A stretch of 64,000 nt of DNA from the NCBI RefSeq assembly GCF_010500245.1, contig NZ_JAAGOX010000057.1, forward strand, positions 1-64,000, in the 5' to 3' direction. The translations under genes and the position numbers were made by a program. The stretch comes from Ruegeria sp. PrR005. Lineage in GTDB: Bacteria > Pseudomonadota > Alphaproteobacteria > Rhodobacterales > Rhodobacteraceae. Position 1 is the stretch's first letter; the number at the start of each line of letters is the position of its first letter. The notes under the pieces were generated by a model, which was not told the DNA's origin, searched no databases, and was given only the letters and a program-made list of their open reading frames with translations. Below, piece after piece: positions 1 to 64,000 of this stretch.

Positions 1-118
1 TGGAACCATCGTCCAGATGGACCAGAGGCCACTAATGCACTAACAATCAAACCGGACCAGTCAGATCAGGCCACCCAACATTGAAACAATCCGGAATCTA
101 GGCAATGCGGCGTGTTCC

Positions 119-787
119 TTGAGCCCATTGCTGTCCGCCAACGACCCCTATCTAAATGATTTTTGGAACAATGTTTGCAATAGCGCCTTCGGGGCGTCCT
201 CATCGTTCACGTTCTGGCGCCGCTGGTACCAAGGTTTCCTCGACGGCAAACCCCTCGAGTGGGAACTTCAACGCCGGGTCGCCCTGATCGACGATGCCAT
301 CTGGGAGGCTGGCCCGGAGGCGGTGGCGCAAGAGATCGAACGGATCGAGCGGCTCTTCGATCTTGAACGGGAAATCGCTGCTCTGAAGGACATGTTGCCG
401 CTCCGTTCGGCGCTGTCCTCGACGGGTCTGATCGGCGACAATGGCGGGCCACCTCTGGACGATGGGGTTCAGCGGGCCGTGCGTGGCGATTTCGTGCTGG
501 TTTGGGACCAGATCGAGGACCTGGAATCGGAGATTGCCAAACCCGAGCCATCACCCGGCAGGCTCAAGGCCATCGCCAAGACACTGTGGGACGTATCGCT
601 CAGGATCGCGGCCTATTGTGGCGGAAAGATCGACCTGGCCTTGACCGAGGCCTCCAAGGAGGCGGGAAAGGCCGTGGTCAAATTGGGGGCGCCCATTGCA
701 GCCGCGTCACTGGCCTCGCAGAACGAGAGCATCCAACAGGTTGCCAAGGCAATCTGGGCTTTTGTCAAAACCCTGCCACCCGGGTGA
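119..787 (+). CDS. Uncharacterised alphaproteobacterial protein, possibly 5'-truncated
   Basis: I do not recognise a function. The 222-residue product has a Trp-rich stretch (FTFWRRWYQGFLDGKPLEWE, residues about 31-50), then RVALIDDAIWEAGPEAV, then a GDNGGPPLD motif near residue 107. These resemble an uncharacterised alphaproteobacterial family I recall with a G-x-NGGPP motif (recollection only). A helical Ala-rich C-terminus follows. The only usable start is a TTG at 119 with no visible ribosome-binding site. The frame stays open back to a stop at 41-43, so the N-terminus may be lost or the start may be unusual. No membrane segment or signal peptide is apparent. Confidence 0.55.
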   Translation: MSPLLSANDPYLNDFWNNVCNSAFGASSSFTFWRRWYQGFLDGKPLEWELQRRVALIDDAIWEAGPEAVAQEIERIERLFDLEREIAALKDMLPLRSALSSTGLIGDNGGPPLDDGVQRAVRGDFVLVWDQIEDLESEIAKPEPSPGRLKAIAKTLWDVSLRIAAYCGGKIDLALTEASKEAGKAVVKLGAPIAAASLASQNESIQQVAKAIWAFVKTLPPG

Positions 788-858
788 TGACACTTTCCCG
801 TCGCCCGATCCGTGCGCGTTCTTCAATCCGAGTTTCGGGCGTCTTCTGACCAACCCCC

Positions 859-926
859 GTAGGGTGGGCAGTTTGCCCACCATTGCCTGTCATGTCGGGT
901 GCGGTGGGCAGGACTGCCCACCCTAC
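859..926. repeat. GTAGGGTGGGC inverted-repeat unit, copy 1
   Basis: A 68-bp unit bounded by perfect 13-bp terminal inverted repeats, GTAGGGTGGGCAG at the left and CTGCCCACCCTAC at the right. Each arm also contains its own shorter dyad (TGGGCA / TGCCCA). Identity with copy 2 at 1180-1247 extends a little upstream, where both carry GTCTTCTGA. Intergenic repeats built on GTAGGGTGGGC occur in many proteobacteria; no transposase lies nearby. Confidence 0.8.
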
Positions 927-992
927 GCCTGTGGCGCCGCCCCTGCCCGGCGCCGACTCTGCTACTCGGATTTTTTTGGCAGAGTATCGCGG

Positions 993-1169
993 ATGGCAAT
1001 GATACGGGACGACGCGAAGAAGCTGACCCGCAAGGGGGCGAAGGCCTTTGACAGTGATCTCGTGAAGACGGTGCGGCTCGCGGGGCTGACCATCTCTGTC
1101 GCGGGGGGCGTTGGCGGATTGCTCTATACCCTCGTCCAGATCGGCCTGCGCATTTTCGGTGTCTTCTGA
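993..1169 (+). CDS. Small single-pass membrane protein
   Basis: A 58-residue product starting MAMIRDDAKKLTRKGAKAF, with a charged N-terminal half and one hydrophobic segment (about residues 29-56, including AGLTISVAGGVGGLLYTLVQ). I see no known family. The start is the ATG at 993; no strong ribosome-binding site is visible. The gene is flanked on both sides by nearly identical inverted-repeat units (859-926 and 1180-1247), and its stop codon lies in a GTCTTCTGA stretch that is duplicated upstream of copy 1. It could therefore be a mobile or duplicated cassette, or a chance frame. Confidence 0.35.
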   Translation: MAMIRDDAKKLTRKGAKAFDSDLVKTVRLAGLTISVAGGVGGLLYTLVQIGLRIFGVF

Positions 1170-1179
1170 TCCAGCGCCC

Positions 1180-1247
1180 GTAGGGTGGGCAGTTTGCCCA
1201 CCGTTTCCTGACATGTCGGGTGCGGTGGGCAGGACTGCCCACCCTAC
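1180..1247. repeat. GTAGGGTGGGC inverted-repeat unit, copy 2
   Basis: Same 68-bp architecture as 859-926, with the same 13-bp terminal inverted repeats and only a few internal differences (TTTCCTGACATG against TTGCCTGTCATG in the centre). It lies just after the small membrane-protein frame. Confidence 0.8.
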
Positions 1248-1292
1248 GGGCGTGGCGCTCGACCCACCTTCGCTCCGTTCATTGGGGCGGGC

Positions 1293-1316
1293 GGTGGGCA
1301 GGACTGCCCACCCTAC
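1293..1316. repeat. GTAGGGTGGGC repeat, half unit
   Basis: A solitary right-hand arm identical to those ending at 926 and 1247, ending CTGCCCACCCTAC, 46 bp beyond copy 2. No matching left arm is present, so it looks like a deleted or partial unit. Confidence 0.7.
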
Positions 1317-1462
1317 GCGTGGCGCGGGGCTTGGCCGATCACTTTTCTGCCAGCCATACATTCCGATTGTCGCACCCGATTGATCCGAGCGGGTTCTTTT
1401 GCCATAGTATGCGCCGAAAGACGGGGCGGCAGACCCCGCGGACAGAGCAAGAGGCCAGGAAC

Positions 1463-1780
1463 GTGAGACGGATTTTGACGGGGGCGGTCTGTGCCGCTCT
1501 GATAGGATTGACGGTGCCGGCGCAGGGATTCGCGGCGACCGGCGTGATCAACGATGCCTGCCGCCAGAGCGGCCGGTCCGAGGCGACGCCGCAGCGCTGC
1601 GGCTGTATCCAGCAGGCGGCCAACAAGGCGCTGACCCGGTCGGACCGGCGCAAGGTCGCCAAGTGGTTCAAGGATCCGCATCAGGCGCAGGAAGTGCGAA
1701 TGTCGGACAAGAGCAGCGACGAGGCGCTGTGGCAGCGCTACAAGGCCTTTGGCGAGCTGGCGCAGGCGATCTGCCAGTAA
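1463..1780 (+). CDS. Small secreted Cys-containing protein, function unknown
   Basis: The 105-residue product begins with a clear Sec signal peptide (MRRILTGAVCAALIGLTVPA, cleavage expected near GFAA). The mature part has conserved-looking cysteines (DACRQS, RCGCIQQ) and a C-terminal Trp-containing segment ending in AICQ. Similar small exported proteins are common in Rhodobacteraceae and are sometimes labelled arginine transporter without good support; I would not adopt that name. The GTG at 1463 is chosen because AGGA lies just upstream and the signal peptide then begins properly; an ATG at 1409 would add 18 charged residues. A strong terminator follows at 1789. Confidence 0.7.
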   Translation: MRRILTGAVCAALIGLTVPAQGFAATGVINDACRQSGRSEATPQRCGCIQQAANKALTRSDRRKVAKWFKDPHQAQEVRMSDKSSDEALWQRYKAFGELAQAICQ

Positions 1781-1788
1781 TCGAAGAC

Positions 1789-1813
1789 GGCGGGCCAAGG
1801 GCCCGCCTTTTCG
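1789..1813 (+). terminator. Rho-independent terminator
   Basis: Stem GGCGGGC / GCCCGCC followed by TTTTCG, directly after the stop of the small secreted protein. It faces the 3' end of the convergent HisD-family gene, so it may serve both strands. Confidence 0.75.
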
Positions 1814-1818
1814 TTTGT

Positions 1819-3120
1819 TCAGCCGTTGCCGACCTGCCTGAGCGCGGGGCGCAGTTTGTCGAGCCGGATATCGGCGGTGCGGGCGTGCCCCTCCATCCCC
1901 TCGGCGCGCGAGATGGCGGCGGTGGCGCGAGCCAGATCGGGCAGCGCCTGCGGCTCGACCTGCTGCCAGGTCACGGTTTTCAGGAACTTGTGCACGCTGA
2001 GCCCGCCGGTATAGCGGGCCGCGCCCGAGGTGGGCAGCACGTGGTTGGGGCCGCTGGCCTTGTCGCCGAAGGCCACGGTGGTGAACTCGCCCAGAAACAG
2101 CGAGCCATAGGCCGAGAGGCGACTGCGCCACCAGTCCAGATCGGCGGCCTGCACATGCAGGTGCTCGGGCGCGTAGCGGTCGGCGGTGGCGGCCATCTCC
2201 TCGCGGTCTTGGCACAGGATGACCTCGCCCAAGGCATCCCAGGCGGCCTGAGCGCTGGAACGGTTGGGTTCGGGCAGGTCGGCGATGCAGCCGGGGATAA
2301 GGGCCAGGACCGCCTCGGCCAGCGTCCGGTCGTCGGTGACCAGCCAGACCGGCGAGTTGTAGCCATGCTCGGCCTGTCCGACCAGATCCCAGGCCACCGT
2401 CAGCGGATCGGCGGTGACGTCGGCGATCACCAGGCTGTCGGTGGGACCGGCGAACATGTCGATGCCCACGGGACCGAACAGCTGACGCTTGGCCTCGGCC
2501 ACGAACTGGTTGCCCGGACCCACCAGGATATCGGCAGGCGGCGCGCCGAAAAGGCCGAAGGCCAGCGCCGCCACCCCCTGCACGCCGCCCAGCGCCAGGA
2601 TGCGGTCGGCCCCCGCCAGCGACATGGCATAGAGGATCGCGGGGTGGATACCCCGCCCCGCCTGCGGCGGCGAGACGGCGGTGATCTGCGGTACGCCTGC
2701 GGCGCGGGCGGTGGTGATCGTCATCAGCGCCGACGCGATATGGGCATAACGGCCGCCCGGCACATAGGCCCCGGCGGCGGACAGCGGGATCTGTTTCTGC
2801 CCGGCGATCAGGCCCGGGCGCAGCTCGGTCTGGAAATCCAGCGCCGAGGCGCGCTGAGCCTCGGCAAAGCGGCGGATGTTGTCATGGGCATACCGGATCT
2901 GGGTCTTGAGCTCGTCGGGCACCTGCTCGCAGGCGCGCGCGATCTGGTCCGGGCTGACCAGGATGTCGCCGGTCCAGCCATCAAGCCTTGCGGCATAGTC
3001 GCGGGCGGCTGTCTCGCCTTCCACCCTGAGACGCGCCAGCATCACCTGCACGACGTCCGAGGCATCGCCCTGCGTGGCGGCGGGCAGCCCGGGGGCGGAT
3101 TTCAGAATGACGATACTCAT
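1819..3120 (-). CDS. Histidinol dehydrogenase-family alcohol dehydrogenase (HpsN-like paralogue)
   Basis: The 433-residue protein matches the HisD fold over its whole length. The zinc-site and catalytic residues of HisD appear kept: Gln and His in GQAEHGYNSP, the Glu-His pair in RYAPEHLHV, Asp in FGDKASGPNHVLPT, and a C-terminal His in MEGHARTADIRL. HisD-family enzymes oxidise alcohols to acids with NAD. In this bacterial group paralogues outside the his genes include HpsN, which oxidises 2,3-dihydroxypropane-1-sulfonate. No his gene lies nearby and a divergent LysR gene sits 77 bp away, so I infer a catabolic or osmolyte alcohol substrate rather than histidinol. The exact substrate cannot be read from the sequence. 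Confidence 0.8.
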   Translation of the reverse strand: MSIVILKSAPGLPAATQGDASDVVQVMLARLRVEGETAARDYAARLDGWTGDILVSPDQIARACEQVPDELKTQIRYAHDNIRRFAEAQRASALDFQTELRPGLIAGQKQIPLSAAGAYVPGGRYAHIASALMTITTARAAGVPQITAVSPPQAGRGIHPAILYAMSLAGADRILALGGVQGVAALAFGLFGAPPADILVGPGNQFVAEAKRQLFGPVGIDMFAGPTDSLVIADVTADPLTVAWDLVGQAEHGYNSPVWLVTDDRTLAEAVLALIPGCIADLPEPNRSSAQAAWDALGEVILCQDREEMAATADRYAPEHLHVQAADLDWWRSRLSAYGSLFLGEFTTVAFGDKASGPNHVLPTSGAARYTGGLSVHKFLKTVTWQQVEPQALPDLARATAAISRAEGMEGHARTADIRLDKLRPALRQVGNG

Positions 3121-3142
3121 ACGCGATCCTTGTCATATTTGC

Positions 3143-3157
3143 TTGACGCAAGGTCAA
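3143..3157. promoter_or_regulatory. Candidate LysR operator
   Basis: Perfect dyad TTGAC-N5-GTCAA in the 77-bp gap between the divergent HisD-family and LysR genes. It contains the T-N11-A pattern typical of LysR-type binding sites. Binding by the adjacent regulator is inference. Confidence 0.55.
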
Positions 3158-3197
3158 ACTTGATTAAGAAAAAGCAAAACTGTCGGGAGCGACCGGA

Positions 3198-4166
3198 ATG
3201 CTCATGAAAGGCGTGACCCTGCGGGGACTGGAAGTGTTCGAGGCGCTGGCGCGCACTGGGTCGGTGGCGCAGGCCAGCGAGCTGACCGGGTTGAGCCAGC
3301 CGGCGGTCAGCCAGCAATTGAAGAACCTTGAACAGGCGCTGGGCAGCGATCTGGTCGACCATGGCCGCCGGCCCATGCTGCTGACCCCGGCCGGGCGCGC
3401 GTTCCTGCCGCGGGCCGAGACGGTGCTGAGCGAACTCAGGCTGGCGCAGAGCGAGCTGACGGTGATGGACCTGACCCATCTGAGCACGCTTAGCATGGGG
3501 TTGATCGACGATTTCGACAATGACCTGACACCGCGGCTGGCGGTGCTGCTGGCCGACAGCCTGACCAAGTGCCGGTTCAAGCTGATCACGGCCCCCAGCC
3601 ACGAGATCACCGAGGCGATGAAGGCGCGACGGCTGCATATCGCGGTGGCCGCGACCTCGGGCGAGATGCATGAGGGCGTGGTCGAATACCCGCTGGTGCG
3701 CGATCCGTTCATGATCGTGGCTCCGCGCGGAACACTTACCGAGGGCGGCGATACCATGGCGGTGCTGCGCACCATGCCGCTGTTGCGCTATGCGCGCGAG
3801 CAACTGATCAGCCGCCAGATCGAGACGCAACTGGCGCGGCACAAGCTGGAATTCGAGGAGCGGTTCGAGATCGGCTCGCATCTGGCGCTGATCGCCATGG
3901 TGGCGCGGCGCGTGGGCTGGGCGGTGACAACCCCGCTGGGATACATGCGCGCGGCCCGGTTCCATGACGAGATCGACGCCTTTCCCCTGCCCTTTGCCGC
4001 CTTTGCTCGCACCATCTCGCTGTTTGCCGGATCCGACTGGGCCGACCGGGTGCCGCGCGATGTGGCGCAGACCATGCGCCGCCTGGTGCAAAGCCAGATG
4101 ATCGACCCGGCGGTGGCCCGGCTGCCCTGGCTGAGCGGGCAGATGCGGGTGATCGACGATCAGTGA
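3198..4166 (+). CDS. LysR-family transcriptional regulator
   Basis: The 322-residue protein has an N-terminal winged helix-turn-helix (residues about 8-65: LEVFEALARTGSVAQASELT, then GLSQPAVSQQLKNLEQ) and a C-terminal effector-binding domain. It is divergent from the HisD-family dehydrogenase, the classic arrangement for a LysR protein controlling its neighbour and itself. GGGAG lies 7-11 bases before the ATG at 3198; an internal ATG two codons later is also possible. The substrate of the neighbouring enzyme is the natural guess for its inducer. Confidence 0.9.
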   Translation: MLMKGVTLRGLEVFEALARTGSVAQASELTGLSQPAVSQQLKNLEQALGSDLVDHGRRPMLLTPAGRAFLPRAETVLSELRLAQSELTVMDLTHLSTLSMGLIDDFDNDLTPRLAVLLADSLTKCRFKLITAPSHEITEAMKARRLHIAVAATSGEMHEGVVEYPLVRDPFMIVAPRGTLTEGGDTMAVLRTMPLLRYAREQLISRQIETQLARHKLEFEERFEIGSHLALIAMVARRVGWAVTTPLGYMRAARFHDEIDAFPLPFAAFARTISLFAGSDWADRVPRDVAQTMRRLVQSQMIDPAVARLPWLSGQMRVIDDQ

Positions 4167-4430
4167 TCGCGCCTGTGCCGGGGCGGGCGCCTTGGCTGAA
4201 ACTCGGGTCGGGGTCATCGGCAGAGCCTGTCGGAACGGTCAATGCCGGACATTGAGCGCAGGCACCCCCTGCCCGGCAAGGGGCGCGACCGAGATTGCAC
4301 AACAGGAACGGGCAGTTTTGGAAAAGCTGAATTTGGCCGGGAAACCGGAGGCCAAAAGCGTGATTTCGGGATCAGCGCATGGCTGTGGTATACTGACTGT
4401 ATTCTACCCACAGTTATTTTGGAGATTGCC

Positions 4431-5534
4431 ATGACTTCCGATCTGGAAACCAATGAATTCCTGACAATGACGGGGACCGCGATGGCACCCGAAGCCGTCC
4501 CCGGCGGCATGCCGCAGGCGGTTTTTCACGAATATGGGCGGCTGGCGATCGCCGAGGCCGGGTTTGGCGGACCCGGCGAACTCGAATCGCCCTTTGCCGC
4601 ACCCGAGCTTGAGGGAGCGCCCAGCCTGACCGAGGAATTGGGCAGGCTGGCCTTTGACTATCGCAACATGCCTGCCCAGAGGGCGGCGAAACTGGATCGC
4701 GCCTATCAGGGGGAATCCTGGGAGGGCGCCGGTGCCGGTGGCCCGGGGCCGATCCATCCGCCGGGAGACGAGCTGGTTCTGGACGCGGGAACAGAACAGG
4801 CGGGCGGACCCGAGGCCGGGGCCGAACCGCCGCTGTCGGCGCGGCTGAAAGGCCGGGTGGCGGTTGGGCTGGTGATTGTCGAGGGGCCGCAGCAACATCT
4901 GAAATTCAGCGCGCAGGACCAGACACTTGTGGTGTCCGAAGTGCAGAACGGCCTGTCCTATCTGGCCAGCGAAGCCCCGAACCGGGACGTGACCTTTGTG
5001 CACGAGATCTCGGTCTTGTCGGTGAATGCCGCAGAAGTTGTGAACGGCACGACATATGAGCAGTTCGAAGCGCCCTGGCGGGATGCGGCGCTGAAGCAAT
5101 TGGGCATGCCCAAGGGGCTGGCCGGTGCCGAGCGCTATGCAAGGTCGCTGCGCCAGAAGCTGGCCACCGACTGGGCCTATGTCGCGTTTTTCACCAAGTA
5201 CCGGCTGAAACATTTCGCCTATGCGAATTTGCGGGGGCCGCGGCTGGTCATGCATTTCGACAATGACGGCTGGGGGTCCAACCAGATCGACCGGGTGTTT
5301 GCGCATGAGACCGGGCATATCTTTCAGGCGCCTGACGAATATGCCGGGGCCAATTGCAATTGCGGCGGCTCCTGGGGCATCTTTGGCGCGCCCAACAGCA
5401 ATTGCGCGCTGTGCGCACCTAACGGCGGGGTAAAATGCATCATGAAATCGAACGACTGGCAGATGTGCGACGCCACGCGAAAGCACCTGGGCTATAGCGA
5501 GGCCCCGGGCGGAGCGCAGTCCGTGCTGTCATGA
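4431..5534 (+). CDS. Putative Cys-rich zinc metalloprotease
   Basis: The 367-residue protein carries HETGHIFQAPDEY (residues 292-304): an HExxH zinc site followed by Asp/Glu candidates for a third ligand. A compact Cys cluster follows (NCNCGG, NCALC, KCIMKSN, MCDAT) with CIM perhaps acting as the Met-turn, as in metzincin-like secreted proteases. The N-terminal half is low complexity, rich in Gly, Pro and Glu, with no classical signal peptide; it may be a propeptide. An upstream TATACT at 4389-4394 could be a -10 box and GGAG precedes the ATG. The stop overlaps the next gene by ATGA, implying translational coupling. The target is unknown. Confidence 0.6.
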   Translation: MTSDLETNEFLTMTGTAMAPEAVPGGMPQAVFHEYGRLAIAEAGFGGPGELESPFAAPELEGAPSLTEELGRLAFDYRNMPAQRAAKLDRAYQGESWEGAGAGGPGPIHPPGDELVLDAGTEQAGGPEAGAEPPLSARLKGRVAVGLVIVEGPQQHLKFSAQDQTLVVSEVQNGLSYLASEAPNRDVTFVHEISVLSVNAAEVVNGTTYEQFEAPWRDAALKQLGMPKGLAGAERYARSLRQKLATDWAYVAFFTKYRLKHFAYANLRGPRLVMHFDNDGWGSNQIDRVFAHETGHIFQAPDEYAGANCNCGGSWGIFGAPNSNCALCAPNGGVKCIMKSNDWQMCDATRKHLGYSEAPGGAQSVLS

Positions 5535-5821
5535 CAGACGAGATCCTGGTTTTTGTCGCCAAGGGAACCGGGATCAAAGCTCAGGCGCGCGCGGCGCTGC
5601 GCGGCGCGCGCCTGTCCTGTGGCGAGCAGTTGTTTGTGCTGGCCGGGCCGCCGCCGCCCGGAGTCACACTTGTGGATCGCGCGGACCGGCTGGCCGCCAT
5701 CGCGCCGCGCCTGACCCCTGCCGAGCTGCTGTTTGCCCGCGCCTGGCTGAGCGGGCGGGCCGAGACGCCCCGCACCGGCGAGGGCGCGGATTGGGACACC
5801 CCGGGATATGAGGCACCCTGA
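5531..5821 (+). CDS. Small protein coupled to the metalloprotease, function unknown
   Basis: A 96-residue product (MTDEILVFVAKGTGIKAQAR...) whose ATG overlaps the stop of the metalloprotease by four bases. It has alternating hydrophobic strands (EILVFVA, EQLFVLAG, GVTLVDRA), a helical middle and no signal peptide or membrane segment. I do not recognise it. The tight coupling suggests it works with the protease, for example as chaperone, propeptide-like inhibitor or substrate; this is inference from position alone. Confidence 0.5.
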   Translation: MTDEILVFVAKGTGIKAQARAALRGARLSCGEQLFVLAGPPPPGVTLVDRADRLAAIAPRLTPAELLFARAWLSGRAETPRTGEGADWDTPGYEAP

Positions 5822-5838
5822 ACCGGGTGTGACGGGGC

Positions 5839-6348
5839 TCAGCCCAGGTCGAGCCGGAACACGGTGTTGAGATATCCTTGGTCGCCGATGCGGAAATGGG
5901 TTTCGCCCACCGGTTCGAATCCTTGCGCCTGATAGAACCCGATAGCGGGCGTGTTCTCGGCATTGGTGGCCAGCCAGACCGAAGGCGCACCTCGCGCGCG
6001 GCAGATGGCGAGCAGCGCTTGCAGCAGGTCGCGGCCGATCCCCCTGCCGTGATGGCGGGGCTGCACATAGAGGGTCGAGATTTCCCAGTCGGAACAACCC
6101 GGCACCGGGGCGGCGCTGTTCTGCGTCAGGCAGGCAAAGCCGTCGATGCCCTGGATATTGTCCGATACGATGACATGGTTGCGTGGATCACCCAGGCGGT
6201 GTTCGATCTTGGGCGTGGTGAATTCGGACAATGCGAAATCGGCGAAGAAGGCGTTGATGCCCGATTTCAGGTAGGTGCCGATCCAGACCTCGATGGAAAG
6301 GGCGGCGATGCTGGAGGCATCCGATAGTGTGGCCGGGCGCAGGGTCAT
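5839..6348 (-). CDS. GNAT-family N-acetyltransferase
   Basis: A 169-residue single-domain GNAT protein (MTLRPATLSDASSIAALS...). The acetyl-CoA-binding motif A is visible as VQPRHHGRGIGRDLLQALL (Q/R-x-x-G-x-G type), and motif B as NTPAIGFYQAQGFEPVGET. The acceptor is unknown. I chose the ATG at 6348 because it starts the canonical first strand; a longer form from 6408 would overlap the upstream phosphatase gene by 44 bases and adds an unconserved basic stretch. It lies 16 bases downstream of the phosphatase gene and is probably co-transcribed with it. Confidence 0.85.
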   Translation of the reverse strand: MTLRPATLSDASSIAALSIEVWIGTYLKSGINAFFADFALSEFTTPKIEHRLGDPRNHVIVSDNIQGIDGFACLTQNSAAPVPGCSDWEISTLYVQPRHHGRGIGRDLLQALLAICRARGAPSVWLATNAENTPAIGFYQAQGFEPVGETHFRIGDQGYLNTVFRLDLG

Positions 6349-6364
6349 GTCGCGGTGCGGGCGG

Positions 6365-6808
6365 TCATTGCGCCAGATGCCGTGCCAGACCGGCCGAGGC
6401 GGCCTCAATCAGGTCGAGCGCGCCGTCGAAGTCGCGGGTGTAATAGGGGTCGGGCACATGGGTTGCGCCGGTTTCCGGCGCGAATTCGGTGAAAAGCCGC
6501 ACGGGGGTTGTATTGCCTGCGGGGCGCAGTGCCTCGATCTCGGCGAGGTTTTCTGCGTCCATGCCCAGGATCAGGTCGAAGCGGGTGAAATCGCCCGCGC
6601 TGAACTGGCGCGCACGCAGATCCGACAGGTCGATGCCGCGCGCCGCTGCCGCCGTCTGCATCGGGCCATAGGGCGGTTTGCCCACATGCCAGCCCGCGGT
6701 TCCGGCGCTGTCGGTCCGGGCCTCGGGCATCAGCGCGCGGAACACCCCCTCGGCGGCGGGCGAGCGGCAGATATTGCCAAGGCAGACGAAGAGGATACGG
6801 TGGGACAT
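6365..6808 (-). CDS. Low-molecular-weight protein-tyrosine phosphatase
   Basis: At 147 residues this is the usual family length. The phosphate-binding loop is intact near the N-terminus (CLGNICRSP, residues 9-17, catalytic Cys 9 and Arg 15), and the general-acid Asp is in VPDPYY. These enzymes remove phosphate from tyrosine or, in some lineages, arginine residues of proteins. No partner tyrosine kinase or capsule gene adjoins it here. It is divergent from the sirtuin gene, 44 bp away, and is followed by the GNAT gene. Confidence 0.92.
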   Translation of the reverse strand: MSHRILFVCLGNICRSPAAEGVFRALMPEARTDSAGTAGWHVGKPPYGPMQTAAAARGIDLSDLRARQFSAGDFTRFDLILGMDAENLAEIEALRPAGNTTPVRLFTEFAPETGATHVPDPYYTRDFDGALDLIEAASAGLARHLAQ

Positions 6809-6852
6809 GCGGGGCTCCGGTTTTGTCCCGATCCTTACGCGAAAGGCCGGGC

Positions 6853-7551
6853 ATGGAAAAGATCGTCATACTGACCGGGGCGGGGATATCGGCCGAAAGC
6901 GGGCTGGGCACGTTCCGCGACAAGGGCGGGATCTGGACGAAATACCCGCTGGAGGACGTGGCCACGCCCGAGGGGTTTGCCCGCGATCCGGTGCTGGTGC
7001 ACGAGTTCTACAACGCGCGCCGGGTGCAGGCCGCCGCCGCGCAGCCCAATGCCGCCCATCAGGCACTGGCGCGGTTGCAGCGGGACTGGCCGGGCGAGGT
7101 GGTGATCGTGACCCAGAACGTGGATGCCCTGCACGAGGCGGGCGGCGCGCGGGAGGTGATCCATATGCATGGCACGCTGGCGGGCGCGCTATGCGGGGCC
7201 TGCGGCCATCGCTGGCAGGCACCCGAGGTGATGAGCCCCAAGACCCCCTGCCCCGCCTGTACCCGCCCTGCGGCGCGGCCCGACGTGGTCTGGTTCGGCG
7301 AGATGCCTTACTTCATGGATGCGATCTACGACCATCTGGCGGGCTGTTCCGTATTCGCGGCCATCGGCACTTCGGGGCAGGTCTATCCGGCGGCGGCCTT
7401 TGTACACGAGGCGATCGCGGCGGGGGCGCGGACGGTGGAGATGAACCTGGAACCCTCGGCGGTGGTATCGAGTTTCGACGAGACCCGGTTCGGTCCGGCG
7501 AGCCGGATCGTACCCGACTGGGTGAACCGCCTTCTGGAGGGACGGGCATGA
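6853..7551 (+). CDS. cobB: NAD-dependent protein deacylase, CobB-type sirtuin
   Basis: A 232-residue Sir2 protein. The NAD site is seen as GAGISAESGLGTFRD (residues 9-23), the catalytic His in IHMHG, and the structural zinc site as two pairs (CGAC and CPAC). FYNARR carries the Tyr-x-x-Arg pair that in class III sirtuins such as E. coli CobB binds acidic acyl groups, so desuccinylase as well as deacetylase activity is likely. The ATG at 6853 gives the standard N-terminus. The stop overlaps the start of the cyclodeaminase-family gene by four bases. Confidence 0.93.
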   Translation: MEKIVILTGAGISAESGLGTFRDKGGIWTKYPLEDVATPEGFARDPVLVHEFYNARRVQAAAAQPNAAHQALARLQRDWPGEVVIVTQNVDALHEAGGAREVIHMHGTLAGALCGACGHRWQAPEVMSPKTPCPACTRPAARPDVVWFGEMPYFMDAIYDHLAGCSVFAAIGTSGQVYPAAAFVHEAIAAGARTVEMNLEPSAVVSSFDETRFGPASRIVPDWVNRLLEGRA

Positions 7552-8531
7552 GCGGGTTCCTGATCCTGTCGGATGTCGAACTGGCCGGGCTTGGGATCAC
7601 CACGGCCGAGGTACTGACGGCGCTGGAAGAGGCGATTGCGGCGCAGGCGCGCGGCGCGGTGCAGGTGGCGCCGAAATCGGCGGTGCTGCCGGGCGACGGG
7701 CGCTATGTGATGACGACGCTGGCCACGGGCGACGCGCCGGATCTGACGGTGGTCAAGTCGGTGATGGTCAGCCCGCGCAACCCGTCACGCGGGTTGCCGG
7801 GGGTCGAGGGCGTGGTGCTGGTGCAGGACAGCGAGACGGGAGAGATGCTGGCGCTGATGCAGGCGGGCTGGCTGACCGGCGTGCGTACCGCCGGGCTGAG
7901 CGCGGTGGCGGCGCGGCGGCTGGCCGACCCGGCGGCCGAGACGATCACCTTTGTCGGCACCGGGGCGCAGGCGCGCAGCCACCTGGCGGCGTTCTGCGAC
8001 CTCTTCCCGCTGCGGCGCGCGGTGCTTGTGGGGCGCGGCGCGGGCAATCTGGAGCGCCTGGGCGCGCTGGCCCGGGCGCGGGGGCTGGAGGTGGAGATCG
8101 CCAGCACGCCGCAGGCGGCGCTGGCGGCGGCGGATATCGTGGTCTCCTCGGTGACGCTGGCCTATGGGATGGAACCGTTTCTGGACGCCCGCTGGCTGAA
8201 ACCCGGCGCCTTTGCCGCGATCACCGATGCGGGCGTGCCCTGGCGGGCCAAAGGGATGGCGGCACTGGCGCCGCTCTACATCGACGATCAGGCGCAGGAG
8301 GCGGAGAACTCCCGCCCGATGGTCGAACCGGCTTTGGTAAGCGGCGATCTGGCGTCGCTGGTGACCGGACCGGCCCTTGCGCGCGACCCGGCGGCACGCG
8401 CCGGTTTCGTATTTCGCGGTATGGCGATCGGCGATTTTGCGATAGCGGCCCTGGCGCTGGACCGCGCCCGCGAGGCCCGGGTGGGAACCCTGGCGGACTG
8501 GCGCCCCAGGCCGGGTTCAGACCCGGCCTGA
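7548..8531 (+). CDS. Ornithine cyclodeaminase / mu-crystallin family protein
   Basis: The 327-residue protein has the family Rossmann motif VGTGAQARSHLAAF (about residues 130-143) and a substrate-side region VVKSVMVSPRNPSRGLP. Members include ornithine cyclodeaminase, L-alanine dehydrogenase (archaeal type), ketimine reductases and opine-type reductases, so the substrate is uncertain. It begins inside the stop of cobB (ATGA overlap), so the two are translationally coupled. The local link between a sirtuin and an amino-acid or NAD(P)-linked reductase is suggestive only. Confidence 0.85.
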   Translation: MSGFLILSDVELAGLGITTAEVLTALEEAIAAQARGAVQVAPKSAVLPGDGRYVMTTLATGDAPDLTVVKSVMVSPRNPSRGLPGVEGVVLVQDSETGEMLALMQAGWLTGVRTAGLSAVAARRLADPAAETITFVGTGAQARSHLAAFCDLFPLRRAVLVGRGAGNLERLGALARARGLEVEIASTPQAALAAADIVVSSVTLAYGMEPFLDARWLKPGAFAAITDAGVPWRAKGMAALAPLYIDDQAQEAENSRPMVEPALVSGDLASLVTGPALARDPAARAGFVFRGMAIGDFAIAALALDRAREARVGTLADWRPRPGSDPA

Positions 8532-8580
8532 CGCATGGATGAGGGCTGCAACGCAGCCTGAAGACAGGCGTGCCCGCCCC

Positions 8581-9057
8581 TTAGTTGCTTTTCTTTTTCA
8601 TGTGGCCGTGGCCGCCATCCTGGCGCTCCAGATCGACGGGGATCTCCACCACGATCTCGCCGGCCTTTTCGAACACCAGCGTCACCGGCACCAACGCGCC
8701 CTGTTCAAAAGGTGCCTTGATGCCCATGAACATCACGTGATCACCGCCGCGCGCCAGCGCGTGCATGCCACCGGCGGGGATCACGAAGCCTTCGGGCACA
8801 TGCATCATCTGCGCGACGCCCTGGTCGTTGATCTTGTGGGTGTGCAGTTCCACCCGGGCCGACACGTCCGAGCGGGCGTCGATCAGCCGGTCGTCGGTGT
8901 CACCGGCATTGTGGATCATCATGAAGGCGGCGCCCGCCTTGGCATTGGCGCCCGCCGAACGGGCATAGGCTTCGTTGATGGTGATGTCTCCGGCCAGCGC
9001 GGTGGTGGCAAGGGTCAGGGTTGCGGCAGCGGCCAGCAGTGCGGATTTGAACGACAT
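8581..9057 (-). CDS. Periplasmic copper chaperone PCu(A)C
   Basis: A 158-residue exported protein with a cleavable signal peptide (SALLAAAATLTLATTALA). The H(M)-x10-M-x21-H-x-M copper(I) motif is present: HTHKINDQGVAQMMHVPEGF followed by GGDHVMFMG. Such proteins deliver copper to the CuA or CuB centre of cytochrome oxidases. The C-terminus adds a His/Met tail (GGHGHMKKK) that may bind further metal. The gene immediately upstream encodes another exported Cys/His protein, probably in the same unit. Confidence 0.93.
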   Translation of the reverse strand: MSFKSALLAAAATLTLATTALAGDITINEAYARSAGANAKAGAAFMMIHNAGDTDDRLIDARSDVSARVELHTHKINDQGVAQMMHVPEGFVIPAGGMHALARGGDHVMFMGIKAPFEQGALVPVTLVFEKAGEIVVEIPVDLERQDGGHGHMKKKSN

Positions 9058-9104
9058 GGGTCTCTCTCCTTGGTCATGTCCTGATTGGTCTGATTTGGGT
9101 CGGA

Positions 9105-9455
9105 TCAGGCCGGGACAGGCGGCGCGCGGGCCGGAACGGCAGAGAGGGTCGCGGAAATTAGGCTGGCACGGGTGCCATCCGGCTGCGCGGCGGCGCCCTC
9201 GGGCACGACTGGCAGGGCTATGACGTCAGGCGTCAGCGCGCCCAACAGGGCCAATGCAAAGTCGGGGCAGTAGTGCGGCGGGGCCGCCGGTTGCCCGTCC
9301 TCGTCCATGTAGAGGATCACCGGGCCGGTGCCGGTGCAGATCTCCATCTGCCCCACCGCGGCGTTCATGCCGCGGGAATTGGCCAGCCCCTGCCCGGTCA
9401 GCGCCAGCAGCGCGGCCAGGGTCACGGCAAGGGTTATGCGCAGACGGATCAACAT
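9105..9455 (-). CDS. Exported Cys/His protein next to the copper chaperone (DUF2946-like)
   Basis: A 116-residue product with an N-terminal signal or anchor segment (LRITLAVTLAALLALTGQGL) and two cysteines in contexts suited to metal or disulfide chemistry: QMEICTGTGP and PPHYCPDFALALL. It precedes the PCu(A)C gene by 47 bases on the same strand, and small DUF2946-type proteins are common companions of copper-handling genes. The family assignment is tentative; a role in copper homeostasis is inferred from the neighbour. Confidence 0.6.
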   Translation of the reverse strand: MLIRLRITLAVTLAALLALTGQGLANSRGMNAAVGQMEICTGTGPVILYMDEDGQPAAPPHYCPDFALALLGALTPDVIALPVVPEGAAAQPDGTRASLISATLSAVPARAPPVPA

Positions 9456-9546
9456 GCGCGTTCAGCTACCGCGTTCGCGCGGGGGAGTGCAAGACGGCAT
9501 CGGGCCGCTGCGACAGGCGGACGCTTTGCCCGCGCTCCACACGCGG

Positions 9547-9576
9547 AAAACCCCGCACCGGTTGGCGCGGGGTTTT
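9547..9576 (-). terminator. Rho-independent terminator of rpmB
   Basis: A 10-bp stem AAAACCCCGC / GCGGGGTTTT with an apical loop, 25 bases after the rpmB stop. Because the stem ends in A/T runs it would work in both directions. Confidence 0.85.
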
Positions 9577-9601
9577 CTGCAATCCAGTGACCTGGGGTCG
9601 A

Positions 9602-9889
9602 TCAGGCCGAGGCTTGTGCCTTGGCGATCTCTTTCTTGACCTTCAGGGCGTTATCGGACAGTTCCTCGTCCTTGGCCTTGGCCAGGAAGGCGTCCAGACC
9701 GCCACGGTGGTCGACCGAGCGCAGGGCAGCCGCCGAGATGCGCAGCTTGACGCCGCGACCCAGGGTTTCCGACTGCAACGTCACGTCGTTCAGGTTGGGC
9801 AGAAAACGACGGCGGGTCTTGTTGTTTGCATGGCTGACATTGTTGCCAGTCATCGGGCCTTTTCCGGTCAGTTCGCAACGGCGCGACAT
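9602..9889 (-). CDS. rpmB: 50S ribosomal protein L28
   Basis: A 95-residue protein with the L28 start [20 protein letters not shown] and the basic stretch [11 protein letters not shown]. It is a component of the large ribosomal subunit. The ATG at 9889 is preceded by GAAGGAAGAG; a longer reading to 9934 lacks family support. Its terminator lies at 9547. It stands alone rather than beside rpmG. Confidence 0.97.
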
Positions 9890-10065
9890 GGTCTCTTCCT
9901 TCGTATCTGGTGGCAGGTAAGGGATACCGGCCAAATCACAAGGGGCGCAACCCGAAGTCGCGCCCGAAAACTGGTTGGATGCGTGTAGTGGGAATCGGCC
10001 GGGGGGTCAAGACGGATGGCGCGGATTCTTTGCCCTGCCGTCCTGTTCATCAGGATCGCCGAAAT

Positions 10066-10117
10066 GGCCCGCTGCGGGCCATGCCTCCGGCGGGGATATT
10101 TTTGGCAAGAGGAAGCC
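10066..10117 (+). repeat. Dispersed intergenic element, variant form
   Basis: Hairpin GGCCCGC / GCGGGCC (10066-10080) followed by GCCTCCGGCGGGGATATTT and then TTGGCAAGAGGAAGC. It resembles the copies at 15059, 27975, 31097 and 42932, but with GATATTT and CAAGAGGAAG in place of GAGTATTT and CCAGAAAGAAG. It abuts the 3' end of meaB. Confidence 0.6.
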
Positions 10118-10118
10118 A

Positions 10119-11096
10119 TCAGTTCGCCTTGAGATAGGCCAGCATCTGCTCGGCGGCGCTGGCCGGGGTCAGGTCTCCGTCGGCCGCAGCTTTGGCCAGA
10201 CGATCCATTTCGGTCCGCGCCTGGGGGCTTTCCAACCCGGCCAGCAGGGCGTGGCGCACCTCCTGGCCGAACCAGTAGCGGGCTTGTGCCGCGCGGTTGC
10301 GGGCCCAGTGACCTTGCGCCTTGCGCCATTGGGTGAGCGTTTGCATCTCGGCCCAGGCCTCGGCCAGCCCGTGTTCCTCGACCGCCGAAACGGTCAGCGC
10401 CTTGGGGAAATGTTCGGGATCCTGCGGCCGCTTGCGCAAGAGGCGCAGCGCACCGGCATAATCGGCACAGGTCCGGGTCGCGACCGGTTTCAGCGGGCCG
10501 TCGGCCTTGTTGACCAGAATCATGTCGGCCATCTCCATGATGCCGCGCTTGACGCCTTGCAACTCGTCACCGCCCGCGGGCGCCAGCAGCAGCAGGAACA
10601 GGTCCGACAGTTCCGAGACCACGGTTTCGGACTGACCGACGCCGACGGTCTCGATCAGCACCACGTCAAACCCCGCCGCCTCGCACAGCGCGACCGCCTC
10701 GCGGGTACGCCGCGCCACGCCGCCCAGATGGCTCTGGCTGGGCGACGGGCGGATAAAGGCATTGGGCTCGCGCGACAGGCGCTCCATCCGGGTCTTGTCG
10801 CCCAGGATCGAACCGCCCGAACGGGCCGAGCTGGGATCGACCGCCAGCACCGCGACGCGCAGCCCCTGCCCAACCAGCATCATGCCGAAGCTTTCGATGA
10901 AGGTGGACTTGCCGACGCCCGGCGTGCCCGAAAGCCCGATCCTGAGCGCCTGCCGCTCGGACCGGGCCAGCCGGTCGAGCAGTGCCGTCGCCTCGGCCCG
11001 GTGATCGGCGCGGCGGCTTTCCACCAGCGTGATCGCCCGCGCCAGCGCCCGGCGGTCGCCCGAGAGTATCCTGTCACCAAGCTGTGTGATATCCAT
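10119..11096 (-). CDS. meaB: Methylmalonyl-CoA mutase-associated GTPase MeaB
   Basis: A 325-residue G3E-type P-loop GTPase (ArgK/MeaB family). The P-loop is GLSGTPGVGKST, the switch region includes AVDPSSARSGGSILGDKTRM, then ETVGVGQSE and the base-specificity motif VNKAD. MeaB protects and reloads the B12 enzyme methylmalonyl-CoA mutase, needed for propionate and ethylmalonyl-CoA metabolism. The mutase itself is not in the window, but the pathway's epimerase is encoded at 53635-54039. It stands alone, followed by a variant of the dispersed element. Confidence 0.93.
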   Translation of the reverse strand: MDITQLGDRILSGDRRALARAITLVESRRADHRAEATALLDRLARSERQALRIGLSGTPGVGKSTFIESFGMMLVGQGLRVAVLAVDPSSARSGGSILGDKTRMERLSREPNAFIRPSPSQSHLGGVARRTREAVALCEAAGFDVVLIETVGVGQSETVVSELSDLFLLLLAPAGGDELQGVKRGIMEMADMILVNKADGPLKPVATRTCADYAGALRLLRKRPQDPEHFPKALTVSAVEEHGLAEAWAEMQTLTQWRKAQGHWARNRAAQARYWFGQEVRHALLAGLESPQARTEMDRLAKAAADGDLTPASAAEQMLAYLKAN

Positions 11097-11217
11097 GCCG
11101 GTCCTCGCGAGTTTTGACCTGAATGGCGGAGCAGGCCCCGGTTTGTCCAGAGCCGACCCACGGGATGCGCCGGATTGTCCCTGTGCAGCGCGCCCGACTA
11201 CCAGCGCTGGTGGTGCT

Positions 11218-11241
11218 GCTTCTTTCTGGTCTCAAATACTC
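11218..11241 (-). repeat. Dispersed intergenic element, core only
   Basis: Read on the minus strand it gives GAGTATTT, a 4-base spacer, then CCAGAAAGAAGC, matching the cores at 15059, 31097 and 42932. The GC-rich hairpin section present in the other copies is absent. It lies about 75 bp before hrpB. Confidence 0.6.
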
Positions 11242-11317
11242 AAATCCGCTACCGCGCGTCACAGGGAGCCGCCGAATGGGACTGGACCTGCCCCCGCTGC
11301 TCTGGCGATAAGGCGGC

Positions 11318-13774
11318 ATGACACGCCTGCCCATCGACGACGCCCTGCCCGACCTGATCACTGCCCTGCAAAAGCAGGGCCGGGCCGTGTTGCAGGCGCC
11401 GCCGGGCGCGGGCAAGACCACGCGGGTGCCGCTGGCCATGCTGGAGGCCGGGCTGACGCAGGGGCGGATCGTGATGCTCGAGCCGCGCAGGCTCGCGGCG
11501 CGCGCCGCCGCCGAGCGCATGGCCGAGACGCTAGGCGAGGCTGCGGGGCAGACCGTGGGCTATCGCATCCGGGGCGAGGCCAAGGTGTCCAAGGCGACCC
11601 GGATCGAGGTCGTGACCGAGGGCATCCTGACCCGGATGCTGCAATCGGACCCTGACCTGCCCGGGGTGGGCGCGGTGATCTTTGACGAGTTTCACGAACG
11701 CTCGCTCAATGCCGATCTGGGACTTGCGCTCTGCCTTGAAGTGGCGGGCGCGCTGCGCGACGACCTGATCCTCTTGGCAATGTCAGCGACGCTCGACGCA
11801 GGCCCGGTGGCCAAGCTGATGGCGGCGCCGCTGGTCACGTCCGAGGGACGCGCCTTTCCGGTCGAGACGCGCTGGCTGGACCGGCCGCTGGGCCCGCAGG
11901 CGCGGCGGGTGGAGGCGCTGGTCGATCTCGTCGTTCGGGCCGAGGCCGAGACCCGCGACAGCGGCGGCGGCCTGTTGGTCTTTCTGCCCGGCGAAGGTGA
12001 AATCCGGCGCGCCGAGGCGCTGTTGTCCAAACGCCTGTCGGGCGATTGCGCGGTCAGGCCGCTCTTCGGGGCGATGCCCTTTGCCGCGCAGCGGGCGGCG
12101 CTGGCCCCCGCGCCGGAAGGGCGCAAGGTGGTGCTGGCGACCTCGATCGCGGAAACCTCGCTGACCATTCCCGATATCCGGGTGGTGGTGGACATGGGAC
12201 AAGCCCGCCGGGCGCGGTTCGACCCCGGTTCCGGCATGTCGCGGCTGGTCACCGAGCGGGTGACGCGGGCCGAGGCGACCCAGCGCGCCGGCCGCGCAGG
12301 GCGCGTGGCCGAAGGCGTCTGCTATCGCCTCTGGACCCGGGGCGAGGAAGGCGCGCTTGCGGCATTTCCCCCGGCCGAGATCGAGGCGGCGGATCTGGCG
12401 GGCCTCGCGCTGGAGCTGGCACTCTGGGGGGCAGAGCCCGGGGACTTGCCATTCCTGACGCAGCCACCCGAGGGCGCGCTTGCCGAAGCCCGGGCGCTGC
12501 TCGCCATGCTGGGCGCGCTCGACGGGCAAGGGCGGATCACCGATCACGGCCGGGCACTGGCGGCTTTGCCGCTGCATCCGCGTCTGGGCCATATGCTGGC
12601 CGTGGCCGGGCGGCAGGCAGCCCCGCTGGCGGCGCTGATGGCCGAACGCGACCCGCTGCGCGGCGCGCCCGCCGATCTGGAACTGCGGCTGGAGGTCTTG
12701 CGGGATACGGCGCGGTTCCGGCGCGCGCGGCCCTATGAAGTGAACATGGGCGTGATCGACCGCATCCGGGGTGAGGTGAAGCGGCTGGAGCGGCAGGCCA
12801 CCCCATCGGCAGAGGCGATGAGCCCGGCGGCGATGGCAGCGCTCGCCTATCCCGACCGGATCGGCCAACGCCGCAAAGGCGAGGCGCCGCGCTTTGTCCT
12901 GTCGGGCGGCAAGGGCGCGGCGCTGGAGTCGGGCGAGGCGCTGGCCGCCGCGCCCTATCTGGTGGCGATCGACACCGATGGCGACCCGCGCGAGGCGCGC
13001 ATTCGCATGGCCGCGCGGATCACCGAAGGTGAGCTGCGCGACCTGTTCGGAGGTCAGATCGCCACCGTCGACACCTGCGAATGGTCGCGGCGCGACCGCC
13101 GGGTGGCCGCACGGCAGCAGGAGCGGCTGGGCGCGATCACCCTGAGCGACCGGATCTGGAAGGACGTGCCGCCCGAGGCCGTGGCCCGCGCCATGCTGGA
13201 GGGCGTGCGCGACCTTGGCCTGCGGCTGGAGGGTGCCGCCGCCCGGCTGGCACGGCGGGTGGAACTGGTGCGCGCCGAGGGCGCCGAGTTGCCGGATTTC
13301 TCCGAAGCCGGGCTGTTGGAGAGCCTCAAGGATTGGCTGTTGCCGATGCTCTCGGGCGTGCGTAGCGCCGAGGACTGGAAACGCTTTGACCCGCTGCCAG
13401 CGCTGAAGGCACGGCTCGACTGGGGCCAGAGCCAGGAGCTGGAGACCCGCGCGCCCGGTGCCTTTGTCACACCGCTGGGACGCAAGGTGCCTATCGACTA
13501 TGCCCATGAAGTACCGGAAATCTCGGTCCGGCTGCAAGAGATGTTCGGGGTCACGGCGCATCCGGTGGTGGCGGGCGTGCCGCTGAAAATCACGCTTTTG
13601 TCACCCGCCCAGCGCCCGATCCAGATCACCCGCGACCTGCCCGGGTTCTGGGACGGATCCTACTCGGATGTGCGCAAGGACATGCGCGCGCAATACCCCA
13701 GGCATCCCTGGCCCGAGGACCCGCGCGCCGCCGATCCGACGCTGAGGGCCAAGCCGCGCGGCGGCACCCGGTAG
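11318..13774 (+). CDS. hrpB: ATP-dependent helicase HrpB
   Basis: An 818-residue DExH-box helicase of typical HrpB length. Motif I is APPGAGKTT, motif II DEFHERS, motif III MSATLDA and motif VI RATQRAGRAGR-like (EATQRAGRAGRV). The conserved C-terminal HrpB domain ends with FWDGSYSDVRKDMRAQYPRH and PWPEDP. The family is thought to act on RNA, but its cellular role in most bacteria is not settled. The ATG at 11318 overlaps the stop of a doubtful short frame by four bases. Confidence 0.95.
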   Translation: MTRLPIDDALPDLITALQKQGRAVLQAPPGAGKTTRVPLAMLEAGLTQGRIVMLEPRRLAARAAAERMAETLGEAAGQTVGYRIRGEAKVSKATRIEVVTEGILTRMLQSDPDLPGVGAVIFDEFHERSLNADLGLALCLEVAGALRDDLILLAMSATLDAGPVAKLMAAPLVTSEGRAFPVETRWLDRPLGPQARRVEALVDLVVRAEAETRDSGGGLLVFLPGEGEIRRAEALLSKRLSGDCAVRPLFGAMPFAAQRAALAPAPEGRKVVLATSIAETSLTIPDIRVVVDMGQARRARFDPGSGMSRLVTERVTRAEATQRAGRAGRVAEGVCYRLWTRGEEGALAAFPPAEIEAADLAGLALELALWGAEPGDLPFLTQPPEGALAEARALLAMLGALDGQGRITDHGRALAALPLHPRLGHMLAVAGRQAAPLAALMAERDPLRGAPADLELRLEVLRDTARFRRARPYEVNMGVIDRIRGEVKRLERQATPSAEAMSPAAMAALAYPDRIGQRRKGEAPRFVLSGGKGAALESGEALAAAPYLVAIDTDGDPREARIRMAARITEGELRDLFGGQIATVDTCEWSRRDRRVAARQQERLGAITLSDRIWKDVPPEAVARAMLEGVRDLGLRLEGAAARLARRVELVRAEGAELPDFSEAGLLESLKDWLLPMLSGVRSAEDWKRFDPLPALKARLDWGQSQELETRAPGAFVTPLGRKVPIDYAHEVPEISVRLQEMFGVTAHPVVAGVPLKITLLSPAQRPIQITRDLPGFWDGSYSDVRKDMRAQYPRHPWPEDPRAADPTLRAKPRGGTR

Positions 13775-13786
13775 CCCGGCGCCCGG

Positions 13787-14008
13787 TCAGTACCGACCGG
13801 AAAGCCCGATCATTGTCTCGTGCAGGCCGGTATCGGTGGAGAAGGCCTCGGGGCAGAGTTCGAACATGTCCTGCACGAAGGCGCGGCGTGCGCGGTCGTC
13901 CTCGACCCGGGCCTCTGGGGTGGTCTGGATGTGGCGCCGGGGCAGCGGCAGCGCAAGCAGCGCGCGCCACATTCCACCAATGATTGGAAAGCTGTCCTGC
14001 ATTGTCAT
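13787..14008 (-). CDS. Short protein of unknown function
   Basis: A 73-residue product (MTMQDSFPIIGGMWRALLALPLPRRH...) with an amphipathic or hydrophobic N-terminal third and a charged remainder (VEDDRARRAFVQDMFELCPE). No family recognised. The ATG at 14008 is favoured by GGGGAGA five bases upstream. It is divergent from the LysR gene at 14101, so it is a candidate target of that regulator. Confidence 0.6.
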   Translation of the reverse strand: MTMQDSFPIIGGMWRALLALPLPRRHIQTTPEARVEDDRARRAFVQDMFELCPEAFSTDTGLHETMIGLSGRY

Positions 14009-14100
14009 CTCGGTCTCCCCTGCCTGAGCATCACACAAAGAATTCTAGGTGGCGCATGAGCGGCATGGTATAGACAACGGTGTTGCGCGGTTCTTCGGAA

Positions 14101-15042
14101 ATGAAGAGGTGGTCGTTGAACTGGTCGGACATTCGCGTCTTTCTGGCAGTCTACCGCGAGGGATCGACACTGGCCGCATCGCGAGTGCTGGGGGTGTCGC
14201 AGCCGACCGTCGCCCGCCAGATCGAGACGCTGGAGCACCAGTTGGGGCTGACGCTGTTCGAGCGTGATACCCGCGGGTTCCGCCCGACCCTGGTGGCGCG
14301 GGACCTGCTGCCGCAGGCGGAGATGCTGGAAGCCTCGGCCAGAAACCTGGAAGAGGCCGCGACCAAGGCGCGCAAGTCCAACGCCCGACCGATCCGGATT
14401 ACCGCCCCCAACCGGAATTTCTCGCCGATTTTCACCAAGATCCTGTCAGATTTCCGTGACGAGCACCCCGAGATCCGTTTCGAACTGATCTCGACCTATG
14501 ACATCCTCGATCTGGCGGCGGGAGAGGCCGACATCGCCATCCGTATCACGCCCCAGATCACCGACGAGCGGCTGATCTGTTCAAAGCTCACCGACGTCAA
14601 ATCGGCCCTTTACGCATCGCGCGACTATGCCGCGCGTCATGGAGTACCGACGGGGCCCGATGATTTCGCCGGTCATACCTTTGTCATCTACGACCCCATG
14701 CCGGGGGCAATGCGGCTGAACCGCTGGCTGGTGGAGCGGATCTTGCCCGAACAGATCGTGGCGCGCTGCGGCGAGCCGGAATCGGTCACCGCCAGTATCG
14801 AGGCGGGACTGGGTATCGGCCCGGTGACGATTTCGTTTGCCGCCGATTATCCTTCGCTGGTGCGGTGCTTCGATCCGGTTCCGGGCACCGACACGACCTC
14901 GTGGCTGGTGATCGGCCCGGATGCCTATCGCCGCCCCGAAGTCCGTGCCTTTGCCGCGTTCTTTGCGCCCCGGTTTCGCGAGGCCTATGTGGCGCAGCGC
15001 GAGCAGGCGATGATCGCGCAGGCCTATCGGCCGGAGTGCTGA
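14101..15042 (+). CDS. LysR-family transcriptional regulator
   Basis: A 313-residue regulator with helix-turn-helix at residues about 8-55 (DIRVFLAVYREGSTLAASRV, LGVSQPTVARQIETLE) and a periplasmic-binding-like effector domain (RITAPNRNFSPIFTKILSDF...). The ATG at 14101 fits the family N-terminus. It is divergent from the 73-residue gene and convergent with the GMC oxidoreductase gene. Its effector is unknown. Confidence 0.9.
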   Translation: MKRWSLNWSDIRVFLAVYREGSTLAASRVLGVSQPTVARQIETLEHQLGLTLFERDTRGFRPTLVARDLLPQAEMLEASARNLEEAATKARKSNARPIRITAPNRNFSPIFTKILSDFRDEHPEIRFELISTYDILDLAAGEADIAIRITPQITDERLICSKLTDVKSALYASRDYAARHGVPTGPDDFAGHTFVIYDPMPGAMRLNRWLVERILPEQIVARCGEPESVTASIEAGLGIGPVTISFAADYPSLVRCFDPVPGTDTTSWLVIGPDAYRRPEVRAFAAFFAPRFREAYVAQREQAMIAQAYRPEC

Positions 15043-15058
15043 AGGAAGTGATTATGCA

Positions 15059-15122
15059 GGGGGCGCTGCCCCCTCGGCCCTGGCGGGCCACACCCCCGGA
15101 GTATTTCGGACCAGAAAGAAGC
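15059..15122 (+). repeat. Dispersed intergenic element
   Basis: Order of parts: hairpin GGGGGC-GCT-GCCCCC (15059-15073), a second GC-rich dyad (GGCCCTGGCGGGCC), CCCCCGGAGTATTT (15093-15106), then ACCAGAAAGAAGC ending at 15122. It fills the gap between the convergent LysR and GMC genes. Confidence 0.75.
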
Positions 15123-15133
15123 AGGGGCCGGCA

Positions 15134-16738
15134 CTAGGATGCGCGGATCATGTCGGCGGCTTTTTCGGCGATCATGATGACGGGCGAGGCGGTATTGCCG
15201 CTAACGATCTTTGGCATGATCGAGGCGTCGATCACCCTCAGGCCCGACAGCCCGTGCACGCACAGATCGGGAGCGACCACCGCCATCGGGTCGCCACCCA
15301 TCTTGCAGGTGCCCACCGGGTGAAAGATCGTGGTGGCGATATTGCCCGCCTCGCGCAAGAGGTCTGCATCGCTGGCGACCTGCGGGCCGGGCAGGAATTC
15401 TTGCGGTGCGTAGGGGGCGAGCGCCCTCGCGGTCATGATCCGGCGGGCCTGTTTCACGGCGGCGACAGCGACCTGTTGGTCGCGCGGGGCGCTGAGGTAG
15501 TTGAGGCGGATATGCGGCTGCGGGCCGGTTTCGGCGCTGGTGATGTGGCAGTCGCCCACGCTTTCGGGCCGCAGGTTGCAGACCGAGACGGTGATGGCCG
15601 GGAAGGGGTGCAACGGGTCGCCCAGCCGGTCGGTCGACAGCGGTTGCACGTGGTATTCCAGGTCCGGGGTTTCCAGCGCAGGGTCGGATTTGGTGAACAT
15701 GCCGAACTGGCTGGGCGCCATGCTGAGCGGGCCTGAGCGGGTCAGTGCATATTTCAGCGCGATGCCGATGCGACCGGTCAGCGAATTGGCCGTCTCGTTC
15801 AGGGTGGGCGTGTTCGAGACCTTGAACACGGTACGGATCTGCAAGTGATCTTGCAGGTTCTCGCCCACGCCGGGCAGGTCATGCACCGGGGTGATGCCCA
15901 GCGCCGAGAGGCGGTCGGGCTGTCCGATACCGCTGAGTTCCATAAGCTTGGGCGAGTTGATGGCACCGGCGGCCAGTAGCACCTCGGCCTGCGCCGTGGC
16001 CGTATGATCGGCCCCGTTGTGGCGGAAGACAACGCCGGTGACCCGCTTGCCGTCGAGGGTCAGCCGCTGCGTCTCGGCCCGGGTCAGGACGCGCAGGTTG
16101 GGGCGGTTCATCGCCGGGCGCAGGAAGGCCTTGGTGGTATTCCAGCGCACGCCGTTTCTCTGGTTGACCTCGAAGAAGCCCGAGCCCTCGTTGGTGCCGC
16201 TGTTGAAATCCTCGGTGGGTTCGTAACCGAACTCGCGCGCGCCCTGTTGAAAGGCGCGCAGGATCTCCCAGCTGAGGCGCTGGGTGGTGACTTTCCACTC
16301 GCCCCCGGCCCCGTGCAACTCGGTCTCGCCCTTGTGGTGATCCTCGGAGCGGCGGAAATAGGGTAGCACATCGTCCCAGCCCCAGCCGGTATTGCCCATC
16401 TGCCGCCAGCCGTCATAGTCGGCAGCCTGGCCGCGCATGTAGATCATGCCGTTGATCGAGGTGCAGCCGCCCAGCACCTTGCCGCGCGGATAGACCAGGC
16501 TGCGGCCGTTGAGGCCGGGTTCGGCGGCGGTCTTCATCATCCAGTCGACGCGCGGATTGCCGATGCAATAAAGGTAACCCACCGGGATATGGACCCAGTG
16601 ATAATGGCCCTTGCCGCCTGCTTCGAGCAGCAGAACGCGGGTTTTCGGGTCGGCGCTGAGCCGATTGGCCAGCACGCATCCGGCGGTGCCTCCACCTACG
16701 ATGATATAGTCGTAATCGCCTGCAAGCTGCTCGGTCAT
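15134..16738 (-). CDS. GMC-family FAD-dependent oxidoreductase (choline dehydrogenase-like)
   Basis: A 534-residue flavoprotein. The FAD dinucleotide motif is YIIVGGGTAGCVLANRLS near the N-terminus, the GMC signature LVYPRGKVLGGCTSINGMIY follows, and the C-terminal active-site region is present (TTIFHPVGTCKMGGDPMAVV, then DASIMPKIVSGNTASPVIMI). These enzymes oxidise alcohols such as choline or polyols. No betaine genes adjoin it, so the substrate is open. The start at 16738 is supported by GGGAG upstream. It points towards the LysR gene and is divergent from the GST gene. Confidence 0.9.
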   Translation of the reverse strand: MTEQLAGDYDYIIVGGGTAGCVLANRLSADPKTRVLLLEAGGKGHYHWVHIPVGYLYCIGNPRVDWMMKTAAEPGLNGRSLVYPRGKVLGGCTSINGMIYMRGQAADYDGWRQMGNTGWGWDDVLPYFRRSEDHHKGETELHGAGGEWKVTTQRLSWEILRAFQQGAREFGYEPTEDFNSGTNEGSGFFEVNQRNGVRWNTTKAFLRPAMNRPNLRVLTRAETQRLTLDGKRVTGVVFRHNGADHTATAQAEVLLAAGAINSPKLMELSGIGQPDRLSALGITPVHDLPGVGENLQDHLQIRTVFKVSNTPTLNETANSLTGRIGIALKYALTRSGPLSMAPSQFGMFTKSDPALETPDLEYHVQPLSTDRLGDPLHPFPAITVSVCNLRPESVGDCHITSAETGPQPHIRLNYLSAPRDQQVAVAAVKQARRIMTARALAPYAPQEFLPGPQVASDADLLREAGNIATTIFHPVGTCKMGGDPMAVVAPDLCVHGLSGLRVIDASIMPKIVSGNTASPVIMIAEKAADMIRAS

Positions 16739-16867
16739 TTTAGTCTCCCTCGTCTGCCAGCTTGCCGATTGAGACGGGGGATGCAATGGGGCAGTCTCCG
16801 TCGCGCGACCCGCGTTCGGCGGGTACCAACCGCGTCATGGCAAACGCCGGACACCAAGGGGACAGAA

Positions 16868-17488
16868 ATGCGGATACTCGGGCAGAAGAACTCGATCAAC
16901 GTGCGCAAGGTTCTCTGGACATGTGCCGAGGTGGGGCTATCGGTGGACCGGGTGGACTGGGGCGGACAGACGCGGCCCACGTCTGACCCCAGCTTTCTTG
17001 TCCTCAACCCGAAAGGGTTGGTGCCGGTGCTGGTGGATGGTGATCTGGTGTTGACGGAGTCGAACACGATCTGCCGCTACGTCGCCAGCCGCCAGCGACG
17101 TGGCGACCTGCTTCCCGAAGAGGCCGCCGGGCGGGCAAGTGTCGAAGCCTGGATGGATTGGCAGATTGCCGAATTGAACACCGCGTGGCGTGCGGCGTTC
17201 ATGGGATTGGTGCGCAAGGATCCGAGGTTTGCCGATCAAGACGCGCAGAAGGCCAGTGTCCGGGACTGGAATGCCGCGATGACACTTTTGGATCGGCGCC
17301 TGTCCGAGACAGGCGCCTTTGTCTGTGGTGAGAATTTCACCCTGGCCGATATTGTCCTCGCCCTGTCGACCAACCGCTGGGAAAGCACGCCGATGGAGCG
17401 TCCAGATTTGCCCGCAGTGGCAGACTGGATGGGACGTATGTCCGACCGGGGCGGATTCCACTCCTATTGCCGGAATGGCCAGGCCTGA
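16868..17488 (+). CDS. Glutathione S-transferase family protein
   Basis: A 206-residue two-domain GST. The N-terminal thioredoxin-like domain shows GQKNSINVRKVLW and the cis-Pro/Ser glutathione-binding segment LVPVLVDGDLVLTESNTICRY. The helical C-terminal domain carries ENFTLADIVLALSTNRW. The substrate is unknown. The ATG at 16868 starts the first beta strand directly. It is divergent from the GMC oxidoreductase gene. Confidence 0.88.
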   Translation: MRILGQKNSINVRKVLWTCAEVGLSVDRVDWGGQTRPTSDPSFLVLNPKGLVPVLVDGDLVLTESNTICRYVASRQRRGDLLPEEAAGRASVEAWMDWQIAELNTAWRAAFMGLVRKDPRFADQDAQKASVRDWNAAMTLLDRRLSETGAFVCGENFTLADIVLALSTNRWESTPMERPDLPAVADWMGRMSDRGGFHSYCRNGQA

Positions 17489-17547
17489 CCGGAGCGCGCT
17501 GGTTCCGGTCGCCGGCCCCGTCCGGAGCCGGCCCGTATTATGCGTGA

Positions 17548-18243
17548 TCAGTCCGCGTCGTCGCCCGCGATGACCTTCCACAGGATCGCGCCCAGGGCGC
17601 CGCCGATCAGCGGTGCCACCCAGAACAGCCAGAGCTGCGCCAGCGCCGGGCCATCGGCAAACAGCGCCACGCCGGTCGAGCGGGCGGGGTTGACCGAGGT
17701 GTTCGTCACCGGGATCGACACCAGATGGATGAGCGTCAGGCCAAGGCCGATGGCGATTGGCGCGAAACCGGCCGGGGCGCCCTTGGACGTGGCGCCGAGG
17801 ATGATGATCAGGAAGAAGGCGGTCAGCACGACCTCGGTCACCAGGCCGGACATCATCGAATAGCCCTGTGGCGAGGCCTCGCCATAACCGTTGGAGGCAA
17901 AACCGCCGACACCGGAAAAGCCCGCGCCGCCTGATACGATGATGTAAAGCACAAGCGCGGCCAGAACGGCACCGATCACCTGAGCGGCCCAGTAGGGCAG
18001 CAGCAGTTTGCCGTCGAAGCGCCCCGCCACCATCAGGCCCAGCGACACCGCCGGGTTGAAATGGCCGCCCGAAATCTGCCCGACCGCATAGGCCATGGTC
18101 AGAACCGTGAGGCCGAAGGCCAGGCTGACGCCCGCCCAGCCGATCCCGACATCTGCAACACCGGCTGCCAGCACAGCGCTGCCACAGCCGCCGAGCACCA
18201 GCCAGAAGGTTCCGAAGACTTCAGCAAGTAGTTTGTTGGTCAT
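17548..18243 (-). CDS. aqpZ: Aquaporin Z-type water channel
   Basis: A 231-residue integral membrane protein with six predicted helices and both pore motifs, HFNPAVSLG and [11 protein letters not shown]. The Arg after the second NPA and the overall length match the water-selective AqpZ group rather than glycerol facilitators. The ATG at 18243 has GGGAGAA upstream. A near-perfect promoter with an embedded palindrome lies about 100-120 bases upstream (18338-18366). Confidence 0.93.
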
Positions 18244-18337
18244 AGAGTTCTCCCTCAGGGAAACCGGCACGAAAATCACCGACCGCGAAGAGACGTTCCG
18301 CCAGAGACAAGGGCGAAAAGCGCTTGCGGATCAGGTA

Positions 18338-18366
18338 GTAAGTCCCAAGAAATATTCTTGTGTCAA
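18338..18366 (-). promoter_or_regulatory. aqpZ promoter with palindromic operator in the spacer
   Basis: On the minus strand: TTGACA (18366-18361), a 17-base spacer, then ACTTAC (18343-18338). The spacer opens with the 15-bp palindrome CAAGAA-TAT-TTCTTG (18360-18346). A repressor bound there would block RNA polymerase directly. The regulator is not identifiable from the window. Confidence 0.5.
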
Positions 18367-18424
18367 CTTTCTTGATCTTGGTCGCAGGTGTTGGCGGGCG
18401 ATGCCGGGTCGGGCCCGGACAGGG

Positions 18425-19798
18425 TTACCAGTCGAAATGCGCGGGCCCCGGCCTGTCGGTGCGTTCGAAACCATGACGGCCAAAGGCGTCGCGCTGGGCC
18501 TGGATCAGGTTCGCGGTGCCGCGCTGTTGCGCCAGGCTGTCGACCCAGGTAAGTGCGGCGGACAGCGCCGGAACCGGCAAGGCCGAGGCCACCGCCTGTG
18601 CCACCATTTCGCGCAGGGCGGACAGATCGGCGGACAACATTTCTGCGATACCCGGAGCCAGGTGCAGGGGGGCGTCTCCGGCATTGCGCCAGATCGGCGC
18701 GAGACGGTCGAGCAGGTCCGAGCGGATGATGCAACCCGCGCGCCAGATCTCGGCAATACGGGCCAGATCGAGGGGCCAGTCATACTCGGCGGCAGCGGCG
18801 CGCAGGATGGCGAAGCCTTGCAGATGGGCGATCAGGCGCCCGGCCTGCAAGGCGCTGGCCAGCCGGTCTGAATCTACCGGAATCGGCTGGGTGGACGTCG
18901 CTGAGGGCAGGCGCGCCAGGCCGGACCAGGCGCGCGCGGCCACCGCCGCCTCGATCGCCGAGGCGGATTGGCCGAGGTGCAGCGCCTCTATCACGGTCCA
19001 GCGGCCGGTGCCCTTTTGTCCTGCGGTATCGCGGATCATGTCCACCATCGGCTGCCCGGTTTCGGGGTCGGTGGCGGCCAGGACACGGGCCGTGGTCTCC
19101 ACCAGGAACGATCTGAGCGGTCCCTTGTCCCATTCGGCGAACTGGGCGCCGATCCGGGGGGCCTGCCAACCGGCGCCATCGCGCAAGAGGCCATAGACCT
19201 CGGCGATCATCTGCATATCGGCATATTCGATACCATTGTGCACGGTCTTGACGAAATGCCCCGCCCCGTCCGGCCCGACATGCGCGACGCACGGATCACC
19301 CCGAAACTGTGCGGCAATCGGTTCGAGCAGAGGGCGCAGGCGCGCCCAGGCATCGGGCGGGCCGCCCAGCATCATCGACGGCCCGTGGCGCGCGCCCTGG
19401 TCGCCGCCCGAGACCCCGAGACCGACAAGCGCGATGCCGCGTCCGGCCAGCACCGCCGCGCGCCTGCGGGTGTCGTGGAAATCGGAATTGCCCGCGTCGA
19501 TCAGCGTGTCGCCCGGCGCGAGCAGCGGCAAGAAGGTGTCGATCATCGCGTCGACCGCCGCGCCCGAGGGGATCATCAGCAGGATCAGCCGGGGCGCGGG
19601 CAGCGCCCGCACCAGCGCGGCCGGGTCCGGGCAGCCGGTGATCCTGCTGGCCAGCGGCCCCGCCCGGTCGAGGAAGGGCGCGACCCAGTCGGCCTCGCGG
19701 TTGGCGACGGCGATGTCGATGCCGTGGCTGGCGAAATTAAGCGCCAGCGCGCTGCCCATGGTTCCCAATCCGTAAATCCCGATCCGTGGGTGCGCCAT
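18425..19798 (-). CDS. gnd: 6-phosphogluconate dehydrogenase (decarboxylating)
   Basis: A 457-residue protein of the standard gnd architecture: Rossmann motif IYGLGTMGSALALNFASHG, GLGVSGGDQGARHGPSMMLGG, and the catalytic region GAGHFVKTVHNGIEYADMQM with the Lys and Asn of the family. It converts 6-phosphogluconate to ribulose 5-phosphate with NADP. Two in-frame ATGs adjoin (19801 and 19798); GGAGG upstream favours the second. A longer reading to 19960 is unconserved. No zwf or edd neighbour is present. Confidence 0.92.
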   Translation of the reverse strand: MAHPRIGIYGLGTMGSALALNFASHGIDIAVANREADWVAPFLDRAGPLASRITGCPDPAALVRALPAPRLILLMIPSGAAVDAMIDTFLPLLAPGDTLIDAGNSDFHDTRRRAAVLAGRGIALVGLGVSGGDQGARHGPSMMLGGPPDAWARLRPLLEPIAAQFRGDPCVAHVGPDGAGHFVKTVHNGIEYADMQMIAEVYGLLRDGAGWQAPRIGAQFAEWDKGPLRSFLVETTARVLAATDPETGQPMVDMIRDTAGQKGTGRWTVIEALHLGQSASAIEAAVAARAWSGLARLPSATSTQPIPVDSDRLASALQAGRLIAHLQGFAILRAAAAEYDWPLDLARIAEIWRAGCIIRSDLLDRLAPIWRNAGDAPLHLAPGIAEMLSADLSALREMVAQAVASALPVPALSAALTWVDSLAQQRGTANLIQAQRDAFGRHGFERTDRPGPAHFDW

Positions 19799-19980
19799 CA
19801 TGCCTCCGGTCAAGCTGTGCCTGCGAAGCGCAGGATGCGCGATGCCCGTTTCACGTGCAAGCAGGCAGGCAATATCGGCCAAAAAACGGGATTTCTGTTG
19901 ATTTTTGGCGAGAAAGGTACAAATATCGGTCAGATTTCCACACGAAATAAAAAACTTCAATCACTGTAGAGGTGGAGAGC

Positions 19981-20439
19981 ATGAAGTCGAAAGTTGCCAA
20001 AGCGTGGTCCGAACTGGTTCGCCCGATGTTGCAGCGCCCCAAGCGCGCGCAGGTCGCGGCCTTGTGCCTGCGGCCATCGGACCGGGGGCCTGAGGTTCTG
20101 TTGATCACCAGCCTGGACACGGGACGCTGGATCGTCCCCAAGGGCTGGCCCATCGTCGGAAAGAGTGGCCCGGAAACCGCGCTGTACGAGGCCTGGGAAG
20201 AGGCGGGCGTCGCGCGGGCCGAGGTGGCCGAAGAGCCGGTCGGCATCTTTGGCTATGGCAAGCGGCGCAAGAACGGCACGGTCGAGCCGGTGGAGACCTA
20301 TGTCTACCGTCTGGATGTCGAGGAACAGACCGACGAGTTCCCCGAGGCGGGACAGCGCACCCTGCGCTGGGTCGCCCCGCAGGAGGCCGCGAACATGGTC
20401 CAGGAACCGCAGTTGCAGGACCTGCTGAGGCAATTGTAA
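19981..20439 (+). CDS. Nudix hydrolase (diphosphoinositol-polyphosphate phosphohydrolase-like)
   Basis: A 152-residue protein. The Nudix box is recognisable as GKSGPETALYEAWEEAGV, with REx2E replaced by the variant YEAWEEAG. PKGWPIVGKSGPETA follows the DIPP pattern PKGG. Substrates in this group include diadenosine polyphosphates and inositol pyrophosphates. The ATG at 19981 is preceded by GAGGTGGAG. It lies 91 bases upstream of, and collinear with, the PiT phosphate transporter gene. Confidence 0.85.
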   Translation: MKSKVAKAWSELVRPMLQRPKRAQVAALCLRPSDRGPEVLLITSLDTGRWIVPKGWPIVGKSGPETALYEAWEEAGVARAEVAEEPVGIFGYGKRRKNGTVEPVETYVYRLDVEEQTDEFPEAGQRTLRWVAPQEAANMVQEPQLQDLLRQL

Positions 20440-20530
20440 CGGCGAACCAACAATTTCATGACGGTTTGGTTGCTTTGACGCCGCAGGCGGTCTATTGGCA
20501 CGTCGCGAATTCCACAGCGGGACAACGAAA

Positions 20531-22009
20531 ATGACCGAACCCAGCGCAAAACCCCAATGGGGCCGGCTGGACGCCGACCTGAACCGGATCTCCCGGATCG
20601 AGGTTGCCGCGAATTACGTTTCCCGTCCGCTTGTCGGCCCCGGCATCGCGCTGGCCTTCATCGTGGTGGCCGCCCTGGCGGCCATGGTGGCCTTTGGCCA
20701 TGCGCCGGGCGGGTTCGTGGTGGTCGCGGCCGCCGCGTTCGGCGCCTATATGGCGATCAACATCGGCGCCAACGACGTGGCCAACAACATGGGCCCGGCG
20801 GTTGGCGCAGGCGCGCTGAAGATGGGCGCGGCAATCGCGATTGCCGCCGTGGCCGAAACCGCCGGTGCGCTGCTGGCGGGGGGTGACGTGGTGTCGACCA
20901 TCTCCAAGGGGATCATCGACCCGCATTCGGTCGAGGATGCCCAGGTGTTCGTCTGGGCGATGATGGCGGCGCTGATCTCCTCGGCCTTGTGGGTCAATCT
21001 GGCCACATGGATCGGCGCCCCGGTTTCGACCACCCATTCGGTGGTGGGCGGCGTGATGGGCGCCGGGGTCGCGGCGGCGGGTCTGTCGGCGGTGGACTGG
21101 TCCACCATGGGCGCGATCGTGGCAAGCTGGATCGTCTCGCCGGTGCTGGGCGGCGGTATTGCCGCGCTGTTCCTGGCGCTGATCAAGCATCGCATCCAGT
21201 ACCAACCCGACAAGATCGCGGCGGCGCGCAAATGGGTGCCGATCCTGGTTGCGATCATGGCGGGCACCTTTGCCACCTATCTGGCGGTCAAGGGGATCAA
21301 GAAGCTGGTCAAGATCGACCTTGAGATGGCCTTGCTGATCGGGCTGGGCACCGCGATTGTCGTCTGGGCGGTCACCGTGCCGCTGGTGAAACGCAAATCC
21401 GCCGGGATGGAGAACCGCACCCGCTCGGTCAAGGCGCTGTTCGGCCTGCCGCTGGTTCTGTCGGCGGCATTGCTGAGCTTTGCCCATGGGGCAAATGACG
21501 TGGCCAACGCGGTCGGGCCGCTGGCCGCCATCGTGCATGTGACCTCGGCCGGCAGTTTTGCCGCCAAGGTGGCGATCCCCGCCTGGGTGATGGTGATCGG
21601 CGCCTTTGGCCTGTCGTTCGGGCTGTTCCTGTTCGGGCCCAAGCTGATCCGCATGGTCGGCAGCCAGATCACCAAGCTGAACCCGATGCGGGCCTATTGC
21701 GTGGCGCTGTCGGCGGCCATCACCGTGATCGTGGCCAGCTGGCTGGGCCTGCCGGTCAGTTCGACCCATATCGCCGTGGGCGGTGTGTTCGGGGTCGGGT
21801 TCTACCGCGAATGGCACTCGGAAAAGCGGCTGCGCGCCCTGCGGGACCGCCGCCCGGTGGAAAGCCGCCTGCCGCAGGAGGAGCGGCGCCGCCGCAAGCT
21901 GGTACGGCGCTCGCATTTCATGACCATCGTCGCGGCCTGGGTGATCACCGTCCCGGCGGCGGCGCTGATGTCGGCGGTGATTTTCCTGTTACTCAATCAG
22001 TTCGTCTAA
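20531..22009 (+). CDS. pit: PiT-family inorganic phosphate transporter
   Basis: A 492-residue polytopic membrane protein with the duplicated PiT signature: IGANDVANNMGPAVGAGA in the first half and HGANDVANAVGPLAA in the second. It imports phosphate (with metal) using the ion gradient. The central loop and the basic segment near residues 435-470 are cytoplasmic-looking. Many alphaproteobacterial pit genes follow a DUF47 (PhoU-like) gene; here a Nudix gene is upstream instead. Confidence 0.93.
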   Translation: MTEPSAKPQWGRLDADLNRISRIEVAANYVSRPLVGPGIALAFIVVAALAAMVAFGHAPGGFVVVAAAAFGAYMAINIGANDVANNMGPAVGAGALKMGAAIAIAAVAETAGALLAGGDVVSTISKGIIDPHSVEDAQVFVWAMMAALISSALWVNLATWIGAPVSTTHSVVGGVMGAGVAAAGLSAVDWSTMGAIVASWIVSPVLGGGIAALFLALIKHRIQYQPDKIAAARKWVPILVAIMAGTFATYLAVKGIKKLVKIDLEMALLIGLGTAIVVWAVTVPLVKRKSAGMENRTRSVKALFGLPLVLSAALLSFAHGANDVANAVGPLAAIVHVTSAGSFAAKVAIPAWVMVIGAFGLSFGLFLFGPKLIRMVGSQITKLNPMRAYCVALSAAITVIVASWLGLPVSSTHIAVGGVFGVGFYREWHSEKRLRALRDRRPVESRLPQEERRRRKLVRRSHFMTIVAAWVITVPAAALMSAVIFLLLNQFV

Positions 22010-22020
22010 AGCCGAAGGGC

Positions 22021-23010
22021 TCAGCCCCGGATATCCTGCGGACTGAGGTCGGGCAGTCCGGGACCCGACATCTCGGCCTGGCGGATCAGGTCGGCCACCC
22101 GCGCGGCGAGGGGCGCGGGCCGGTCATGCGCCCGCGCCAGGCGCAGGATTTCCCCCTGTAGACTATCGATCTCGGTCAGCGCGCCCGCCAACAGGTCATA
22201 GGCCATCGAGGTGCGGGCGGTGGGATCGACCGTCAGCATCTGGGCCGCGATGCGCCGGAACAGCGGCGTCGGCAGGCGCAGGATAAGCGGGCTGGTCCAG
22301 GCGGGGAGCGGCGTGGTCGAGGCCACGGCGATACCCGCCGCGCGCAGCACGCCCAGCGCCTCGGCCATCTGGTCGGCCATCAGGCGGCGCCAGTCGCGGT
22401 CGGCCAGTTGCTCGACCAGCGTCAGACCTGACAGCGCGTTGAGCGCGTTGTTCAGGTTGACCAGCAGCTTGCCCCATTGCACCGCCTCGATCCGGGAACT
22501 TTCGGTGACCGGCAGGCCCGGAACCGAGAGCCTGCGACCCAGATCACCGGGTCCCGCCGCGATCACGATGCCGCCGGAACTGGCGCGATGCCAAACCCCC
22601 TCGCCCGCGGGCACCACGTTGAACGGCACCATCCCCGCCCGCAGGTCGCGCCCCGGCAGGGCCGCGCCCAGGATACGGGCGTTCTCGACCCCGTTCTGCC
22701 AGGACAGGATCGGCGCCCGAGAGGGCGCCCCCGCCGCGATATCAGCCGCGATCCGGGCGGTGGCCGAGGTCTTGACTGTGACGATCACCGCCTCTGCCGC
22801 AGCCAGGCAAGCGGGATCCTCGGCCAGCGTCAGGCTATCGGCGGCGACGTGGCGTTCCAGCCCCGAGTAATCCGTCACCGTCAGCCCATGGGCCCGCACC
22901 TGATCCAGCACGCGGGCGCGGCCCCACAGGGTGACATCATGCCCACCGGCGGCCAGAAGTCCGCCACAGAAACACCCGATGCTGCCCGCCCCGGCAATGA
23001 CGATCCGCAT
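22021..23010 (-). CDS. 2-dehydropantoate 2-reductase family protein
   Basis: A 329-residue protein with the PanE/ApbA N-terminal Rossmann motif MRIVIAGAGSIGCFCGGLLA and the conserved KTSAT and NGVEN segments, followed by the helical C-terminal domain with the Lys/Asn pair region (GKLLVNLNNALNALSG). PanE reduces ketopantoate for coenzyme A synthesis, but many family members act on other 2-oxo acids and no pan gene is nearby. It is convergent with the phosphate transporter gene. Confidence 0.85.
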   Translation of the reverse strand: MRIVIAGAGSIGCFCGGLLAAGGHDVTLWGRARVLDQVRAHGLTVTDYSGLERHVAADSLTLAEDPACLAAAEAVIVTVKTSATARIAADIAAGAPSRAPILSWQNGVENARILGAALPGRDLRAGMVPFNVVPAGEGVWHRASSGGIVIAAGPGDLGRRLSVPGLPVTESSRIEAVQWGKLLVNLNNALNALSGLTLVEQLADRDWRRLMADQMAEALGVLRAAGIAVASTTPLPAWTSPLILRLPTPLFRRIAAQMLTVDPTARTSMAYDLLAGALTEIDSLQGEILRLARAHDRPAPLAARVADLIRQAEMSGPGLPDLSPQDIRG

Positions 23011-23065
23011 GATTTTCCCTCTTCCCCTCTGCGATCATGCGCCGGGTCGATGGAAAAAACAACGC

Positions 23066-24046
23066 TCAGCCTGCCCGCCTTTGGCGGCGCGCCTTCAGGC
23101 GGTCATGGGCCTCGGGCGTGCCATCGTGGAACGAGCCGAACCACTTGTCCCAGGGCATTTCGAGGTTGCCGTAATTCACCTCGAAATAGCGGTGGTGCAT
23201 CTGGTGGTGGAAGGTTCCCAGCGCAAGCGATTTGCGGTCCTTGATCAGCAGGCTCTCGTAACCGGTATGAGAGGTGGCGGCGGTCAGGCCCTGATGTTGC
23301 AGGTGGAACAGGAGGTGCAGCGGGTGTGCCGGAACCAGGAGATGGATCAGGATCGAGGAAAAGAAGAAAAACGCCTCGACTGGGTGCATCGACAGGCCGG
23401 ACCAGGGGCCGACGTTGACGTTGCGATGATGCAGCGCATGGGCGATCCGGTAAAGCGGGCCCCAATGCAACGCCCGGTGTATCCAGTAGAAGTGGAACGA
23501 AATCCAGACCGGTGTCAGCAGGAATAGCAGCACGAACAGGACCGGGTGTTCGGACGGGATCAGGGCAGGCACCCAACCGCGCGCCATGCCATGGAACATG
23601 ACAACCTCGAACAGGGTCCAGCAGCCGACACCGCTGGTCAGGGTCCAGAACATGTTGTCATGTACCTGGTTGGCAAAGGTGAACTGCCTGCCCTTTGCTG
23701 CCAGCGGCCGCGCATCATAGCGGAGCCGGTCGCCCTGTCGGCGGGCCCGAAAGAAGAACAGGTGCAGCCCGCCCGCGACAAGGGACATCAGGGCGAGGTT
23801 GCGCAGCCAGACCAACACGACCCAATCCAGCGACAGGGTCGCCATCCGATCCAACCCAGGGGTCAGCCAGGTCCAACTGACCCAGGCGAGTAAGAGGACC
23901 AGCACGTTCTTGGCCAGGGTCAGCCAGCGGGTGGCCAGCCAGCGGAGCATACGAACCGGATCCGGTGGCCAGCTGAAAAACGGGGAGACCGCGATCGGGA
24001 CGTCAGGGATATGGGCCCAGCCAGGCAAGCGGGACGGTTGCGTCAT
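23066..24046 (-). CDS. Sterol desaturase-family membrane hydroxylase
   Basis: A 326-residue membrane protein of the fatty acid hydroxylase superfamily. The di-iron His motifs are present in order: HFYWIHRALHW, AHALHHRNVNVGPWSG, and GTFHHQMHHRYFEVNYG. Several hydrophobic segments precede them. Substrates in bacteria include sterol-like lipids, carotenoids, ornithine lipids and fatty acids, and cannot be told here. The ATG at 24046 is preceded by GAGGG. It is divergent from a LysR gene that may control it. Confidence 0.87.
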   Translation of the reverse strand: MTQPSRLPGWAHIPDVPIAVSPFFSWPPDPVRMLRWLATRWLTLAKNVLVLLLAWVSWTWLTPGLDRMATLSLDWVVLVWLRNLALMSLVAGGLHLFFFRARRQGDRLRYDARPLAAKGRQFTFANQVHDNMFWTLTSGVGCWTLFEVVMFHGMARGWVPALIPSEHPVLFVLLFLLTPVWISFHFYWIHRALHWGPLYRIAHALHHRNVNVGPWSGLSMHPVEAFFFFSSILIHLLVPAHPLHLLFHLQHQGLTAATSHTGYESLLIKDRKSLALGTFHHQMHHRYFEVNYGNLEMPWDKWFGSFHDGTPEAHDRLKARRQRRAG

Positions 24047-24158
24047 GTTTGACCCTCGATGGAACAGCGAAAAGGCATTGACCGAGAGTGGCACGGTTCC
24101 ATAAATCTAAAAAACAGAAAGAAGTTGGAAATTACCTCTGAAAATATGAGTTTTGCGG

Positions 24159-25085
24159 ATGGATGACCTACGCCTGTCCTTGCGGCTCTTGCGCGCCTTC
24201 ATGGTCGCGGTCGACAGCGGGTCGATCACCGGGGCGGCAACAATGTTGAACGTTGCGCCCTCGGCGGTGGCGGCGGCCATCGACCGGGTCGAAGCCGAAT
24301 TCGGCGCCGCGCTGGTGGTGCGCGCCCGGGCGCGCGGGATCACCGCGACCCCGGCCGGACGGGCGTTGGCCGCACGGATCAGACCGCTGATCGAGGACTA
24401 TTCAAGTGTGATGAAAGAGGGTTATGCCTTGGGTCTGGGTTTGCAGGGAACCTTGCACATCGGGTATTATGCACCAGTTGCACCGGCATTTTTGCCACGC
24501 ATCTTGCAGGAAATGGCGAATGATAATCCAGATTTGCGTTTCAATTTGCGTGAATGCGACAATATCACGGCGCAATCGGGGCTTTTGGATGGCGCGCTTG
24601 ATGTCGCTCTGTTCGCCGGGGACGAGGTGCTTGCCGGTGTCGAGACGCGGCCCTTGCTGGATCTGCCACCCTATGTGCTGGCGCCGCGGGGGCATGCCAT
24701 CTGTCAGCGGGAGCGACCCGAGATCAGCGACCTGAAGGACGTCCCGCTGGTGCTGCTGGACCTGCCTGTCGCCGGGGCCTATGTGCGGGGGCTGTTGCGG
24801 ACGGCGGGAATCGTGCCGCACATTGTCGCCACCGCGAGCAGTGTCGAGATGGTGCGATCGCTGGTTGGGGCCGGTATGGGTCTTGCGGTACTGAACATGC
24901 GGCCCCGGACCTCGGTCAGCTATGGCGGCGATCCGCTGGTCGCGGTGCCGCTGGCAGCCGGCACACCTCTGCATCTTGTCTCGGGACGCGCCGAAGGCGC
25001 GCCACGCCGGCTGGTCCAGGCGTTCCAGGACCGGCTGCACGGCTGGTTCGGGCTGGCAGAGGCGCAGGATCTGATCACACGCTAG
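24159..25085 (+). CDS. LysR-family transcriptional regulator
   Basis: A 308-residue LysR protein: helix-turn-helix at residues about 5-60 (LRLLRAFMVAVDSGSITGAA, then TMLNVAPSAVAAAIDRVE) and a full effector domain. The stretch 24400-24600 has lower GC than the rest of the gene. It is divergent from the sterol desaturase-like gene by 112 bp, a likely target, and its 3' end overlaps the convergent ACT-GNAT gene by 11 bases. Confidence 0.9.
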   Translation: MDDLRLSLRLLRAFMVAVDSGSITGAATMLNVAPSAVAAAIDRVEAEFGAALVVRARARGITATPAGRALAARIRPLIEDYSSVMKEGYALGLGLQGTLHIGYYAPVAPAFLPRILQEMANDNPDLRFNLRECDNITAQSGLLDGALDVALFAGDEVLAGVETRPLLDLPPYVLAPRGHAICQRERPEISDLKDVPLVLLDLPVAGAYVRGLLRTAGIVPHIVATASSVEMVRSLVGAGMGLAVLNMRPRTSVSYGGDPLVAVPLAAGTPLHLVSGRAEGAPRRLVQAFQDRLHGWFGLAEAQDLITR

Positions 25086-25986
25086 CCTTGGCCTTGTCCT
25101 CGGGCTCCCAACCCAGAATCAGGTTGTCGGAGGGCCAGAGCGGGCCCTTGTCCCGGCGCTCGGCCAGCACCTGTCCGCCCTGCCCGGTGTAGAACGCCAC
25201 TGCGGGCGTGTTCTCGCGCACCACGGCCAGGACCAGACCGCGCCCGTCTTGCGCCCCGGCCATGGCCCGGGCGATGGTGAGCAGCCGACGCCCCAGCCCG
25301 GTGCCCCGAACCTCAGACGCCACATAGAGGTGGCCCAGTTCCATCGCGTCCCCGAACCCGTCCAGATCGCTGGCGGGCGACAGGGCGGCAAGGGCCACGG
25401 CCTCCCCCGCCCGTTCGGCGATGACGGTCGCGCCGTCCTGCCCCAGCCGGTCCCGCCAATAGGCAAGGCGGCGGGCCTTGGTCAGCGCCAGCCGCACCTC
25501 GGGCGGAGCGATCCGGGCATAGGTTTCCTGCCAGACGCGGAAATGCAGGCAGGCCAGCGCCTCGGCGTCGTCTGGACCGGCCAGACGCAGGGTGACGCCG
25601 CCCCTGGACACGCGATGCCCGGCGGCCAGCCAGGCGGCCTCGGCCCGGGCGATCCGGGCCGCCCGCACCAGCAGGTAATCGCGATCATGGGTCGAGGTGA
25701 CGAAGATGCCGAGTCCGGCGCGGGTGACCGGCTCCACGGCGGCCAGAACCACGCCGGGCTGATCGAGCGGGGCGCAGGTATCCACCTGCACCGCCTGCCA
25801 GCCTCGGGCCGAGACCTGTTTGGCCGGGACCCGGTCGGCAAGGCACAGGATCGAAACCTCATCGGGGGCCTGAGTAACGCTCAGCAGTCCCGGCCCGGCG
25901 AGCCAATCGGGCAAACCTTCTCCGGGCGCGCGGCGGGTGACGGCATAGTCACCCTCCAGCGCGGTCAGCGCGAGATGTACGGTCAT
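25075..25986 (-). CDS. ACT (CASTOR-type) domain fused to a GNAT acetyltransferase
   Basis: A 303-residue fusion. Residues 1-125 match the bacterial ACT_7/CASTOR-type protein (EGDYAVTRRAPGEGLPDW, DEVSILCLADRVP, GIFVTSTHDRDYLLVRA), usually a stand-alone small protein. Residues 131-300 form a GNAT domain with acetyl-CoA motif EVRGTGLGRRLL (about 226-237) and NTPAVAFYTGQGG. It lies 28 bases downstream of argC, on the same strand, at the end of argD-argF-argC. CASTOR ACT domains in animals sense arginine, so an amino-acid-controlled acetyltransferase is an attractive but untested reading. The start at 25986 is the first ATG that begins the ACT fold. Confidence 0.8.
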   Translation of the reverse strand: MTVHLALTALEGDYAVTRRAPGEGLPDWLAGPGLLSVTQAPDEVSILCLADRVPAKQVSARGWQAVQVDTCAPLDQPGVVLAAVEPVTRAGLGIFVTSTHDRDYLLVRAARIARAEAAWLAAGHRVSRGGVTLRLAGPDDAEALACLHFRVWQETYARIAPPEVRLALTKARRLAYWRDRLGQDGATVIAERAGEAVALAALSPASDLDGFGDAMELGHLYVASEVRGTGLGRRLLTIARAMAGAQDGRGLVLAVVRENTPAVAFYTGQGGQVLAERRDKGPLWPSDNLILGWEPEDKAKASV

Positions 25987-26014
25987 TTTGCTTTGTTCCC
26001 GTTGCCTGCGCCGG

Positions 26015-26932
26015 TCAGAGACCGAGGCTCTCGTCGAGGCCGAGCATGATGTTGAGGTTCTGCACCGCCGCGCCCGAGGCGCCCTTGCCCAGGTTGTCAA
26101 GGAGCGCAATCAGCACCGCTCCGCCGGTGTCGGGATTGCCATGCACCGACAGCTCCAGCCGGTTGGTGCCATTGAGGCGACGCGGGTCGATCCGGGCGCC
26201 GTAATGGTCCGGCGCGACAACCGAGACAAAGGCGCTGCCGGCGTAATGCTCGGCCAGGGCGGAATGAAGCGCGGCGCTTTCGCCCGGCTCCAGGTGCGGC
26301 AGCGGCACCTGCACGATCATCCCCTGTTCATAGGGGCCGACCGAGGGCACGAAAACCGGCCGCCGCGACAGGCCCACATGCGCGATGATCTCGGGCAGGT
26401 GCTTGTGCCGCTGGTCGGTGGCATAGACGAAGGGGCCGTCGGTCTGACCGCTTTCGAACTCGGCGATCATCGACTTGCCGCCGCCGGAATAGCCGCTGAT
26501 GGCGTTGATGCTGAGCGCCGCATCGGCGGCGATCAGACCGCGCTGGACCAGCGGGTGCAAGAGCGCGATGGCACCGGTGGAGTAACAGCCGGGGTTCGAC
26601 ACGAACTGACCGCTGGCGATCCGGTCGCGCAGGCCGCTCTCCATCTCGGGGAAGCCGAAGACCCAGTCGGGATCGACCCGGTGGGCGGTACTGGCGTCGA
26701 TCAGCCGGGTGCCGGTGCCCGCCAGTTCGGCCACGATCTCGATCGCGGCAGCATCAGGCAGGCAGAGAATGCCGACATCGGCTTCGGCAAAGGCGGCCAA
26801 CCGGGCATCGGTATTCTTGCGATCGGCCTCGCCCAGGGTGACGAGACGGATATCGTCCCGCCCTTCGAGCCGGGCGCGGATCTGGAGGCCGGTGGTTCCG
26901 ACCTCGCCATCGATGAAGACCTTGTGTGTCAT
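26015..26932 (-). CDS. argC: N-acetyl-gamma-glutamyl-phosphate reductase, short type
   Basis: A 305-residue protein (type 2, shorter than the roughly 345-residue type 1). It shows the NADP fold HKVFIDGEVGTTGLQIRARL, the active-site Cys in NPGCYSTGAIALL, and the His in the later region (YGARIDPRRLNGTNRLELSV). It reduces N-acetylglutamyl phosphate to the semialdehyde in arginine synthesis. It sits 88 bases after argF on the same strand and 28 bases before the ACT-GNAT gene, so a common transcript is likely. Confidence 0.94.
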   Translation of the reverse strand: MTHKVFIDGEVGTTGLQIRARLEGRDDIRLVTLGEADRKNTDARLAAFAEADVGILCLPDAAAIEIVAELAGTGTRLIDASTAHRVDPDWVFGFPEMESGLRDRIASGQFVSNPGCYSTGAIALLHPLVQRGLIAADAALSINAISGYSGGGKSMIAEFESGQTDGPFVYATDQRHKHLPEIIAHVGLSRRPVFVPSVGPYEQGMIVQVPLPHLEPGESAALHSALAEHYAGSAFVSVVAPDHYGARIDPRRLNGTNRLELSVHGNPDTGGAVLIALLDNLGKGASGAAVQNLNIMLGLDESLGL

Positions 26933-27020
26933 GTTCAGTCCCCCATGTTGAGGCGTGGGTAGTCGAGGATCTGGCCGGGAACCGGCCATCTTGTTTGTCC
27001 AGGCGTGGCGCGTGCCGGGG

Positions 27021-27947
27021 TCAAGCCCCCAGGCACCAGCGCATGATCGCTTTTTGCGCGTGCAGCCGGTTTTCCGCCTCATCGAAGATGACCGAGTTCG
27101 GGCCGTCCATCACTTCGGAGGTGGCTTCCTCCTCGCGGTGGGCGGGCAGGCAATGCATGAAGAGCGCGTCGGGCTTGGCGTGGCGCATCAGCTCGGCGTT
27201 GACCTGATAGGGCCGCAGCAGGTTGTGGCGGCGTTCCTTGGCCGATTGCGCGTCATGCATCGACACCCAGGTATCGGCGACCACCAGATCGGCGCCCTCG
27301 ACCGCCTTGAACGGGTCGCGCTCGATCACGACCTTGGAACCCTTGCGCCGGGCAAATCCCATGTATTCTTCTTCCGGGTCGAACTGAGCCGGGCCGGTGA
27401 AGGTAAGGTCAAAGCCGAACTGCCCGGCGGCATGCAGGAAGGACGAGCAGACATTGTTGCCGTCACCGGTCCAGACCACCTTCTTGCCCGCGATCGGGCC
27501 GCGATGCTCCTCAAAGGTCAGCACGTCGGCCATGATCTGGCAGGGATGGCTGCGGTCGGTCAGGCCGTTGATCACCGGCACATCGGCATATTCGGCCATC
27601 TCGGTCAGCACGGTTTCGTCGAAGGTCCGGATCATGATCATGTCGACATAACGGCTGAGCACGCGGGCGGTGTCGGCGATGGTCTCGCCATGGCCAAGCT
27701 GCATGTCATTGCCCGAGAGCACCATGGTCTGCCCGCCCATCTGTCGCACGCCGACGTCAAAGGACACGCGCGTCCGGGTCGAGGGCTTTTCGAAGATCAG
27801 GGCGACCATCCGGTCCTTGAGCGGTTGCGTGTCATCGGGCGCGGCCTTGGGCCGGCCAAGACGCGCCCGTTTCATCGCGCCTGCCTGGTCGATCATGGAC
27901 CGCAGGTCGGCGGCGTCGGTCTTGTGAATATCGAGAAAGTGATTCAT
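27021..27947 (-). CDS. argF: Ornithine carbamoyltransferase
   Basis: A 308-residue transcarbamoylase. The carbamoyl-phosphate site is [14 protein letters not shown], further motifs are [14 protein letters not shown] and the ornithine-binding/catalytic [12 protein letters not shown] near the C-terminus. It makes citrulline from ornithine. The ATG at 27947 matches the family start [15 protein letters not shown]. It lies between argD and argC; the gap to argD holds a copy of the dispersed element in antisense orientation. Confidence 0.97.
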
Positions 27948-27974
27948 GTCTTTTGTCTTTCCTTGGCCGGGGAT

Positions 27975-28034
27975 GGGGGCGCTGCCCCCGCCGCCTGACG
28001 GCGAGCCCCCCGGAGTATTTTCAGCGAAATGAAG
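27975..28034 (+). repeat. Dispersed intergenic element within the arg cluster
   Basis: Hairpin GGGGGC-GCT-GCCCCC (27975-27989), second dyad CGCC-TGAC-GGCG, CCCCCCGGAGTATTT (28006-28020), then a diverged tail TCAGCGAAATGAAG. It occupies most of the 88-bp gap between argD and argF and runs antisense to them, so its hairpins would appear in the arg transcript. Confidence 0.7.
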
Positions 28035-28035
28035 T

Positions 28036-29211
28036 TCAGACGGCTTCGACCTGGCTGGCGGCGGCATCCAGGCGGGTGAACGCCTCGGCGATGTCATCCT
28101 CGGTCAAGGTGAGCGGCGGCAGAAGGCGGATGACGTTGTCTGCGGCGGGGACGGTAATGACCAGGTTGTCATAGCCTGCCTTGACCACGTCGAGATTGGG
28201 CGCCTTGCATTTCAGCCCCAGCATCAGGCCGGAGCCGCGCACCTCTTCGAATACGTCAGGATGTGCTGCGACCAGCCCTTCGAGCCGCTGGCGGAGCAAT
28301 GCGGCCTTTCGGTTAACCTCGGCCAGAAAGGTCGGGTCGGCGATATGATCCATCACCGCGCAGCCCACGGCGCAGCCTAGCGGGTTGCCACCATAGGTGG
28401 AGCCATGGGTGCCTGCGGTCATGCCGCTTGCCGCCTCTTCGGTGGCCAGCACCGCGCCCAGCGGGAAGCCGCCGCCGATGCCCTTGGCCACCATCATGAT
28501 GTCGGGCGTGATGCCCGCCCATTCATGGGCAAAGAGCCGCCCTGTCCGGCCCATGCCGCATTGCACCTCGTCCAGGATCAGCAACAGGCCATGGTCGTCG
28601 CAAATCTGCCGCAGCGCCTTCAGTTCGACATCGGGGACAGGGCGGATACCGCCCTCGCCCTGCACCGGCTCGATCAGGATCGCGGCGGTTTTTTCCGTGA
28701 TCGCGTTGGTGACCCCATCCAGATCGCCGAAGGTGAGATGCACGAAACCGGGCAGCAGTGGGCCGAACCCCTTGACCATCTTTTCCGACCCCGCAGCGGC
28801 GATACCGGCCGAGGAGCGGCCATGGAAGGAGCCGTCGAAGGTGAGGATCTCGACCCGCTCGGGCTGACCCTTGTCGTAGAAATACTTGCGCGCCATCTTG
28901 ACCGCCAGTTCGCAGGCCTCGGTCCCCGAGTTGGTGAAGAAGACGGTATCGGCGAATGTATGCTCCACCAGCTTGTCGGCCAGCGCCTGCTGTTGCGGAA
29001 TGTGGTAGAGGTTGGACACATGCCACAGGTTTTGCGCCTGATCGGTCAGCGCCTTGACCAGGGCGGGATGGGCATGGCCCAGCGCGTTCACCGCGATCCC
29101 CGAACCAAGGTCAAGGAAGCGTCGGCCATCCGCCTCGGTCAGCCAGGCGCCTTCGCCTTTCACGAAGTGAAGCGGCGCGCGGTTATAGGTCGGCAGGACG
29201 GACGGAATCAT
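28036..29211 (-). CDS. argD: Acetylornithine aminotransferase
   Basis: A 391-residue class III PLP aminotransferase. [32 protein letters not shown], the PLP-lysine region [14 protein letters not shown] followed by [18 protein letters not shown], and [16 protein letters not shown] are all present. It makes N-acetylornithine for arginine synthesis and may also act on succinyl-diaminopimelate. AAGGA lies seven bases before the ATG. The 5' leader contains a candidate arginine-rich peptide (29327-29380) and a stable hairpin at 29237-29259. Confidence 0.96.
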
Positions 29212-29236
29212 GGGATCATCCTTGTCTGAGGGTTGT

Positions 29237-29259
29237 CCCCGATGCAGGGCATAGCGGGG
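29237..29259 (-). promoter_or_regulatory. Stable hairpin in the argD leader
   Basis: Stem CCCCG-ATGC / GCAT-CGGGG (9 bp with a 2-base bulge) in the argD 5' leader, ending about 15 bases before the Shine-Dalgarno sequence. Two more dyads lie between it and the leader peptide: TGCGCG / CGCGCA (29288-29310) and GCCGC / GCGGC around the leader stop (29322-29335). No U-tract follows any of them, so intrinsic termination is not evident. Confidence 0.4.
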
Positions 29260-29326
29260 CGGTCAGGTCAATGTCTGGAACAGGCGTTGCGCGGGAAAAT
29301 CGGGCGCGCATGAATCAAACGGCCGC

Positions 29327-29380
29327 TTAGGCGGCTGCGCGTCGGCGTCGGAGAGACGGGATATGAGCGTGTTTGATCAT
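29327..29380 (-). CDS. Candidate arginine leader peptide upstream of argD
   Basis: A 17-codon frame on the minus strand, MIKHAHIPSLRRRRAAA then TAA, lying 115 bases upstream of argD. Four arginine codons in a row (CGA CGC CGA CGC) sit just before a dyad that spans the stop codon. An in-frame ATG four codons upstream (29392) gives a 21-residue form; GGAA before the second ATG is a weak ribosome-binding site and favours the shorter form. The layout resembles amino-acid attenuator leaders (his, trp, leu), but no U-tract terminator is visible. Function is inferred from codon content and position. Confidence 0.5.
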   Translation of the reverse strand: MIKHAHIPSLRRRRAAA

Positions 29381-29409
29381 GGCGCGTTCCATAACGGAGG
29401 ATTCGCGCA

Positions 29410-29432
29410 AAGAAAACCCCTTTTGGAAGGGG
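29410..29432 (-). terminator. Rho-independent terminator of the zinc-ribbon gene
   Basis: Minus-strand stem CCCCTT / AAGGGG with loop CCAA, followed by TTTTCTTT, 20 bases after the zinc-ribbon stop. It separates that gene from the argD leader, so the arg genes should have their own promoter near here. Confidence 0.8.
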
Positions 29433-29451
29433 AAATGCAACAAAGTGGAAG

Positions 29452-29709
29452 TCAGGCTGCGCGCCAGCGGTCCAGCCGCTTCATCCCGCGTGTAAAGGCC
29501 CAGGCCAGTATGCGCGGCATGCCCTTGGCGACCAGCGCTTCCACACAATGGGCCTGAAACTCTTCATAGGTCGCGTCCGGGTGCCGGAAGGCGCCGTTTT
29601 CATAGCAAAGCGAACACCATTTGGTGCTGCGCGCGCCGTCCGCCTCGCTGCCGCCGCCCGCCGGGTCCTTGCTCAGCGGCATGCCGCAGCTTTGACAGGT
29701 CTGTCCCAT
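29452..29709 (-). CDS. Putative zinc-ribbon protein
   Basis: An 85-residue protein matching the putative zinc-ribbon family: QTCQSCGMPL at the N-terminus and KWCSLCYENGAF, giving two CxxC pairs, then FQAHCVEALVAKGMPRILAW. It is probably cytoplasmic and metal-binding; function is unknown. It is divergent from a MerR gene, and its promoter has the stretched spacer typical of MerR-activated promoters (29740-29771). A terminator follows at 29410. Confidence 0.8.
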   Translation of the reverse strand: MGQTCQSCGMPLSKDPAGGGSEADGARSTKWCSLCYENGAFRHPDATYEEFQAHCVEALVAKGMPRILAWAFTRGMKRLDRWRAA

Positions 29710-29739
29710 GATCCGCGCCCTTGAATCGGTCCATTGGTC

Positions 29740-29771
29740 GTCATAGGATCAAAACCATGGAGTTGAGTCAA
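29740..29771 (-). promoter_or_regulatory. MerR-type promoter of the zinc-ribbon gene
   Basis: On the minus strand TTGACT (29771-29766) and TATGAC (29745-29740) are separated by 20 bp instead of 17. The spacer holds the imperfect dyad CAACTCCATGGTTTTG (29765-29750; 12 of 16 positions symmetric). This is the hallmark of promoters that MerR-family activators untwist. The flanking TCAAAACC / GGTTTTGA repeat at 29749-29780 may add to the site. Confidence 0.65.
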
Positions 29772-29790
29772 CGGTTTTGAAGGGCGAGTC

Positions 29791-30156
29791 ATGCGGATCG
29801 GGGAACTGTCGCGACGCAGCGGGCTGAGCCGAGACACGTTGCGCTTTTACGAAAGACAGGGGCTGATCCACTCGGAACCGGGGGCAGAGGCGACCAACAG
29901 CTATCGCGACTATCCCGAAGAGGCGCTGATCACGCTGGACCAGATCGCCGACGCGCAGGCGGCAGGGATGAGCATTGCCGATCTGGCCATGTTGATGGGC
30001 CAACTCCAGGCCGCCGATCCCGACGGGTTCGATGGCGAGGCGTTTCTGGACGCACGCATTGCCGAGGTCGAGGCGCGCATCGCCCGGGCCGAACGGTTCC
30101 TGGAAAGCCTGCACCAGGCGCGCGCGGCGCTGGCGGCACCGCCGGTTCTGCTCTGA
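29791..30156 (+). CDS. MerR-family transcriptional regulator
   Basis: A 121-residue regulator: winged helix-turn-helix at residues 1-70 (MRIGELSRRSGLSRDTLRFY, ERQGLIHSEP) and a coiled-coil C-terminus (ARIAEVEARIARAERFLESL). It has no cysteines, so it is unlikely to be a metal sensor of the MerR/CueR/ZntR type and may respond to an organic ligand or redox cue bound elsewhere. It is divergent from the zinc-ribbon gene, whose promoter carries the fitting operator. Confidence 0.9.
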   Translation: MRIGELSRRSGLSRDTLRFYERQGLIHSEPGAEATNSYRDYPEEALITLDQIADAQAAGMSIADLAMLMGQLQAADPDGFDGEAFLDARIAEVEARIARAERFLESLHQARAALAAPPVLL

Positions 30157-30206
30157 GCGAAGCGTTGCCTCTTGCCAATTACGCGGCACTCGGTCACCGC
30201 TGGCGC

Positions 30207-31091
30207 ATGTTCGAGGCGAAACCGCAAAACCCCGCACTGGCCGCGGCACTGATCTTTGCCGCCACCGCGTTTATCGCGGGCACCACGCTGTTGGCCAAAG
30301 CGCTGGGAACCGGCGCGTTGGGGCCGGCGCTGCCGGCGTTTCAGGTCAGCCATGGCCGCTTCCTGTTCGCCTTCATCGCCATTGGCGGCGCGGTGGCGGT
30401 GATGCGCCCCCGTCTGGCGCGCCCGCACTGGCGGCTGCACCTGGGGCGCACCACCTTTGGCTGGGGCGGGGTGACGTTGATGTTCGCCGCCGTGGCCCAT
30501 ATCCCGATGGCCGATGCGACAGCGATCGCCTTTCTGAACCCAGTCTTTGCCATGGTTCTTGCGATTCCGCTGCTGGGCGAACGGGTCGGGCCTTGGCGCT
30601 GGGGCGCCGCTGTCGTTGCTCTTCTGGGCGCGATGATCCTCTTGCGGCCGACCCCCGGCAGCTTCCAGCCCGCCGCCCTGCTGGCGTTGGCGGCCGCAGC
30701 GGTAATGGGGATGGAGCTCATCTTCATCAAGAAGCTTTCGGGCCGGGAACGGCCGATCCAGATCCTCCTGGTCAACAACGCGATGGGGCTGGTCATTGCC
30801 ACCGCCGCAGTCTGGCCGGTCTGGCAATCGCCGCTGCCCGCCCAATGGGCGGCGCTGGCGGGGATCGGGGGGCTGATGGCCTGTGCGCAGGCCTGTTTCG
30901 TCAATGGCATGGCGCGGGCGGATGCCTCTTTTGTGGCGCCGTTCAGCTATGCCACGCTGATCTTTGCCGCGCTCTATGACATGGCGGTGTTCGGTGTGAT
31001 CCCCGATGCGATCAGCCTGGGCGGCGCCGCCATCATCCTGACCGGCGCCCTGATCCTGGCCTGGCGCGAAGGACGCGCCGTGCGGCGCTGA
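30207..31091 (+). CDS. EamA/DMT-family transporter
   Basis: A 294-residue protein with ten hydrophobic segments in two EamA repeats (ALIFAATAFIAGTTLLAKAL ... ALAAAAVMGMELIFIKKLSG ...), the drug/metabolite transporter layout. The substrate is unknown. The ATG at 30207 is preferred; an upstream TTG at 30165 would add 14 residues. It begins 50 bases after merR on the same strand. Confidence 0.85.
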   Translation: MFEAKPQNPALAAALIFAATAFIAGTTLLAKALGTGALGPALPAFQVSHGRFLFAFIAIGGAVAVMRPRLARPHWRLHLGRTTFGWGGVTLMFAAVAHIPMADATAIAFLNPVFAMVLAIPLLGERVGPWRWGAAVVALLGAMILLRPTPGSFQPAALLALAAAAVMGMELIFIKKLSGRERPIQILLVNNAMGLVIATAAVWPVWQSPLPAQWAALAGIGGLMACAQACFVNGMARADASFVAPFSYATLIFAALYDMAVFGVIPDAISLGGAAIILTGALILAWREGRAVRR

Positions 31092-31096
31092 CTGCG

Positions 31097-31163
31097 GCTT
31101 CTTTCTGGTCAGAAATACTCCGGGGGAGCGTCGCCCAAAGGGCGGCGCGGGGGCAGAGCCCCC
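31097..31163 (-). repeat. Dispersed intergenic element
   Basis: Minus-strand order: GGGGGC-TCT-GCCCCC (31163-31149), dyad CGCCC-TTT-GGGCG, CCCCCGGAGTATTT, 3-4 bases, then CCAGAAAGAAGC (31108-31097). It has the same part order as the copy at 15059. It lies between two plus-strand transporter genes. Confidence 0.75.
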
Positions 31164-31288
31164 TTGGCTCACGCCGATTGGTTTTTTCGTCACACTGGCC
31201 TTTGAGCGACCGAGTCTGTCGCAAATCTTCGCGACCGGCCTGCCCGTCCTGTCGATGGTGGCCTCGTTTTGTAACAAAGGTTGCCGCT

Positions 31289-32521
31289 ATGCATGAACGC
31301 CGGATTCCCGAATGGGTGCGCCATTCCCCCGCCCCCTCGGTGCGGGATTTCGGGTTCATCGCCGGGCTCGAGGCGGTGGTGCGCGGCATCCTGATCTCGG
31401 TCTTTCCGCTGGCCATGTATCGCGCGCTTGGCAGTGCCGAATCCGTGTCCCTGGCCTATTTCCTGATCGGAATCCTGTCGCTGGTGGCCGGGCTGATGGT
31501 GCCTTTCCTGATCCGTTTCGTGCCGCGCCGCTGGGCCTATACCGGCGGCGCGCTCTTGTTCGTGATCGGCGCCGCACTCGCGGTTCAGGGCACGCCCGGA
31601 GCGGTGGTCGCGGCCCTTGCCTGCAATGCGGTGGCTGCCGTGGTCTGCTTCATCTGCTTCAACGCCTATGTGCTGGATTATATCGAGCGGGTGGACCTGG
31701 GCCGGTGCGAGACCAGCCGGATGTTTTACAGCGCGATGGGCTGGACGGCGGGGCCGATGGCGGGCGTGCTGCTGATGGAGCTCTGGGCCCCTGCCCCGTT
31801 CGTGATCAGCGGCATTGCCGCGTTGCTCATGCTGGCGGTGTTCTGGATCCTGCGGCTGGGCAATGGCAAGATGATCGTCCGGGCGCGCGGCCCGGCGCGC
31901 AACCCGCTGGCCTTTCTGCCGCGCTTCTTCGCCCAACCCCGGCTGGTGTCGGGATATCTCTTTGCCATGATCCGGTCCTGCGGCTGGTGGGTCTATGTGG
32001 TCTATCTGCCGATTTTCTCGATCGAATCGGGCATGGGCGACAAGGTGGGCGGCATCCTGCTGTCGATCACCAATGGCATGCTGTTTCTGGCGCCGTTGAT
32101 CCTGCGCTGGGTGCAGGCGCGGTCGCTGCGCAGCGCGGTGCGTACCGGATTTGCGGGTGCCGGGCTCTGCTTTGCGGCGGCCGGGTTCCTGTCCGGCTGG
32201 CCGCCGCTGGCCGCACTTGTGCTGATGCTGGGCTCGTTCTGGCTGATCGTGTTGGATATCTGCGCCGGACTGCCGTTCCTGATGGCGGTCAAGCCTTCGG
32301 AACGGACCGAGATGTCAGCGATCTATTCCAGCTATCGTGACGTTTCGGGCATCATGACGCCGGGCGCGGCCTGGCTGGTGCTGATGGTGGCACCGGTGGC
32401 CGGCATCTTTGTTGCCGGGGGCACGGCGCTGTTTGGCGCCTTTGCCATCGCGGCGCGGTTGCATCCCCGGTTGGGACGGCCACGCCTGCCGCTGGAACCG
32501 GGCTCTCTGGCCGATGCCTGA
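31289..32521 (+). CDS. Major facilitator superfamily transporter
   Basis: A 410-residue polytopic membrane protein with about twelve hydrophobic segments, beginning after a short cytoplasmic N-terminus (MHERRIPEWVRHSPAPSVRD). An MFS-like loop between helices 2 and 3 (PFLIRFVPRRWAYTGGALLF) supports the class. The substrate is unknown. The ATG at 31289 follows AAAGG. It ends near the convergent ABC permease gene. Confidence 0.8.
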   Translation: MHERRIPEWVRHSPAPSVRDFGFIAGLEAVVRGILISVFPLAMYRALGSAESVSLAYFLIGILSLVAGLMVPFLIRFVPRRWAYTGGALLFVIGAALAVQGTPGAVVAALACNAVAAVVCFICFNAYVLDYIERVDLGRCETSRMFYSAMGWTAGPMAGVLLMELWAPAPFVISGIAALLMLAVFWILRLGNGKMIVRARGPARNPLAFLPRFFAQPRLVSGYLFAMIRSCGWWVYVVYLPIFSIESGMGDKVGGILLSITNGMLFLAPLILRWVQARSLRSAVRTGFAGAGLCFAAAGFLSGWPPLAALVLMLGSFWLIVLDICAGLPFLMAVKPSERTEMSAIYSSYRDVSGIMTPGAAWLVLMVAPVAGIFVAGGTALFGAFAIAARLHPRLGRPRLPLEPGSLADA

Positions 32522-32531
32522 AGGCCAGACC

Positions 32532-33338
32532 TTAGGCCTTGAGCCTGTACCCTGTCCTGAGCATCGACCAGGCCAGCAGGCAGACTGCGAAGGTGGCCGC
32601 AAGGCAGACCGCCGCGCCCAGGGCGGGCGGGCTGTCCGAAGCGCCGATCACTGCGAAACGCAACCCGTCGATCAGGTAGAAGACCGGATTGGCATGGGTC
32701 AGCGCCCGCAGGGCGGGCGGCAAGACCTCGACCGAATAAAATGTACCCGACAGGAACGCGAGCGGCGTGACGATGAAATTGGTGATTGCCGCCATCTGGT
32801 CGAACTTGTTGGCGAAGATCCCGGCGACCAGGCCCAGCGCGCCCATAAAGGCCGCCCCCAACGCGGCATAGAACAAGGCCAGGACCGGATGTTGCGGCAC
32901 CAGCCCCAGCACCAGCGCAAGCGCCACGGCAATGGCCAGCGCCACGATCACGCCGCGCGCCACCGCGCCCGCAAGATAGCCCAGCAGGATCTCGAACGGC
33001 GACAGAGGCGGCATCAGCGTATCGACGATATTGCCCTGCACCTTGGAGATCACCACCGAGGAGGAGGTATTGGCAAAGGCGTTCTGGATCACCGTCATCA
33101 TCAGGATGCCGGGCGCCAGGAAATGCAGAAACGGCACCCCCATCACCGCGCCCCGGCCTGACCCGACCGCGAGCGTGAAGATCATCAGGAACAGCCCCGC
33201 GGTCACCAGCGGCGCCAGCAGGGTCTGGGTCCAGACCACGAGAAAGCGCATCACCTCGCGCGCCGCCAGAGTATAGAGCCCCAGCCAGTTTATGCGCCCG
33301 AAGCGGCGCACACCGGGTTCGACTGTCCTGCCGTCCAT
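32532..33338 (-). CDS. ABC-2 type transporter permease (YadH-like)
   Basis: A 268-residue permease with six hydrophobic segments. FLVVWTQTLLAPLVTAGLFL, FLHFLAPGILMMTVIQNAFA and PLSPFEILLGYLAGAVARG match the YadH/NodJ branch of ABC-2 exporters. It has no adjacent ATPase gene; the KpsT ATPase 4.9 kb away belongs to a different group. AGGAG precedes the ATG at 33338. It is divergent from gcrA. Confidence 0.85.
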   Translation of the reverse strand: MDGRTVEPGVRRFGRINWLGLYTLAAREVMRFLVVWTQTLLAPLVTAGLFLMIFTLAVGSGRGAVMGVPFLHFLAPGILMMTVIQNAFANTSSSVVISKVQGNIVDTLMPPLSPFEILLGYLAGAVARGVIVALAIAVALALVLGLVPQHPVLALFYAALGAAFMGALGLVAGIFANKFDQMAAITNFIVTPLAFLSGTFYSVEVLPPALRALTHANPVFYLIDGLRFAVIGASDSPPALGAAVCLAATFAVCLLAWSMLRTGYRLKA

Positions 33339-33470
33339 GCCATTCTCCTGTCGTGATCCGATTCGAAGTGCCTTGTAACTCGGGCAACAGTGACTAGAAT
33401 AGGGCGCTAAGACGAATTCCGGAGGCGGCCGCAGCGCATGGGGCCGCTTTCCCGCTTTTGAGAGGCTGAC

Positions 33471-34076
33471 ATGTCCTGGACTGACGAGCGCGTTGAACTG
33501 CTCAAGAAAATGTGGAGCGATGGCCAGTCGGCCAGCCAGATCGCCAAGGAACTGGGCGGTGTGACCCGCAATGCGGTGATCGGCAAGGTCCACCGTCTGG
33601 GCCTGTCGAACCGGACCGCAGGCGCGGCCCCGGCACCGGCCCCGGGCAAACCCGAGGCCAAGGACAAACCGGCCGCATCGGCCCCCAAGGTCGAGGCAAA
33701 GCCAAAGCCCGCGCCCCGGACAGAACCGGCCCGGCCCGCCGCAGCGGCCCCCGCCACCGAAGCGCAACCCGCCGAGGCAAAACCGATTCCGCCGCGCAAG
33801 CAGATCATTCCGGCTGGCCAGCCGCTGCCGCCGCAACCTTCGGCCAACGAGATCAGCCCCGAGGCGCTGGCCAAGGTCAACGAGATCGAGAAGAAGGCCA
33901 AGAAGCTGTCGCTGATGGAACTGACCGAGCGGACCTGCAAATGGCCCGTCGGCGATCCGGCGACCGAGGATTTCTGGTTCTGCGGCCTGCCGGTGCAGCA
34001 GGGCAAACCCTATTGCGAGGCGCATGTGGGCGTGGCCTTTCAGCCGATGAGCGCGCGCCGCGACCGGCGCCGTTGA
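33471..34076 (+). CDS. gcrA: Cell-cycle regulator GcrA
   Basis: A 201-residue protein. The N-terminal DNA-binding domain is MSWTDERVELLKKMWSDGQS followed by SQIAKELGGVTRNAVIGKVH. A long Pro/Ala/Lys-rich linker (residues about 50-130) leads to the C-terminal sigma-70-contacting domain with its Cys/His cluster (RTCKWPVGDP, FWFCGLP, PYCEAHVGVAF). GcrA activates cell-cycle genes at GANTC sites methylated by CcrM. A GATTC occurs at 33360 in the upstream gap. A Nudix gene follows 10 bases later. Confidence 0.95.
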   Translation: MSWTDERVELLKKMWSDGQSASQIAKELGGVTRNAVIGKVHRLGLSNRTAGAAPAPAPGKPEAKDKPAASAPKVEAKPKPAPRTEPARPAAAAPATEAQPAEAKPIPPRKQIIPAGQPLPPQPSANEISPEALAKVNEIEKKAKKLSLMELTERTCKWPVGDPATEDFWFCGLPVQQGKPYCEAHVGVAFQPMSARRDRRR

Positions 34077-34086
34077 GCAAAGGCCG

Positions 34087-34740
34087 GTGCCGGGCGCAGA
34101 CGATCCGCTGGAAACCGTCTGGCTGGACAGGGCCAAGAGACTGCTGGCGCTGGCCCAGACGGGCCAGCATTTCACCCGCGACCCTTACGACAGCGAACGG
34201 TATGAAGAGATAGCGGGCCTGGCCCGCGCCATGCTGGCGGACCTGGGACGCGTGCCGCTGAACCGGATCACGGATTTGATGCCGCCGCATGCCGCCGGTT
34301 ACGCCTCGCCCGGGATCGACGTGCGTGCGGCGGTGATCCGCCCCGACGAGGGCATCCTGCTGGTACGTGAGAAGACTGACGACAAATGGGCCTTGCCAGG
34401 GGGCTTTGCCGATATCGGCTTTTCCCCGGCCGAAAATGTCGAGAAGGAAGTGCTGGAGGAAACCGGCCTCAGTGTCGAGGCACGGCATCTCTATGCCCTG
34501 CGCCACAAGGCGCGGCATCCCTATCCCGCCGATGTCCGGGATTTCTACAAGCTGTTCTTTCTGTGCCGCGAAACCGGCCCCGCCAAACAAGCGCCCTGTG
34601 CGGGTTACGAGACCAGCGAGGCGCGTTTCTTTGCCCCGACGGAACTGCCCGAATTGTCGCTGGGGCGGGTCTTGCCACAGGATATCCGGGCAGCGCTGGA
34701 CGCCTATGGCGCCGATATGCCGCGAACCCTGTTCGACTGA
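34087..34740 (+). CDS. Nudix hydrolase with N-terminal accessory domain
   Basis: A 217-residue protein. Residues 1-65 form the helical N-terminal domain seen in some nucleoside-diphosphate-X hydrolases, and the Nudix domain follows. The Nudix box is GGFADIGFSPAENVEKEVLE and continues ETGL, in the G-x5-E-x7-REVxEExG pattern with K for R. The GTG at 34087 is the only start giving the full N-terminal domain. It probably shares a transcript with gcrA. Confidence 0.85.
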   Translation: MPGADDPLETVWLDRAKRLLALAQTGQHFTRDPYDSERYEEIAGLARAMLADLGRVPLNRITDLMPPHAAGYASPGIDVRAAVIRPDEGILLVREKTDDKWALPGGFADIGFSPAENVEKEVLEETGLSVEARHLYALRHKARHPYPADVRDFYKLFFLCRETGPAKQAPCAGYETSEARFFAPTELPELSLGRVLPQDIRAALDAYGADMPRTLFD

Positions 34741-34780
34741 GGTCGCAATACTGAGATCGAGGCGAGTATTCAAACCTGGC

Positions 34781-34798
34781 CCGGGACAGGTGTCCCGG
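34781..34798. terminator. Hairpin between convergent genes
   Basis: Dyad CCGGGACA-GG-TGTCCCGG in the 92-bp gap between the convergent Nudix and YHS genes. It has no T-run on either side, so it may be a weak terminator or RNA-stability hairpin. Confidence 0.35.
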
Positions 34799-34832
34799 AC
34801 CGTCACTCGTCACACAAACACATTTCGCGCCG

Positions 34833-35357
34833 TCAGTTCTTGACCGGTGCCGCCGAGGTGAAATCGGGGATCACGCTGGTCGAGGCCGCCTTGGTCTCGA
34901 TCCCAGGCCAATTGCCATCCGCCTTGTTGATGTTGCCGGGAATGTCCTCTTCCCAGAAGCCGACAACATTCTTGGTGATGTTCAGGTAGAGCTTGTCATC
35001 GACGATGCGCCACAGGTTCGGGTTGCCAGGCACCTTGCCCCCCTTGGACACCCCATAAGCGCAGTGGCCATCGAACTGGGGCGCGTAAAAAGCCGGGTTG
35101 GCCAGGAACGTGTCGCGGTTCTCTTCGGTCGCAAAGGCCCAGGTCGCACCGTTCCAGTCGGCGGTGATCGAGGCCTTGCCCTGGACGCCCTGCGGCTGGC
35201 TGTGACCGATCGCCGATTGAGCCAGTCCGCGATAGGCGACGACGTCATAGCCCGACACCGCGTATCCGGTGCCGTCGACATATTGCTCGCCCGCAAAGAC
35301 AGGCAAGGCCAGCGCGGTGACGGCGGCCGTGGCGAGGGCAAAAACGAAACGTTTCAT
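34833..35357 (-). CDS. Exported YHS-domain protein
   Basis: A 174-residue protein with a signal peptide (RFVFALATAAVTALALPVFA) and the YHS-type core GYAVSGYDVVAYRGL, TWAFATEENRDTFLANPAFY, APQFDGHCAYGVSKG. YHS domains are often associated with metal handling or with redox proteins; the role here is unknown. The ATG at 35357 is preceded by AAGGA. Confidence 0.8.
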   Translation of the reverse strand: MKRFVFALATAAVTALALPVFAGEQYVDGTGYAVSGYDVVAYRGLAQSAIGHSQPQGVQGKASITADWNGATWAFATEENRDTFLANPAFYAPQFDGHCAYGVSKGGKVPGNPNLWRIVDDKLYLNITKNVVGFWEEDIPGNINKADGNWPGIETKAASTSVIPDFTSAAPVKN

Positions 35358-35629
35358 CAACGGGTCCTTCCGTATGTGTCATGGCCGCAAGTCGCGGCCT
35401 CGTCCCAGAGATTATCCCCGCCCCAACGGTTTCGCAGCGGGCCTCGCGCGGGTGTGAGCGAGGACGAGATTTCGTGATTGCCAGCCAGGGGAATGTTTCA
35501 ATTCCGCGTGACATCCCGACGTCAGAACACTCGTCCCTTGTGTCTTTGCCGGGGTTGGACTTTGTTGGCCGAAACATTAGCTGATTGGCGTCAGGGGCCC
35601 GGCCCCGTCGCAAGCGAGGAAGGTCTCTC

Positions 35630-36505
35630 ATGAGTGAACCATCAAACTATACGCCACCGAAGGTCTGGACCTGGGACAAGGAAAGCGGTGGACAGTTCGC
35701 CAATATCAACCGTCCCGTTGCCGGCCCGACCCATGACAAGGAGCTGCCAGTCGGCAAGCATCCGTTCCAGCTTTATTCGCTGGCGACGCCCAATGGAGTG
35801 AAGGTCACGGTGATGTTCGAGGAGTTGCTGGCCGCCGGACATGCGGACGCCGAATACGACGCCTGGCTGATCAACATCGGCGATGGTGAGCAATTCGGCT
35901 CTGGCTTTGTCGACATCAACCCGAATTCCAAGATTCCGGCGCTGTTGGATCGTTCCGGCGCCGAGCCGGTCCGGGTTTTCGAAAGCGCCTCGATCCTGTT
36001 TCACCTGGCCGAGAAATTCGGTGCCTTTCTGCCCGCAGGCGGCGCGGCCCGGACCGAGGTGATGAACTGGGTGTTCTGGCAGATGGGCAGCGCGCCCTAT
36101 CTGGGCGGCGGGTTTGGCCATTTCTACGCCTATGCGCCCGAGAAATGGGAATACCCGATCAACCGCTTCGCGATGGAGGTCAAACGTCAGATGGACGTGC
36201 TGGACCGGGAACTGGCGAACCGGAGCTATATCGTGGGCGAAGACTATACCATCGCCGATATCGCGATCTGGCCGTGGTACGGGCAGCTGGCGCTTGGGCG
36301 GCTTTACAGCGCCGGAGAGTTCCTGAACGTGGAAAGCTATGAGCATGTGCAGCGCTGGGCCAAGGCGATCGATGCGCGTCCTGCGGTCAGCCGGGGCCGC
36401 ATGGTCAACCGGTCCTCGGGCGAGCCGAAATTCCAGCTTCGTGAACGCCACGACGCCAGCGATTTCGACACCCGTACCCAGGACAAGCTGGAAGCGGCGG
36501 AATAA
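35630..36505 (+). CDS. Glutathione S-transferase, YghU-like disulfide-bond oxidoreductase
   Basis: A 291-residue nu-class GST. The extended N-terminus (YTPPKVWTWDKESGGQFANI, NRPVAG) before the thioredoxin fold, the LYSLATPNGVKVTVMFEEL strand, NPNSKIPALLDR and the C-terminal IVGEDYTIADIAIWPWYGQL match E. coli YghU, which binds two glutathiones and reduces disulfides. The ATG at 35630 is the natural family start. The 272-bp region upstream shows no further gene. Confidence 0.92.
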   Translation: MSEPSNYTPPKVWTWDKESGGQFANINRPVAGPTHDKELPVGKHPFQLYSLATPNGVKVTVMFEELLAAGHADAEYDAWLINIGDGEQFGSGFVDINPNSKIPALLDRSGAEPVRVFESASILFHLAEKFGAFLPAGGAARTEVMNWVFWQMGSAPYLGGGFGHFYAYAPEKWEYPINRFAMEVKRQMDVLDRELANRSYIVGEDYTIADIAIWPWYGQLALGRLYSAGEFLNVESYEHVQRWAKAIDARPAVSRGRMVNRSSGEPKFQLRERHDASDFDTRTQDKLEAAE

Positions 36506-36540
36506 CCGCCGCCCCTTGCGGGCGGGCCAGCCGCCCGCGG

Positions 36541-37320
36541 TCATTTCAAACGCGGCGGGCGATCAGGGTCCATGCCCGGAGCAGACGGTGCGCTTGCCGG
36601 GGTCGCAGGTTGTGGCAGCTCAAACCGCAACCCCATCCGGGCCAGCGCGGCCGCCATCGGATCGGTGGCGGCAAAGAACCCGACATCCATCGCCCCGGCC
36701 TCGACCCCCGAAAAGGTGAGCGCCTCGGCCGCAGCCTTGGCCAGGGCCGGTTCGGCCCCGGCAACCGTATCGACAAAGCCCAGAAGATGGCCGCGTGCGC
36801 CGTCATCATAGACAACCCCGGCCAGATAGGCCCCCTGTGCCAGACCGGCAGCGGTGACAAGCTTGGCATCGAGGGCCGAGAGCAGTGCCTCGGGCAGACC
36901 GCGGGGCGGTGTGAGTTCGGAAATTCGCGCCTCCACCTCGTCCGGGCGGTTGCCCAGGGTCTCGGCCAGCCAGGCAAGCGCCTCGGCCGGGATCATCGTG
37001 GCTGACGGCGCCACCTCGAGGTTGAGGCCAAGCCCCACCCCCTGCCCGGCCAGCATCGCCGCCAGCACCCGGCCCGACAGGGCCGCGTAGGGCGCGGGTC
37101 GGCCGACAAAGGCGGCCAGCCGATCCTCGCGATCAAAGGCCAGCACGAAACGGCCATCGGCCAGGTCGAAGAGTTCAGGCGACAGGTTTTCGTCGCGCGC
37201 CTCTTCGGTCAGGAGAAGGAACAACTCGGCGTCGCCCAACCGCTCGAAGAAGCGCAGGCGGGCGGTGTCGCTGTTCTCCATCTCGGCATGGGCGCGATCA
37301 ATCGGTGTTTCCGGGGTCAT
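36541..37320 (-). CDS. SseB-like protein
   Basis: A 259-residue protein with an N-terminal SseB-type domain (LRFFERLGDAELFLLLTEEA, LFDLADGRFVLAFDREDRLA, PYAALSGRVLAAML). SseB is linked to serine sensitivity in E. coli, but its molecular role is not established. Its start overlaps the end of the upstream uracil-DNA glycosylase-like gene by 23 bases, so the two are coupled. Confidence 0.8.
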   Translation of the reverse strand: MTPETPIDRAHAEMENSDTARLRFFERLGDAELFLLLTEEARDENLSPELFDLADGRFVLAFDREDRLAAFVGRPAPYAALSGRVLAAMLAGQGVGLGLNLEVAPSATMIPAEALAWLAETLGNRPDEVEARISELTPPRGLPEALLSALDAKLVTAAGLAQGAYLAGVVYDDGARGHLLGFVDTVAGAEPALAKAAAEALTFSGVEAGAMDVGFFAATDPMAAALARMGLRFELPQPATPASAPSAPGMDPDRPPRLK

Positions 37321-37927
37321 TCAGCACCTCCTTGACCCGCGCTTGCAGGACCGGCAGCAGGTCGGTCTCGAACCACGGGTTCTTCTTCAGCCATCCCGTA
37401 TTGCGCCAGGACGGATGAGGCAAGGCAAAGACGCGCGGCGCATGGTCCCGCCAGGCGGCGACGGTTTGGGTCACGGGACCGCGCGCGCCGAGGTGGTAGC
37501 GATGCGCATGCCCGCCCACCAGAACGGTCAGCGGCATGTCTGCCAGTTCAGCCATCACCCGATTGTGCCAAGTGCGTCCACAAACCGGCGGCGGCGGCAA
37601 GTCGGACCCCTTATTGTCGTAGCCCGGGAAACAAAAGGCCATCGGAACCACCGCCACGCGGGACAGGTCATAGAATGTGGTCTTGTCGATCCCCAGCCAG
37701 TCCCGCAGCCGGTCACCCGACGGATCGGTAAAGGGGCGGCCCGACTCGTGAACGCGCGCGCCCGGCGCCTGTCCGGCGATCAACAGCCGCGCGCCGGGCC
37801 GGAACCAGATCACCGGGCGCGGCACATGCGCGGTGGCCGTTGCCGCAAAGCGCGCGGCGCACAGGCGGCAGGCTCGGATCTCGGTGGCCAGCGCCGTTTC
37901 GGCCGGGGTCTGCGCGGTGTCCTGCAT
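37298..37927 (-). CDS. Uracil-DNA glycosylase superfamily protein
   Basis: A 209-residue protein with the superfamily motifs: LIAGQAPGARVHESGRPFTD near the N-terminus (family 4/5-like GQAPG-x-PF) and LPHPSWRNTGW near the C-terminus. A CRLC pair and later cysteines could form an iron-sulfur site, but the spacing is unusual. It could be a DNA repair glycosylase; activity is not certain because the polar residue after GQAPG differs between subfamilies. It overlaps the SseB-like gene. Confidence 0.75.
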   Translation of the reverse strand: MQDTAQTPAETALATEIRACRLCAARFAATATAHVPRPVIWFRPGARLLIAGQAPGARVHESGRPFTDPSGDRLRDWLGIDKTTFYDLSRVAVVPMAFCFPGYDNKGSDLPPPPVCGRTWHNRVMAELADMPLTVLVGGHAHRYHLGARGPVTQTVAAWRDHAPRVFALPHPSWRNTGWLKKNPWFETDLLPVLQARVKEVLNDPGNTD

Positions 37928-38217
37928 CGTGCCTCACTGAGGTTGGTTGCATTGCTACCAGATAGGGCTGGCGCGCCGGGGTCCAACAGACCAGGCGGCT
38001 GACAATCCGTTTACCGGGTCAAGCCCCGTCGCCCTTGTCATCGGTTTTCCGGTCAACAATGCCGAATGCGCATTGAAGTTTTGTTTCATATTTCGACATA
38101 ATGTAGCCCAAATCCCCCGGTATTCGGTCAAGTGCCTCTTTCCAGTGGGGCCGGGCCTGTGCCGAGCGGCGCAGAGACCTGCAAGACCAAAAAACGATGG
38201 GCCGCAGCAGATAGCAG

Positions 38218-38877
38218 ATGCTTGAATTCGAGAACGTCAGCAAATCCTTCTGGACCGGATCGCAGCGCAAGGTGATCCTGGACCGGGTGTCGTTCCGGGT
38301 CGAGCTGGGCAAGTCGCTGGGGGTTCTGGCGCCGAACGGCACCGGCAAGACCACCCTGATCAACATGATGGCGGGGCTGGAGAAGCCCGACGAAGGGGTG
38401 ATCCGCCGCAGCTGCAACATCTCGTTCCCGCTGGGGTTCATGGGTGGTGTCGTGGGCCGGTTGTCGGCGATGGAGAATGCGCGTTACATTGCCCGCCTCT
38501 ATGGCATGGACCCCGATTATATCGAGGCCTATTGCCGGTGGCTCTGCGGTCTGGGCGAGTATTTCGACCAGCCGCTGGGAACCTATTCCTCGGGCATGCG
38601 GGCGCGGTTTTCCTTTGCCCTGATGCTGGCGCTGGATTTCGACATGTACCTGATCGACGAGGGCATGCCCGCCTCGACCGATGTGGAATTCAACAAGAAG
38701 GCAGGCGCCATCCTGGAAGAACGCCTGCGCACCACGACAATCGTGATCGTCTCGCACCAGCCCGCCACGCTGGAAAAGTTTGCCCGCCAGGCCGCTGTTC
38801 TAATGCACGGTCAGTTGCATATGTTTGACTCGTTGGAAGAAGCGAAACAGCTCTATGATTACCAAACCCAAGGCTAA
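38218..38877 (+). CDS. kpsT: Capsular polysaccharide ABC exporter ATPase (KpsT-like)
   Basis: A 219-residue ATPase: Walker A APNGTGKTT, signature TYSSGMRARFSFALML, Walker B MYLIDEG, H-loop VSHQ. Length and motifs match KpsT, which powers export of capsule polymers. It overlaps kpsE by 23 bases and heads kpsT-kpsE-kdsA-phosphohexomutase. A KpsM permease gene is not adjacent and the YadH-like permease at 32532 is not an obvious substitute. Upstream lies a 290-bp gap with an AT-rich stretch near 38070-38105, a likely promoter region. Confidence 0.92.
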   Translation: MLEFENVSKSFWTGSQRKVILDRVSFRVELGKSLGVLAPNGTGKTTLINMMAGLEKPDEGVIRRSCNISFPLGFMGGVVGRLSAMENARYIARLYGMDPDYIEAYCRWLCGLGEYFDQPLGTYSSGMRARFSFALMLALDFDMYLIDEGMPASTDVEFNKKAGAILEERLRTTTIVIVSHQPATLEKFARQAAVLMHGQLHMFDSLEEAKQLYDYQTQG

Positions 38878-40567
38878 GAAGTTCCGCATCCGCCGCGCCG
38901 GCGGTGTGCCGGACGGCGCCCGCCCCGCCCCTGCCGCCACGGGTTCCGCAGCCCAGCCCAGCAATGTTGCGCCCCTGCGGCCGCAACCCGCAGCCCCGCG
39001 CCCGGCCGCGCCACCGGCCGCAGAAGACAAGCCCCGCACCGAGCCGGCCAATTCGCGGGTCCAGCCCGCCGCCGCTGAAACCGACAGCCGCCCCGCCGCG
39101 ATGCAGGGCCAGGTGTCCTCTGCCGCGGAAACAGCAGCCGAGACCGAAATCGACGCGATCAAACGCGAAGGCCTGACCGGCCGCCAGTTGCGCATGGCGC
39201 GCCGGCTAGCGCAGAAACATAACCTGCCCGTCACCTCGGATTACGATGCCGTCCGGCAGTTGCGTGCAAACGGGATCGATCCGCTGGAGCGCGGCAACAT
39301 GCTGGACCTGGTCGTGCAGCGCCCGGAAAAGCAGCCGGAGAAGCCCGAGCCCAAGGTGCAGCTGCCGCAAACCGTGCAACCGCGCCAGACCCTGCCCTCG
39401 ACCGAGATCAGCCCGACCCAGCGCCGCGAGCAGGAGATCGGAAAGATCCAGCAGGACATCATGCGTCGTCGCCGGCGCAAGCTGATGCAACTGCTGACCC
39501 GGTTGGCAATCTTTGTCGGGCTGCCGACGCTGATCGCAGGCTATTATTTCTACGCTGTCGCCACCCCGATGTATGCCAGCAAGTCAGAATTCGTGATCCT
39601 GCAAGCGGACGGGTCCTTGAGCGGATTGGGCGGTTTCTTTGCCGGAACCCAGTTTGCCACCAGCCAGGATTCGATTTCCGTCCAATCCTTCCTCGAATCG
39701 AAAGAGGCGATGCTGCAACTGGACCGCGACCGTGGGTTCAAGGCGCAGTTCCAGCAACCCTGGATCGACCCGATCCAGCGACTGGCGCCTGATGCCACCA
39801 ACGAGGAAGCCTACAAGATCTACAGCCGTATCGTGAAGATCGGCTATGACCCGACCGAAGGCGTGATCCGTATGGAGGTAGCCGCGCCCGATCCGAAAGT
39901 GGCGACGGAGTTTTCGGAAAGCCTTTTGACCTATGCCGAGGACCGGGTGAACAATCTGTCCGGCCAGAAACGCGACGACCAGATGCGCGAGGCGCGCCAG
40001 AGCTTCGAGGACGCCCAGGCCGAACGCCGCAAAGCACAGGAAGCGCTTGTCGAGTTGCAGCAGAAGGGCGCGCTGCTCGATCCCGAAGGCGTGATCGCCA
40101 GCCTGCGCGGCCGCATCGACCAGGTCGAAGTGCAGATCCAGGAAAAAGAGCTGCAACTGGCGGCCCTGCTGGACAACGCCCGGCCGAGCAAGGCCAAGGT
40201 TGACGGCGCCCGGGCCGATATCGCGCGGCTGAACGATCTGCTGGACGATCTGAACGCTGAAATGCTCGACACATCGCGCGGCGAGAACTCGCTGGCGCGC
40301 CTGAGCGTGCGCATCCAGATGGCGCAGGCCGACCTGGCTACGCGGGACATGATGCTGCAATCGGCGCTGCAACAGATGGAAACCACCCGAATGGAGGCGA
40401 ACCGGCAGGTGCGCTATCTGACCGTGTCGGTCAATCCGGTGCCCAGCGAGGAACCGAGCTATCCACGCAGCTTTGAAAATACGATTTTGGCATTCCTGCT
40501 CTTTGCTGGTATCTACCTGATGATCTCGCTCACCGCGTCGATCCTCAGAGAACAGGTATCCTCATAG
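38855..40567 (+). CDS. kpsE: Capsule export inner-membrane protein (KpsE-like) with extended N-terminus
   Basis: A 570-residue polysaccharide co-polymerase-type protein. After a Pro/Ala-rich stretch (residues 1-97) comes a conserved-looking unit (100-153: GLTGRQLRMARRLAQKHNLP, VTSDYDAVRQLRANGIDPLE), then a basic segment and a first membrane helix (about 209-232). A long periplasmic region with coiled coil (about 370-500) and a final membrane helix (ILAFLLFAGIYLMISLTASI) complete the fold. KpsE bridges inner and outer membrane in capsule export. E. coli KpsE is about 380 residues, so roughly 190 N-terminal residues are extra. Confidence 0.88.
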   Translation: MITKPKAKKFRIRRAGGVPDGARPAPAATGSAAQPSNVAPLRPQPAAPRPAAPPAAEDKPRTEPANSRVQPAAAETDSRPAAMQGQVSSAAETAAETEIDAIKREGLTGRQLRMARRLAQKHNLPVTSDYDAVRQLRANGIDPLERGNMLDLVVQRPEKQPEKPEPKVQLPQTVQPRQTLPSTEISPTQRREQEIGKIQQDIMRRRRRKLMQLLTRLAIFVGLPTLIAGYYFYAVATPMYASKSEFVILQADGSLSGLGGFFAGTQFATSQDSISVQSFLESKEAMLQLDRDRGFKAQFQQPWIDPIQRLAPDATNEEAYKIYSRIVKIGYDPTEGVIRMEVAAPDPKVATEFSESLLTYAEDRVNNLSGQKRDDQMREARQSFEDAQAERRKAQEALVELQQKGALLDPEGVIASLRGRIDQVEVQIQEKELQLAALLDNARPSKAKVDGARADIARLNDLLDDLNAEMLDTSRGENSLARLSVRIQMAQADLATRDMMLQSALQQMETTRMEANRQVRYLTVSVNPVPSEEPSYPRSFENTILAFLLFAGIYLMISLTASILREQVSS

Positions 40568-40571
40568 TCCC

Positions 40572-41405
40572 ATGAAACACGTCAAAATCGCCGGCCTCAC
40601 CGTTGGCAACGATCAACCGTTGACCATTATCGCCGGACCCTGCCAGCTGGAATCCGCCGATCATGCGCAAATGATCGCCGGCACCCTCAAGGAAGCCTGC
40701 GACGCCGTCGGCGCGCAGTATGTCTTCAAGGGGTCGTACGACAAGGCCAACAGAACCTCGGTCAATGCCGCGCCCGCGCTGGGGCTGGATAAGGGGCTGG
40801 CGGTTCTGCAATCGGTCAAGGATACGATCGGCGTGCCGGTTCTGACCGATGTGCATGAAAAAGAGCAATGTGCCCCGGTCGCCGAGGTCTGCGATATCTT
40901 GCAGATCCCGGCCTTTCTGTGCCGCCAGACCGCGCTACTGAAAGCAGCCGGTGCGACGGGCGCGGTCGTCAATGTCAAGAAAGGCCAGTTCCTGGCGCCC
41001 TGGGACATGCCCAATGTCGCGGCCAAGATCGAAAGCACCGGCAACAGCAACATTCTGCTCACCGAGCGCGGGGTCAGCTTTGGCTATAACCGGTTGGTGG
41101 TCGACATGCAGTCGCTGCCGGAAATGGCGCGCACCGGCTATCCGGTGATCATGGATGCCACCCATACGGTGGCCCAGCCCGGCGGGCTTGGCGGGGCATC
41201 CGGCGGTCAGCGCGAATTTGCGCCGGTCATGGCGCGTGCCGCGGTGGCGGTGGGTGTCGCGGGCGTGTTCATGGAAACCCATCAGGACCCCGACAATGCC
41301 CCCTGCGACGGGCCGAACATGATCTATCTGGATCAGATGTCGGACCTGATTGCCACCTTGATGCGCTTCGATGCCCTTGCTAAGGCAGAGCCCATTCGCA
41401 TCTGA
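40572..41405 (+). CDS. kdsA: 3-deoxy-8-phosphooctulonate synthase
   Basis: A 277-residue KDO-8-phosphate synthase. LTIIAGPCQLESADHAQMIA, FKGSYDKANRTS, QIPAFLCRQTALL, KKGQFLAPWDM and DATHTVAQPGG mark substrate and metal sites. It condenses arabinose 5-phosphate with phosphoenolpyruvate to give KDO-8-P for lipopolysaccharide or the capsule's lipid linker. It begins four bases after kpsE, so it is likely co-transcribed. Confidence 0.96.
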   Translation: MKHVKIAGLTVGNDQPLTIIAGPCQLESADHAQMIAGTLKEACDAVGAQYVFKGSYDKANRTSVNAAPALGLDKGLAVLQSVKDTIGVPVLTDVHEKEQCAPVAEVCDILQIPAFLCRQTALLKAAGATGAVVNVKKGQFLAPWDMPNVAAKIESTGNSNILLTERGVSFGYNRLVVDMQSLPEMARTGYPVIMDATHTVAQPGGLGGASGGQREFAPVMARAAVAVGVAGVFMETHQDPDNAPCDGPNMIYLDQMSDLIATLMRFDALAKAEPIRI

Positions 41406-41424
41406 AAAGAACAGAGAATTTGAC

Positions 41425-42921
41425 ATGACCAAACCCCTTCCCGAGGTGACCCCGAACACCTGGAGCTTTCTGCGTGACGCGATGATCCGGCCCACCGGGT
41501 TCCGCGAATATGACGCGCGCTGGAAATACCCCGAAGAGATCAACCTGCCGGGCATGACCGCGCTGGGCCTGGGCCTGGGCACCCAGATGCACCGTCGCGG
41601 CATCGCGCCGGTGATCGCGGTAGGCAACGACTATCGCGACTATTCGCTGGCGATAAAAAACGCGCTGATCCTGGGCCTGATGCAGGCCGGCATTCAGGTC
41701 AAGGACATTGGCCCCGCCCTGTCACCGATGGCCTATTTCGCCCAGTTCCACCTGGATGTGCCCGCCGTGGCGATGGTGACCGCCAGCCACAACCCCAATG
41801 GCTGGACCGGGGTCAAGATGGGCTTTGACCGGCCGCTGACCCATGGCCCCGACGAGATGGCCGAACTGCGCGACATCGTGCTGAACGGTGAAGGCGTGGC
41901 GCGCCCGGGCGGGTCCTATGAATTCGTGGACGGTGTCAAGGAAGCCTATATCGACGATCTGGTCGGCGATTTCCGCATGTCGCGCCCGCTCAAGGTGGTC
42001 TGCGCCACCGGCAACGGCACGGCCTCGTCCTTTGCGCCCGAGATCTTCGCCCGCATGGGGGTCGAGATCGTGCCGAGCCACAACGAGCTGGACTATACTT
42101 TCCCGCACTACAACCCGAACCCAGAAGCCATGGAAATGCTGCATGACATGGCCGACACGGTCAAAGCCAGCGGCGCCGATTTTGCGCTGGGTTTTGACGG
42201 CGATGGCGACCGCTGCGGCGTGGTGGATGACGAGGGCGAGGAGATCTTTGCCGACAAGGTGGGCGTGATCATGGCGCGGGACCTGTCGAAACTCTATCCC
42301 GGCTCGACGTTCGTGGCGGATGTGAAATCGACCGGCCTGTTTGCCGCCGATCCCGAGTTGCGCAAACATGGCGCCAAGGCCGATTACTGGAAGACCGGCC
42401 ACAGCCACATGAAACGCCGGGTCAAGGAGATTGGCGCGCTGGCAGGGTTCGAGAAATCCGGTCACTACTTTCTGGCCGAACCGATCGGGCGCGGCTATGA
42501 CTGCGGCATGCGGGTGGCGGTCGAGATCTGCAAGCTGATGGACCGTAACCCGGACATGTCCATGTCGGACCTGCGCAAGGCGCTGCCGCGCACCTGGTCG
42601 ACGCCCACCATGTCGCCCTATGCCTCCGACACCGAGAAATACGCGATCCTGGAGCGGCTGGTGGAAAAACTGGTGGCAAAACACGCCGCTGGCGACAGCT
42701 TTGCCGGTCGCGCGATCAAGGAAGTGGTCACCGTCAACGGCGCCCGTGTCATCCTCGACAACGGCTCCTGGGGGCTGGTGCGCGCCTCGTCGAACACGCC
42801 GAACCTGGTGGTGGTCTGCGAAAGCAGCGAAAGCGAAGCCGAGATGCGCGCCATCTTTGCCGAGATCGACGCGGTGATCCGCACCGAGCCGGGCGTGGGC
42901 GACTACGACCAGACGATCTGA
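41425..42921 (+). CDS. Phosphomannomutase/phosphoglucomutase
   Basis: A 498-residue alpha-D-phosphohexomutase. The phosphoserine loop is VTASHNPNGWTG, the metal loop GFDGDGDRCGV, the sugar-binding loop FEKSGHYFLAE and the phosphate-binding loop RASSNTPNL. It interconverts hexose 1- and 6-phosphates, supplying sugar nucleotides for surface polysaccharides, which suits its place behind kdsA. Specificity for mannose or glucose cannot be told from the sequence. The ATG at 41425 starts 19 bases after kdsA. Confidence 0.93.
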   Translation: MTKPLPEVTPNTWSFLRDAMIRPTGFREYDARWKYPEEINLPGMTALGLGLGTQMHRRGIAPVIAVGNDYRDYSLAIKNALILGLMQAGIQVKDIGPALSPMAYFAQFHLDVPAVAMVTASHNPNGWTGVKMGFDRPLTHGPDEMAELRDIVLNGEGVARPGGSYEFVDGVKEAYIDDLVGDFRMSRPLKVVCATGNGTASSFAPEIFARMGVEIVPSHNELDYTFPHYNPNPEAMEMLHDMADTVKASGADFALGFDGDGDRCGVVDDEGEEIFADKVGVIMARDLSKLYPGSTFVADVKSTGLFAADPELRKHGAKADYWKTGHSHMKRRVKEIGALAGFEKSGHYFLAEPIGRGYDCGMRVAVEICKLMDRNPDMSMSDLRKALPRTWSTPTMSPYASDTEKYAILERLVEKLVAKHAAGDSFAGRAIKEVVTVNGARVILDNGSWGLVRASSNTPNLVVVCESSESEAEMRAIFAEIDAVIRTEPGVGDYDQTI

Positions 42922-42931
42922 CTCACAGGCA

Positions 42932-43062
42932 GGGGGCGCTCCCGCCCCCTCGCCCCTCTCTGACGAGAGGTCCGAGGCGTTGGGCCGGGCCGCGCCTGCG
43001 GCGCGGTGATCTTTTGCGAGGCGCTGCCTCGCGCTCCGGAGTATTTGCAACCAGAAAGAAGC
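42932..43062 (+). repeat. Dispersed intergenic element, long mosaic copy
   Basis: Starts with GGGGGCGCTCCCGCCCCC, then CTCTCTGACGAGAG, GCGTTGGGCCGGGC, hairpin CGCGCC-TGC-GGCGCG, a GAGGCG-CTGC-CTCGCG dyad and ends CCGGAGTATTT-N4-ACCAGAAAGAAGC. It shares both the usual core and the GGGGCGCTCCCGCCC and CGTTGGGCCGGGC blocks of the nested repeat at 60000. It lies between the convergent phosphohexomutase and AsmA genes. Confidence 0.7.
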
Positions 43063-43129
43063 CGCGACCGGTTCTGCCTTTCGGTCCCCCCAAATCTTCG
43101 GTGTGCCGCAGTTTACGGGCGGAGCCTGT

Positions 43130-45064
43130 CTAGTTCTTACCCAGGAGCTTGAGCAAACCTTTGGTTGCCTCCTGTTGCAGCCGGTCCTTGATCAGGTCTT
43201 CGACATCCTGCCCCGGCTGGATCTCGGTATCGAGTTCCTCTCCAAGCTTGCGCCGCAGCTCATCCTTGGCCTTTTCTTCGACCTGCTCCGCATTGACGCC
43301 CGTGGCCTTTTCGATGACCTGGGTCAGATCGGGGCGTATGGCCGGGTTTGCCCAAGGCCCGACGATCCGCACTGGCACCGCCAGCCCCTGGCCCGCGTTG
43401 GCACGCAGCGCGACCGGGGTGAAGAGATAGTCGATGTCCCGGGCACCGAGGCCCACCCGGCCCTCGCCATTGGCCTTGTAATTATCGAGCAACATCAGCA
43501 GGTCACCGTTGAACAGGTTGCCCTTTTCGATCTTGTAGCTGGCGGTAAGGCTGTTGAACACCGTCGTGCCGCCGCCGCCCGCGCCGCGCCCCATCAGGTT
43601 GTCGAGATCGATGCCCGAGATTACGCCCTGCCCCATTTGCAGACCGCCCTCGCCGGACAAGGAGCGCATCAGCGCATCCTCGCTGTTGCCGACGGCCAGA
43701 AACTTGAGCGTGCCCGATGCCGGCCCCGCGAGCCGCTGAACACCGGCGAGGGTGGACAGCGCGTCGCGCATCTCGACCGCATCGGCGCGAATGTCTCCCG
43801 CTACCGACAGTCCGTTGCGGTTGTTGGCGACCAGCTGTCCGGTGATCTGGCCGGAGAACAAGGAGACCGGCTGCATCGCCAGCACGGCTCGGCGCTGATC
43901 CAGCGAAACAGTCAGATCGCTTGGTCCCAGGTTCAGCCCCGGAAGCGCAATCGACTGTGCAACCAGCCTGACCGAACCGTTGGCCAGAGCCAGCGGCGAG
44001 GCGTCGATGGGAACCGTGGACCATCCGCCTGCACCGGATGCCGCGCCGCTGCTGGCCCCGGTCGTGGAAAGGCCGGTGAGGTCCAGAGCGCCCGCCGCAA
44101 GCTTTGCGGTCACCTGCGGCGGATTGGCCACGGTAATGTCCGCAGCGCCAGTCAGGCGGTTGCCGTCGATATCCATTGCCAATTCTCGCAGCGCAAGCTG
44201 ACCGTTGGCGGTATAGGTGATCTGGGCGCTGACATCGGCCTTTTGCCCCAACCCACGCGGCAGGGTGATCCCGGACTGGCCGAAGGCCGCCAGCATTTGG
44301 GCGCTGTCCGTTGTGGACAGGCTGGCCTTGCCCGACATGTCGCCGCTGAGTGCGGCGTGACCGTCAAAGGCGATCTGGGTACCGGGGGCGCTCATCTGCA
44401 TCTGCAAGGCGGCGACACGGCCCGCGGAGAAGGCCGGCAGATCCGGCAAGGTGAGATCGACGTCAATCGCATCGACGCCAAGCGGCAGCCTCGCCTGCAA
44501 CCGCAGCGGCGCATCGGGAGAAGGCCAGGCGGCGGTGATGTCCACATTGGCAAAGTCGAGCCTGGTTTGGGCCTCTTCGATCAGAATCAGGCGGGCGTTT
44601 TTCAGCTCCAGCCTGTCGAGAGTGATCAGCCGCGCTTTCTGGGCTGGCAGGGCGGTTCCGGTCTGGGGCGGCTGGTCGCCTTCAGGGGTAAAGGCCCAGT
44701 TGACCCTGCCCTGAGAGCTTTCGAGCCGCAACAGCGGGTCCTCGGCCACGATTCCGGTGATGCGGACATCTCCGGCCAGCAGCGCCGGTGCGTTCACGCC
44801 GATGGCCAGGCTGCTTGCCGTCAGCATCGGTTGATCGCCGGCCCAGGGCGCATTTCCCAGCACGACAGGCCCGGTTTCAACCCCCAAAACCGGCCAGAAT
44901 GTGAGGCGGACATCACCGCTGAAGCTGAGTTCCCGGCCTGTTTGTGCCCTGATCTGATCTGCCGCGAGACGCGCAAGCTTGTCCCCCGGCAGCAAGAGGA
45001 TAGCCCCGACCAGCGCGACCGCTGCCAGGATCAGTGTGATGGCAATGCGCACCAGCCACTTCAT
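43130..45064 (-). CDS. AsmA-family protein
   Basis: A 644-residue protein with an N-terminal membrane anchor ([20 protein letters not shown]) followed by the AsmA-like repeating beta-rich region ([20 protein letters not shown], and [19 protein letters not shown]-like strands) and the C-terminal AsmA domain. AsmA-like proteins span the periplasm and are implicated in lipid transport to the outer membrane. The ATG at 45064 begins just before the anchor. It is divergent from rimO. Confidence 0.88.
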
Positions 45065-45151
45065 GTGCCTGCTCCCGTATTCATCTGTGCCTCGATATGG
45101 CAAACGGACCCCGGTTGGACAATATTTGCAAGGAGAAGAGTTCCCCTCTAT

Positions 45152-46552
45152 ATGCGCGCCATGAGCACAAACCCACCGAACCTGCGGCCCGACCTGGCGC
45201 CTGCCGCCCGCCTTACCGATACGACCCGTCCCGGCCAGCCGACAATCGGCATGGTCTCGTTGGGTTGCCCCAAGGCATTGGTCGACAGCGAGCGTATCCT
45301 GACCCGACTTAGGGCCGAAGGATATGGCATTTCTCCGGACTATGCGGGTGCGGATGCCGTGATTGTGAATACCTGCGGGTTTCTGGACAGCGCCAAGGCC
45401 GAAAGCCTGGAAGCGATCGGCGAGGCGCTGAAAGAAAACGGCAAGGTGATCGTGACCGGCTGCCTGGGCGCCGAGCCGGAATACATCACGGGCGTACATC
45501 CCAAGGTTCTGGCCGTCACCGGGCCGCATCAATACGAACAGGTGCTGGACGCGGTGCACGGGGCGGTGCCGCCCGATCCTGATCCGTTTGTCGACCTTCT
45601 GCCGACCTCGGGCATCAAGCTGACACCCCGGCACTATAGCTATGTAAAGATTTCAGAGGGCTGCAATCACAAGTGCAAGTTCTGCATCATCCCGGACATG
45701 CGCGGGAAACTTGCAAGCCGGCCGGCACACGCGGTACTTCGAGAGGCGGAAAAACTTGTGGATAACGGTGTGCGTGAACTCCTGATTATCTCACAGGACA
45801 CAAGTGCTTATGGGCTCGACCGAAAGTATGATGTGAACCTGTGGAAAAACCAGGAGGTGCGCAGCCATATCACCGATCTAGCACGCGAGTTGGGGCAACT
45901 CGACGCGTGGGTGCGGCTGCATTACGTCTATCCCTATCCCCATGTGCGGGACCTGATTCCCTTAATGGCCGAATCAGCCTCCAACCTGTTGCCATACCTC
46001 GATATTCCGTTCCAGCACGCGCATCCTGACACGCTGCGGCGCATGTCCCGCCCCGCCGCCGCCGCAAGGACACTGGACGAGATCGCAGCCTGGCGGGCCG
46101 TCTGCCCCGATATCACCCTGCGGTCCACATTTATCGTCGGCTATCCCGGTGAAACCGAAGAGGAATTCCAGACACTGCTGGATTGGATGGACGAGGCACA
46201 ACTCGATCGCGTGGGATGCTTCCAATACGAAAACGTGGCCGGTGCCCGCTCGAACGACCTGCCCGATCACGTGCCCGAAGAGGTCAAGCAGGACCGCTGG
46301 GACAGGTTCATGGAAAAAGCGCAGGCAATTTCCGAGGCCAAGCTGGCGGCCAAGGTCGGCCGGACCATGCAGGTGATCGTGGACGAGGTCGACGACGAGG
46401 CCGCCACCTGCCGCACCCAGGCGGATGCGCCCGAGATCGACGGAAACCTGTTCATCGACGAAGATTTCGAAGGGCTGAAACCCGGCGACATCGTAACCGT
46501 GGAAGTTGAAGAAGCCGGAGAATACGACCTGTGGGGGCGGCTGACCGTTTGA
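45152..46552 (+). CDS. rimO: Ribosomal protein S12 methylthiotransferase
   Basis: A 466-residue radical SAM methylthiotransferase. The N-terminal UPF0004 domain has cysteines in [23 protein letters not shown] and VTGCLGAEP; the radical SAM cluster is [17 protein letters not shown]; a TRAM domain closes the protein (residues about 395-466). It methylthiolates an aspartate of S12 using two iron-sulfur clusters. Two ATGs are possible, 45152 and 45161; AGGAG at 45131-45135 is rather far from both. The frame continues open far upstream across the AsmA gene, which I take as chance. Confidence 0.95.
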
Positions 46553-46574
46553 GCGGCCGCTGCATCGGTTCGGC

Positions 46575-46596
46575 AAAAGGCAATCACTGCCCTTTT
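46575..46596 (+). terminator. Likely rimO terminator
   Basis: Stem AAAAGGC / GCCCTTTT (one bulged base) ending in a T-run, 22 bases after the rimO stop. Confidence 0.55.
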
Positions 46597-46651
46597 CACG
46601 GCCGCAGGACGCGCTAAGCTGTCAGCGGATCGCAGCCAACAGGAGAGCCAG

Positions 46652-46894
46652 ATGTCCGACGCGCCGCATATTGCGCAAAAAGCCCCCTTTCCGGTCGAAG
46701 TGACAGAGGGAAAGACCTATTTCTGGTGTGCCTGCGGCAAGTCGCAAAAGCAGCCGTTCTGCGACGGGTCACACAAGGGGTCCGAGTTCTCGCCGGTGAA
46801 ATACACCGCCGAGGCCGACAAAAAGGTGTTCTTTTGCGGATGCAAGCATTCGGACAAGGCCCCGCTGTGCGACGGCAGCCACAAAAGCCTGTAA
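46652..46894 (+). CDS. Double CDGSH iron-sulfur domain protein
   Basis: An 80-residue protein with two copies of the CDGSH signature: WCACGKSQKQPFCDGSHKG and FCGCKHSDKAPLCDGSHKS, each with the three Cys and one His that bind a [2Fe-2S] cluster. Small bacterial CDGSH proteins bind redox-active clusters; a specific partner is not evident. GGAGAG precedes the ATG. Its stop directly abuts the stop of the convergent DUF6455 gene. Confidence 0.93.
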   Translation: MSDAPHIAQKAPFPVEVTEGKTYFWCACGKSQKQPFCDGSHKGSEFSPVKYTAEADKKVFFCGCKHSDKAPLCDGSHKSL

Positions 46895-47152
46895 TCAGCG
46901 CAGGCGGTTCAGCAGGTCGGCATTGACGCAGAATTCAGGCGCGGTCCGCGCACTGCAATTCTGCGTGGCCAGCCAGTGCTGGCATTTCTCGCTGCAATCG
47001 GCGGCACGGCACCGGGTCACAACCTCGGCATAGTCGTTTTCCGTTACCTTGCCCTGCACCATGGCCTCAGTGAAACTGATGCCCATTGACCGCGCAACCG
47101 AGCGGGTCAACCAGAAATGTCGTTCGATATCGCCCAGGGGTATTTGTGGCAT
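46895..47152 (-). CDS. DUF6455-type Cys-rich protein, first of a pair
   Basis: An 85-residue cytoplasmic-looking protein. Four cysteines stand in the pattern C-x4-C-x3-C (RCRAADCSEKCQHWLATQ) and PEFCVNADLLNRL, which is shared with its neighbour at 47175. This suggests a metal or iron-sulfur site. Function is unknown. The ATG at 47152 follows GGGAG. It lies 22 bases downstream of the second copy on the same strand. Confidence 0.75.
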   Translation of the reverse strand: MPQIPLGDIERHFWLTRSVARSMGISFTEAMVQGKVTENDYAEVVTRCRAADCSEKCQHWLATQNCSARTAPEFCVNADLLNRLR

Positions 47153-47174
47153 CGGAGGCTCCCTCAACGATGGG

Positions 47175-47426
47175 TTATGGCTGCAACCGGCCAAGCAGGT
47201 CGCGGTTGCGGCAGTATTCGGGTGTCTGCAAGGCCCGTTCGCGCGAGGCCAGCCAGCCGGTGCAGTGTTCCGGATTACTGCATTGGGTGCAGGACAGGAC
47301 CGCGTCGGTGATCTGGTCGATGCTCAGCTTTCCCTGAATCGCGGCCTCTTGCAGGTCATGCCCCAAGGTACTGGCCATGCTATCGAATAGCTGGGCGTGG
47401 TGCTTCAGGATTTCACGGTCGGCCAT
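47175..47426 (-). CDS. DUF6455-type Cys-rich protein, second of a pair
   Basis: An 83-residue paralogue of the 46895 gene: it shares a helical N-terminus with DLQEAAIQGKLSIDQITDAV and the cluster SCTQCSNPEHCTGWLASR ... PEYCRNRDLLGRL. The Cys spacing is the same at the second half and slightly different at the first (C-x2-C-x4-C). Tandem duplication is the simplest origin. Confidence 0.75.
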   Translation of the reverse strand: MADREILKHHAQLFDSMASTLGHDLQEAAIQGKLSIDQITDAVLSCTQCSNPEHCTGWLASRERALQTPEYCRNRDLLGRLQP

Positions 47427-47500
47427 GTCAACCTCGACAGTTCGGGCGTTTCAATAAAACGACCCTAACTTGGGAAACGGCAGGCATGCCTTGACTCAGG

Positions 47501-47869
47501 TCAAGATGCGATTCCGAGGTGATCGAGATAGGCCCGGGTTGCGTCCTGGACCCTGCGGAAGCGGTCGCCGCCCAGTTTCTTGCCACCGTACCAGCGGGTT
47601 ACAACGATCACATGATCCGTCAACCCGGCCCGTTCCATCATCCGCAGAATGACCATGGCCGCGCCGGTTTCACCGTCGTCGGCCTTGAGCGCCCCTGTGG
47701 GCAGCATGGCCGCCCAGGTGTTATGGGTGGCCTTGGCATAGGCCCGGTCCGATTTCAGCGCCGCCAGAACGGTGTCGACCTCTTCCCGGCTGTGAACGGG
47801 TGCGCCGCTGACCGCGTATTTCGATCCTCGATCGGTCAGCACCACACCCAGCCGGGTCGGGTCACTCAT
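47501..47869 (-). CDS. IMPACT/YigZ-family protein
   Basis: A 122-residue protein equal to the N-terminal UPF0029 (IMPACT) domain: ATHNTWAAMLP, DDGETGAAMVILRMM, VIVVTRWYGGKKLGGDRF. It lacks the C-terminal domain of YigZ (about 200 residues). The family may act in translation control or RNA-related chemistry; the bacterial role is unclear. Its ATG overlaps the stop of the M48 lipoprotein gene by four bases. Confidence 0.85.
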   Translation of the reverse strand: MSDPTRLGVVLTDRGSKYAVSGAPVHSREEVDTVLAALKSDRAYAKATHNTWAAMLPTGALKADDGETGAAMVILRMMERAGLTDHVIVVTRWYGGKKLGGDRFRRVQDATRAYLDHLGIAS

Positions 47870-48579
47870 TGGACAAGACCCAGATTGGCCGCCGTCCGCT
47901 GCACCACCTGGATGCGCGAGGCATTCGGCGGATGCGTTCCAAGGAAGCGGTCGCCCGGATCGGGAATACGCGAGAAGAAATGTGCCCCGATCAAGGGGTT
48001 ATACCCCGCACGATAGGTAATCAGCGTGCCCAGCTCATCGGCTTCCAGCTCGTAATCCTTGGAATAGGTGCGCGATCCGACCAGGGCGCCGACCTGGGTC
48101 GCGGCGTCGATGGCCGAGGCATTGCCACCGGTCAGACCGGCCAACCCGGCAAACACGATGGCCCCAGCGGCCGCGTTCGCCTGTTGCCGGGCCAGGTGAC
48201 CGCGAATGTGATGGGCCGCCTCGTGCCCCATGACAAAGGCCAGCTCGTCCGGATTGCGGGCGCTGTTGATCATGGCGCGGGTAAAGATGATCACCGGGCG
48301 GCCATCCTTGTCCACGGTCTGATAGGCGTTCACCGGCGCGCGCGGGTTGGGATCGACCTCGATCTGGAAATCGCAGCGCATACCACTGGTGCGGCGCTGG
48401 CATTCGTTCACCGCCACCGGTCGCAGGCTGGCGCTGACCCGCGAAAACGCCGCCTGTGCGCTGGCGGGGCTCATCGCCGGGCCGCTGGGCACAGGGGCCA
48501 GGGGAACCGGTGCCGACGTTGGGGCCGGCGCGTCGCAAGCCGACAGAACCAAAGCAATCAAAAGCAGGAGCCGACGCAT
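47866..48579 (-). CDS. M48-family metalloprotease lipoprotein
   Basis: A 237-residue lipoprotein: signal peptide with lipobox LVLSAC, then a Pro/Ala-rich linker, then the zinc site GHEAAHHIRGHLARQ and a downstream Glu in YELEADELGTLITYRAGY (third ligand). This is the BepA/LoiP type that works in envelope quality control. The start at 48579 gives the lipoprotein signal. Its stop is coupled to the IMPACT gene. Confidence 0.9.
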   Translation of the reverse strand: MRRLLLLIALVLSACDAPAPTSAPVPLAPVPSGPAMSPASAQAAFSRVSASLRPVAVNECQRRTSGMRCDFQIEVDPNPRAPVNAYQTVDKDGRPVIIFTRAMINSARNPDELAFVMGHEAAHHIRGHLARQQANAAAGAIVFAGLAGLTGGNASAIDAATQVGALVGSRTYSKDYELEADELGTLITYRAGYNPLIGAHFFSRIPDPGDRFLGTHPPNASRIQVVQRTAANLGLVQ

Positions 48580-48693
48580 GTACAACCTCGTTAAAGTCCG
48601 TCAGGGACAGATTTAAACCTTGTCGCGCGAAGCTTCCAGCCTTGCCGCTGCTGACCGCTTGCAATGGCGGCAGTCCGCCGCCACTCTGGCCTT

Positions 48694-48939
48694 ATGTTTA
48701 CCATCGAACACGAATTCGACTCGACCGTGATCACCCTTGTCGACGAGGGTGAAACGCCCTTGCTTGAGGACGTCGTGATCAACTCCTTTGCGGAATGCGT
48801 CACGCTGGAACAATACGACCCGCGCACCGATGCTATGCAAAAGATCACCCTGTCGCCCGAACAATTGCGCGATCTGGCCGCCGCACTGGACCTGCCCGAG
48901 GGGGTCTATCAATTGCGCGAGGTTCCCCCGGGCGGCTAA
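48694..48939 (+). CDS. Small conserved-looking hypothetical protein
   Basis: An 81-residue acidic product (MFTIEHEFDSTVITLVDEGE...) with no membrane segment. I do not recognise a family beyond its resemblance to small Rhodobacterales hypothetical proteins. An ATG at 48664 would add 10 residues; neither start has a clear ribosome-binding site. Its 3' end overlaps the convergent DUF167 gene by four bases. Confidence 0.6.
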   Translation: MFTIEHEFDSTVITLVDEGETPLLEDVVINSFAECVTLEQYDPRTDAMQKITLSPEQLRDLAAALDLPEGVYQLREVPPGG

Positions 48940-49214
48940 GCCCTTGTAAATACAAATGTCTTGTCCCGTGCAGTATGACCGCGGCGAAGCTGTAAGCGGC
49001 TCGGCGCCACGCCCATGGCGCGCGCCAGTAACTGTCGCACGGCCTCGTTGGCCTTGCCGTTTTCGGGCGGCGCCGTGACCGTGATCCGCAAACCGCCATC
49101 ATCCTCGGTCAAGCTGTCCCGCGCCGCCTTGGGCGTGACGCGCACGGTGATCTCAGCGTTCTCTTGCGCGAGATGGGACAGGTCCGGCAGGGATTTGACT
49201 TTGGGTTTGGCCAT
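48936..49214 (-). CDS. DUF167 (YggU-family) protein
   Basis: A 92-residue protein with the typical DUF167 pattern: VRVTPKAARDSL, ITVTAPPENGKANEAVRQLL, and LQLRRGHTARDKTFV. The family fold is known (YggU), function is not. It is followed downstream by a convergent small gene, and a small lipoprotein gene lies upstream on the same strand. Confidence 0.92.
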   Translation of the reverse strand: MAKPKVKSLPDLSHLAQENAEITVRVTPKAARDSLTEDDGGLRITVTAPPENGKANEAVRQLLARAMGVAPSRLQLRRGHTARDKTFVFTRA

Positions 49215-49262
49215 ACCCGGTTCTTACACCGTCTGGCTAAAAACCCCAAAGCCGGGAACGCA

Positions 49263-49463
49263 TCAGAACCACTCTTCGCCCCGCGGTCCCAGATAGTAGG
49301 CTTTAGAAGCCGCTCTTGCCGTGCTGTCCCTTGGGGCGACTGGCGGGGCGAGGTTGCCCGGAAGCGGTTCAATCGTCTGGGGCGCCCCGGCGGGGGGATT
49401 TGGCGCGATTGTACAGGTAACCAGACTGCCCAATGTCAACAAGATCGGAACAAGCGGTTTCAT
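49263..49463 (-). CDS. Small lipoprotein
   Basis: A 66-residue product with a lipoprotein signal (MKPLVPILLTLGSLVTC, lipidated Cys expected at 17) and a short Pro-rich mature part (IAPNPPAGAPQTIEPLPGN). GGAGG lies 6 bases before the ATG, which makes it convincing despite its size. Function is unknown. Confidence 0.7.
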   Translation of the reverse strand: MKPLVPILLTLGSLVTCTIAPNPPAGAPQTIEPLPGNLAPPVAPRDSTARAASKAYYLGPRGEEWF

Positions 49464-49611
49464 AAGAGCCTCCTGCGATTACAGCCATCATGTTAACACC
49501 CCGTCGCGACAGAACACCGCCGAATGCGGGACTTCACGCAGGATTTACCCTTGAAACTCGGGCTTCGGTGTCCGAGATACGAAAGGGTCAATATGTGAAA
49601 AGGATTTACAT

Positions 49612-50190
49612 ATGCCGCCGCGCAACGACGCCGCCCTCGATTTCCTGCTGAACCGCCGGTCCCGCCCGGCCAAGACCTTGACCGCGCCGGGGCCCTCTCG
49701 CACCGAACTATTGCCGATCCTGACCGCCGCGGCGCGCAGCCCCGACCATGGCAAGCTGGAACCTTGGCGGTTTATCGTTCTGGAACAAGGCGCTATGCTG
49801 CGCTTGGCCGAGCTGGCCGAACGACGCGGCCGGGACCTGGCGAAGTCTGACGAGGACGTGGTCAAGGGGCGGGCGCAGTTCGATCAGGGCGTCCTTGCTG
49901 TGGCCGTGATCGAGGTGCAGAAGGACAGCCCCAAGATCCCGGCGCTGGAGCAGACCTATTCCACAGGGGCCGTGTGCCTTGCCTTGTTGAACGCGGCGCT
50001 GGCTTCGGGCTGGGGTGCCAACTGGCTCACCGGCTGGGTGGCGCATGACCCGGTGTTCTGTACCGAAGGTCTGGGGCTGGTCGAGCATGAGCGGGTGGCG
50101 GGGTTCATTCACATCGCGACCGAAACCAGCGCTCCGCCAGACCGGCCGCGCCCCGATCTGGACGCTATCACAAGCTGGGTTTCGGAATGA
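49612..50190 (+). CDS. YdjA-like nitroreductase-family protein
   Basis: A 192-residue FMN-dependent nitroreductase-family enzyme. The FMN-binding N-terminus is FLLNRRSRPAKTL, then ILTAAARSPDHGKLEPWRFI (as in YdjA, 183 residues) and GVGANWLTGW-like (SGWGANWLTGWVAHDP). The substrate is unknown. GAAAAGGA precedes the ATG. Its stop overlaps the start of the EI24-domain gene by four bases. Confidence 0.88.
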   Translation: MPPRNDAALDFLLNRRSRPAKTLTAPGPSRTELLPILTAAARSPDHGKLEPWRFIVLEQGAMLRLAELAERRGRDLAKSDEDVVKGRAQFDQGVLAVAVIEVQKDSPKIPALEQTYSTGAVCLALLNAALASGWGANWLTGWVAHDPVFCTEGLGLVEHERVAGFIHIATETSAPPDRPRPDLDAITSWVSE

Positions 50191-50882
50191 TCATCCTCAA
50201 TTCCTTTTTGCTGGCCCTGGGCCAGATCGGTGATACGCGCTTTCGCAAGGTTCTGATGCTTGGCGTCGGCTTGACCTTTGCCCTTCTGGTCGCCGTCTAT
50301 GCCGGTTTTTTATGGCTTATCAATGCCTTGGTCGGCCCCGAGGTGACCTTGCCCGTGCTGGGCGAGGTCACTTGGGTGGGCGGCTTGCTGAGCGTTTCAT
50401 CGCTGATCTTCATGATGGTCCTGTCGGTGTTCCTGATGGTTCCTGTGGCCTCGGCGATTACCTCGATGTTTTTGGACGAGGTGGCGCAAGCTGTTGAAGA
50501 CAAACACTATCCCGGACTGCCGCCGGTGGCCAAAGTGCCGTTTGGCGATGCGCTGAAGGACACGGTCAACTTTCTGGGCGTGCTGATCACGGCGAACCTG
50601 CTGGCCTTTATCCTCTATGCGTTCCTGGCGCCCTTTGCGCTCTTCATCTTCTGGGGTCTGAACGGATTTCTGCTGGGACGAGAATACTTTACCCTGGCCG
50701 CGATGCGCCGGGTCGGGCGTGAGGGCGCACGCAAGCTCCGCTCGCAGCACATGGTGACGATCTGGGCGGCAGGCATTCTGATGGCAGTGCCCTTGTCGGT
50801 TCCATTGGTGAACCTGCTCATCCCGATCCTGGGGGCGGCCACGTTTACGCATATCTTTCACGCGGTGACAGCCGAGCGCTGA
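50187..50882 (+). CDS. EI24-domain (CysZ-like) membrane protein
   Basis: A 231-residue membrane protein with the EI24/CysZ layout: segments at residues 24-48 (VGLTFALLVAVYAGFLWLIN), 60-90, 128-160 and 190-215, and the conserved LGREYFTLAAMRRV stretch. CysZ imports sulfate; other members are uncharacterised. No cysteine-synthesis genes adjoin. It is translationally coupled to the nitroreductase gene. Confidence 0.85.
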   Translation: MIILNSFLLALGQIGDTRFRKVLMLGVGLTFALLVAVYAGFLWLINALVGPEVTLPVLGEVTWVGGLLSVSSLIFMMVLSVFLMVPVASAITSMFLDEVAQAVEDKHYPGLPPVAKVPFGDALKDTVNFLGVLITANLLAFILYAFLAPFALFIFWGLNGFLLGREYFTLAAMRRVGREGARKLRSQHMVTIWAAGILMAVPLSVPLVNLLIPILGAATFTHIFHAVTAER

Positions 50883-50912
50883 CCAAACCGCCCGGTCCGG
50901 TCAGTACGTCGA

Positions 50913-50960
50913 ATTGACCGTTTTGTACCGGCTCGGACCGGGGGATTGACCGTTTTGTAC
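50913..50960. repeat. Two copies of a 16-bp direct repeat
   Basis: ATTGACCGTTTTGTAC occurs at 50913-50928 and 50945-50960, 32 bp apart, separated by a GC-rich spacer. Both lie in the 154-bp gap between the convergent EI24 and RTX protease genes. No open frame or third copy is seen. Confidence 0.7.
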
Positions 50961-51036
50961 AGCCGCCCGGGCCGATGTCGAGGGGCGCCAAGGGTGCGCC
51001 AGCACCCGCCCCCCGACCCCAATCCGGCCCGGATGA

Positions 51037-53136
51037 TCAGGCCAGCAGGTCGAACACATCCGACCCGATCTGAAGGTTAATCGAGGACTGCCCCGCGCCA
51101 TCCACCAGCGCCCACATGATCTGGCCTGTCGGGCGATAGATCACAAACGCCTCCTGCACCGCGTCGTCACCCGCACGCTCGCCTGCCGCATTGGCGGTGT
51201 GGTTGAAATTGACCTGGAACTGCGCGCGCGTGGCCGAGGCATTGCCGAACAAGAGGACGTCCCCCTCGGCGGCGTTGTAATCCTGCACCCAGTCCGAGCC
51301 GTGACCGCTGGCGCCCACATGGAAGAATTTGTCGGCACCCGTGCCGCCGTTGATCCGGTCATGGCCGAACCCGCCGTTGACGAAGTCGTCTCCCGCGCCG
51401 CCGAACACGAGGTCCGAGAAGGCCGAGCCGGTGATAACATCGTCGCCGTCCTGGCCTTGCAGCTCGTCCACACCGAAACCACCGGCGATGGTGTCATTGC
51501 CGCCCTGGCCAAAGACCTGGTCATTGCCGGCGCCTGCATCGACCGAGTCGTTGCCTTCGCCCGCGAAAATCACGTCGCGCAGGTCGCCCTCGCCCGGCCC
51601 GCCGATGATCACGTCATCGCCATCGCCTCCGTTCAACGTATCAGCCCCGATGCCGCCGTCGAGCGTATCCGCACCGCCCTCGCCCAACAGGCGGTCGTTG
51701 CCCTCGAACCCGTCGAGCCGGTCGTTACCCGCGGTGCCGGTCAGCACATCGTCGCCGGGCGTACCGCCGGGGCGGTCGCCCCCGGCGAAGTCGGTCATCT
51801 CCGCAAGGCTGAGCAGGCGGTCGTTGAAATGGAACCGTTCCACCCCCGTGACCCGGTCGGTGCCTTCGGGCGAGATAATGGTGAACACGCCCCCCGAAAG
51901 CATGGCGGTCGTATCAGTGATGTTGGAGAAGAACAGCGCCTCGTCCCCGGCCCCGGCGCCGCCATCCATCGTGTCGTTGCCATTGCCGCCTTCGAGCGTG
52001 TCATCGCCCGCGCCGCCATTGAGCACGTCGTTGCCGCCGCCCGCACGCAGGAAGTTGGCCACCTGATTGCCGGTGAGACTGTCGTTGCCGGTCCCGGTCT
52101 GGACGTTTTCGATCAGCGAGCGCAGGTCGCCCTGATACAGGTTGGGGTTGCCGATATTGCCACGGGCAAAGTTGGCCGGCCCCGCCTTGCCCAGGCTGAG
52201 ATTGGCCAGTTGCGCGGTGGAGAAGGTCGAGAATGCCCCGGGCCGCAGATCGATGGTCTGGTCATTGGCGAAATTGGCGAAGTTGAACAGGTCGATACCG
52301 CCGCCGTCCCAGATGGTGAGCAGGATCTTGGCGTTGTAGGAGGCCCCGAAGCTGAAGCCGTTGATGGTCATCGCGCCGGTGGACGGATCAAAGTTGTAGA
52401 CGGTGTCGGTTTCGTTGGTGCCGACCCCGAAATTGGCGCCATACATGTGCTGGAGCGCCGCCACGTCATTGATCATGTAGGTCCAGGGATATTCCTCTTG
52501 CCCCGATGCGCCCTGGGACAGGTCGGCGCCCACATGGCTGCGATAGGTCATCACCGAGTATTCCTGGGAATCCTGGCCCGAGGGCAGCGCCGGATAGACC
52601 AGGCCCGGCTGTGACGGATCCATCGAGTTCTGGGTCGTATGACCGTGTTTCAGCCCCAGCGCATGACCCACCTCGTGCAGGAGACCCGCGGCATATTGGA
52701 AGCTGCCGAGAACCGGCTCGGTATAGGCGCCGAGGGTGAACCAGTTGTCGCCCATCGTGTGTTCGCCCGAGAAGAACGGATCGGGCGGGTTGGCTTCGGC
52801 CGAGCCGCGTCCGCCGGGAAAGTGCAACCCGGTGTTCACATGGTTGGGGCCATAGTCGACGCGCGTCGCCTGGGCAAAGCGCAGGTTGCCGAAGTTCTCG
52901 ACCCCCGAAAAGCTGAGCCCGCTGAAAACCCCAAGGTTGTTCAGGCCGAAATTGATGATCTGGTTGGCCTGGAAGTTGGTGAAGGGCTGAAAGTTTTCGA
53001 CAAACGCATAGCCGAATTCAGTGTATTCACGCACATCCTGGGGAAAGGAGACCGTCAGATTGGGGCTATCCCATTTCCAGCCCCAAAGAAGACCATCGAT
53101 GCTGGGATTACCGGTCAGTGCAACTGGTGTAGGCAT
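51037..53136 (-). CDS. Secreted serralysin-type metalloprotease with RTX repeats
   Basis: A 699-residue protein. The M10 zinc site HEVGHALGLKHGH (about 154-166) and Met-turn SVMTY (about 197) are intact. From about residue 350 onward are many Ca-binding nonapeptides (GGNDVLNGG, GNDRLDG, GGADTLDGG and variants). No N-terminal signal peptide is present; export by type I secretion through the C-terminus (SDVFDLLA) is expected. No ABC/MFP secretion genes are in the window. The ATG at 53136 is preferred over a GTG three codons earlier. Confidence 0.92.
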   Translation of the reverse strand: MPTPVALTGNPSIDGLLWGWKWDSPNLTVSFPQDVREYTEFGYAFVENFQPFTNFQANQIINFGLNNLGVFSGLSFSGVENFGNLRFAQATRVDYGPNHVNTGLHFPGGRGSAEANPPDPFFSGEHTMGDNWFTLGAYTEPVLGSFQYAAGLLHEVGHALGLKHGHTTQNSMDPSQPGLVYPALPSGQDSQEYSVMTYRSHVGADLSQGASGQEEYPWTYMINDVAALQHMYGANFGVGTNETDTVYNFDPSTGAMTINGFSFGASYNAKILLTIWDGGGIDLFNFANFANDQTIDLRPGAFSTFSTAQLANLSLGKAGPANFARGNIGNPNLYQGDLRSLIENVQTGTGNDSLTGNQVANFLRAGGGNDVLNGGAGDDTLEGGNGNDTMDGGAGAGDEALFFSNITDTTAMLSGGVFTIISPEGTDRVTGVERFHFNDRLLSLAEMTDFAGGDRPGGTPGDDVLTGTAGNDRLDGFEGNDRLLGEGGADTLDGGIGADTLNGGDGDDVIIGGPGEGDLRDVIFAGEGNDSVDAGAGNDQVFGQGGNDTIAGGFGVDELQGQDGDDVITGSAFSDLVFGGAGDDFVNGGFGHDRINGGTGADKFFHVGASGHGSDWVQDYNAAEGDVLLFGNASATRAQFQVNFNHTANAAGERAGDDAVQEAFVIYRPTGQIMWALVDGAGQSSINLQIGSDVFDLLA

Positions 53137-53325
53137 AACGAACACCCCTAATGGAATAAAATGAATTCCTTTAAGGTAGACGATCGGCCTGCGGTCGTCA
53201 TCAATTTCTTCTCAAACACCGGTTGCGGGACAGGGGAGACACCCCTCTCCCGGTTGGGTCCGGCATATCAGAGGCGGGAAACGTGTCACGCCTGCCCGCG
53301 GATGGAACGGGGGTTGCGGCGCCGG

Positions 53326-53601
53326 TCAGTCCAGCGGCGGCATCACCTTGAGCAGGTTGATGTCATCGACCGAGATCCAGCCCGACAGGATGATCCCGGC
53401 GATCACGCACCAGAGCACCACCGATATCCCGGTGGTGATCCAGGCCTTGCGCTTGAGATAGTGGTGTTCAGGGGCGCCGGCATGGGTTCCGGGCACGATT
53501 TCGCCCAGATCGCCCTGGGTCCTGACCCGGATCGGCAGCACGATCAGGAAGGTCATGAACCAGATGACGGAAAACAGCACCAAGGCTGATGTGATCGACA
53601 T
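53326..53601 (-). CDS. DUF1467-family membrane protein
   Basis: A 91-residue protein with two hydrophobic segments (ALVLFSVIWFMTFLIVLPIR and WITTGISVVLWCVIAGIILS) separated by a polar loop, as in DUF1467. It lies 33 bases downstream of mce on the same strand, an arrangement I recall as frequent in Rhodobacteraceae. Function is unknown. Confidence 0.85.
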   Translation of the reverse strand: MSITSALVLFSVIWFMTFLIVLPIRVRTQGDLGEIVPGTHAGAPEHHYLKRKAWITTGISVVLWCVIAGIILSGWISVDDINLLKVMPPLD

Positions 53602-53634
53602 ATGCGCCCCCTTGTTGGTTTACCCGAATATGGG

Positions 53635-54039
53635 TCAGACCTGCTCCAGTTCCACCAGGCAGCCGTTGAAATCCTTGGGATGCAGGAACAGGACCGGCTT
53701 GCCATGGGCGCCGATCTTGGGCTCGCCTGTGCCCAGCACGCGGGCGCCGGTGGATTTCAGGTGGTCGCGGGCGGCCAGGATATCCTCGACCTCGTAGCAG
53801 ACATGGTGGATGCCGCCCGAGGGGTTCTTGTCGAGAAAGCCCTGGATCGGGCTGTTCTCGCCCAGCGGATAGAGCAGTTCGATCTTAGTGTTGGGGAGTT
53901 CGATGAACACCACGGTGACGCCATGGTCGGGCTCGTCCTGCGGTGCGCCGACCTTGGCGCCCAGCGCGCTGCGGTATTGTTCGGACGCGGCTTCGAGATC
54001 TGGCACGGCAATGGCGACATGGTTCAAACGGCCGATCAT
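53635..54039 (-). CDS. mce: Methylmalonyl-CoA epimerase
   Basis: A 134-residue vicinal oxygen chelate protein. Metal ligands sit in RLNHVAIAVPDL (His), GIHHVCYEVED (His) and CLVELEQV (Glu), and the acid/base Glu in FIELPNTKIELL. It interconverts the 2R and 2S forms of methylmalonyl-CoA in propionate and ethylmalonyl-CoA metabolism, the pathway served by MeaB. GGAGG six bases before the second of two ATGs sets the start at 54039. Confidence 0.93.
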   Translation of the reverse strand: MIGRLNHVAIAVPDLEAASEQYRSALGAKVGAPQDEPDHGVTVVFIELPNTKIELLYPLGENSPIQGFLDKNPSGGIHHVCYEVEDILAARDHLKSTGARVLGTGEPKIGAHGKPVLFLHPKDFNGCLVELEQV

Positions 54040-54177
54040 GATCATCCTCCAGGCTGTATCGGGTTGGCTGTCTTATGCGGGTTGCGCGCCTGTGGAGCAA
54101 GTGCGCCATATTGCCCATTAACCTGCCGTTAGCCCTCGTGACCTAGCGTTGAGCGTGTCTGCTGAAGGAATACGCTC

Positions 54178-54897
54178 ATGGATGATTCTGATCCCTTTGC
54201 CACCGCGCACCGCCTGCCGACCAGCACCCGGCCCCTGTTGGGCCTGACGATCCTGGTTGTCGAGGACAGCCGTTTTGCCTGCGAGGCGATGCGGCTCTTG
54301 TGTCTGCGCAGCGGCGCCCGGATCCGCCGGGCCGATTGCCTGAAATCCGCCCGGCGGCACCTGCAAATCTATCGCCCTTCGGCCATCGTGGTGGATATGG
54401 GCCTGCCGGACGGGTCCGGCGCCGACCTGATCGAGGAACTGACCCAGGCCAGCCCGCGGATCGGCGTGATCCTGGGGACATCGGGCGATCTGGACGGCGA
54501 AGAGATCGCCATGGAGGCGGGTGCGGACGGTTTCCTGCCGAAACCGGTTTCCTCGCTGGCAGCTTTTCAGGCCGCGATCCTGACCCGGCTGCCGGCCGAC
54601 CGTCAGCCTCTGGGTCCACGGCTGCTCTTTGACGAGGAGATCCGGCCGGACCGGCTGGCCTATCAGGACGACATGGCCCATGTGGCCGACATGCTGAGCG
54701 AGCGCAACGACGGGCGAACGCTGGACTATGTCGCGCAGTTCCTGCTGGGCGTCGCCCGCAGTGGCGAGGATCATGTGCTGGTGTCGGCGGCACAGTCGCT
54801 GGCGCGCACCCGGGCGCGCGGGGCGCCGGTGACGGCGGAAACCGCGCGGGTTGCGGGGCTGGTCCAGGAGCGGTTGCGACAGAGGCAGGCCATCTGA
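54178..54897 (+). CDS. Response regulator with a short C-terminal region
   Basis: A 239-residue protein. Residues about 22-140 form a receiver domain: acidic pocket in ILVVEDSRF, phospho-acceptor Asp in AIVVDMGLPDGSG, switch residue in LGTSGD and the Lys of LPKPV. The roughly 100-residue C-terminus is helical and resembles no DNA-binding or enzymatic domain I know. No sensor kinase adjoins, so it may receive phosphate from a distant kinase. Confidence 0.82.
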   Translation: MDDSDPFATAHRLPTSTRPLLGLTILVVEDSRFACEAMRLLCLRSGARIRRADCLKSARRHLQIYRPSAIVVDMGLPDGSGADLIEELTQASPRIGVILGTSGDLDGEEIAMEAGADGFLPKPVSSLAAFQAAILTRLPADRQPLGPRLLFDEEIRPDRLAYQDDMAHVADMLSERNDGRTLDYVAQFLLGVARSGEDHVLVSAAQSLARTRARGAPVTAETARVAGLVQERLRQRQAI

Positions 54898-55323
54898 GCC
54901 TCGGGGCAACGGCACCGGACCCGGGGGCGGCGGGACCCACCAAGGTCCGGCGTCGGGGCGGTGGCAGGTGTGCGGCGCTGTCGTGCCCCCGGCACGGTCG
55001 CCAGCGGGCCGCCCGGTGACCTGTGCGGCCTTTGCCAGCGCTCTGTTTGACCTGCATGTGTTTGGGCTGTGCGGCACCCGGAGCGGAACGCCTTTGCTTC
55101 GGGTGTTCCCGGGGCTTGTACGCGGCTGCCACGGGTGCCTTTTGGGATCGTGCCTGGCTGGCGTGGGTGCCCTTCCGGGATCGTGCGGGGCTGGTATGGA
55201 CGCCCTTCAGGTCCGCGTCCCTGGTGTGGGAAAGAGCTTGATCTGCCTGGGTCCGGCAGAAACAGCGCATGGCGGAACGGATATTGGTGGCGCCGCGCAG
55301 GAGGCGCAGGGCGGCGGTGGCGA
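54898..55323. other. Intergenic region with a degenerate 32-33-bp tandem repeat
   Basis: No convincing gene is seen. From 55133 to about 55212 a unit of 32-33 bp is repeated nearly three times (units begin GGGTGCC, GGGTGCC, GGACGCC; first two share GGGATCGTG and GCTGG). Any frame across it codes for low-complexity repeats on either strand. It may be a decayed gene or a repeat tract. Confidence 0.5.
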
Positions 55324-56541
55324 TCAGAGCAGCAGGCCGGGGTTCTGTCCCATCTCCAGACCCGGAAAGACCCGTTGTTCGATAACCGGTTGCGGCAGGC
55401 CCGTCGCGCCGTAGAGCACCCAGCCAGCGGCGGCGCGGACATCCGAGGTCGGCATCAGGTCGCGGCGGTCGAACAGGTCGGCCTCGGCCAGTCCGGGCCA
55501 GCGGCCCAGTACTCTGCCGCCGCGCAGGGCGCCGCCGGCAAGCAGCAGGGTTCCACCGGTGCCGTGATCGGTGCCCGCGGTGCCGTTTTCGCGCACGGTG
55601 CGGCCGAACTCGGTCATCGCCATGACCACGGTCTTGCCCCAGACCTCGGGGCCGGTTCCGGCGCGCAGCGTGAGGATCGTCTCTGCCAGCCGATCCAGCG
55701 CCCGCGGCAAGGCCACGCCCTGGCGGTTATGCGTGTCCCAGCCGGTCATGGAAAAGGCCACCAGCCGGGTGTCATGCCGCAGGGCCTCGGCCGCGAAATC
55801 GGCCACCCGGACATGCGCGCGCCCGTTGGGTGGTTGCAGCATCTGCATGGCCGGTTCAGTGTCATCCGGCGCTGCGGCAGCCATCGACGGCAGCCCGTCG
55901 GAAAGCTCCAGCGCCTCGGAAAGCGAGGCGTGGAACAGTGGATCGCCCTCCATCACGATCTCGGCCAGGCGCCGCGCCTGCGGGCTGATGGCAAGGCGCA
56001 CGTCAGGCGACCAGTCGGACACCGGCGCCGCCCCGTCCAAGAGGCGCAGCTCGCCCGCGCCGATGGCGAAGGCGGTGCGCGTCTCGACCCCGCCTAGGTT
56101 CTGCAAGGAGCGGTTGAGCCAACCGTCGCGGGCGCCCAGCAGGGTCTCGGTCCCTGCTTCCAGCAGGTCCTGGCCGTCGAAATGGCTGCGCTTGTTGCGA
56201 TAGGGCGTGGCCACCGCATTGACAAAACCCAGCTCGCCCCCCTGCCACAGGGGCAGGAGCGGACCAAGCGCCGGATGCAGGGCAAAGAAGCCGTCGAGGT
56301 CATGCGCGCCGGTCTCTGGGCCGCCCGCCAGTGTCGGGCGGAGACCGGCATACTCACGGTCGCCATAGGGCTGGAGCACATCCAGCGCGTCCATGCCGCC
56401 GCGCAGGATGATCACGACCAGACGGGTGTCCCAGGGGGCCGCGGCCAGGCTGACCGGGGTGATCAGCGGGTTGGCCGCGAGGCAACATCCCAGGGCCCCT
56501 GATCTGAGCAGGAAACGCCGGCGGTCGATCTGATCTGGCAT
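55324..56541 (-). CDS. DUF1501-domain exported protein
   Basis: A 405-residue protein with a twin-arginine signal (DRRRFLLRSGALGCCLA) and the DUF1501 pattern: VVIILRGGMDALDVL, SHFDGQDLLEAGTE, FSMTGWDTHNRQG, MTEFGRTVRENGTAGTDHGT. The last two segments resemble the alkaline-phosphatase/sulfatase fold metal site. It lies 10 bases downstream of the DUF1800 gene; the pair is widespread and proposed to act together at the surface, function unproven. Confidence 0.88.
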   Translation of the reverse strand: MPDQIDRRRFLLRSGALGCCLAANPLITPVSLAAAPWDTRLVVIILRGGMDALDVLQPYGDREYAGLRPTLAGGPETGAHDLDGFFALHPALGPLLPLWQGGELGFVNAVATPYRNKRSHFDGQDLLEAGTETLLGARDGWLNRSLQNLGGVETRTAFAIGAGELRLLDGAAPVSDWSPDVRLAISPQARRLAEIVMEGDPLFHASLSEALELSDGLPSMAAAAPDDTEPAMQMLQPPNGRAHVRVADFAAEALRHDTRLVAFSMTGWDTHNRQGVALPRALDRLAETILTLRAGTGPEVWGKTVVMAMTEFGRTVRENGTAGTDHGTGGTLLLAGGALRGGRVLGRWPGLAEADLFDRRDLMPTSDVRAAAGWVLYGATGLPQPVIEQRVFPGLEMGQNPGLLL

Positions 56542-56551
56542 GGGCGGTCTC

Positions 56552-57958
56552 CTATCTGCGCTGAAAGGCCGGTGAGGCCAGCACCAGGCCGATCCCCTCG
56601 GCCCGCGTTTCGGCGGCGCGGGCGGCAAAGCGCACCGGCTCGGCCAGGACCGGGCCCAGGGTGCGCTCGGCAAAGGGGGCGGGATCGGGCAACGTGCCCA
56701 ACAGCCGCTGTGGCATCTCCAGCGCCCAGACCAACCGGACGGCCAGGCCCTGCGGCGTAATCCAGGCGGCGTCCTGTTCGGGCCAGCCGTCGGGCCCCGG
56801 TGGCCGGGTCCAGGGCTGGCCCATCAGGGCCATCGGGTCGAGGAACATCCTGCGGATTTCCCTGGGGGTCTGGAAGGTCACTTCCAGGTCCGGCGGCGCC
56901 AGGGCGCGACAGGCCGAGACCATGAAATCGGCGGGCGGCTTGACGTTGCCGACCTCGGCCTGCCAGCTGAACGGGTGTTCGAGCAGGGCGGCATAGACCT
57001 CGGCCAGATGGCCGCCGGTGTCGCGGTAACGGGCGGCGACGTGTTCGACCAGGGCCGGGTCGGGCTGATCCGAGACAAAATGCGTGGCCAGTTTGCGGGC
57101 GATATGCGCCGCCGTGGCGGGGTGAAGGGCCAGATCGTCGAGCAGCCGGTCGAGACCCGCGACCCCGCCGCGCCCGCCATAGCGCCGACCCAGCACGGTT
57201 TCCGGCCCCGGTTCGGCCATCCTGTCGCGAAAGGTGAAGCCTTGTTGCAGGTTGAAGGTCATCCCCGTGAACAGCTCGGCCAGCTGGCGAACATCGGTCT
57301 GGTCATAGGGGCCGCCGACGCCCAGCGTGTGCAGTTCAAGGACCTCGCGGGCCAGGTTCTCGTTCAGCCCGCCGGGACCGTCTTTGTCCCGGGCCGCCAC
57401 GCTGTTGGGGCCGATCGAGTATCGCTGGTCGAGAAAATGCAGCATCAGCGGGCTTTTGACCGCGGATTTCAGCAGGTCGGCGAAGCGTCCGGCCACATGC
57501 GGGCGGATCGCCTCTTCGACATAGGGTAGTGCGGCGGGCAGGAACAGGTTGGTCTTGCCCTTGGCGGTGAAGTGATCGGCCCAGAACCAGACCAGCCGCT
57601 CGCGGAACGCGTCCCGGGTACGGATCGCGCGCAGGAAGGTCTGGCCGCTCCAGCGGACATGGTCGGCATTGGCCGCGCGTAGCAGCGTCTTGGCCTCTTC
57701 GGTCAGGCGGGTGCGTTCGGCCTGATCCTCGGTCTTGCGGGCGGCGCGGCGCAGCAGGAATTGCTCGCGGATCCGGGGCAGGAACGCGGCCAGCGGCGCG
57801 ATGGGATAGGCATCGGCCATAAGGTCAGGTCCCGCCAGGCGGGCCAGCATGTCCGGGAGCGTATCCGGCGGCGATATCTCGGGCGCCAGCCCGAAACCGA
57901 ACCGTATCTCTGCAAGAGCGGGAGAGAATCGCACCAGTCCAACACCTCGACACGTCAT
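56552..57958 (-). CDS. DUF1800-family protein
   Basis: A 468-residue protein. FGFGLAPE, ERLVWFWADHFTAKG, LMLHFLDQRYSIGPNSVAA, GGLNENLAREVLELHTLGVG and HIARKLATHFVSD are the standard DUF1800 motifs. The ATG at 57958 starts the conserved N-terminus; upstream sequence is not conserved-looking. It precedes the DUF1501 gene by 10 bases. Confidence 0.88.
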   Translation of the reverse strand: MTCRGVGLVRFSPALAEIRFGFGLAPEISPPDTLPDMLARLAGPDLMADAYPIAPLAAFLPRIREQFLLRRAARKTEDQAERTRLTEEAKTLLRAANADHVRWSGQTFLRAIRTRDAFRERLVWFWADHFTAKGKTNLFLPAALPYVEEAIRPHVAGRFADLLKSAVKSPLMLHFLDQRYSIGPNSVAARDKDGPGGLNENLAREVLELHTLGVGGPYDQTDVRQLAELFTGMTFNLQQGFTFRDRMAEPGPETVLGRRYGGRGGVAGLDRLLDDLALHPATAAHIARKLATHFVSDQPDPALVEHVAARYRDTGGHLAEVYAALLEHPFSWQAEVGNVKPPADFMVSACRALAPPDLEVTFQTPREIRRMFLDPMALMGQPWTRPPGPDGWPEQDAAWITPQGLAVRLVWALEMPQRLLGTLPDPAPFAERTLGPVLAEPVRFAARAAETRAEGIGLVLASPAFQRR

Positions 57959-58042
57959 CGGATGCAGTCTAGCACCGTTTGGGCCAGCAAGGATCCCGCC
58001 GCGACAGCGGCGGCCCCGCCGACCGGTTCCGCCTTTGGGCAT

Positions 58043-58070
58043 GAAAAAGGGGACGAAATTCGCCCCCTTT
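58043..58070 (-). terminator. Rho-independent terminator of aspS
   Basis: On the minus strand AAAGGGG, GCGAAATTCGT-type inner dyad, CCCCTTTTTC: stem of seven plus inner pairs, followed by a T-run, 25 bases after the aspS stop. Confidence 0.8.
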
Positions 58071-58094
58071 AGTTCCGGTCTGGTTGCTGACGCC

Positions 58095-59876
58095 TCAATC
58101 GCGCGGGATGACGCGCAGGCCCAGTTCCATCAGCTGGTCCGAGGTCGGATCGGAGGGCGCGGCCATCATCAGGTCCTCGGCGCGCTGGTTCATCGGGAAC
58201 ATGATGACCTCGCGGATATTGGCGGTATCGGCCAGCAGCATCACGATGCGGTCGATGCCCGCGGCACAGCCGCCGTGCGGCGGCGCGCCGTAGTGGAAGG
58301 CGTTGAACAGCGCGCCAAAGCGGGCCTTGACCTCGTCCGCGCCGTATCCGGCCAGCTCGAACGCCTTGAGCATGATCTCGGGCTTGTGGTTGCGGATCGC
58401 GCCCGACACCAGTTCATAGCCGTTGCAGGCGAGGTCGTACTGGAAGCCGCGCACCGCCATCGGATCGCCGTTCAGCGCCTCCATCCCGCCCTGCGGCATC
58501 GAGAAGGGGTTGTGTTCAAAGTCGATCTCGCCGGTTTCCTCGTCGCGTTCGTAGATCGGGAAATCGACGATCCAGGCGAATGCGAAACGGTCGGTCTCGG
58601 TCAGGCCCAGCTCGGCGCCGATCACGTCGCGCGCCTTGCCCGCGACCTTTTCAAACGACTTGGGCTTGCCGCCGAGGAAGAAGGCGGCATCGCCCACGCC
58701 CAGGCCCAATTGCTGGCGGATCGCCTCGGTACGTTCGGGCCCGATGTTCTTGGCGAGCGGGCCTGCGGCCTCCATCCCATCACCCTGATCGCGCCAGAAG
58801 ATATAGCCCATCCCCGGCAAGCCCTCTTTCTGGGCGAAGGCGTTCATCCGGTCACAGAACTTGCGGCTGCCGCCGGTGGGGGCGGGAATGGCGCGGATCT
58901 CGGTGCCTTCCTGCTCCAAAAGCTTGGCGAAGATGGCAAAGCCCGAACCGCGGAAATGCTCGGAACAATCCTGCATCTTGATCGGGTTGCGCAGGTCGGG
59001 CTTGTCGGTGCCGTACCATTTGGCGGCATCGGCATAGGCGATCTGCGGCCAGTCCTGCGGCGCGTCCACCTTGCGGCCGCCGCCGAATTCCTCGAACACG
59101 CCCGCCAGCACCGGCGCGATGGTGTCGAACACATCCTGCTGGGTGACAAAGCTCATTTCCAGGTCGAGCTGGTAGAAATCGGTGGGCGAACGGTCGGCGC
59201 GCGGGTCCTCGTCGCGGAAACAGGGGGCGATCTGGAAATACTTGTCAAAGCCCGAGACCATGATCAGCTGCTTGAACTGCTGCGGCGCCTGCGGCAGCGC
59301 GTAGAAGCGGCCCGGATGCAGGCGCGAGGGCACCAGGAAGTCGCGCGCGCCCTCGGGCGAGGAGGCGGTGATGATCGGCGTCTGGTATTCGCGGAACCCC
59401 TGCCCCCACATGCGACGGCGCATCGAGGCGACCACGTCCGAGCGCAGCGTCATGTTGCGCTGCATCGCCTCGCGGCGCAGGTCGAGGTAGCGATAGCGCA
59501 GGCGGGTTTCTTCGGGGTATTCCTGATCGCCAAAAACCATCAGCGGCAGTTCGCCTGCGCGGCCCAGCACCTCGAGATCGCGGATGAAGACCTCGACCTC
59601 GCCGGTGGGCAGGTTCGGGTTGACCAGGCTGGCGTCCCGGGCCAGCACCTCGCCGTCGATGCGGATGCACCATTCCGAGCGGACCTTTTCCAGCTCGGCA
59701 AAGACCGGGCTGTCGCCGTCGGCGATCACCTGGGTGATGCCGTAATGGTCGCGCAGGTCGATGAACAGCACGCCGCCATGATCGCGCACCCGGTGGACCC
59801 AACCGGACAGGCGGACGGTCTCGCCGACATTGGCGGCGGTCAGGGCGGCGCAGGTGTGGCTGCGATAGGCGTGCAT
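58095..59876 (-). CDS. aspS: Aspartyl-tRNA synthetase
   Basis: A 593-residue class II synthetase of bacterial length. The N-terminal OB-fold anticodon domain ([20 protein letters not shown]), motif 2 ([20 protein letters not shown]) and motif 3 ([15 protein letters not shown]) are present along with the bacterial GAD insertion. A bacterial-type enzyme in this class may also charge tRNA-Asn if asparaginyl-tRNA synthetase is absent. It lies downstream of tdk, separated by a large nested inverted repeat, and has its own terminator. Confidence 0.97.
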
Positions 59877-59999
59877 CGGTGATATCCCTTCGGGCGGAGA
59901 ATTGGTCGCGCCGATACACCGCGATAGGCGGGGGAAGTCAAGGCCGCGCCGCGCGCAAGCTTGGTTTGTGGCGTATTCGCCCGGATTTTACGGGTCGGC

Positions 60000-60197
60000 G
60001 GGGCGCTCCCGCCCGTCGTTGACCTGTCCTTGCGGACAAGTCGCCGCCCGTTGGGCCGGGCAGCGCGGCCGCGGGCCGCGCTGCGGGTGCCACGGCGCGC
60101 GCGCCCGGGGCGCGGGCATGGCCCGCGCCCCGGGCGCGCCGGGCCCAACGGCCGCAGGGGTATCCGAAGGATGCACCGAGGCGGGCGGGAGCGCCCC
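60000..60197. repeat. Nested long inverted repeat between tdk and aspS
   Basis: Concentric arms, from outside in: GGGGCGCTCCCGCCCG (60000-60015) with its reverse complement ending at 60197 (17 of 18 matching); CCGTTGGGCC (60048-60057) with its complement at 60142-60151; and a perfect 19-bp pair, 60099-60117 and 60121-60139, around ATG. A separate perfect 10-bp hairpin (CAGCGCGGCC / GGCCGCGCTG) sits at 60061-60083. The whole could fold into one cruciform. It shares outer and middle blocks with the element at 42932. Confidence 0.8.
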
Positions 60198-60201
60198 CCG
60201 C

Positions 60202-60798
60202 TCAGGTCAGCGTGTGGCCACGGTCGCCGGTCGCCTCGCGCCAGTGCTTGCGGCAGAGCGAGACATAGGTTTCGTTGCCGCCGATCTGCACCTGTGCGCC
60301 TTCGGTGATCGCCCGGCCCTCGGCGTCCTGGCGGATCACCATCGTCGCCTTGCGGCCGCATTTGCAGATCGTGCGCACCTCGCGCATTTCGTCGGCCAGG
60401 GCCAGAAGCGTGGCCGAGCCCGGAAACAGCTTGCCCCGGAAATCGACGCGCAGGCCAAAGGTCAGCACCGGGATATCCAGGTCGTCGACGACCCGGGCCA
60501 GTTGCCAGACCTGTTCGGGGCTGAGGAACTGCGCCTCGTCCACGAAGACACAGGCGATGGGCCCCTGCCCTATCCTGGTTGCGATCATGGCAAAGACGTC
60601 GTCTTCTGGGGTGAAGATATCGGCTTCGGCCTCGATCCCGATCCGGCTGGCGATACGGCCATGTCCGGCGCGCCCGTCGATCGCGGCGGTCAGCAGATAG
60701 GTGTGCATGCCGCGCTCGCGGTAATTGTGCGACGCCTGGAGCAGCACGGTCGATTTGCCGGCGTTCATGGTCGAGAAATTGAAGTACAGTTTTGCCAT
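60202..60798 (-). CDS. tdk: Thymidine kinase
   Basis: A 198-residue type II thymidine kinase. The P-loop is FSTMNAGKSTVLL (residues about 8-20), Walker B is CVFVDEAQFL, and zinc-binding Cys/His appear in CKCGRKAT and CRKHW. It salvages thymidine into dTMP. It starts at 60798 and heads toward aspS; the nested inverted repeat fills the gap between them. Confidence 0.95.
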   Translation of the reverse strand: MAKLYFNFSTMNAGKSTVLLQASHNYRERGMHTYLLTAAIDGRAGHGRIASRIGIEAEADIFTPEDDVFAMIATRIGQGPIACVFVDEAQFLSPEQVWQLARVVDDLDIPVLTFGLRVDFRGKLFPGSATLLALADEMREVRTICKCGRKATMVIRQDAEGRAITEGAQVQIGGNETYVSLCRKHWREATGDRGHTLT

Positions 60799-61129
60799 GC
60801 ACGCGGTTTATTCCGTCGGGAAAGACAGGGCAAGATATCTGGTCGGCACCGCCCCCGCCCTGGTCCTGTCCGAGGATACACCTCTGGGGATGGACCACGA
60901 ACCAGAGACGGAAACGGTGCCTTCTGCCACCAGGGCAGACCGTACGGACGCCGAGGCTGATCCGAAACCACTCACTACAGGCGAGAAACGTTCGCCACTC
61001 GTAGACATCCCAACTATCCTTTGGGATAGAAAAAAAATGGCATTTCCGTATTAAGAAGGTTATGGGAAATTTCCCTGTGGTTTCCCCCAGATGCCACGGC
61101 GGGACAAAAACAGGACGGAAAGGGCGAGG
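60799..61129. other. Intergenic region upstream of tdk and the HTH-like gene
   Basis: Divergent region between tdk and the 61130 gene. A plus-strand frame from 60797 to 61054 exists but has no family match or ribosome-binding site. The right half is AT-richer (61015-61080) and holds the palindrome GGGAAATTTCCC at 61064-61075, so it most likely contains both promoters. Confidence 0.5.
61064..61075. promoter_or_regulatory. Candidate operator GGGAAATTTCCC
   Basis: A perfect 12-bp palindrome 55 bases before the HTH-like gene and within an AT-rich promoter-like stretch. Autoregulation by that protein is a guess. Confidence 0.35.
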
Positions 61130-61591
61130 ATGGCGGACATAGGGGCGTATCTGAAGAAGCATACCGAAGCCTTGGTCAAGGATGTCGGGATCGAGGCGGC
61201 CTGTGTCCTGACCGGCAAGTCCAAGGCGACCCTTGGGCGGTATTACTCGGACAATGCCGAGCATTCGGACCGTTTCATGCCGGTCGATGCCGTGGCCCAG
61301 CTTGAGGCCGCCGCCGGCTATCCGCATGTCACCTCGGCGCTGGCCGAATTGCGCAACATCACGCTCAGCTATTCAGGCCGGAACGACAACGACACGCGGC
61401 GGGGCGGGGTCAATGCCGATGTCATCGCGCTGAGCCAAAGATTCGCCATGCTTATGAGCGAATACCAATCCGCGATCGAGGACGGGATCATCACGGTGAA
61501 CGAGGCCAAGCGGCTGTTGAAGGAAACGGTGCAGTTGCAGCAGGTGCTGATCGACATGAAGCTGCATCTGGAAGAGGAAAGCACCAGCTGA
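61130..61591 (+). CDS. Putative helix-turn-helix DNA-binding protein
   Basis: A 153-residue protein. The N-terminal half (MADIGAYLKKHTEALVKDVG then IEAACVLTGKSKATLGRYYS) reads as a helix-turn-helix like those of phage-type CII regulators, and the C-terminal half is helical and charged (VNEAKRLLKETVQLQQVLID). I am unsure of the family. The ATG at 61130 has AAGGG five bases upstream. The stop codon overlaps the proposed CTG start of the next gene. Confidence 0.6.
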   Translation: MADIGAYLKKHTEALVKDVGIEAACVLTGKSKATLGRYYSDNAEHSDRFMPVDAVAQLEAAAGYPHVTSALAELRNITLSYSGRNDNDTRRGGVNADVIALSQRFAMLMSEYQSAIEDGIITVNEAKRLLKETVQLQQVLIDMKLHLEEESTS

Positions 61592-62565
61592 GGCCGGGGG
61601 CCTCACCCGCAGCCCAAGCGGCGCTTGCAGAGCGATATCTGCGGTTTGCCCGGGTCGAGGCGGAGGGGCATTCGCCGCTTTACACCGACTGGGCATGCCA
61701 CGTGGCGGGATCGGCGCGGGCGCTTGCGTTTCTCGGGGACCTGCCGCCCGACCGGCGTCAACCCAACCTCTTCTTTGCAGCGCTGCGCCTGGTGGGCGGG
61801 TTGCCCCGGACCGAGGCCGCATTTGACGATATTCTGACGCGCGAAGGCGATGCCATCGCGGCGGTGATGCGGGCGCGCCGGACCCAGACCAACGAGCCGG
61901 GGCGCTGTGCCTGTCTGCTGCCGCTCTTGGCGCGGCTCGACGGGCCGCTGGCCTTGATCGAGGTCGGCGCCTCGGCCGGGCTCTGCTTGCTGCCCGATCA
62001 CTATGGCTATGACTGGGGCCGTACCCGGCTTGACCCGCCGGGCGGGACCGGGGCGCCGGTGTTTCCCTGCCGGGTGAATGATCGTGCGCCCCTGCCCGAC
62101 AGGCATCCGCAGATCGTCTGGCGGGCGGGGCTGGACCTGGCGCCGCCCGATCTGAGGGACGCCGGGGATGTGGCCTGGCTTGAGGCGCTGGTCTGGCCGG
62201 AACAGACCGACCGGCTGGCACGGCTGCGTCAGGCTGTTGCGGTGGCCCGGCAGGCGCCGCCACCGGTGGTGGCGGGTGACCTGACCCGGGATCTGGAGGC
62301 GCTGTTGGCACAGGCACCCGCCGATGCGCGGTTGGTGGTGATGCATTCTGCGGTGCTGACCTATGTCAGTGACCCTGACGCCCGGGCAGATTTTACCCGG
62401 CTGATGCGGTCGCGCGATCTGCACTGGATCAGCAACGAGGCGCCCGGCGTCTTTCCCAACCACGCGAAGGGGCTGACCCCGCGCGCGGGCAAGTTCCTGA
62501 TGGCACTGGACGGTCACCCCGTCGCCTGGACCGGTCCGCATGGACAAAGCCTGGATTGGCTTTAG
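61588..62565 (+). CDS. DUF2332-domain protein, probable non-canonical CTG start
   Basis: A DUF2332-type protein (325 residues from the CTG). SPLYTDWACHVAGSARALAF, LPPDRRQPNLFFAALRLVGG, ALIEVGASAGLCLLPDHYGY and VVMHSAVLTYVSD fit the family. Clear coding similarity begins before the first ATG/GTG/TTG in this frame (GTG at 61702), and no such codon occurs upstream as far as I read (to about 61380). The CTG at 61588 overlaps the stop of the preceding gene (CTGA), with AGAGGAA upstream, and is the best start. Function unknown. Confidence 0.75.
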   Translation: MRPGASPAAQAALAERYLRFARVEAEGHSPLYTDWACHVAGSARALAFLGDLPPDRRQPNLFFAALRLVGGLPRTEAAFDDILTREGDAIAAVMRARRTQTNEPGRCACLLPLLARLDGPLALIEVGASAGLCLLPDHYGYDWGRTRLDPPGGTGAPVFPCRVNDRAPLPDRHPQIVWRAGLDLAPPDLRDAGDVAWLEALVWPEQTDRLARLRQAVAVARQAPPPVVAGDLTRDLEALLAQAPADARLVVMHSAVLTYVSDPDARADFTRLMRSRDLHWISNEAPGVFPNHAKGLTPRAGKFLMALDGHPVAWTGPHGQSLDWL

Positions 62566-62641
62566 AGGCTCGTGTGGGGGACCGGATTGAGCGCGCAGCC
62601 CCCAGGAACCGGGCCTGAGTGCTGGCGCTCAGATCGCTTCT

Positions 62642-63769
62642 TCAGGACATATGCCGTCGCAGGATCACCGAACCCACCGAATAGCCCGCGCCGAAGGAGC
62701 AGATCAGGCCCAGATCGCCTTCGGCCAGATCGTCGGAGTTCTGCGAGAAGGCGATGATCGACCCGGCCGAGGAGGTGTTGGCGTAGTCTTGCAGTATGTT
62801 GGGCTGTTCGCCCGGTTCCGGCTCGCGGCCCAGAACCTTTTTGCCGATGAAATCGTTCATCGTCTTGTTGGCCTGATGCAGCCAGAGCCGTTTCAGATCG
62901 GTATTGGCCACGCCCTCGGCGGCCATGTGATCGGCGATATGCTGGCTGACCATCGGCAGCACTTCCTTGAACACCTTGCGGCCGTTCTGCATGAACTGCA
63001 TGTCGCGGCGGTCTTTCAACCCGTCGGGACGCGAACGGCGCAGGAACCCGTTGTTGTTGCGGATGTTGTTGGAGAACTGGGTGGCGCAGCGGGTCGAGAG
63101 GATCTCGAAATGCGGGCCCTTGGCGTCCTCGATGCGTTCGATCAGGGTGGCGGTGGCCACATCACCAAAGATGAAGTGGCAATCGCGGTCGCGCCATTCC
63201 AGATGGGCCGAGCAGATCTCGGGGTTGACCACCAGCGCCGAGCGGATGGATCCTGCGCGGATCATGTCGGCGGCGGCCTGGATGCCGAAGGTGGCCGAGG
63301 AGCAGGCGACGTTCATGTCAAAGGCAAAGCCCTGAATGCCCAGCGCCTGCTGGATCTCGATCGCGACCGCCGGATAGGCGCGTTCCAGGTTCGAGGCGGC
63401 GCAGATCACCGCGTCGACATCGGCGGCCGTCTTGCCCGCCTGCGCCAGCGCCTTTTTCGCCGCATCCACCGCCATCTCGGTCATGATGCCCGGCTCGTCA
63501 TCGTCGCGCTGACGCAAGAGCGGGTGCATGACCGCAGGATCGAGCACACCGGTCTTGTCCATCACATAGCGGTTCTCGATCCCGCTGGCCTTGACGATGA
63601 ACTCTTCCGAGGAGTGCTGCATCGGTTCCATCTCGCCTGCGGCGATGGCCCCGGCATTCTCGGCATTCATCCGGTCGGCATAGGCGTTGAAGGCCGTGAC
63701 CAGCTCGGCATTGGTGATGACGTTCGGTGGCGTGAACACACCGGTGCCGGTGATCGCAGGTCTGAACAT
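62642..63769 (-). CDS. Beta-ketoacyl-ACP synthase III-family enzyme (KAS III-like)
   Basis: A 375-residue thiolase-fold protein. The catalytic triad is visible: Cys in FDMNVACSSATFG, His in LWLHQANKTM and Asn in YANTSSAGS. Length and sequence style resemble the Pseudomonas beta-ketodecanoyl-ACP synthase type rather than canonical FabH (about 320). It would start or extend acyl chains in fatty-acid or lipid synthesis. AGGA lies 7 bases before the ATG at 63769. No plsX or fabD neighbours are present. Confidence 0.88.
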   Translation of the reverse strand: MFRPAITGTGVFTPPNVITNAELVTAFNAYADRMNAENAGAIAAGEMEPMQHSSEEFIVKASGIENRYVMDKTGVLDPAVMHPLLRQRDDDEPGIMTEMAVDAAKKALAQAGKTAADVDAVICAASNLERAYPAVAIEIQQALGIQGFAFDMNVACSSATFGIQAAADMIRAGSIRSALVVNPEICSAHLEWRDRDCHFIFGDVATATLIERIEDAKGPHFEILSTRCATQFSNNIRNNNGFLRRSRPDGLKDRRDMQFMQNGRKVFKEVLPMVSQHIADHMAAEGVANTDLKRLWLHQANKTMNDFIGKKVLGREPEPGEQPNILQDYANTSSAGSIIAFSQNSDDLAEGDLGLICSFGAGYSVGSVILRRHMS

Positions 63770-63933
63770 GTGAAAGTCCTCGAAAAAGGGGTTTGCCCAA
63801 AATGCAGGCGAAACCCGTTGCAATCAAGTGGATTGCCCCAAGGGAAACCGGGCCAAACGGGCGATATTTCAGTTCTGATATTGAATGTTTCATTTTTTGA
63901 AGCACATCGCAGGGCGAAACAGGGGGCTGCCCG

Positions 63934-64000
63934 ATGACCGACCACGCTTCTCCTCCACCAAAGACCTACCCGCCCGAGATCGAGGCGATGATGGGTGTCT
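63934..64000 (+). CDS. Partial gene running off the window end
   Basis: An ATG at 63934 opens a frame that stays open for 22 codons to the end (MTDHASPPPKTYPPEIEAMM). It is divergent from the KAS III-like gene. Too little is visible to name it, and no strong ribosome-binding site is seen. Confidence 0.35.
   Translation, partial: MTDHASPPPKTYPPEIEAMMGV

Follow-up and report, generated by a model that had tools for sequence, protein, structure and literature searches.

How arginine synthesis is controlled at the argD-argF-argC locus of Ruegeria sp. PrR005 is not evident from the usual model. Arginine operons are usually described as being under the control of the ArgR repressor. We found the Arg-repressor domain (PF01316) in none of 149 Rhodobacteraceae genomes, this one included, with 9 of 14 controls matched, and an ArgR-controlled operon was therefore not supported. 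The 64,000-nt stretch of DNA analysed here (the window) carries in front of argD a short reading frame with four consecutive Arg codons, which a first-pass annotation had taken for the leader peptide of an arginine attenuator. Leader-peptide attenuation is an old and well-known kind of control, and the 2004 study of Vitreschak et al. is said to be a survey of proteobacterial attenuators. Among the literature matches listed, with subscription papers and supplements outside the scope, no description of an Arg leader before argD was found, and term searches of the main texts of PMC8632094, PMC11109978, and PMC2965389 found none either. If the leader acts as proposed, arginine joins the amino acids sensed by the leader peptides of biosynthetic operons, and a marine and soil family with no detected Arg-repressor domain has a concrete and easily tested answer to how arginine is sensed.

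The layout given in the first-pass annotation was borne out by the sequence (Table 1). The frame with its Arg run is present on the minus strand, with 115 nt between its stop codon and the argD ATG; a terminator of the preceding gene was found directly upstream of it; all three proposed dyads exist; and NCBIfam confirmed all three gene names in the order argD-argF-argC. The leader ORF in the window is preceded by no Shine-Dalgarno sequence. The upstream terminator has a T-tail that overlaps the leader's -35-like hexamer, and it should insulate the leader from read-through. Further upstream, an 85-aa Cys-containing protein (29452-29709, minus), zinc-ribbon-like by eye and without an NCBIfam match, is followed by a 121-aa frame resembling by eye a MerR-type regulator (29791-30156, plus), which adjoins a frame resembling by eye a drug/metabolite exporter (30165-31091). 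Among other arg genes, no Arg leader was found before argG in five of five genus genomes, and the Arg-rich frames seen before argJ in three of five had no common form.

Table 1. Coordinates of the leader region and operon within the window
Feature	Positions	Strand	Basis or remark
Preceding gene's intrinsic terminator, CCCCTTCCAAAAGGGG TTTTCTTTGC	29417..29432	minus	terminator scan, good score
-35-like hexamer TTTTCT	29411..29416	minus	assigned by eye; 17-nt spacer to -10
-10-like hexamer TATGGA	29388..29393	minus	predicted transcription start is the leader ATG
Leader ORF MIKHAHIPSLRRRRAAA	29327..29380	minus	ATG 29380-29378, TAA 29329-29327
Stem I 5' arm AUGAUCAAAC (start codon and next seven nt)	29371..29380	minus	own-versus-cross pairing, 33-sequence alignment
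Sensor codons CGA CGC CGA CGC (four Arg)	29339..29350	minus	read from sequence
Hairpin II, GCCGC-CTAA-GCGGC, across leader stop codon	29322..29335	minus	terminator scan
Stem I 3' arm GUUUGAUUCAU, pairs with leader start	29310..29320	minus	pairing and alignment
Hairpin III	29288..29310	minus	counterparts in relatives by raw hairpin energy; 33-sequence alignment
TTGAC box	29267..29271	minus	recurrence before argD in relatives
Hairpin IV, just upstream of argD ribosome-binding site	29237..29259	minus	covarying arms
argD, acetylornithine transaminase	28036..29211	minus	NCBIfam NF002325 632.5 bits, TIGR00707 457.5 bits
argF, ornithine carbamoyltransferase	27021..27947	minus	NCBIfam TIGR00658 372.5 bits; start at MNHFLDIHK by eye
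argC, N-acetyl-gamma-glutamyl-phosphate reductase	26015..26932	minus	NCBIfam TIGR01851 369.7 bits; start by eye

Two refutation tests of the attenuator reading had been set beforehand, loss of the Arg run in relatives and a transcription start downstream of the leader; conservation is taken up first. argD was matched at E <=1e-150 in 144 of the 149 sampled Rhodobacteraceae genomes and in five of five genus genomes. Candidate leaders were ATG frames of 6-26 codons whose stop fell 60-260 nt ahead of argD, and a locus was counted as leader-positive when a four-residue window held at least two Arg and CGACG was present. An Arg-rich leader was found in 114 of the 144 genomes, and the window was RRRR in 75. 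Dinucleotide shuffling of all 144 loci, repeated 20 times, gave corresponding means of 4.35 (maximum 7) and 0.1 (maximum 1), and on the opposite strand of the identical regions the counts were 3 and 8 of 144 loci, respectively. A looser rule, with GTG starts allowed and CGACG not required, was applied to named relatives (Ruegeria, Leisingera, Phaeobacter, Sulfitobacter, Roseovarius, Salipiger, and others); among the best 80 of at least 575 loci, the best four-residue window held four, three, or two Arg in 57, 18, and 5, respectively. The two sets are partly overlapping, not independent. The residues ahead of the Arg run differed widely among relatives while the run itself was kept, as was its spacing, with the leader ATG 138-191 nt (5-95% range) before argD. 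These results supported the reading of the frame as the leader peptide of an arginine attenuator, since the Arg run is kept in most sampled family genomes.

By the stricter criteria 30 of the 144 genomes were leader-negative, and 19 of these were among the 34 with the most divergent argD; one locus (L078) was counted negative although by eye it may have an Arg leader with a GTG start. When several frames tied, starts with a TA box were preferred, followed by the shortest frame, and some of the chosen starts are possibly internal ATGs (e.g. L016). The genus sisters L002, L004, and L005 were left out of the 144-genome leader and shuffle counts, and L002-L005 were left out of the counts for start alignment, TTGAC, codons, covariation, hairpins, T-tracts, and folding.

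We then compared the codons of the Arg runs, taking from each leader just the first stretch with at least two Arg. This stretch comprised only two codons in 31 of 113 leaders, with a median position of codon 8 in these 31. Over the 113 leaders (390 codons), CGA was used 198 times, CGC 172, CGT 17, CGG 2, and AGG 1, compared with 25 CGC, 25 CGG, 4 CGT, and 3 CGA among the 57 Arg codons of argD, argF, and argC in the window. A tRNA with anticodon ICG reads CGU, CGC, and CGA, and of these CGA is its poorest codon. Since the runs use CGA, CGC, and CGT and almost never CGG, the run looks built to sense a single isoacceptor. A second type of leader ended in CGA CGA GCC stop, with peptides like MTKGHPIRRA (L015, L019, L022, L028, L040, L044, L066, and L102); its CGA CGA pair may be slow to decode, and its best hairpin was enclosed by the start stem instead of following it.

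The leader looks to be translated as a leaderless ORF, with transcription starting at its own ATG. A consensus promoter scan of the window returned no promoters, and the case for a start at the leader ATG therefore rests on comparison. TA was found 12-13 nt before the leader ATG in 93 of 114 leader-positive relatives, compared with 3.3% of random positions, a count somewhat favoured by the tie-break towards starts with a TA box. C at -1 was found in 87 of the 114, compared with 33% at random. In the alignment of 108 relatives, which had been preselected for the TA box, T occupied -35, counted from the leader ATG, in 81%, the TA step stood at -13/-12, and C was at -1 in 78%. A Shine-Dalgarno-like word preceded the leader in only 4 of 114 relatives (10% at random) and argD in 109 of the 114 leader-positive relatives. 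The trpL attenuator ORF of S. meliloti is reported to be leaderless, with its transcription start at the AUG (PMC10117765).

The leaderless start and the choice of codons had not been foreseen in the initial reading, and neither had a third feature, the pairing of the leader start with RNA beyond the stop codon (stem I). When the leader start of each of 113 loci was paired with its own post-stop RNA or with that of other genomes, the pairing energies were -11.58 and -9.49 kcal/mol (z -9.95); the control stretch inside the ORF gave z -2.1. With a 12-nt sliding window, the signal was strongest when the window started at the ATG (z -12.1), fell to z -4.9 at 3 nt later, and ranged from z -2.2 to +0.8 in ten other windows between -36 and +30, each at least 6 nt away. 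The signal thus begins at the predicted transcript start, consistent with an mRNA whose 5' end is the AUG. Counterparts of stem I were formed by different sequences in divergent relatives. In the 33-sequence alignment, RNAalifold gave a covariation term of only -0.18, with changes on both sides in 4 of 18 pairs, because most stem I positions are invariant within this clade; at the level of sequence comparison, the case for stem I is carried by the own-versus-cross tests on divergent genera.

A leader model, in which two RNAalifold pairs were kept, had its strongest match at the argD site in all five genus genomes, this one and four sisters. One extra weak match (E 0.014-0.07) was found in four of the five, and in this genome it precedes a leuA-like gene, named by eye as 2-isopropylmalate synthase. 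The model recovered the argD site in 7 of 21 genomes and failed on divergent family members whose sequence shows a leader (e.g. G010, the same as L038). It is therefore insensitive, and the lack of matches elsewhere proves little. No Rfam family matched the window at the gathering threshold or the upstream regions of 20 relatives at E <=1.

The dyads of the first-pass annotation, for which covariation in relatives had been named as a check, covaried unequally. Hairpin III covaried among 33 sequences, in which the paired alignment columns 81-99 had both partners altered in 7 sequences and the pair 82-98 in 1, and its counterparts in relatives have a pyrimidine-rich (C/U), G-poor tail. The arms of hairpin IV covaried over 115 loci (own-versus-cross z -9.5), and hairpin IV was not part of the RNAalifold consensus of the 33-sequence alignment. 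Hairpin II, which spans the stop codon, gave a weak signal in relatives (z -3.75). Given this weak covariation, and with CGTC found after the stop in 34 of 114 loci, hairpin II was rejected as a universal pause hairpin.

Comparison among genomes had brought out the Arg run, its codon choice, promoter-like signals, the covariation of stem I, and the lack of a detectable Arg-repressor domain. From these we favoured, with a probability of roughly 55%, a cis-acting, Arg-tRNA-gated, Rho-type attenuator of argD-argF-argC, in which the transcription start, the stalling of ribosomes, the direction of regulation, and the involvement of Rho are predictions from sequence. Transcription would begin at the leader's own AUG, and ribosomes would initiate on this 5'-terminal AUG without a Shine-Dalgarno sequence and meet a run of Arg codons read by one isoacceptor (CGA/CGC/CGU). 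If charged tRNA-Arg is in short supply, a ribosome would stall on the run and shield the C-rich leader ORF, and the mRNA would extend to argD. When Arg-tRNA is plentiful, ribosomes would leave the ORF, C-rich and G-poor RNA would be exposed, and expression would end before argD. This cut-off would most likely be Rho-dependent termination, with mRNA decay as the next candidate. Rho was favoured over an intrinsic terminator because no U-tract is conserved, and the C-rich, G-poor RNA between leader and argD fits Rho (at 40-50 nt past the leader stop in relatives, C 0.41 and G 0.15). Stem I would form only when the start codon is free of ribosomes, and could thus report ribosome occupancy.

To follow these structures, 96 loci were folded in four states defined by ribosome footprints: free, at the first Arg codon, at the stop codon, and at the start codon. 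The modelled probability of hairpin III was 0.59 in free RNA, 0.70 with the ribosome stalled on Arg, 0.56 with it at the stop, and 0.59 during initiation; that of stem I was 0.52, 0.47, 0.38, and 0.00, respectively, the last value following by construction from blocking of the 5' arm. A uniform terminator/antiterminator exchange, as in the classical four-segment switch, was not found in this model of 96 loci, and the position of stem I relative to hairpin III varied among loci. Since hairpin III and stem I did not exchange consistently, no defined antiterminator is claimed. In most four-Arg leaders an Arg-stalled ribosome would leave the 5' arm of stem I uncovered; against the favoured reading, a ribosome stalled in the two-Arg leaders would cover part of that arm.

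The output may instead be post-transcriptional, with the position of the ribosome setting the decay of the mRNA or access to the argD ribosome-binding site. We considered this a less likely alternative, ranking next after the Rho-type attenuator. Control of this kind is described for Salmonella speF, where two Arg codons of orf34 steer sensitivity to RNase G (PMC6386406). At the argD leader, stem I would close the extreme 5' end of the RNA, given a transcription start at the ATG, and hairpin IV, whose arms covary, lies just 5' of the argD Shine-Dalgarno sequence, although in the alignment the AAGGA of argD lies 3' of this hairpin. RNAalifold also placed a nearly invariant three-pair hairpin, GGA-UGA-UCC, on the argD Shine-Dalgarno sequence in 33 relatives. 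In this folding model it would fit translational control, but being invariant it has no covariation in its favour. This small hairpin, together with a terminator-like flag on the window's stop-codon hairpin, slightly lowered our confidence in the Rho-type attenuator.

The TTGAC box raised a separate question, as TTGAC and hairpin IV might form another promoter, responsible for most argD expression, and leave the leader a minor role; the two could coexist. Of 143 loci, 127 had TTGAC no more than 110 nt from argD, and in 114 of these 127 it stood 51-70 nt before the ATG; the 13 copies at other distances, counted across leader-positive and leader-negative loci together, may be chance. It was found near argD regardless of the leader, in 102 of 113 leader-positive and 25 of 30 leader-negative loci, and was absent from the other 11 of the 113. 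The TTGAC-hairpin IV element, about as common as the leader, could be a separate transcription start that bypasses it, and such a start would yield a short, ordinary 5' UTR. What stands at the proper spacing after TTGAC in many relatives, however, is GGCAC and not a -10-like motif. The composite TTGAC-N15-18-GGCAC was unenriched in this genome (46 matches, against 46 in the reversed control), a comparison outside which the window's own copy falls, as it lacks GGCAC. In addition, the arms of hairpin IV covary as RNA would. A TTGAC-element model, which kept none of the RNAalifold pairs, found the argD locus as its sole match in this genome (E 0.016) and weak matches elsewhere in other genomes. 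The element could serve as an additional promoter or belong to the RNA switch; as the main source of argD expression we regarded it as improbable.

Still less probable was classical attenuation, in which hairpin II, III, or IV acts as an intrinsic terminator opposed by an antiterminator. The first-pass annotation had seen no U-tract terminator in the window. In the strict sense this stood, while the terminator scan marked the hairpin at the stop codon, with its tail CGTTTGATTC, as terminator-like; this tail is interrupted and forms part of stem I, and was not counted as a U-tract. Hairpins with pyrimidine-rich tails do follow the leader stop codon, and single genomes (e.g. L113 and L116) have hairpins with T-containing tails. 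The looser rule of the terminator scan was applied to the window alone and our own T-tract pattern to the relatives, and by the latter a T-rich tract lay between leader and argD in only 8 of 113 regions. An intrinsic terminator was accordingly rejected as a general feature despite the hairpin flagged in the window, and the absence of a terminator/antiterminator exchange in the state model also spoke against this reading. At one locus (L113), 69-108 nt before the argD ATG, a long G+C-rich hairpin followed by TCTTTCC was seen by eye right after the leader; the output may thus be terminator-like in some genomes.

It is very improbable that the CGACGCCGACGC block is maintained at the RNA or DNA level, as a small RNA or binding site, and that its reading frame is incidental: the exact CGA-CGC-CGA-CGC block recurs in 51 of 113 runs, which is more uniform than an Arg run requires, but in the other 62 the block differs and the frame still encodes Arg (CGT, CGG, AGG, runs of 2-6; frames preselected for Arg), and the CGTC partner lies within 25 nt of the stop in 34 of 114.

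Returning to the Rho-type attenuator, we extended it to the family with more reserve. It is conceivable, if somewhat short of an even chance, that most Rhodobacteraceae regulate arginine synthesis not through ArgR but through an RNA sensor of one tRNA-Arg isoacceptor, in which a leaderless start codon sits in a covarying long-range stem, stem and ribosome compete for the 5' end, so that the mRNA reads out ribosome occupancy, and the output is by Rho or a nuclease with no intrinsic terminator. The argD leader would be a natural test case for attenuation on a leaderless mRNA without an intrinsic terminator.

Several described systems resemble the argD leader in part. In S. meliloti, trpL/rnTrpL (PMC10117765) is likewise an attenuator with a short, leaderless ORF starting at AUG in the 5' UTR of a biosynthetic gene. 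Unlike trpL, the argD leader would sense Arg in place of Trp, has a covarying stem that includes the start codon, and has no conserved intrinsic terminator that we could find. Closer in phylogeny is the uORFC-8-2 motif, found before cysS in Rhodobacterales, with Cys-Cys usually at codons 14-15 and a proposed ribosome-mediated attenuation (PMC8632094). It shares with the argD leader the order and the tandem sensor codons, but precedes a tRNA synthetase gene, and its consensus ends in a U run, which is rare at argD.

The sensing of arginine by consecutive Arg codons is known from Salmonella orf34-speF, where Rho-dependent termination is also involved (PMC6386406). That system differs in its DUF2618 peptide domain, its polyamine gene, its host (gammaproteobacteria), and its use of Rho plus RNase G; and the N-termini of the argD leaders vary widely whereas orf34 has a conserved core peptide, a comparison made by description (PMC6386406). 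For the uORF of an S. meliloti DUF1127 gene, termination is reported to depend on whether C-rich codons close to the start of the uORF are accessible (PMC12218461). A ribosome or a paired start region can mask these codons, and similar masking would occur at the argD leader. The DUF1127 uORF is, however, a proposed monitor of ribosome availability and not of an amino acid, and the abstract of PMC12218461 mentions no Arg run.

A further likeness was found within this genome. A leader ORF with Leu/Ile codons precedes the leuA-like gene (L298:601-690, G000:C11 near 563186; also L299 and L302), with a ATGATCAA start, the N-terminus MINRADI, and a TATAAC box just upstream. It has in common with the argD leader the leaderless-type promoter box and this start, and the MINRADI N-terminus is shared with the argD leaders of some relatives (e.g. 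L193). It differs in ending in Leu/Ile codons and in preceding the gene for 2-isopropylmalate synthase, as judged by eye from its protein. Since the start of the leuA leader matches that of the argD leader, leaderless leader peptides may be a general design.
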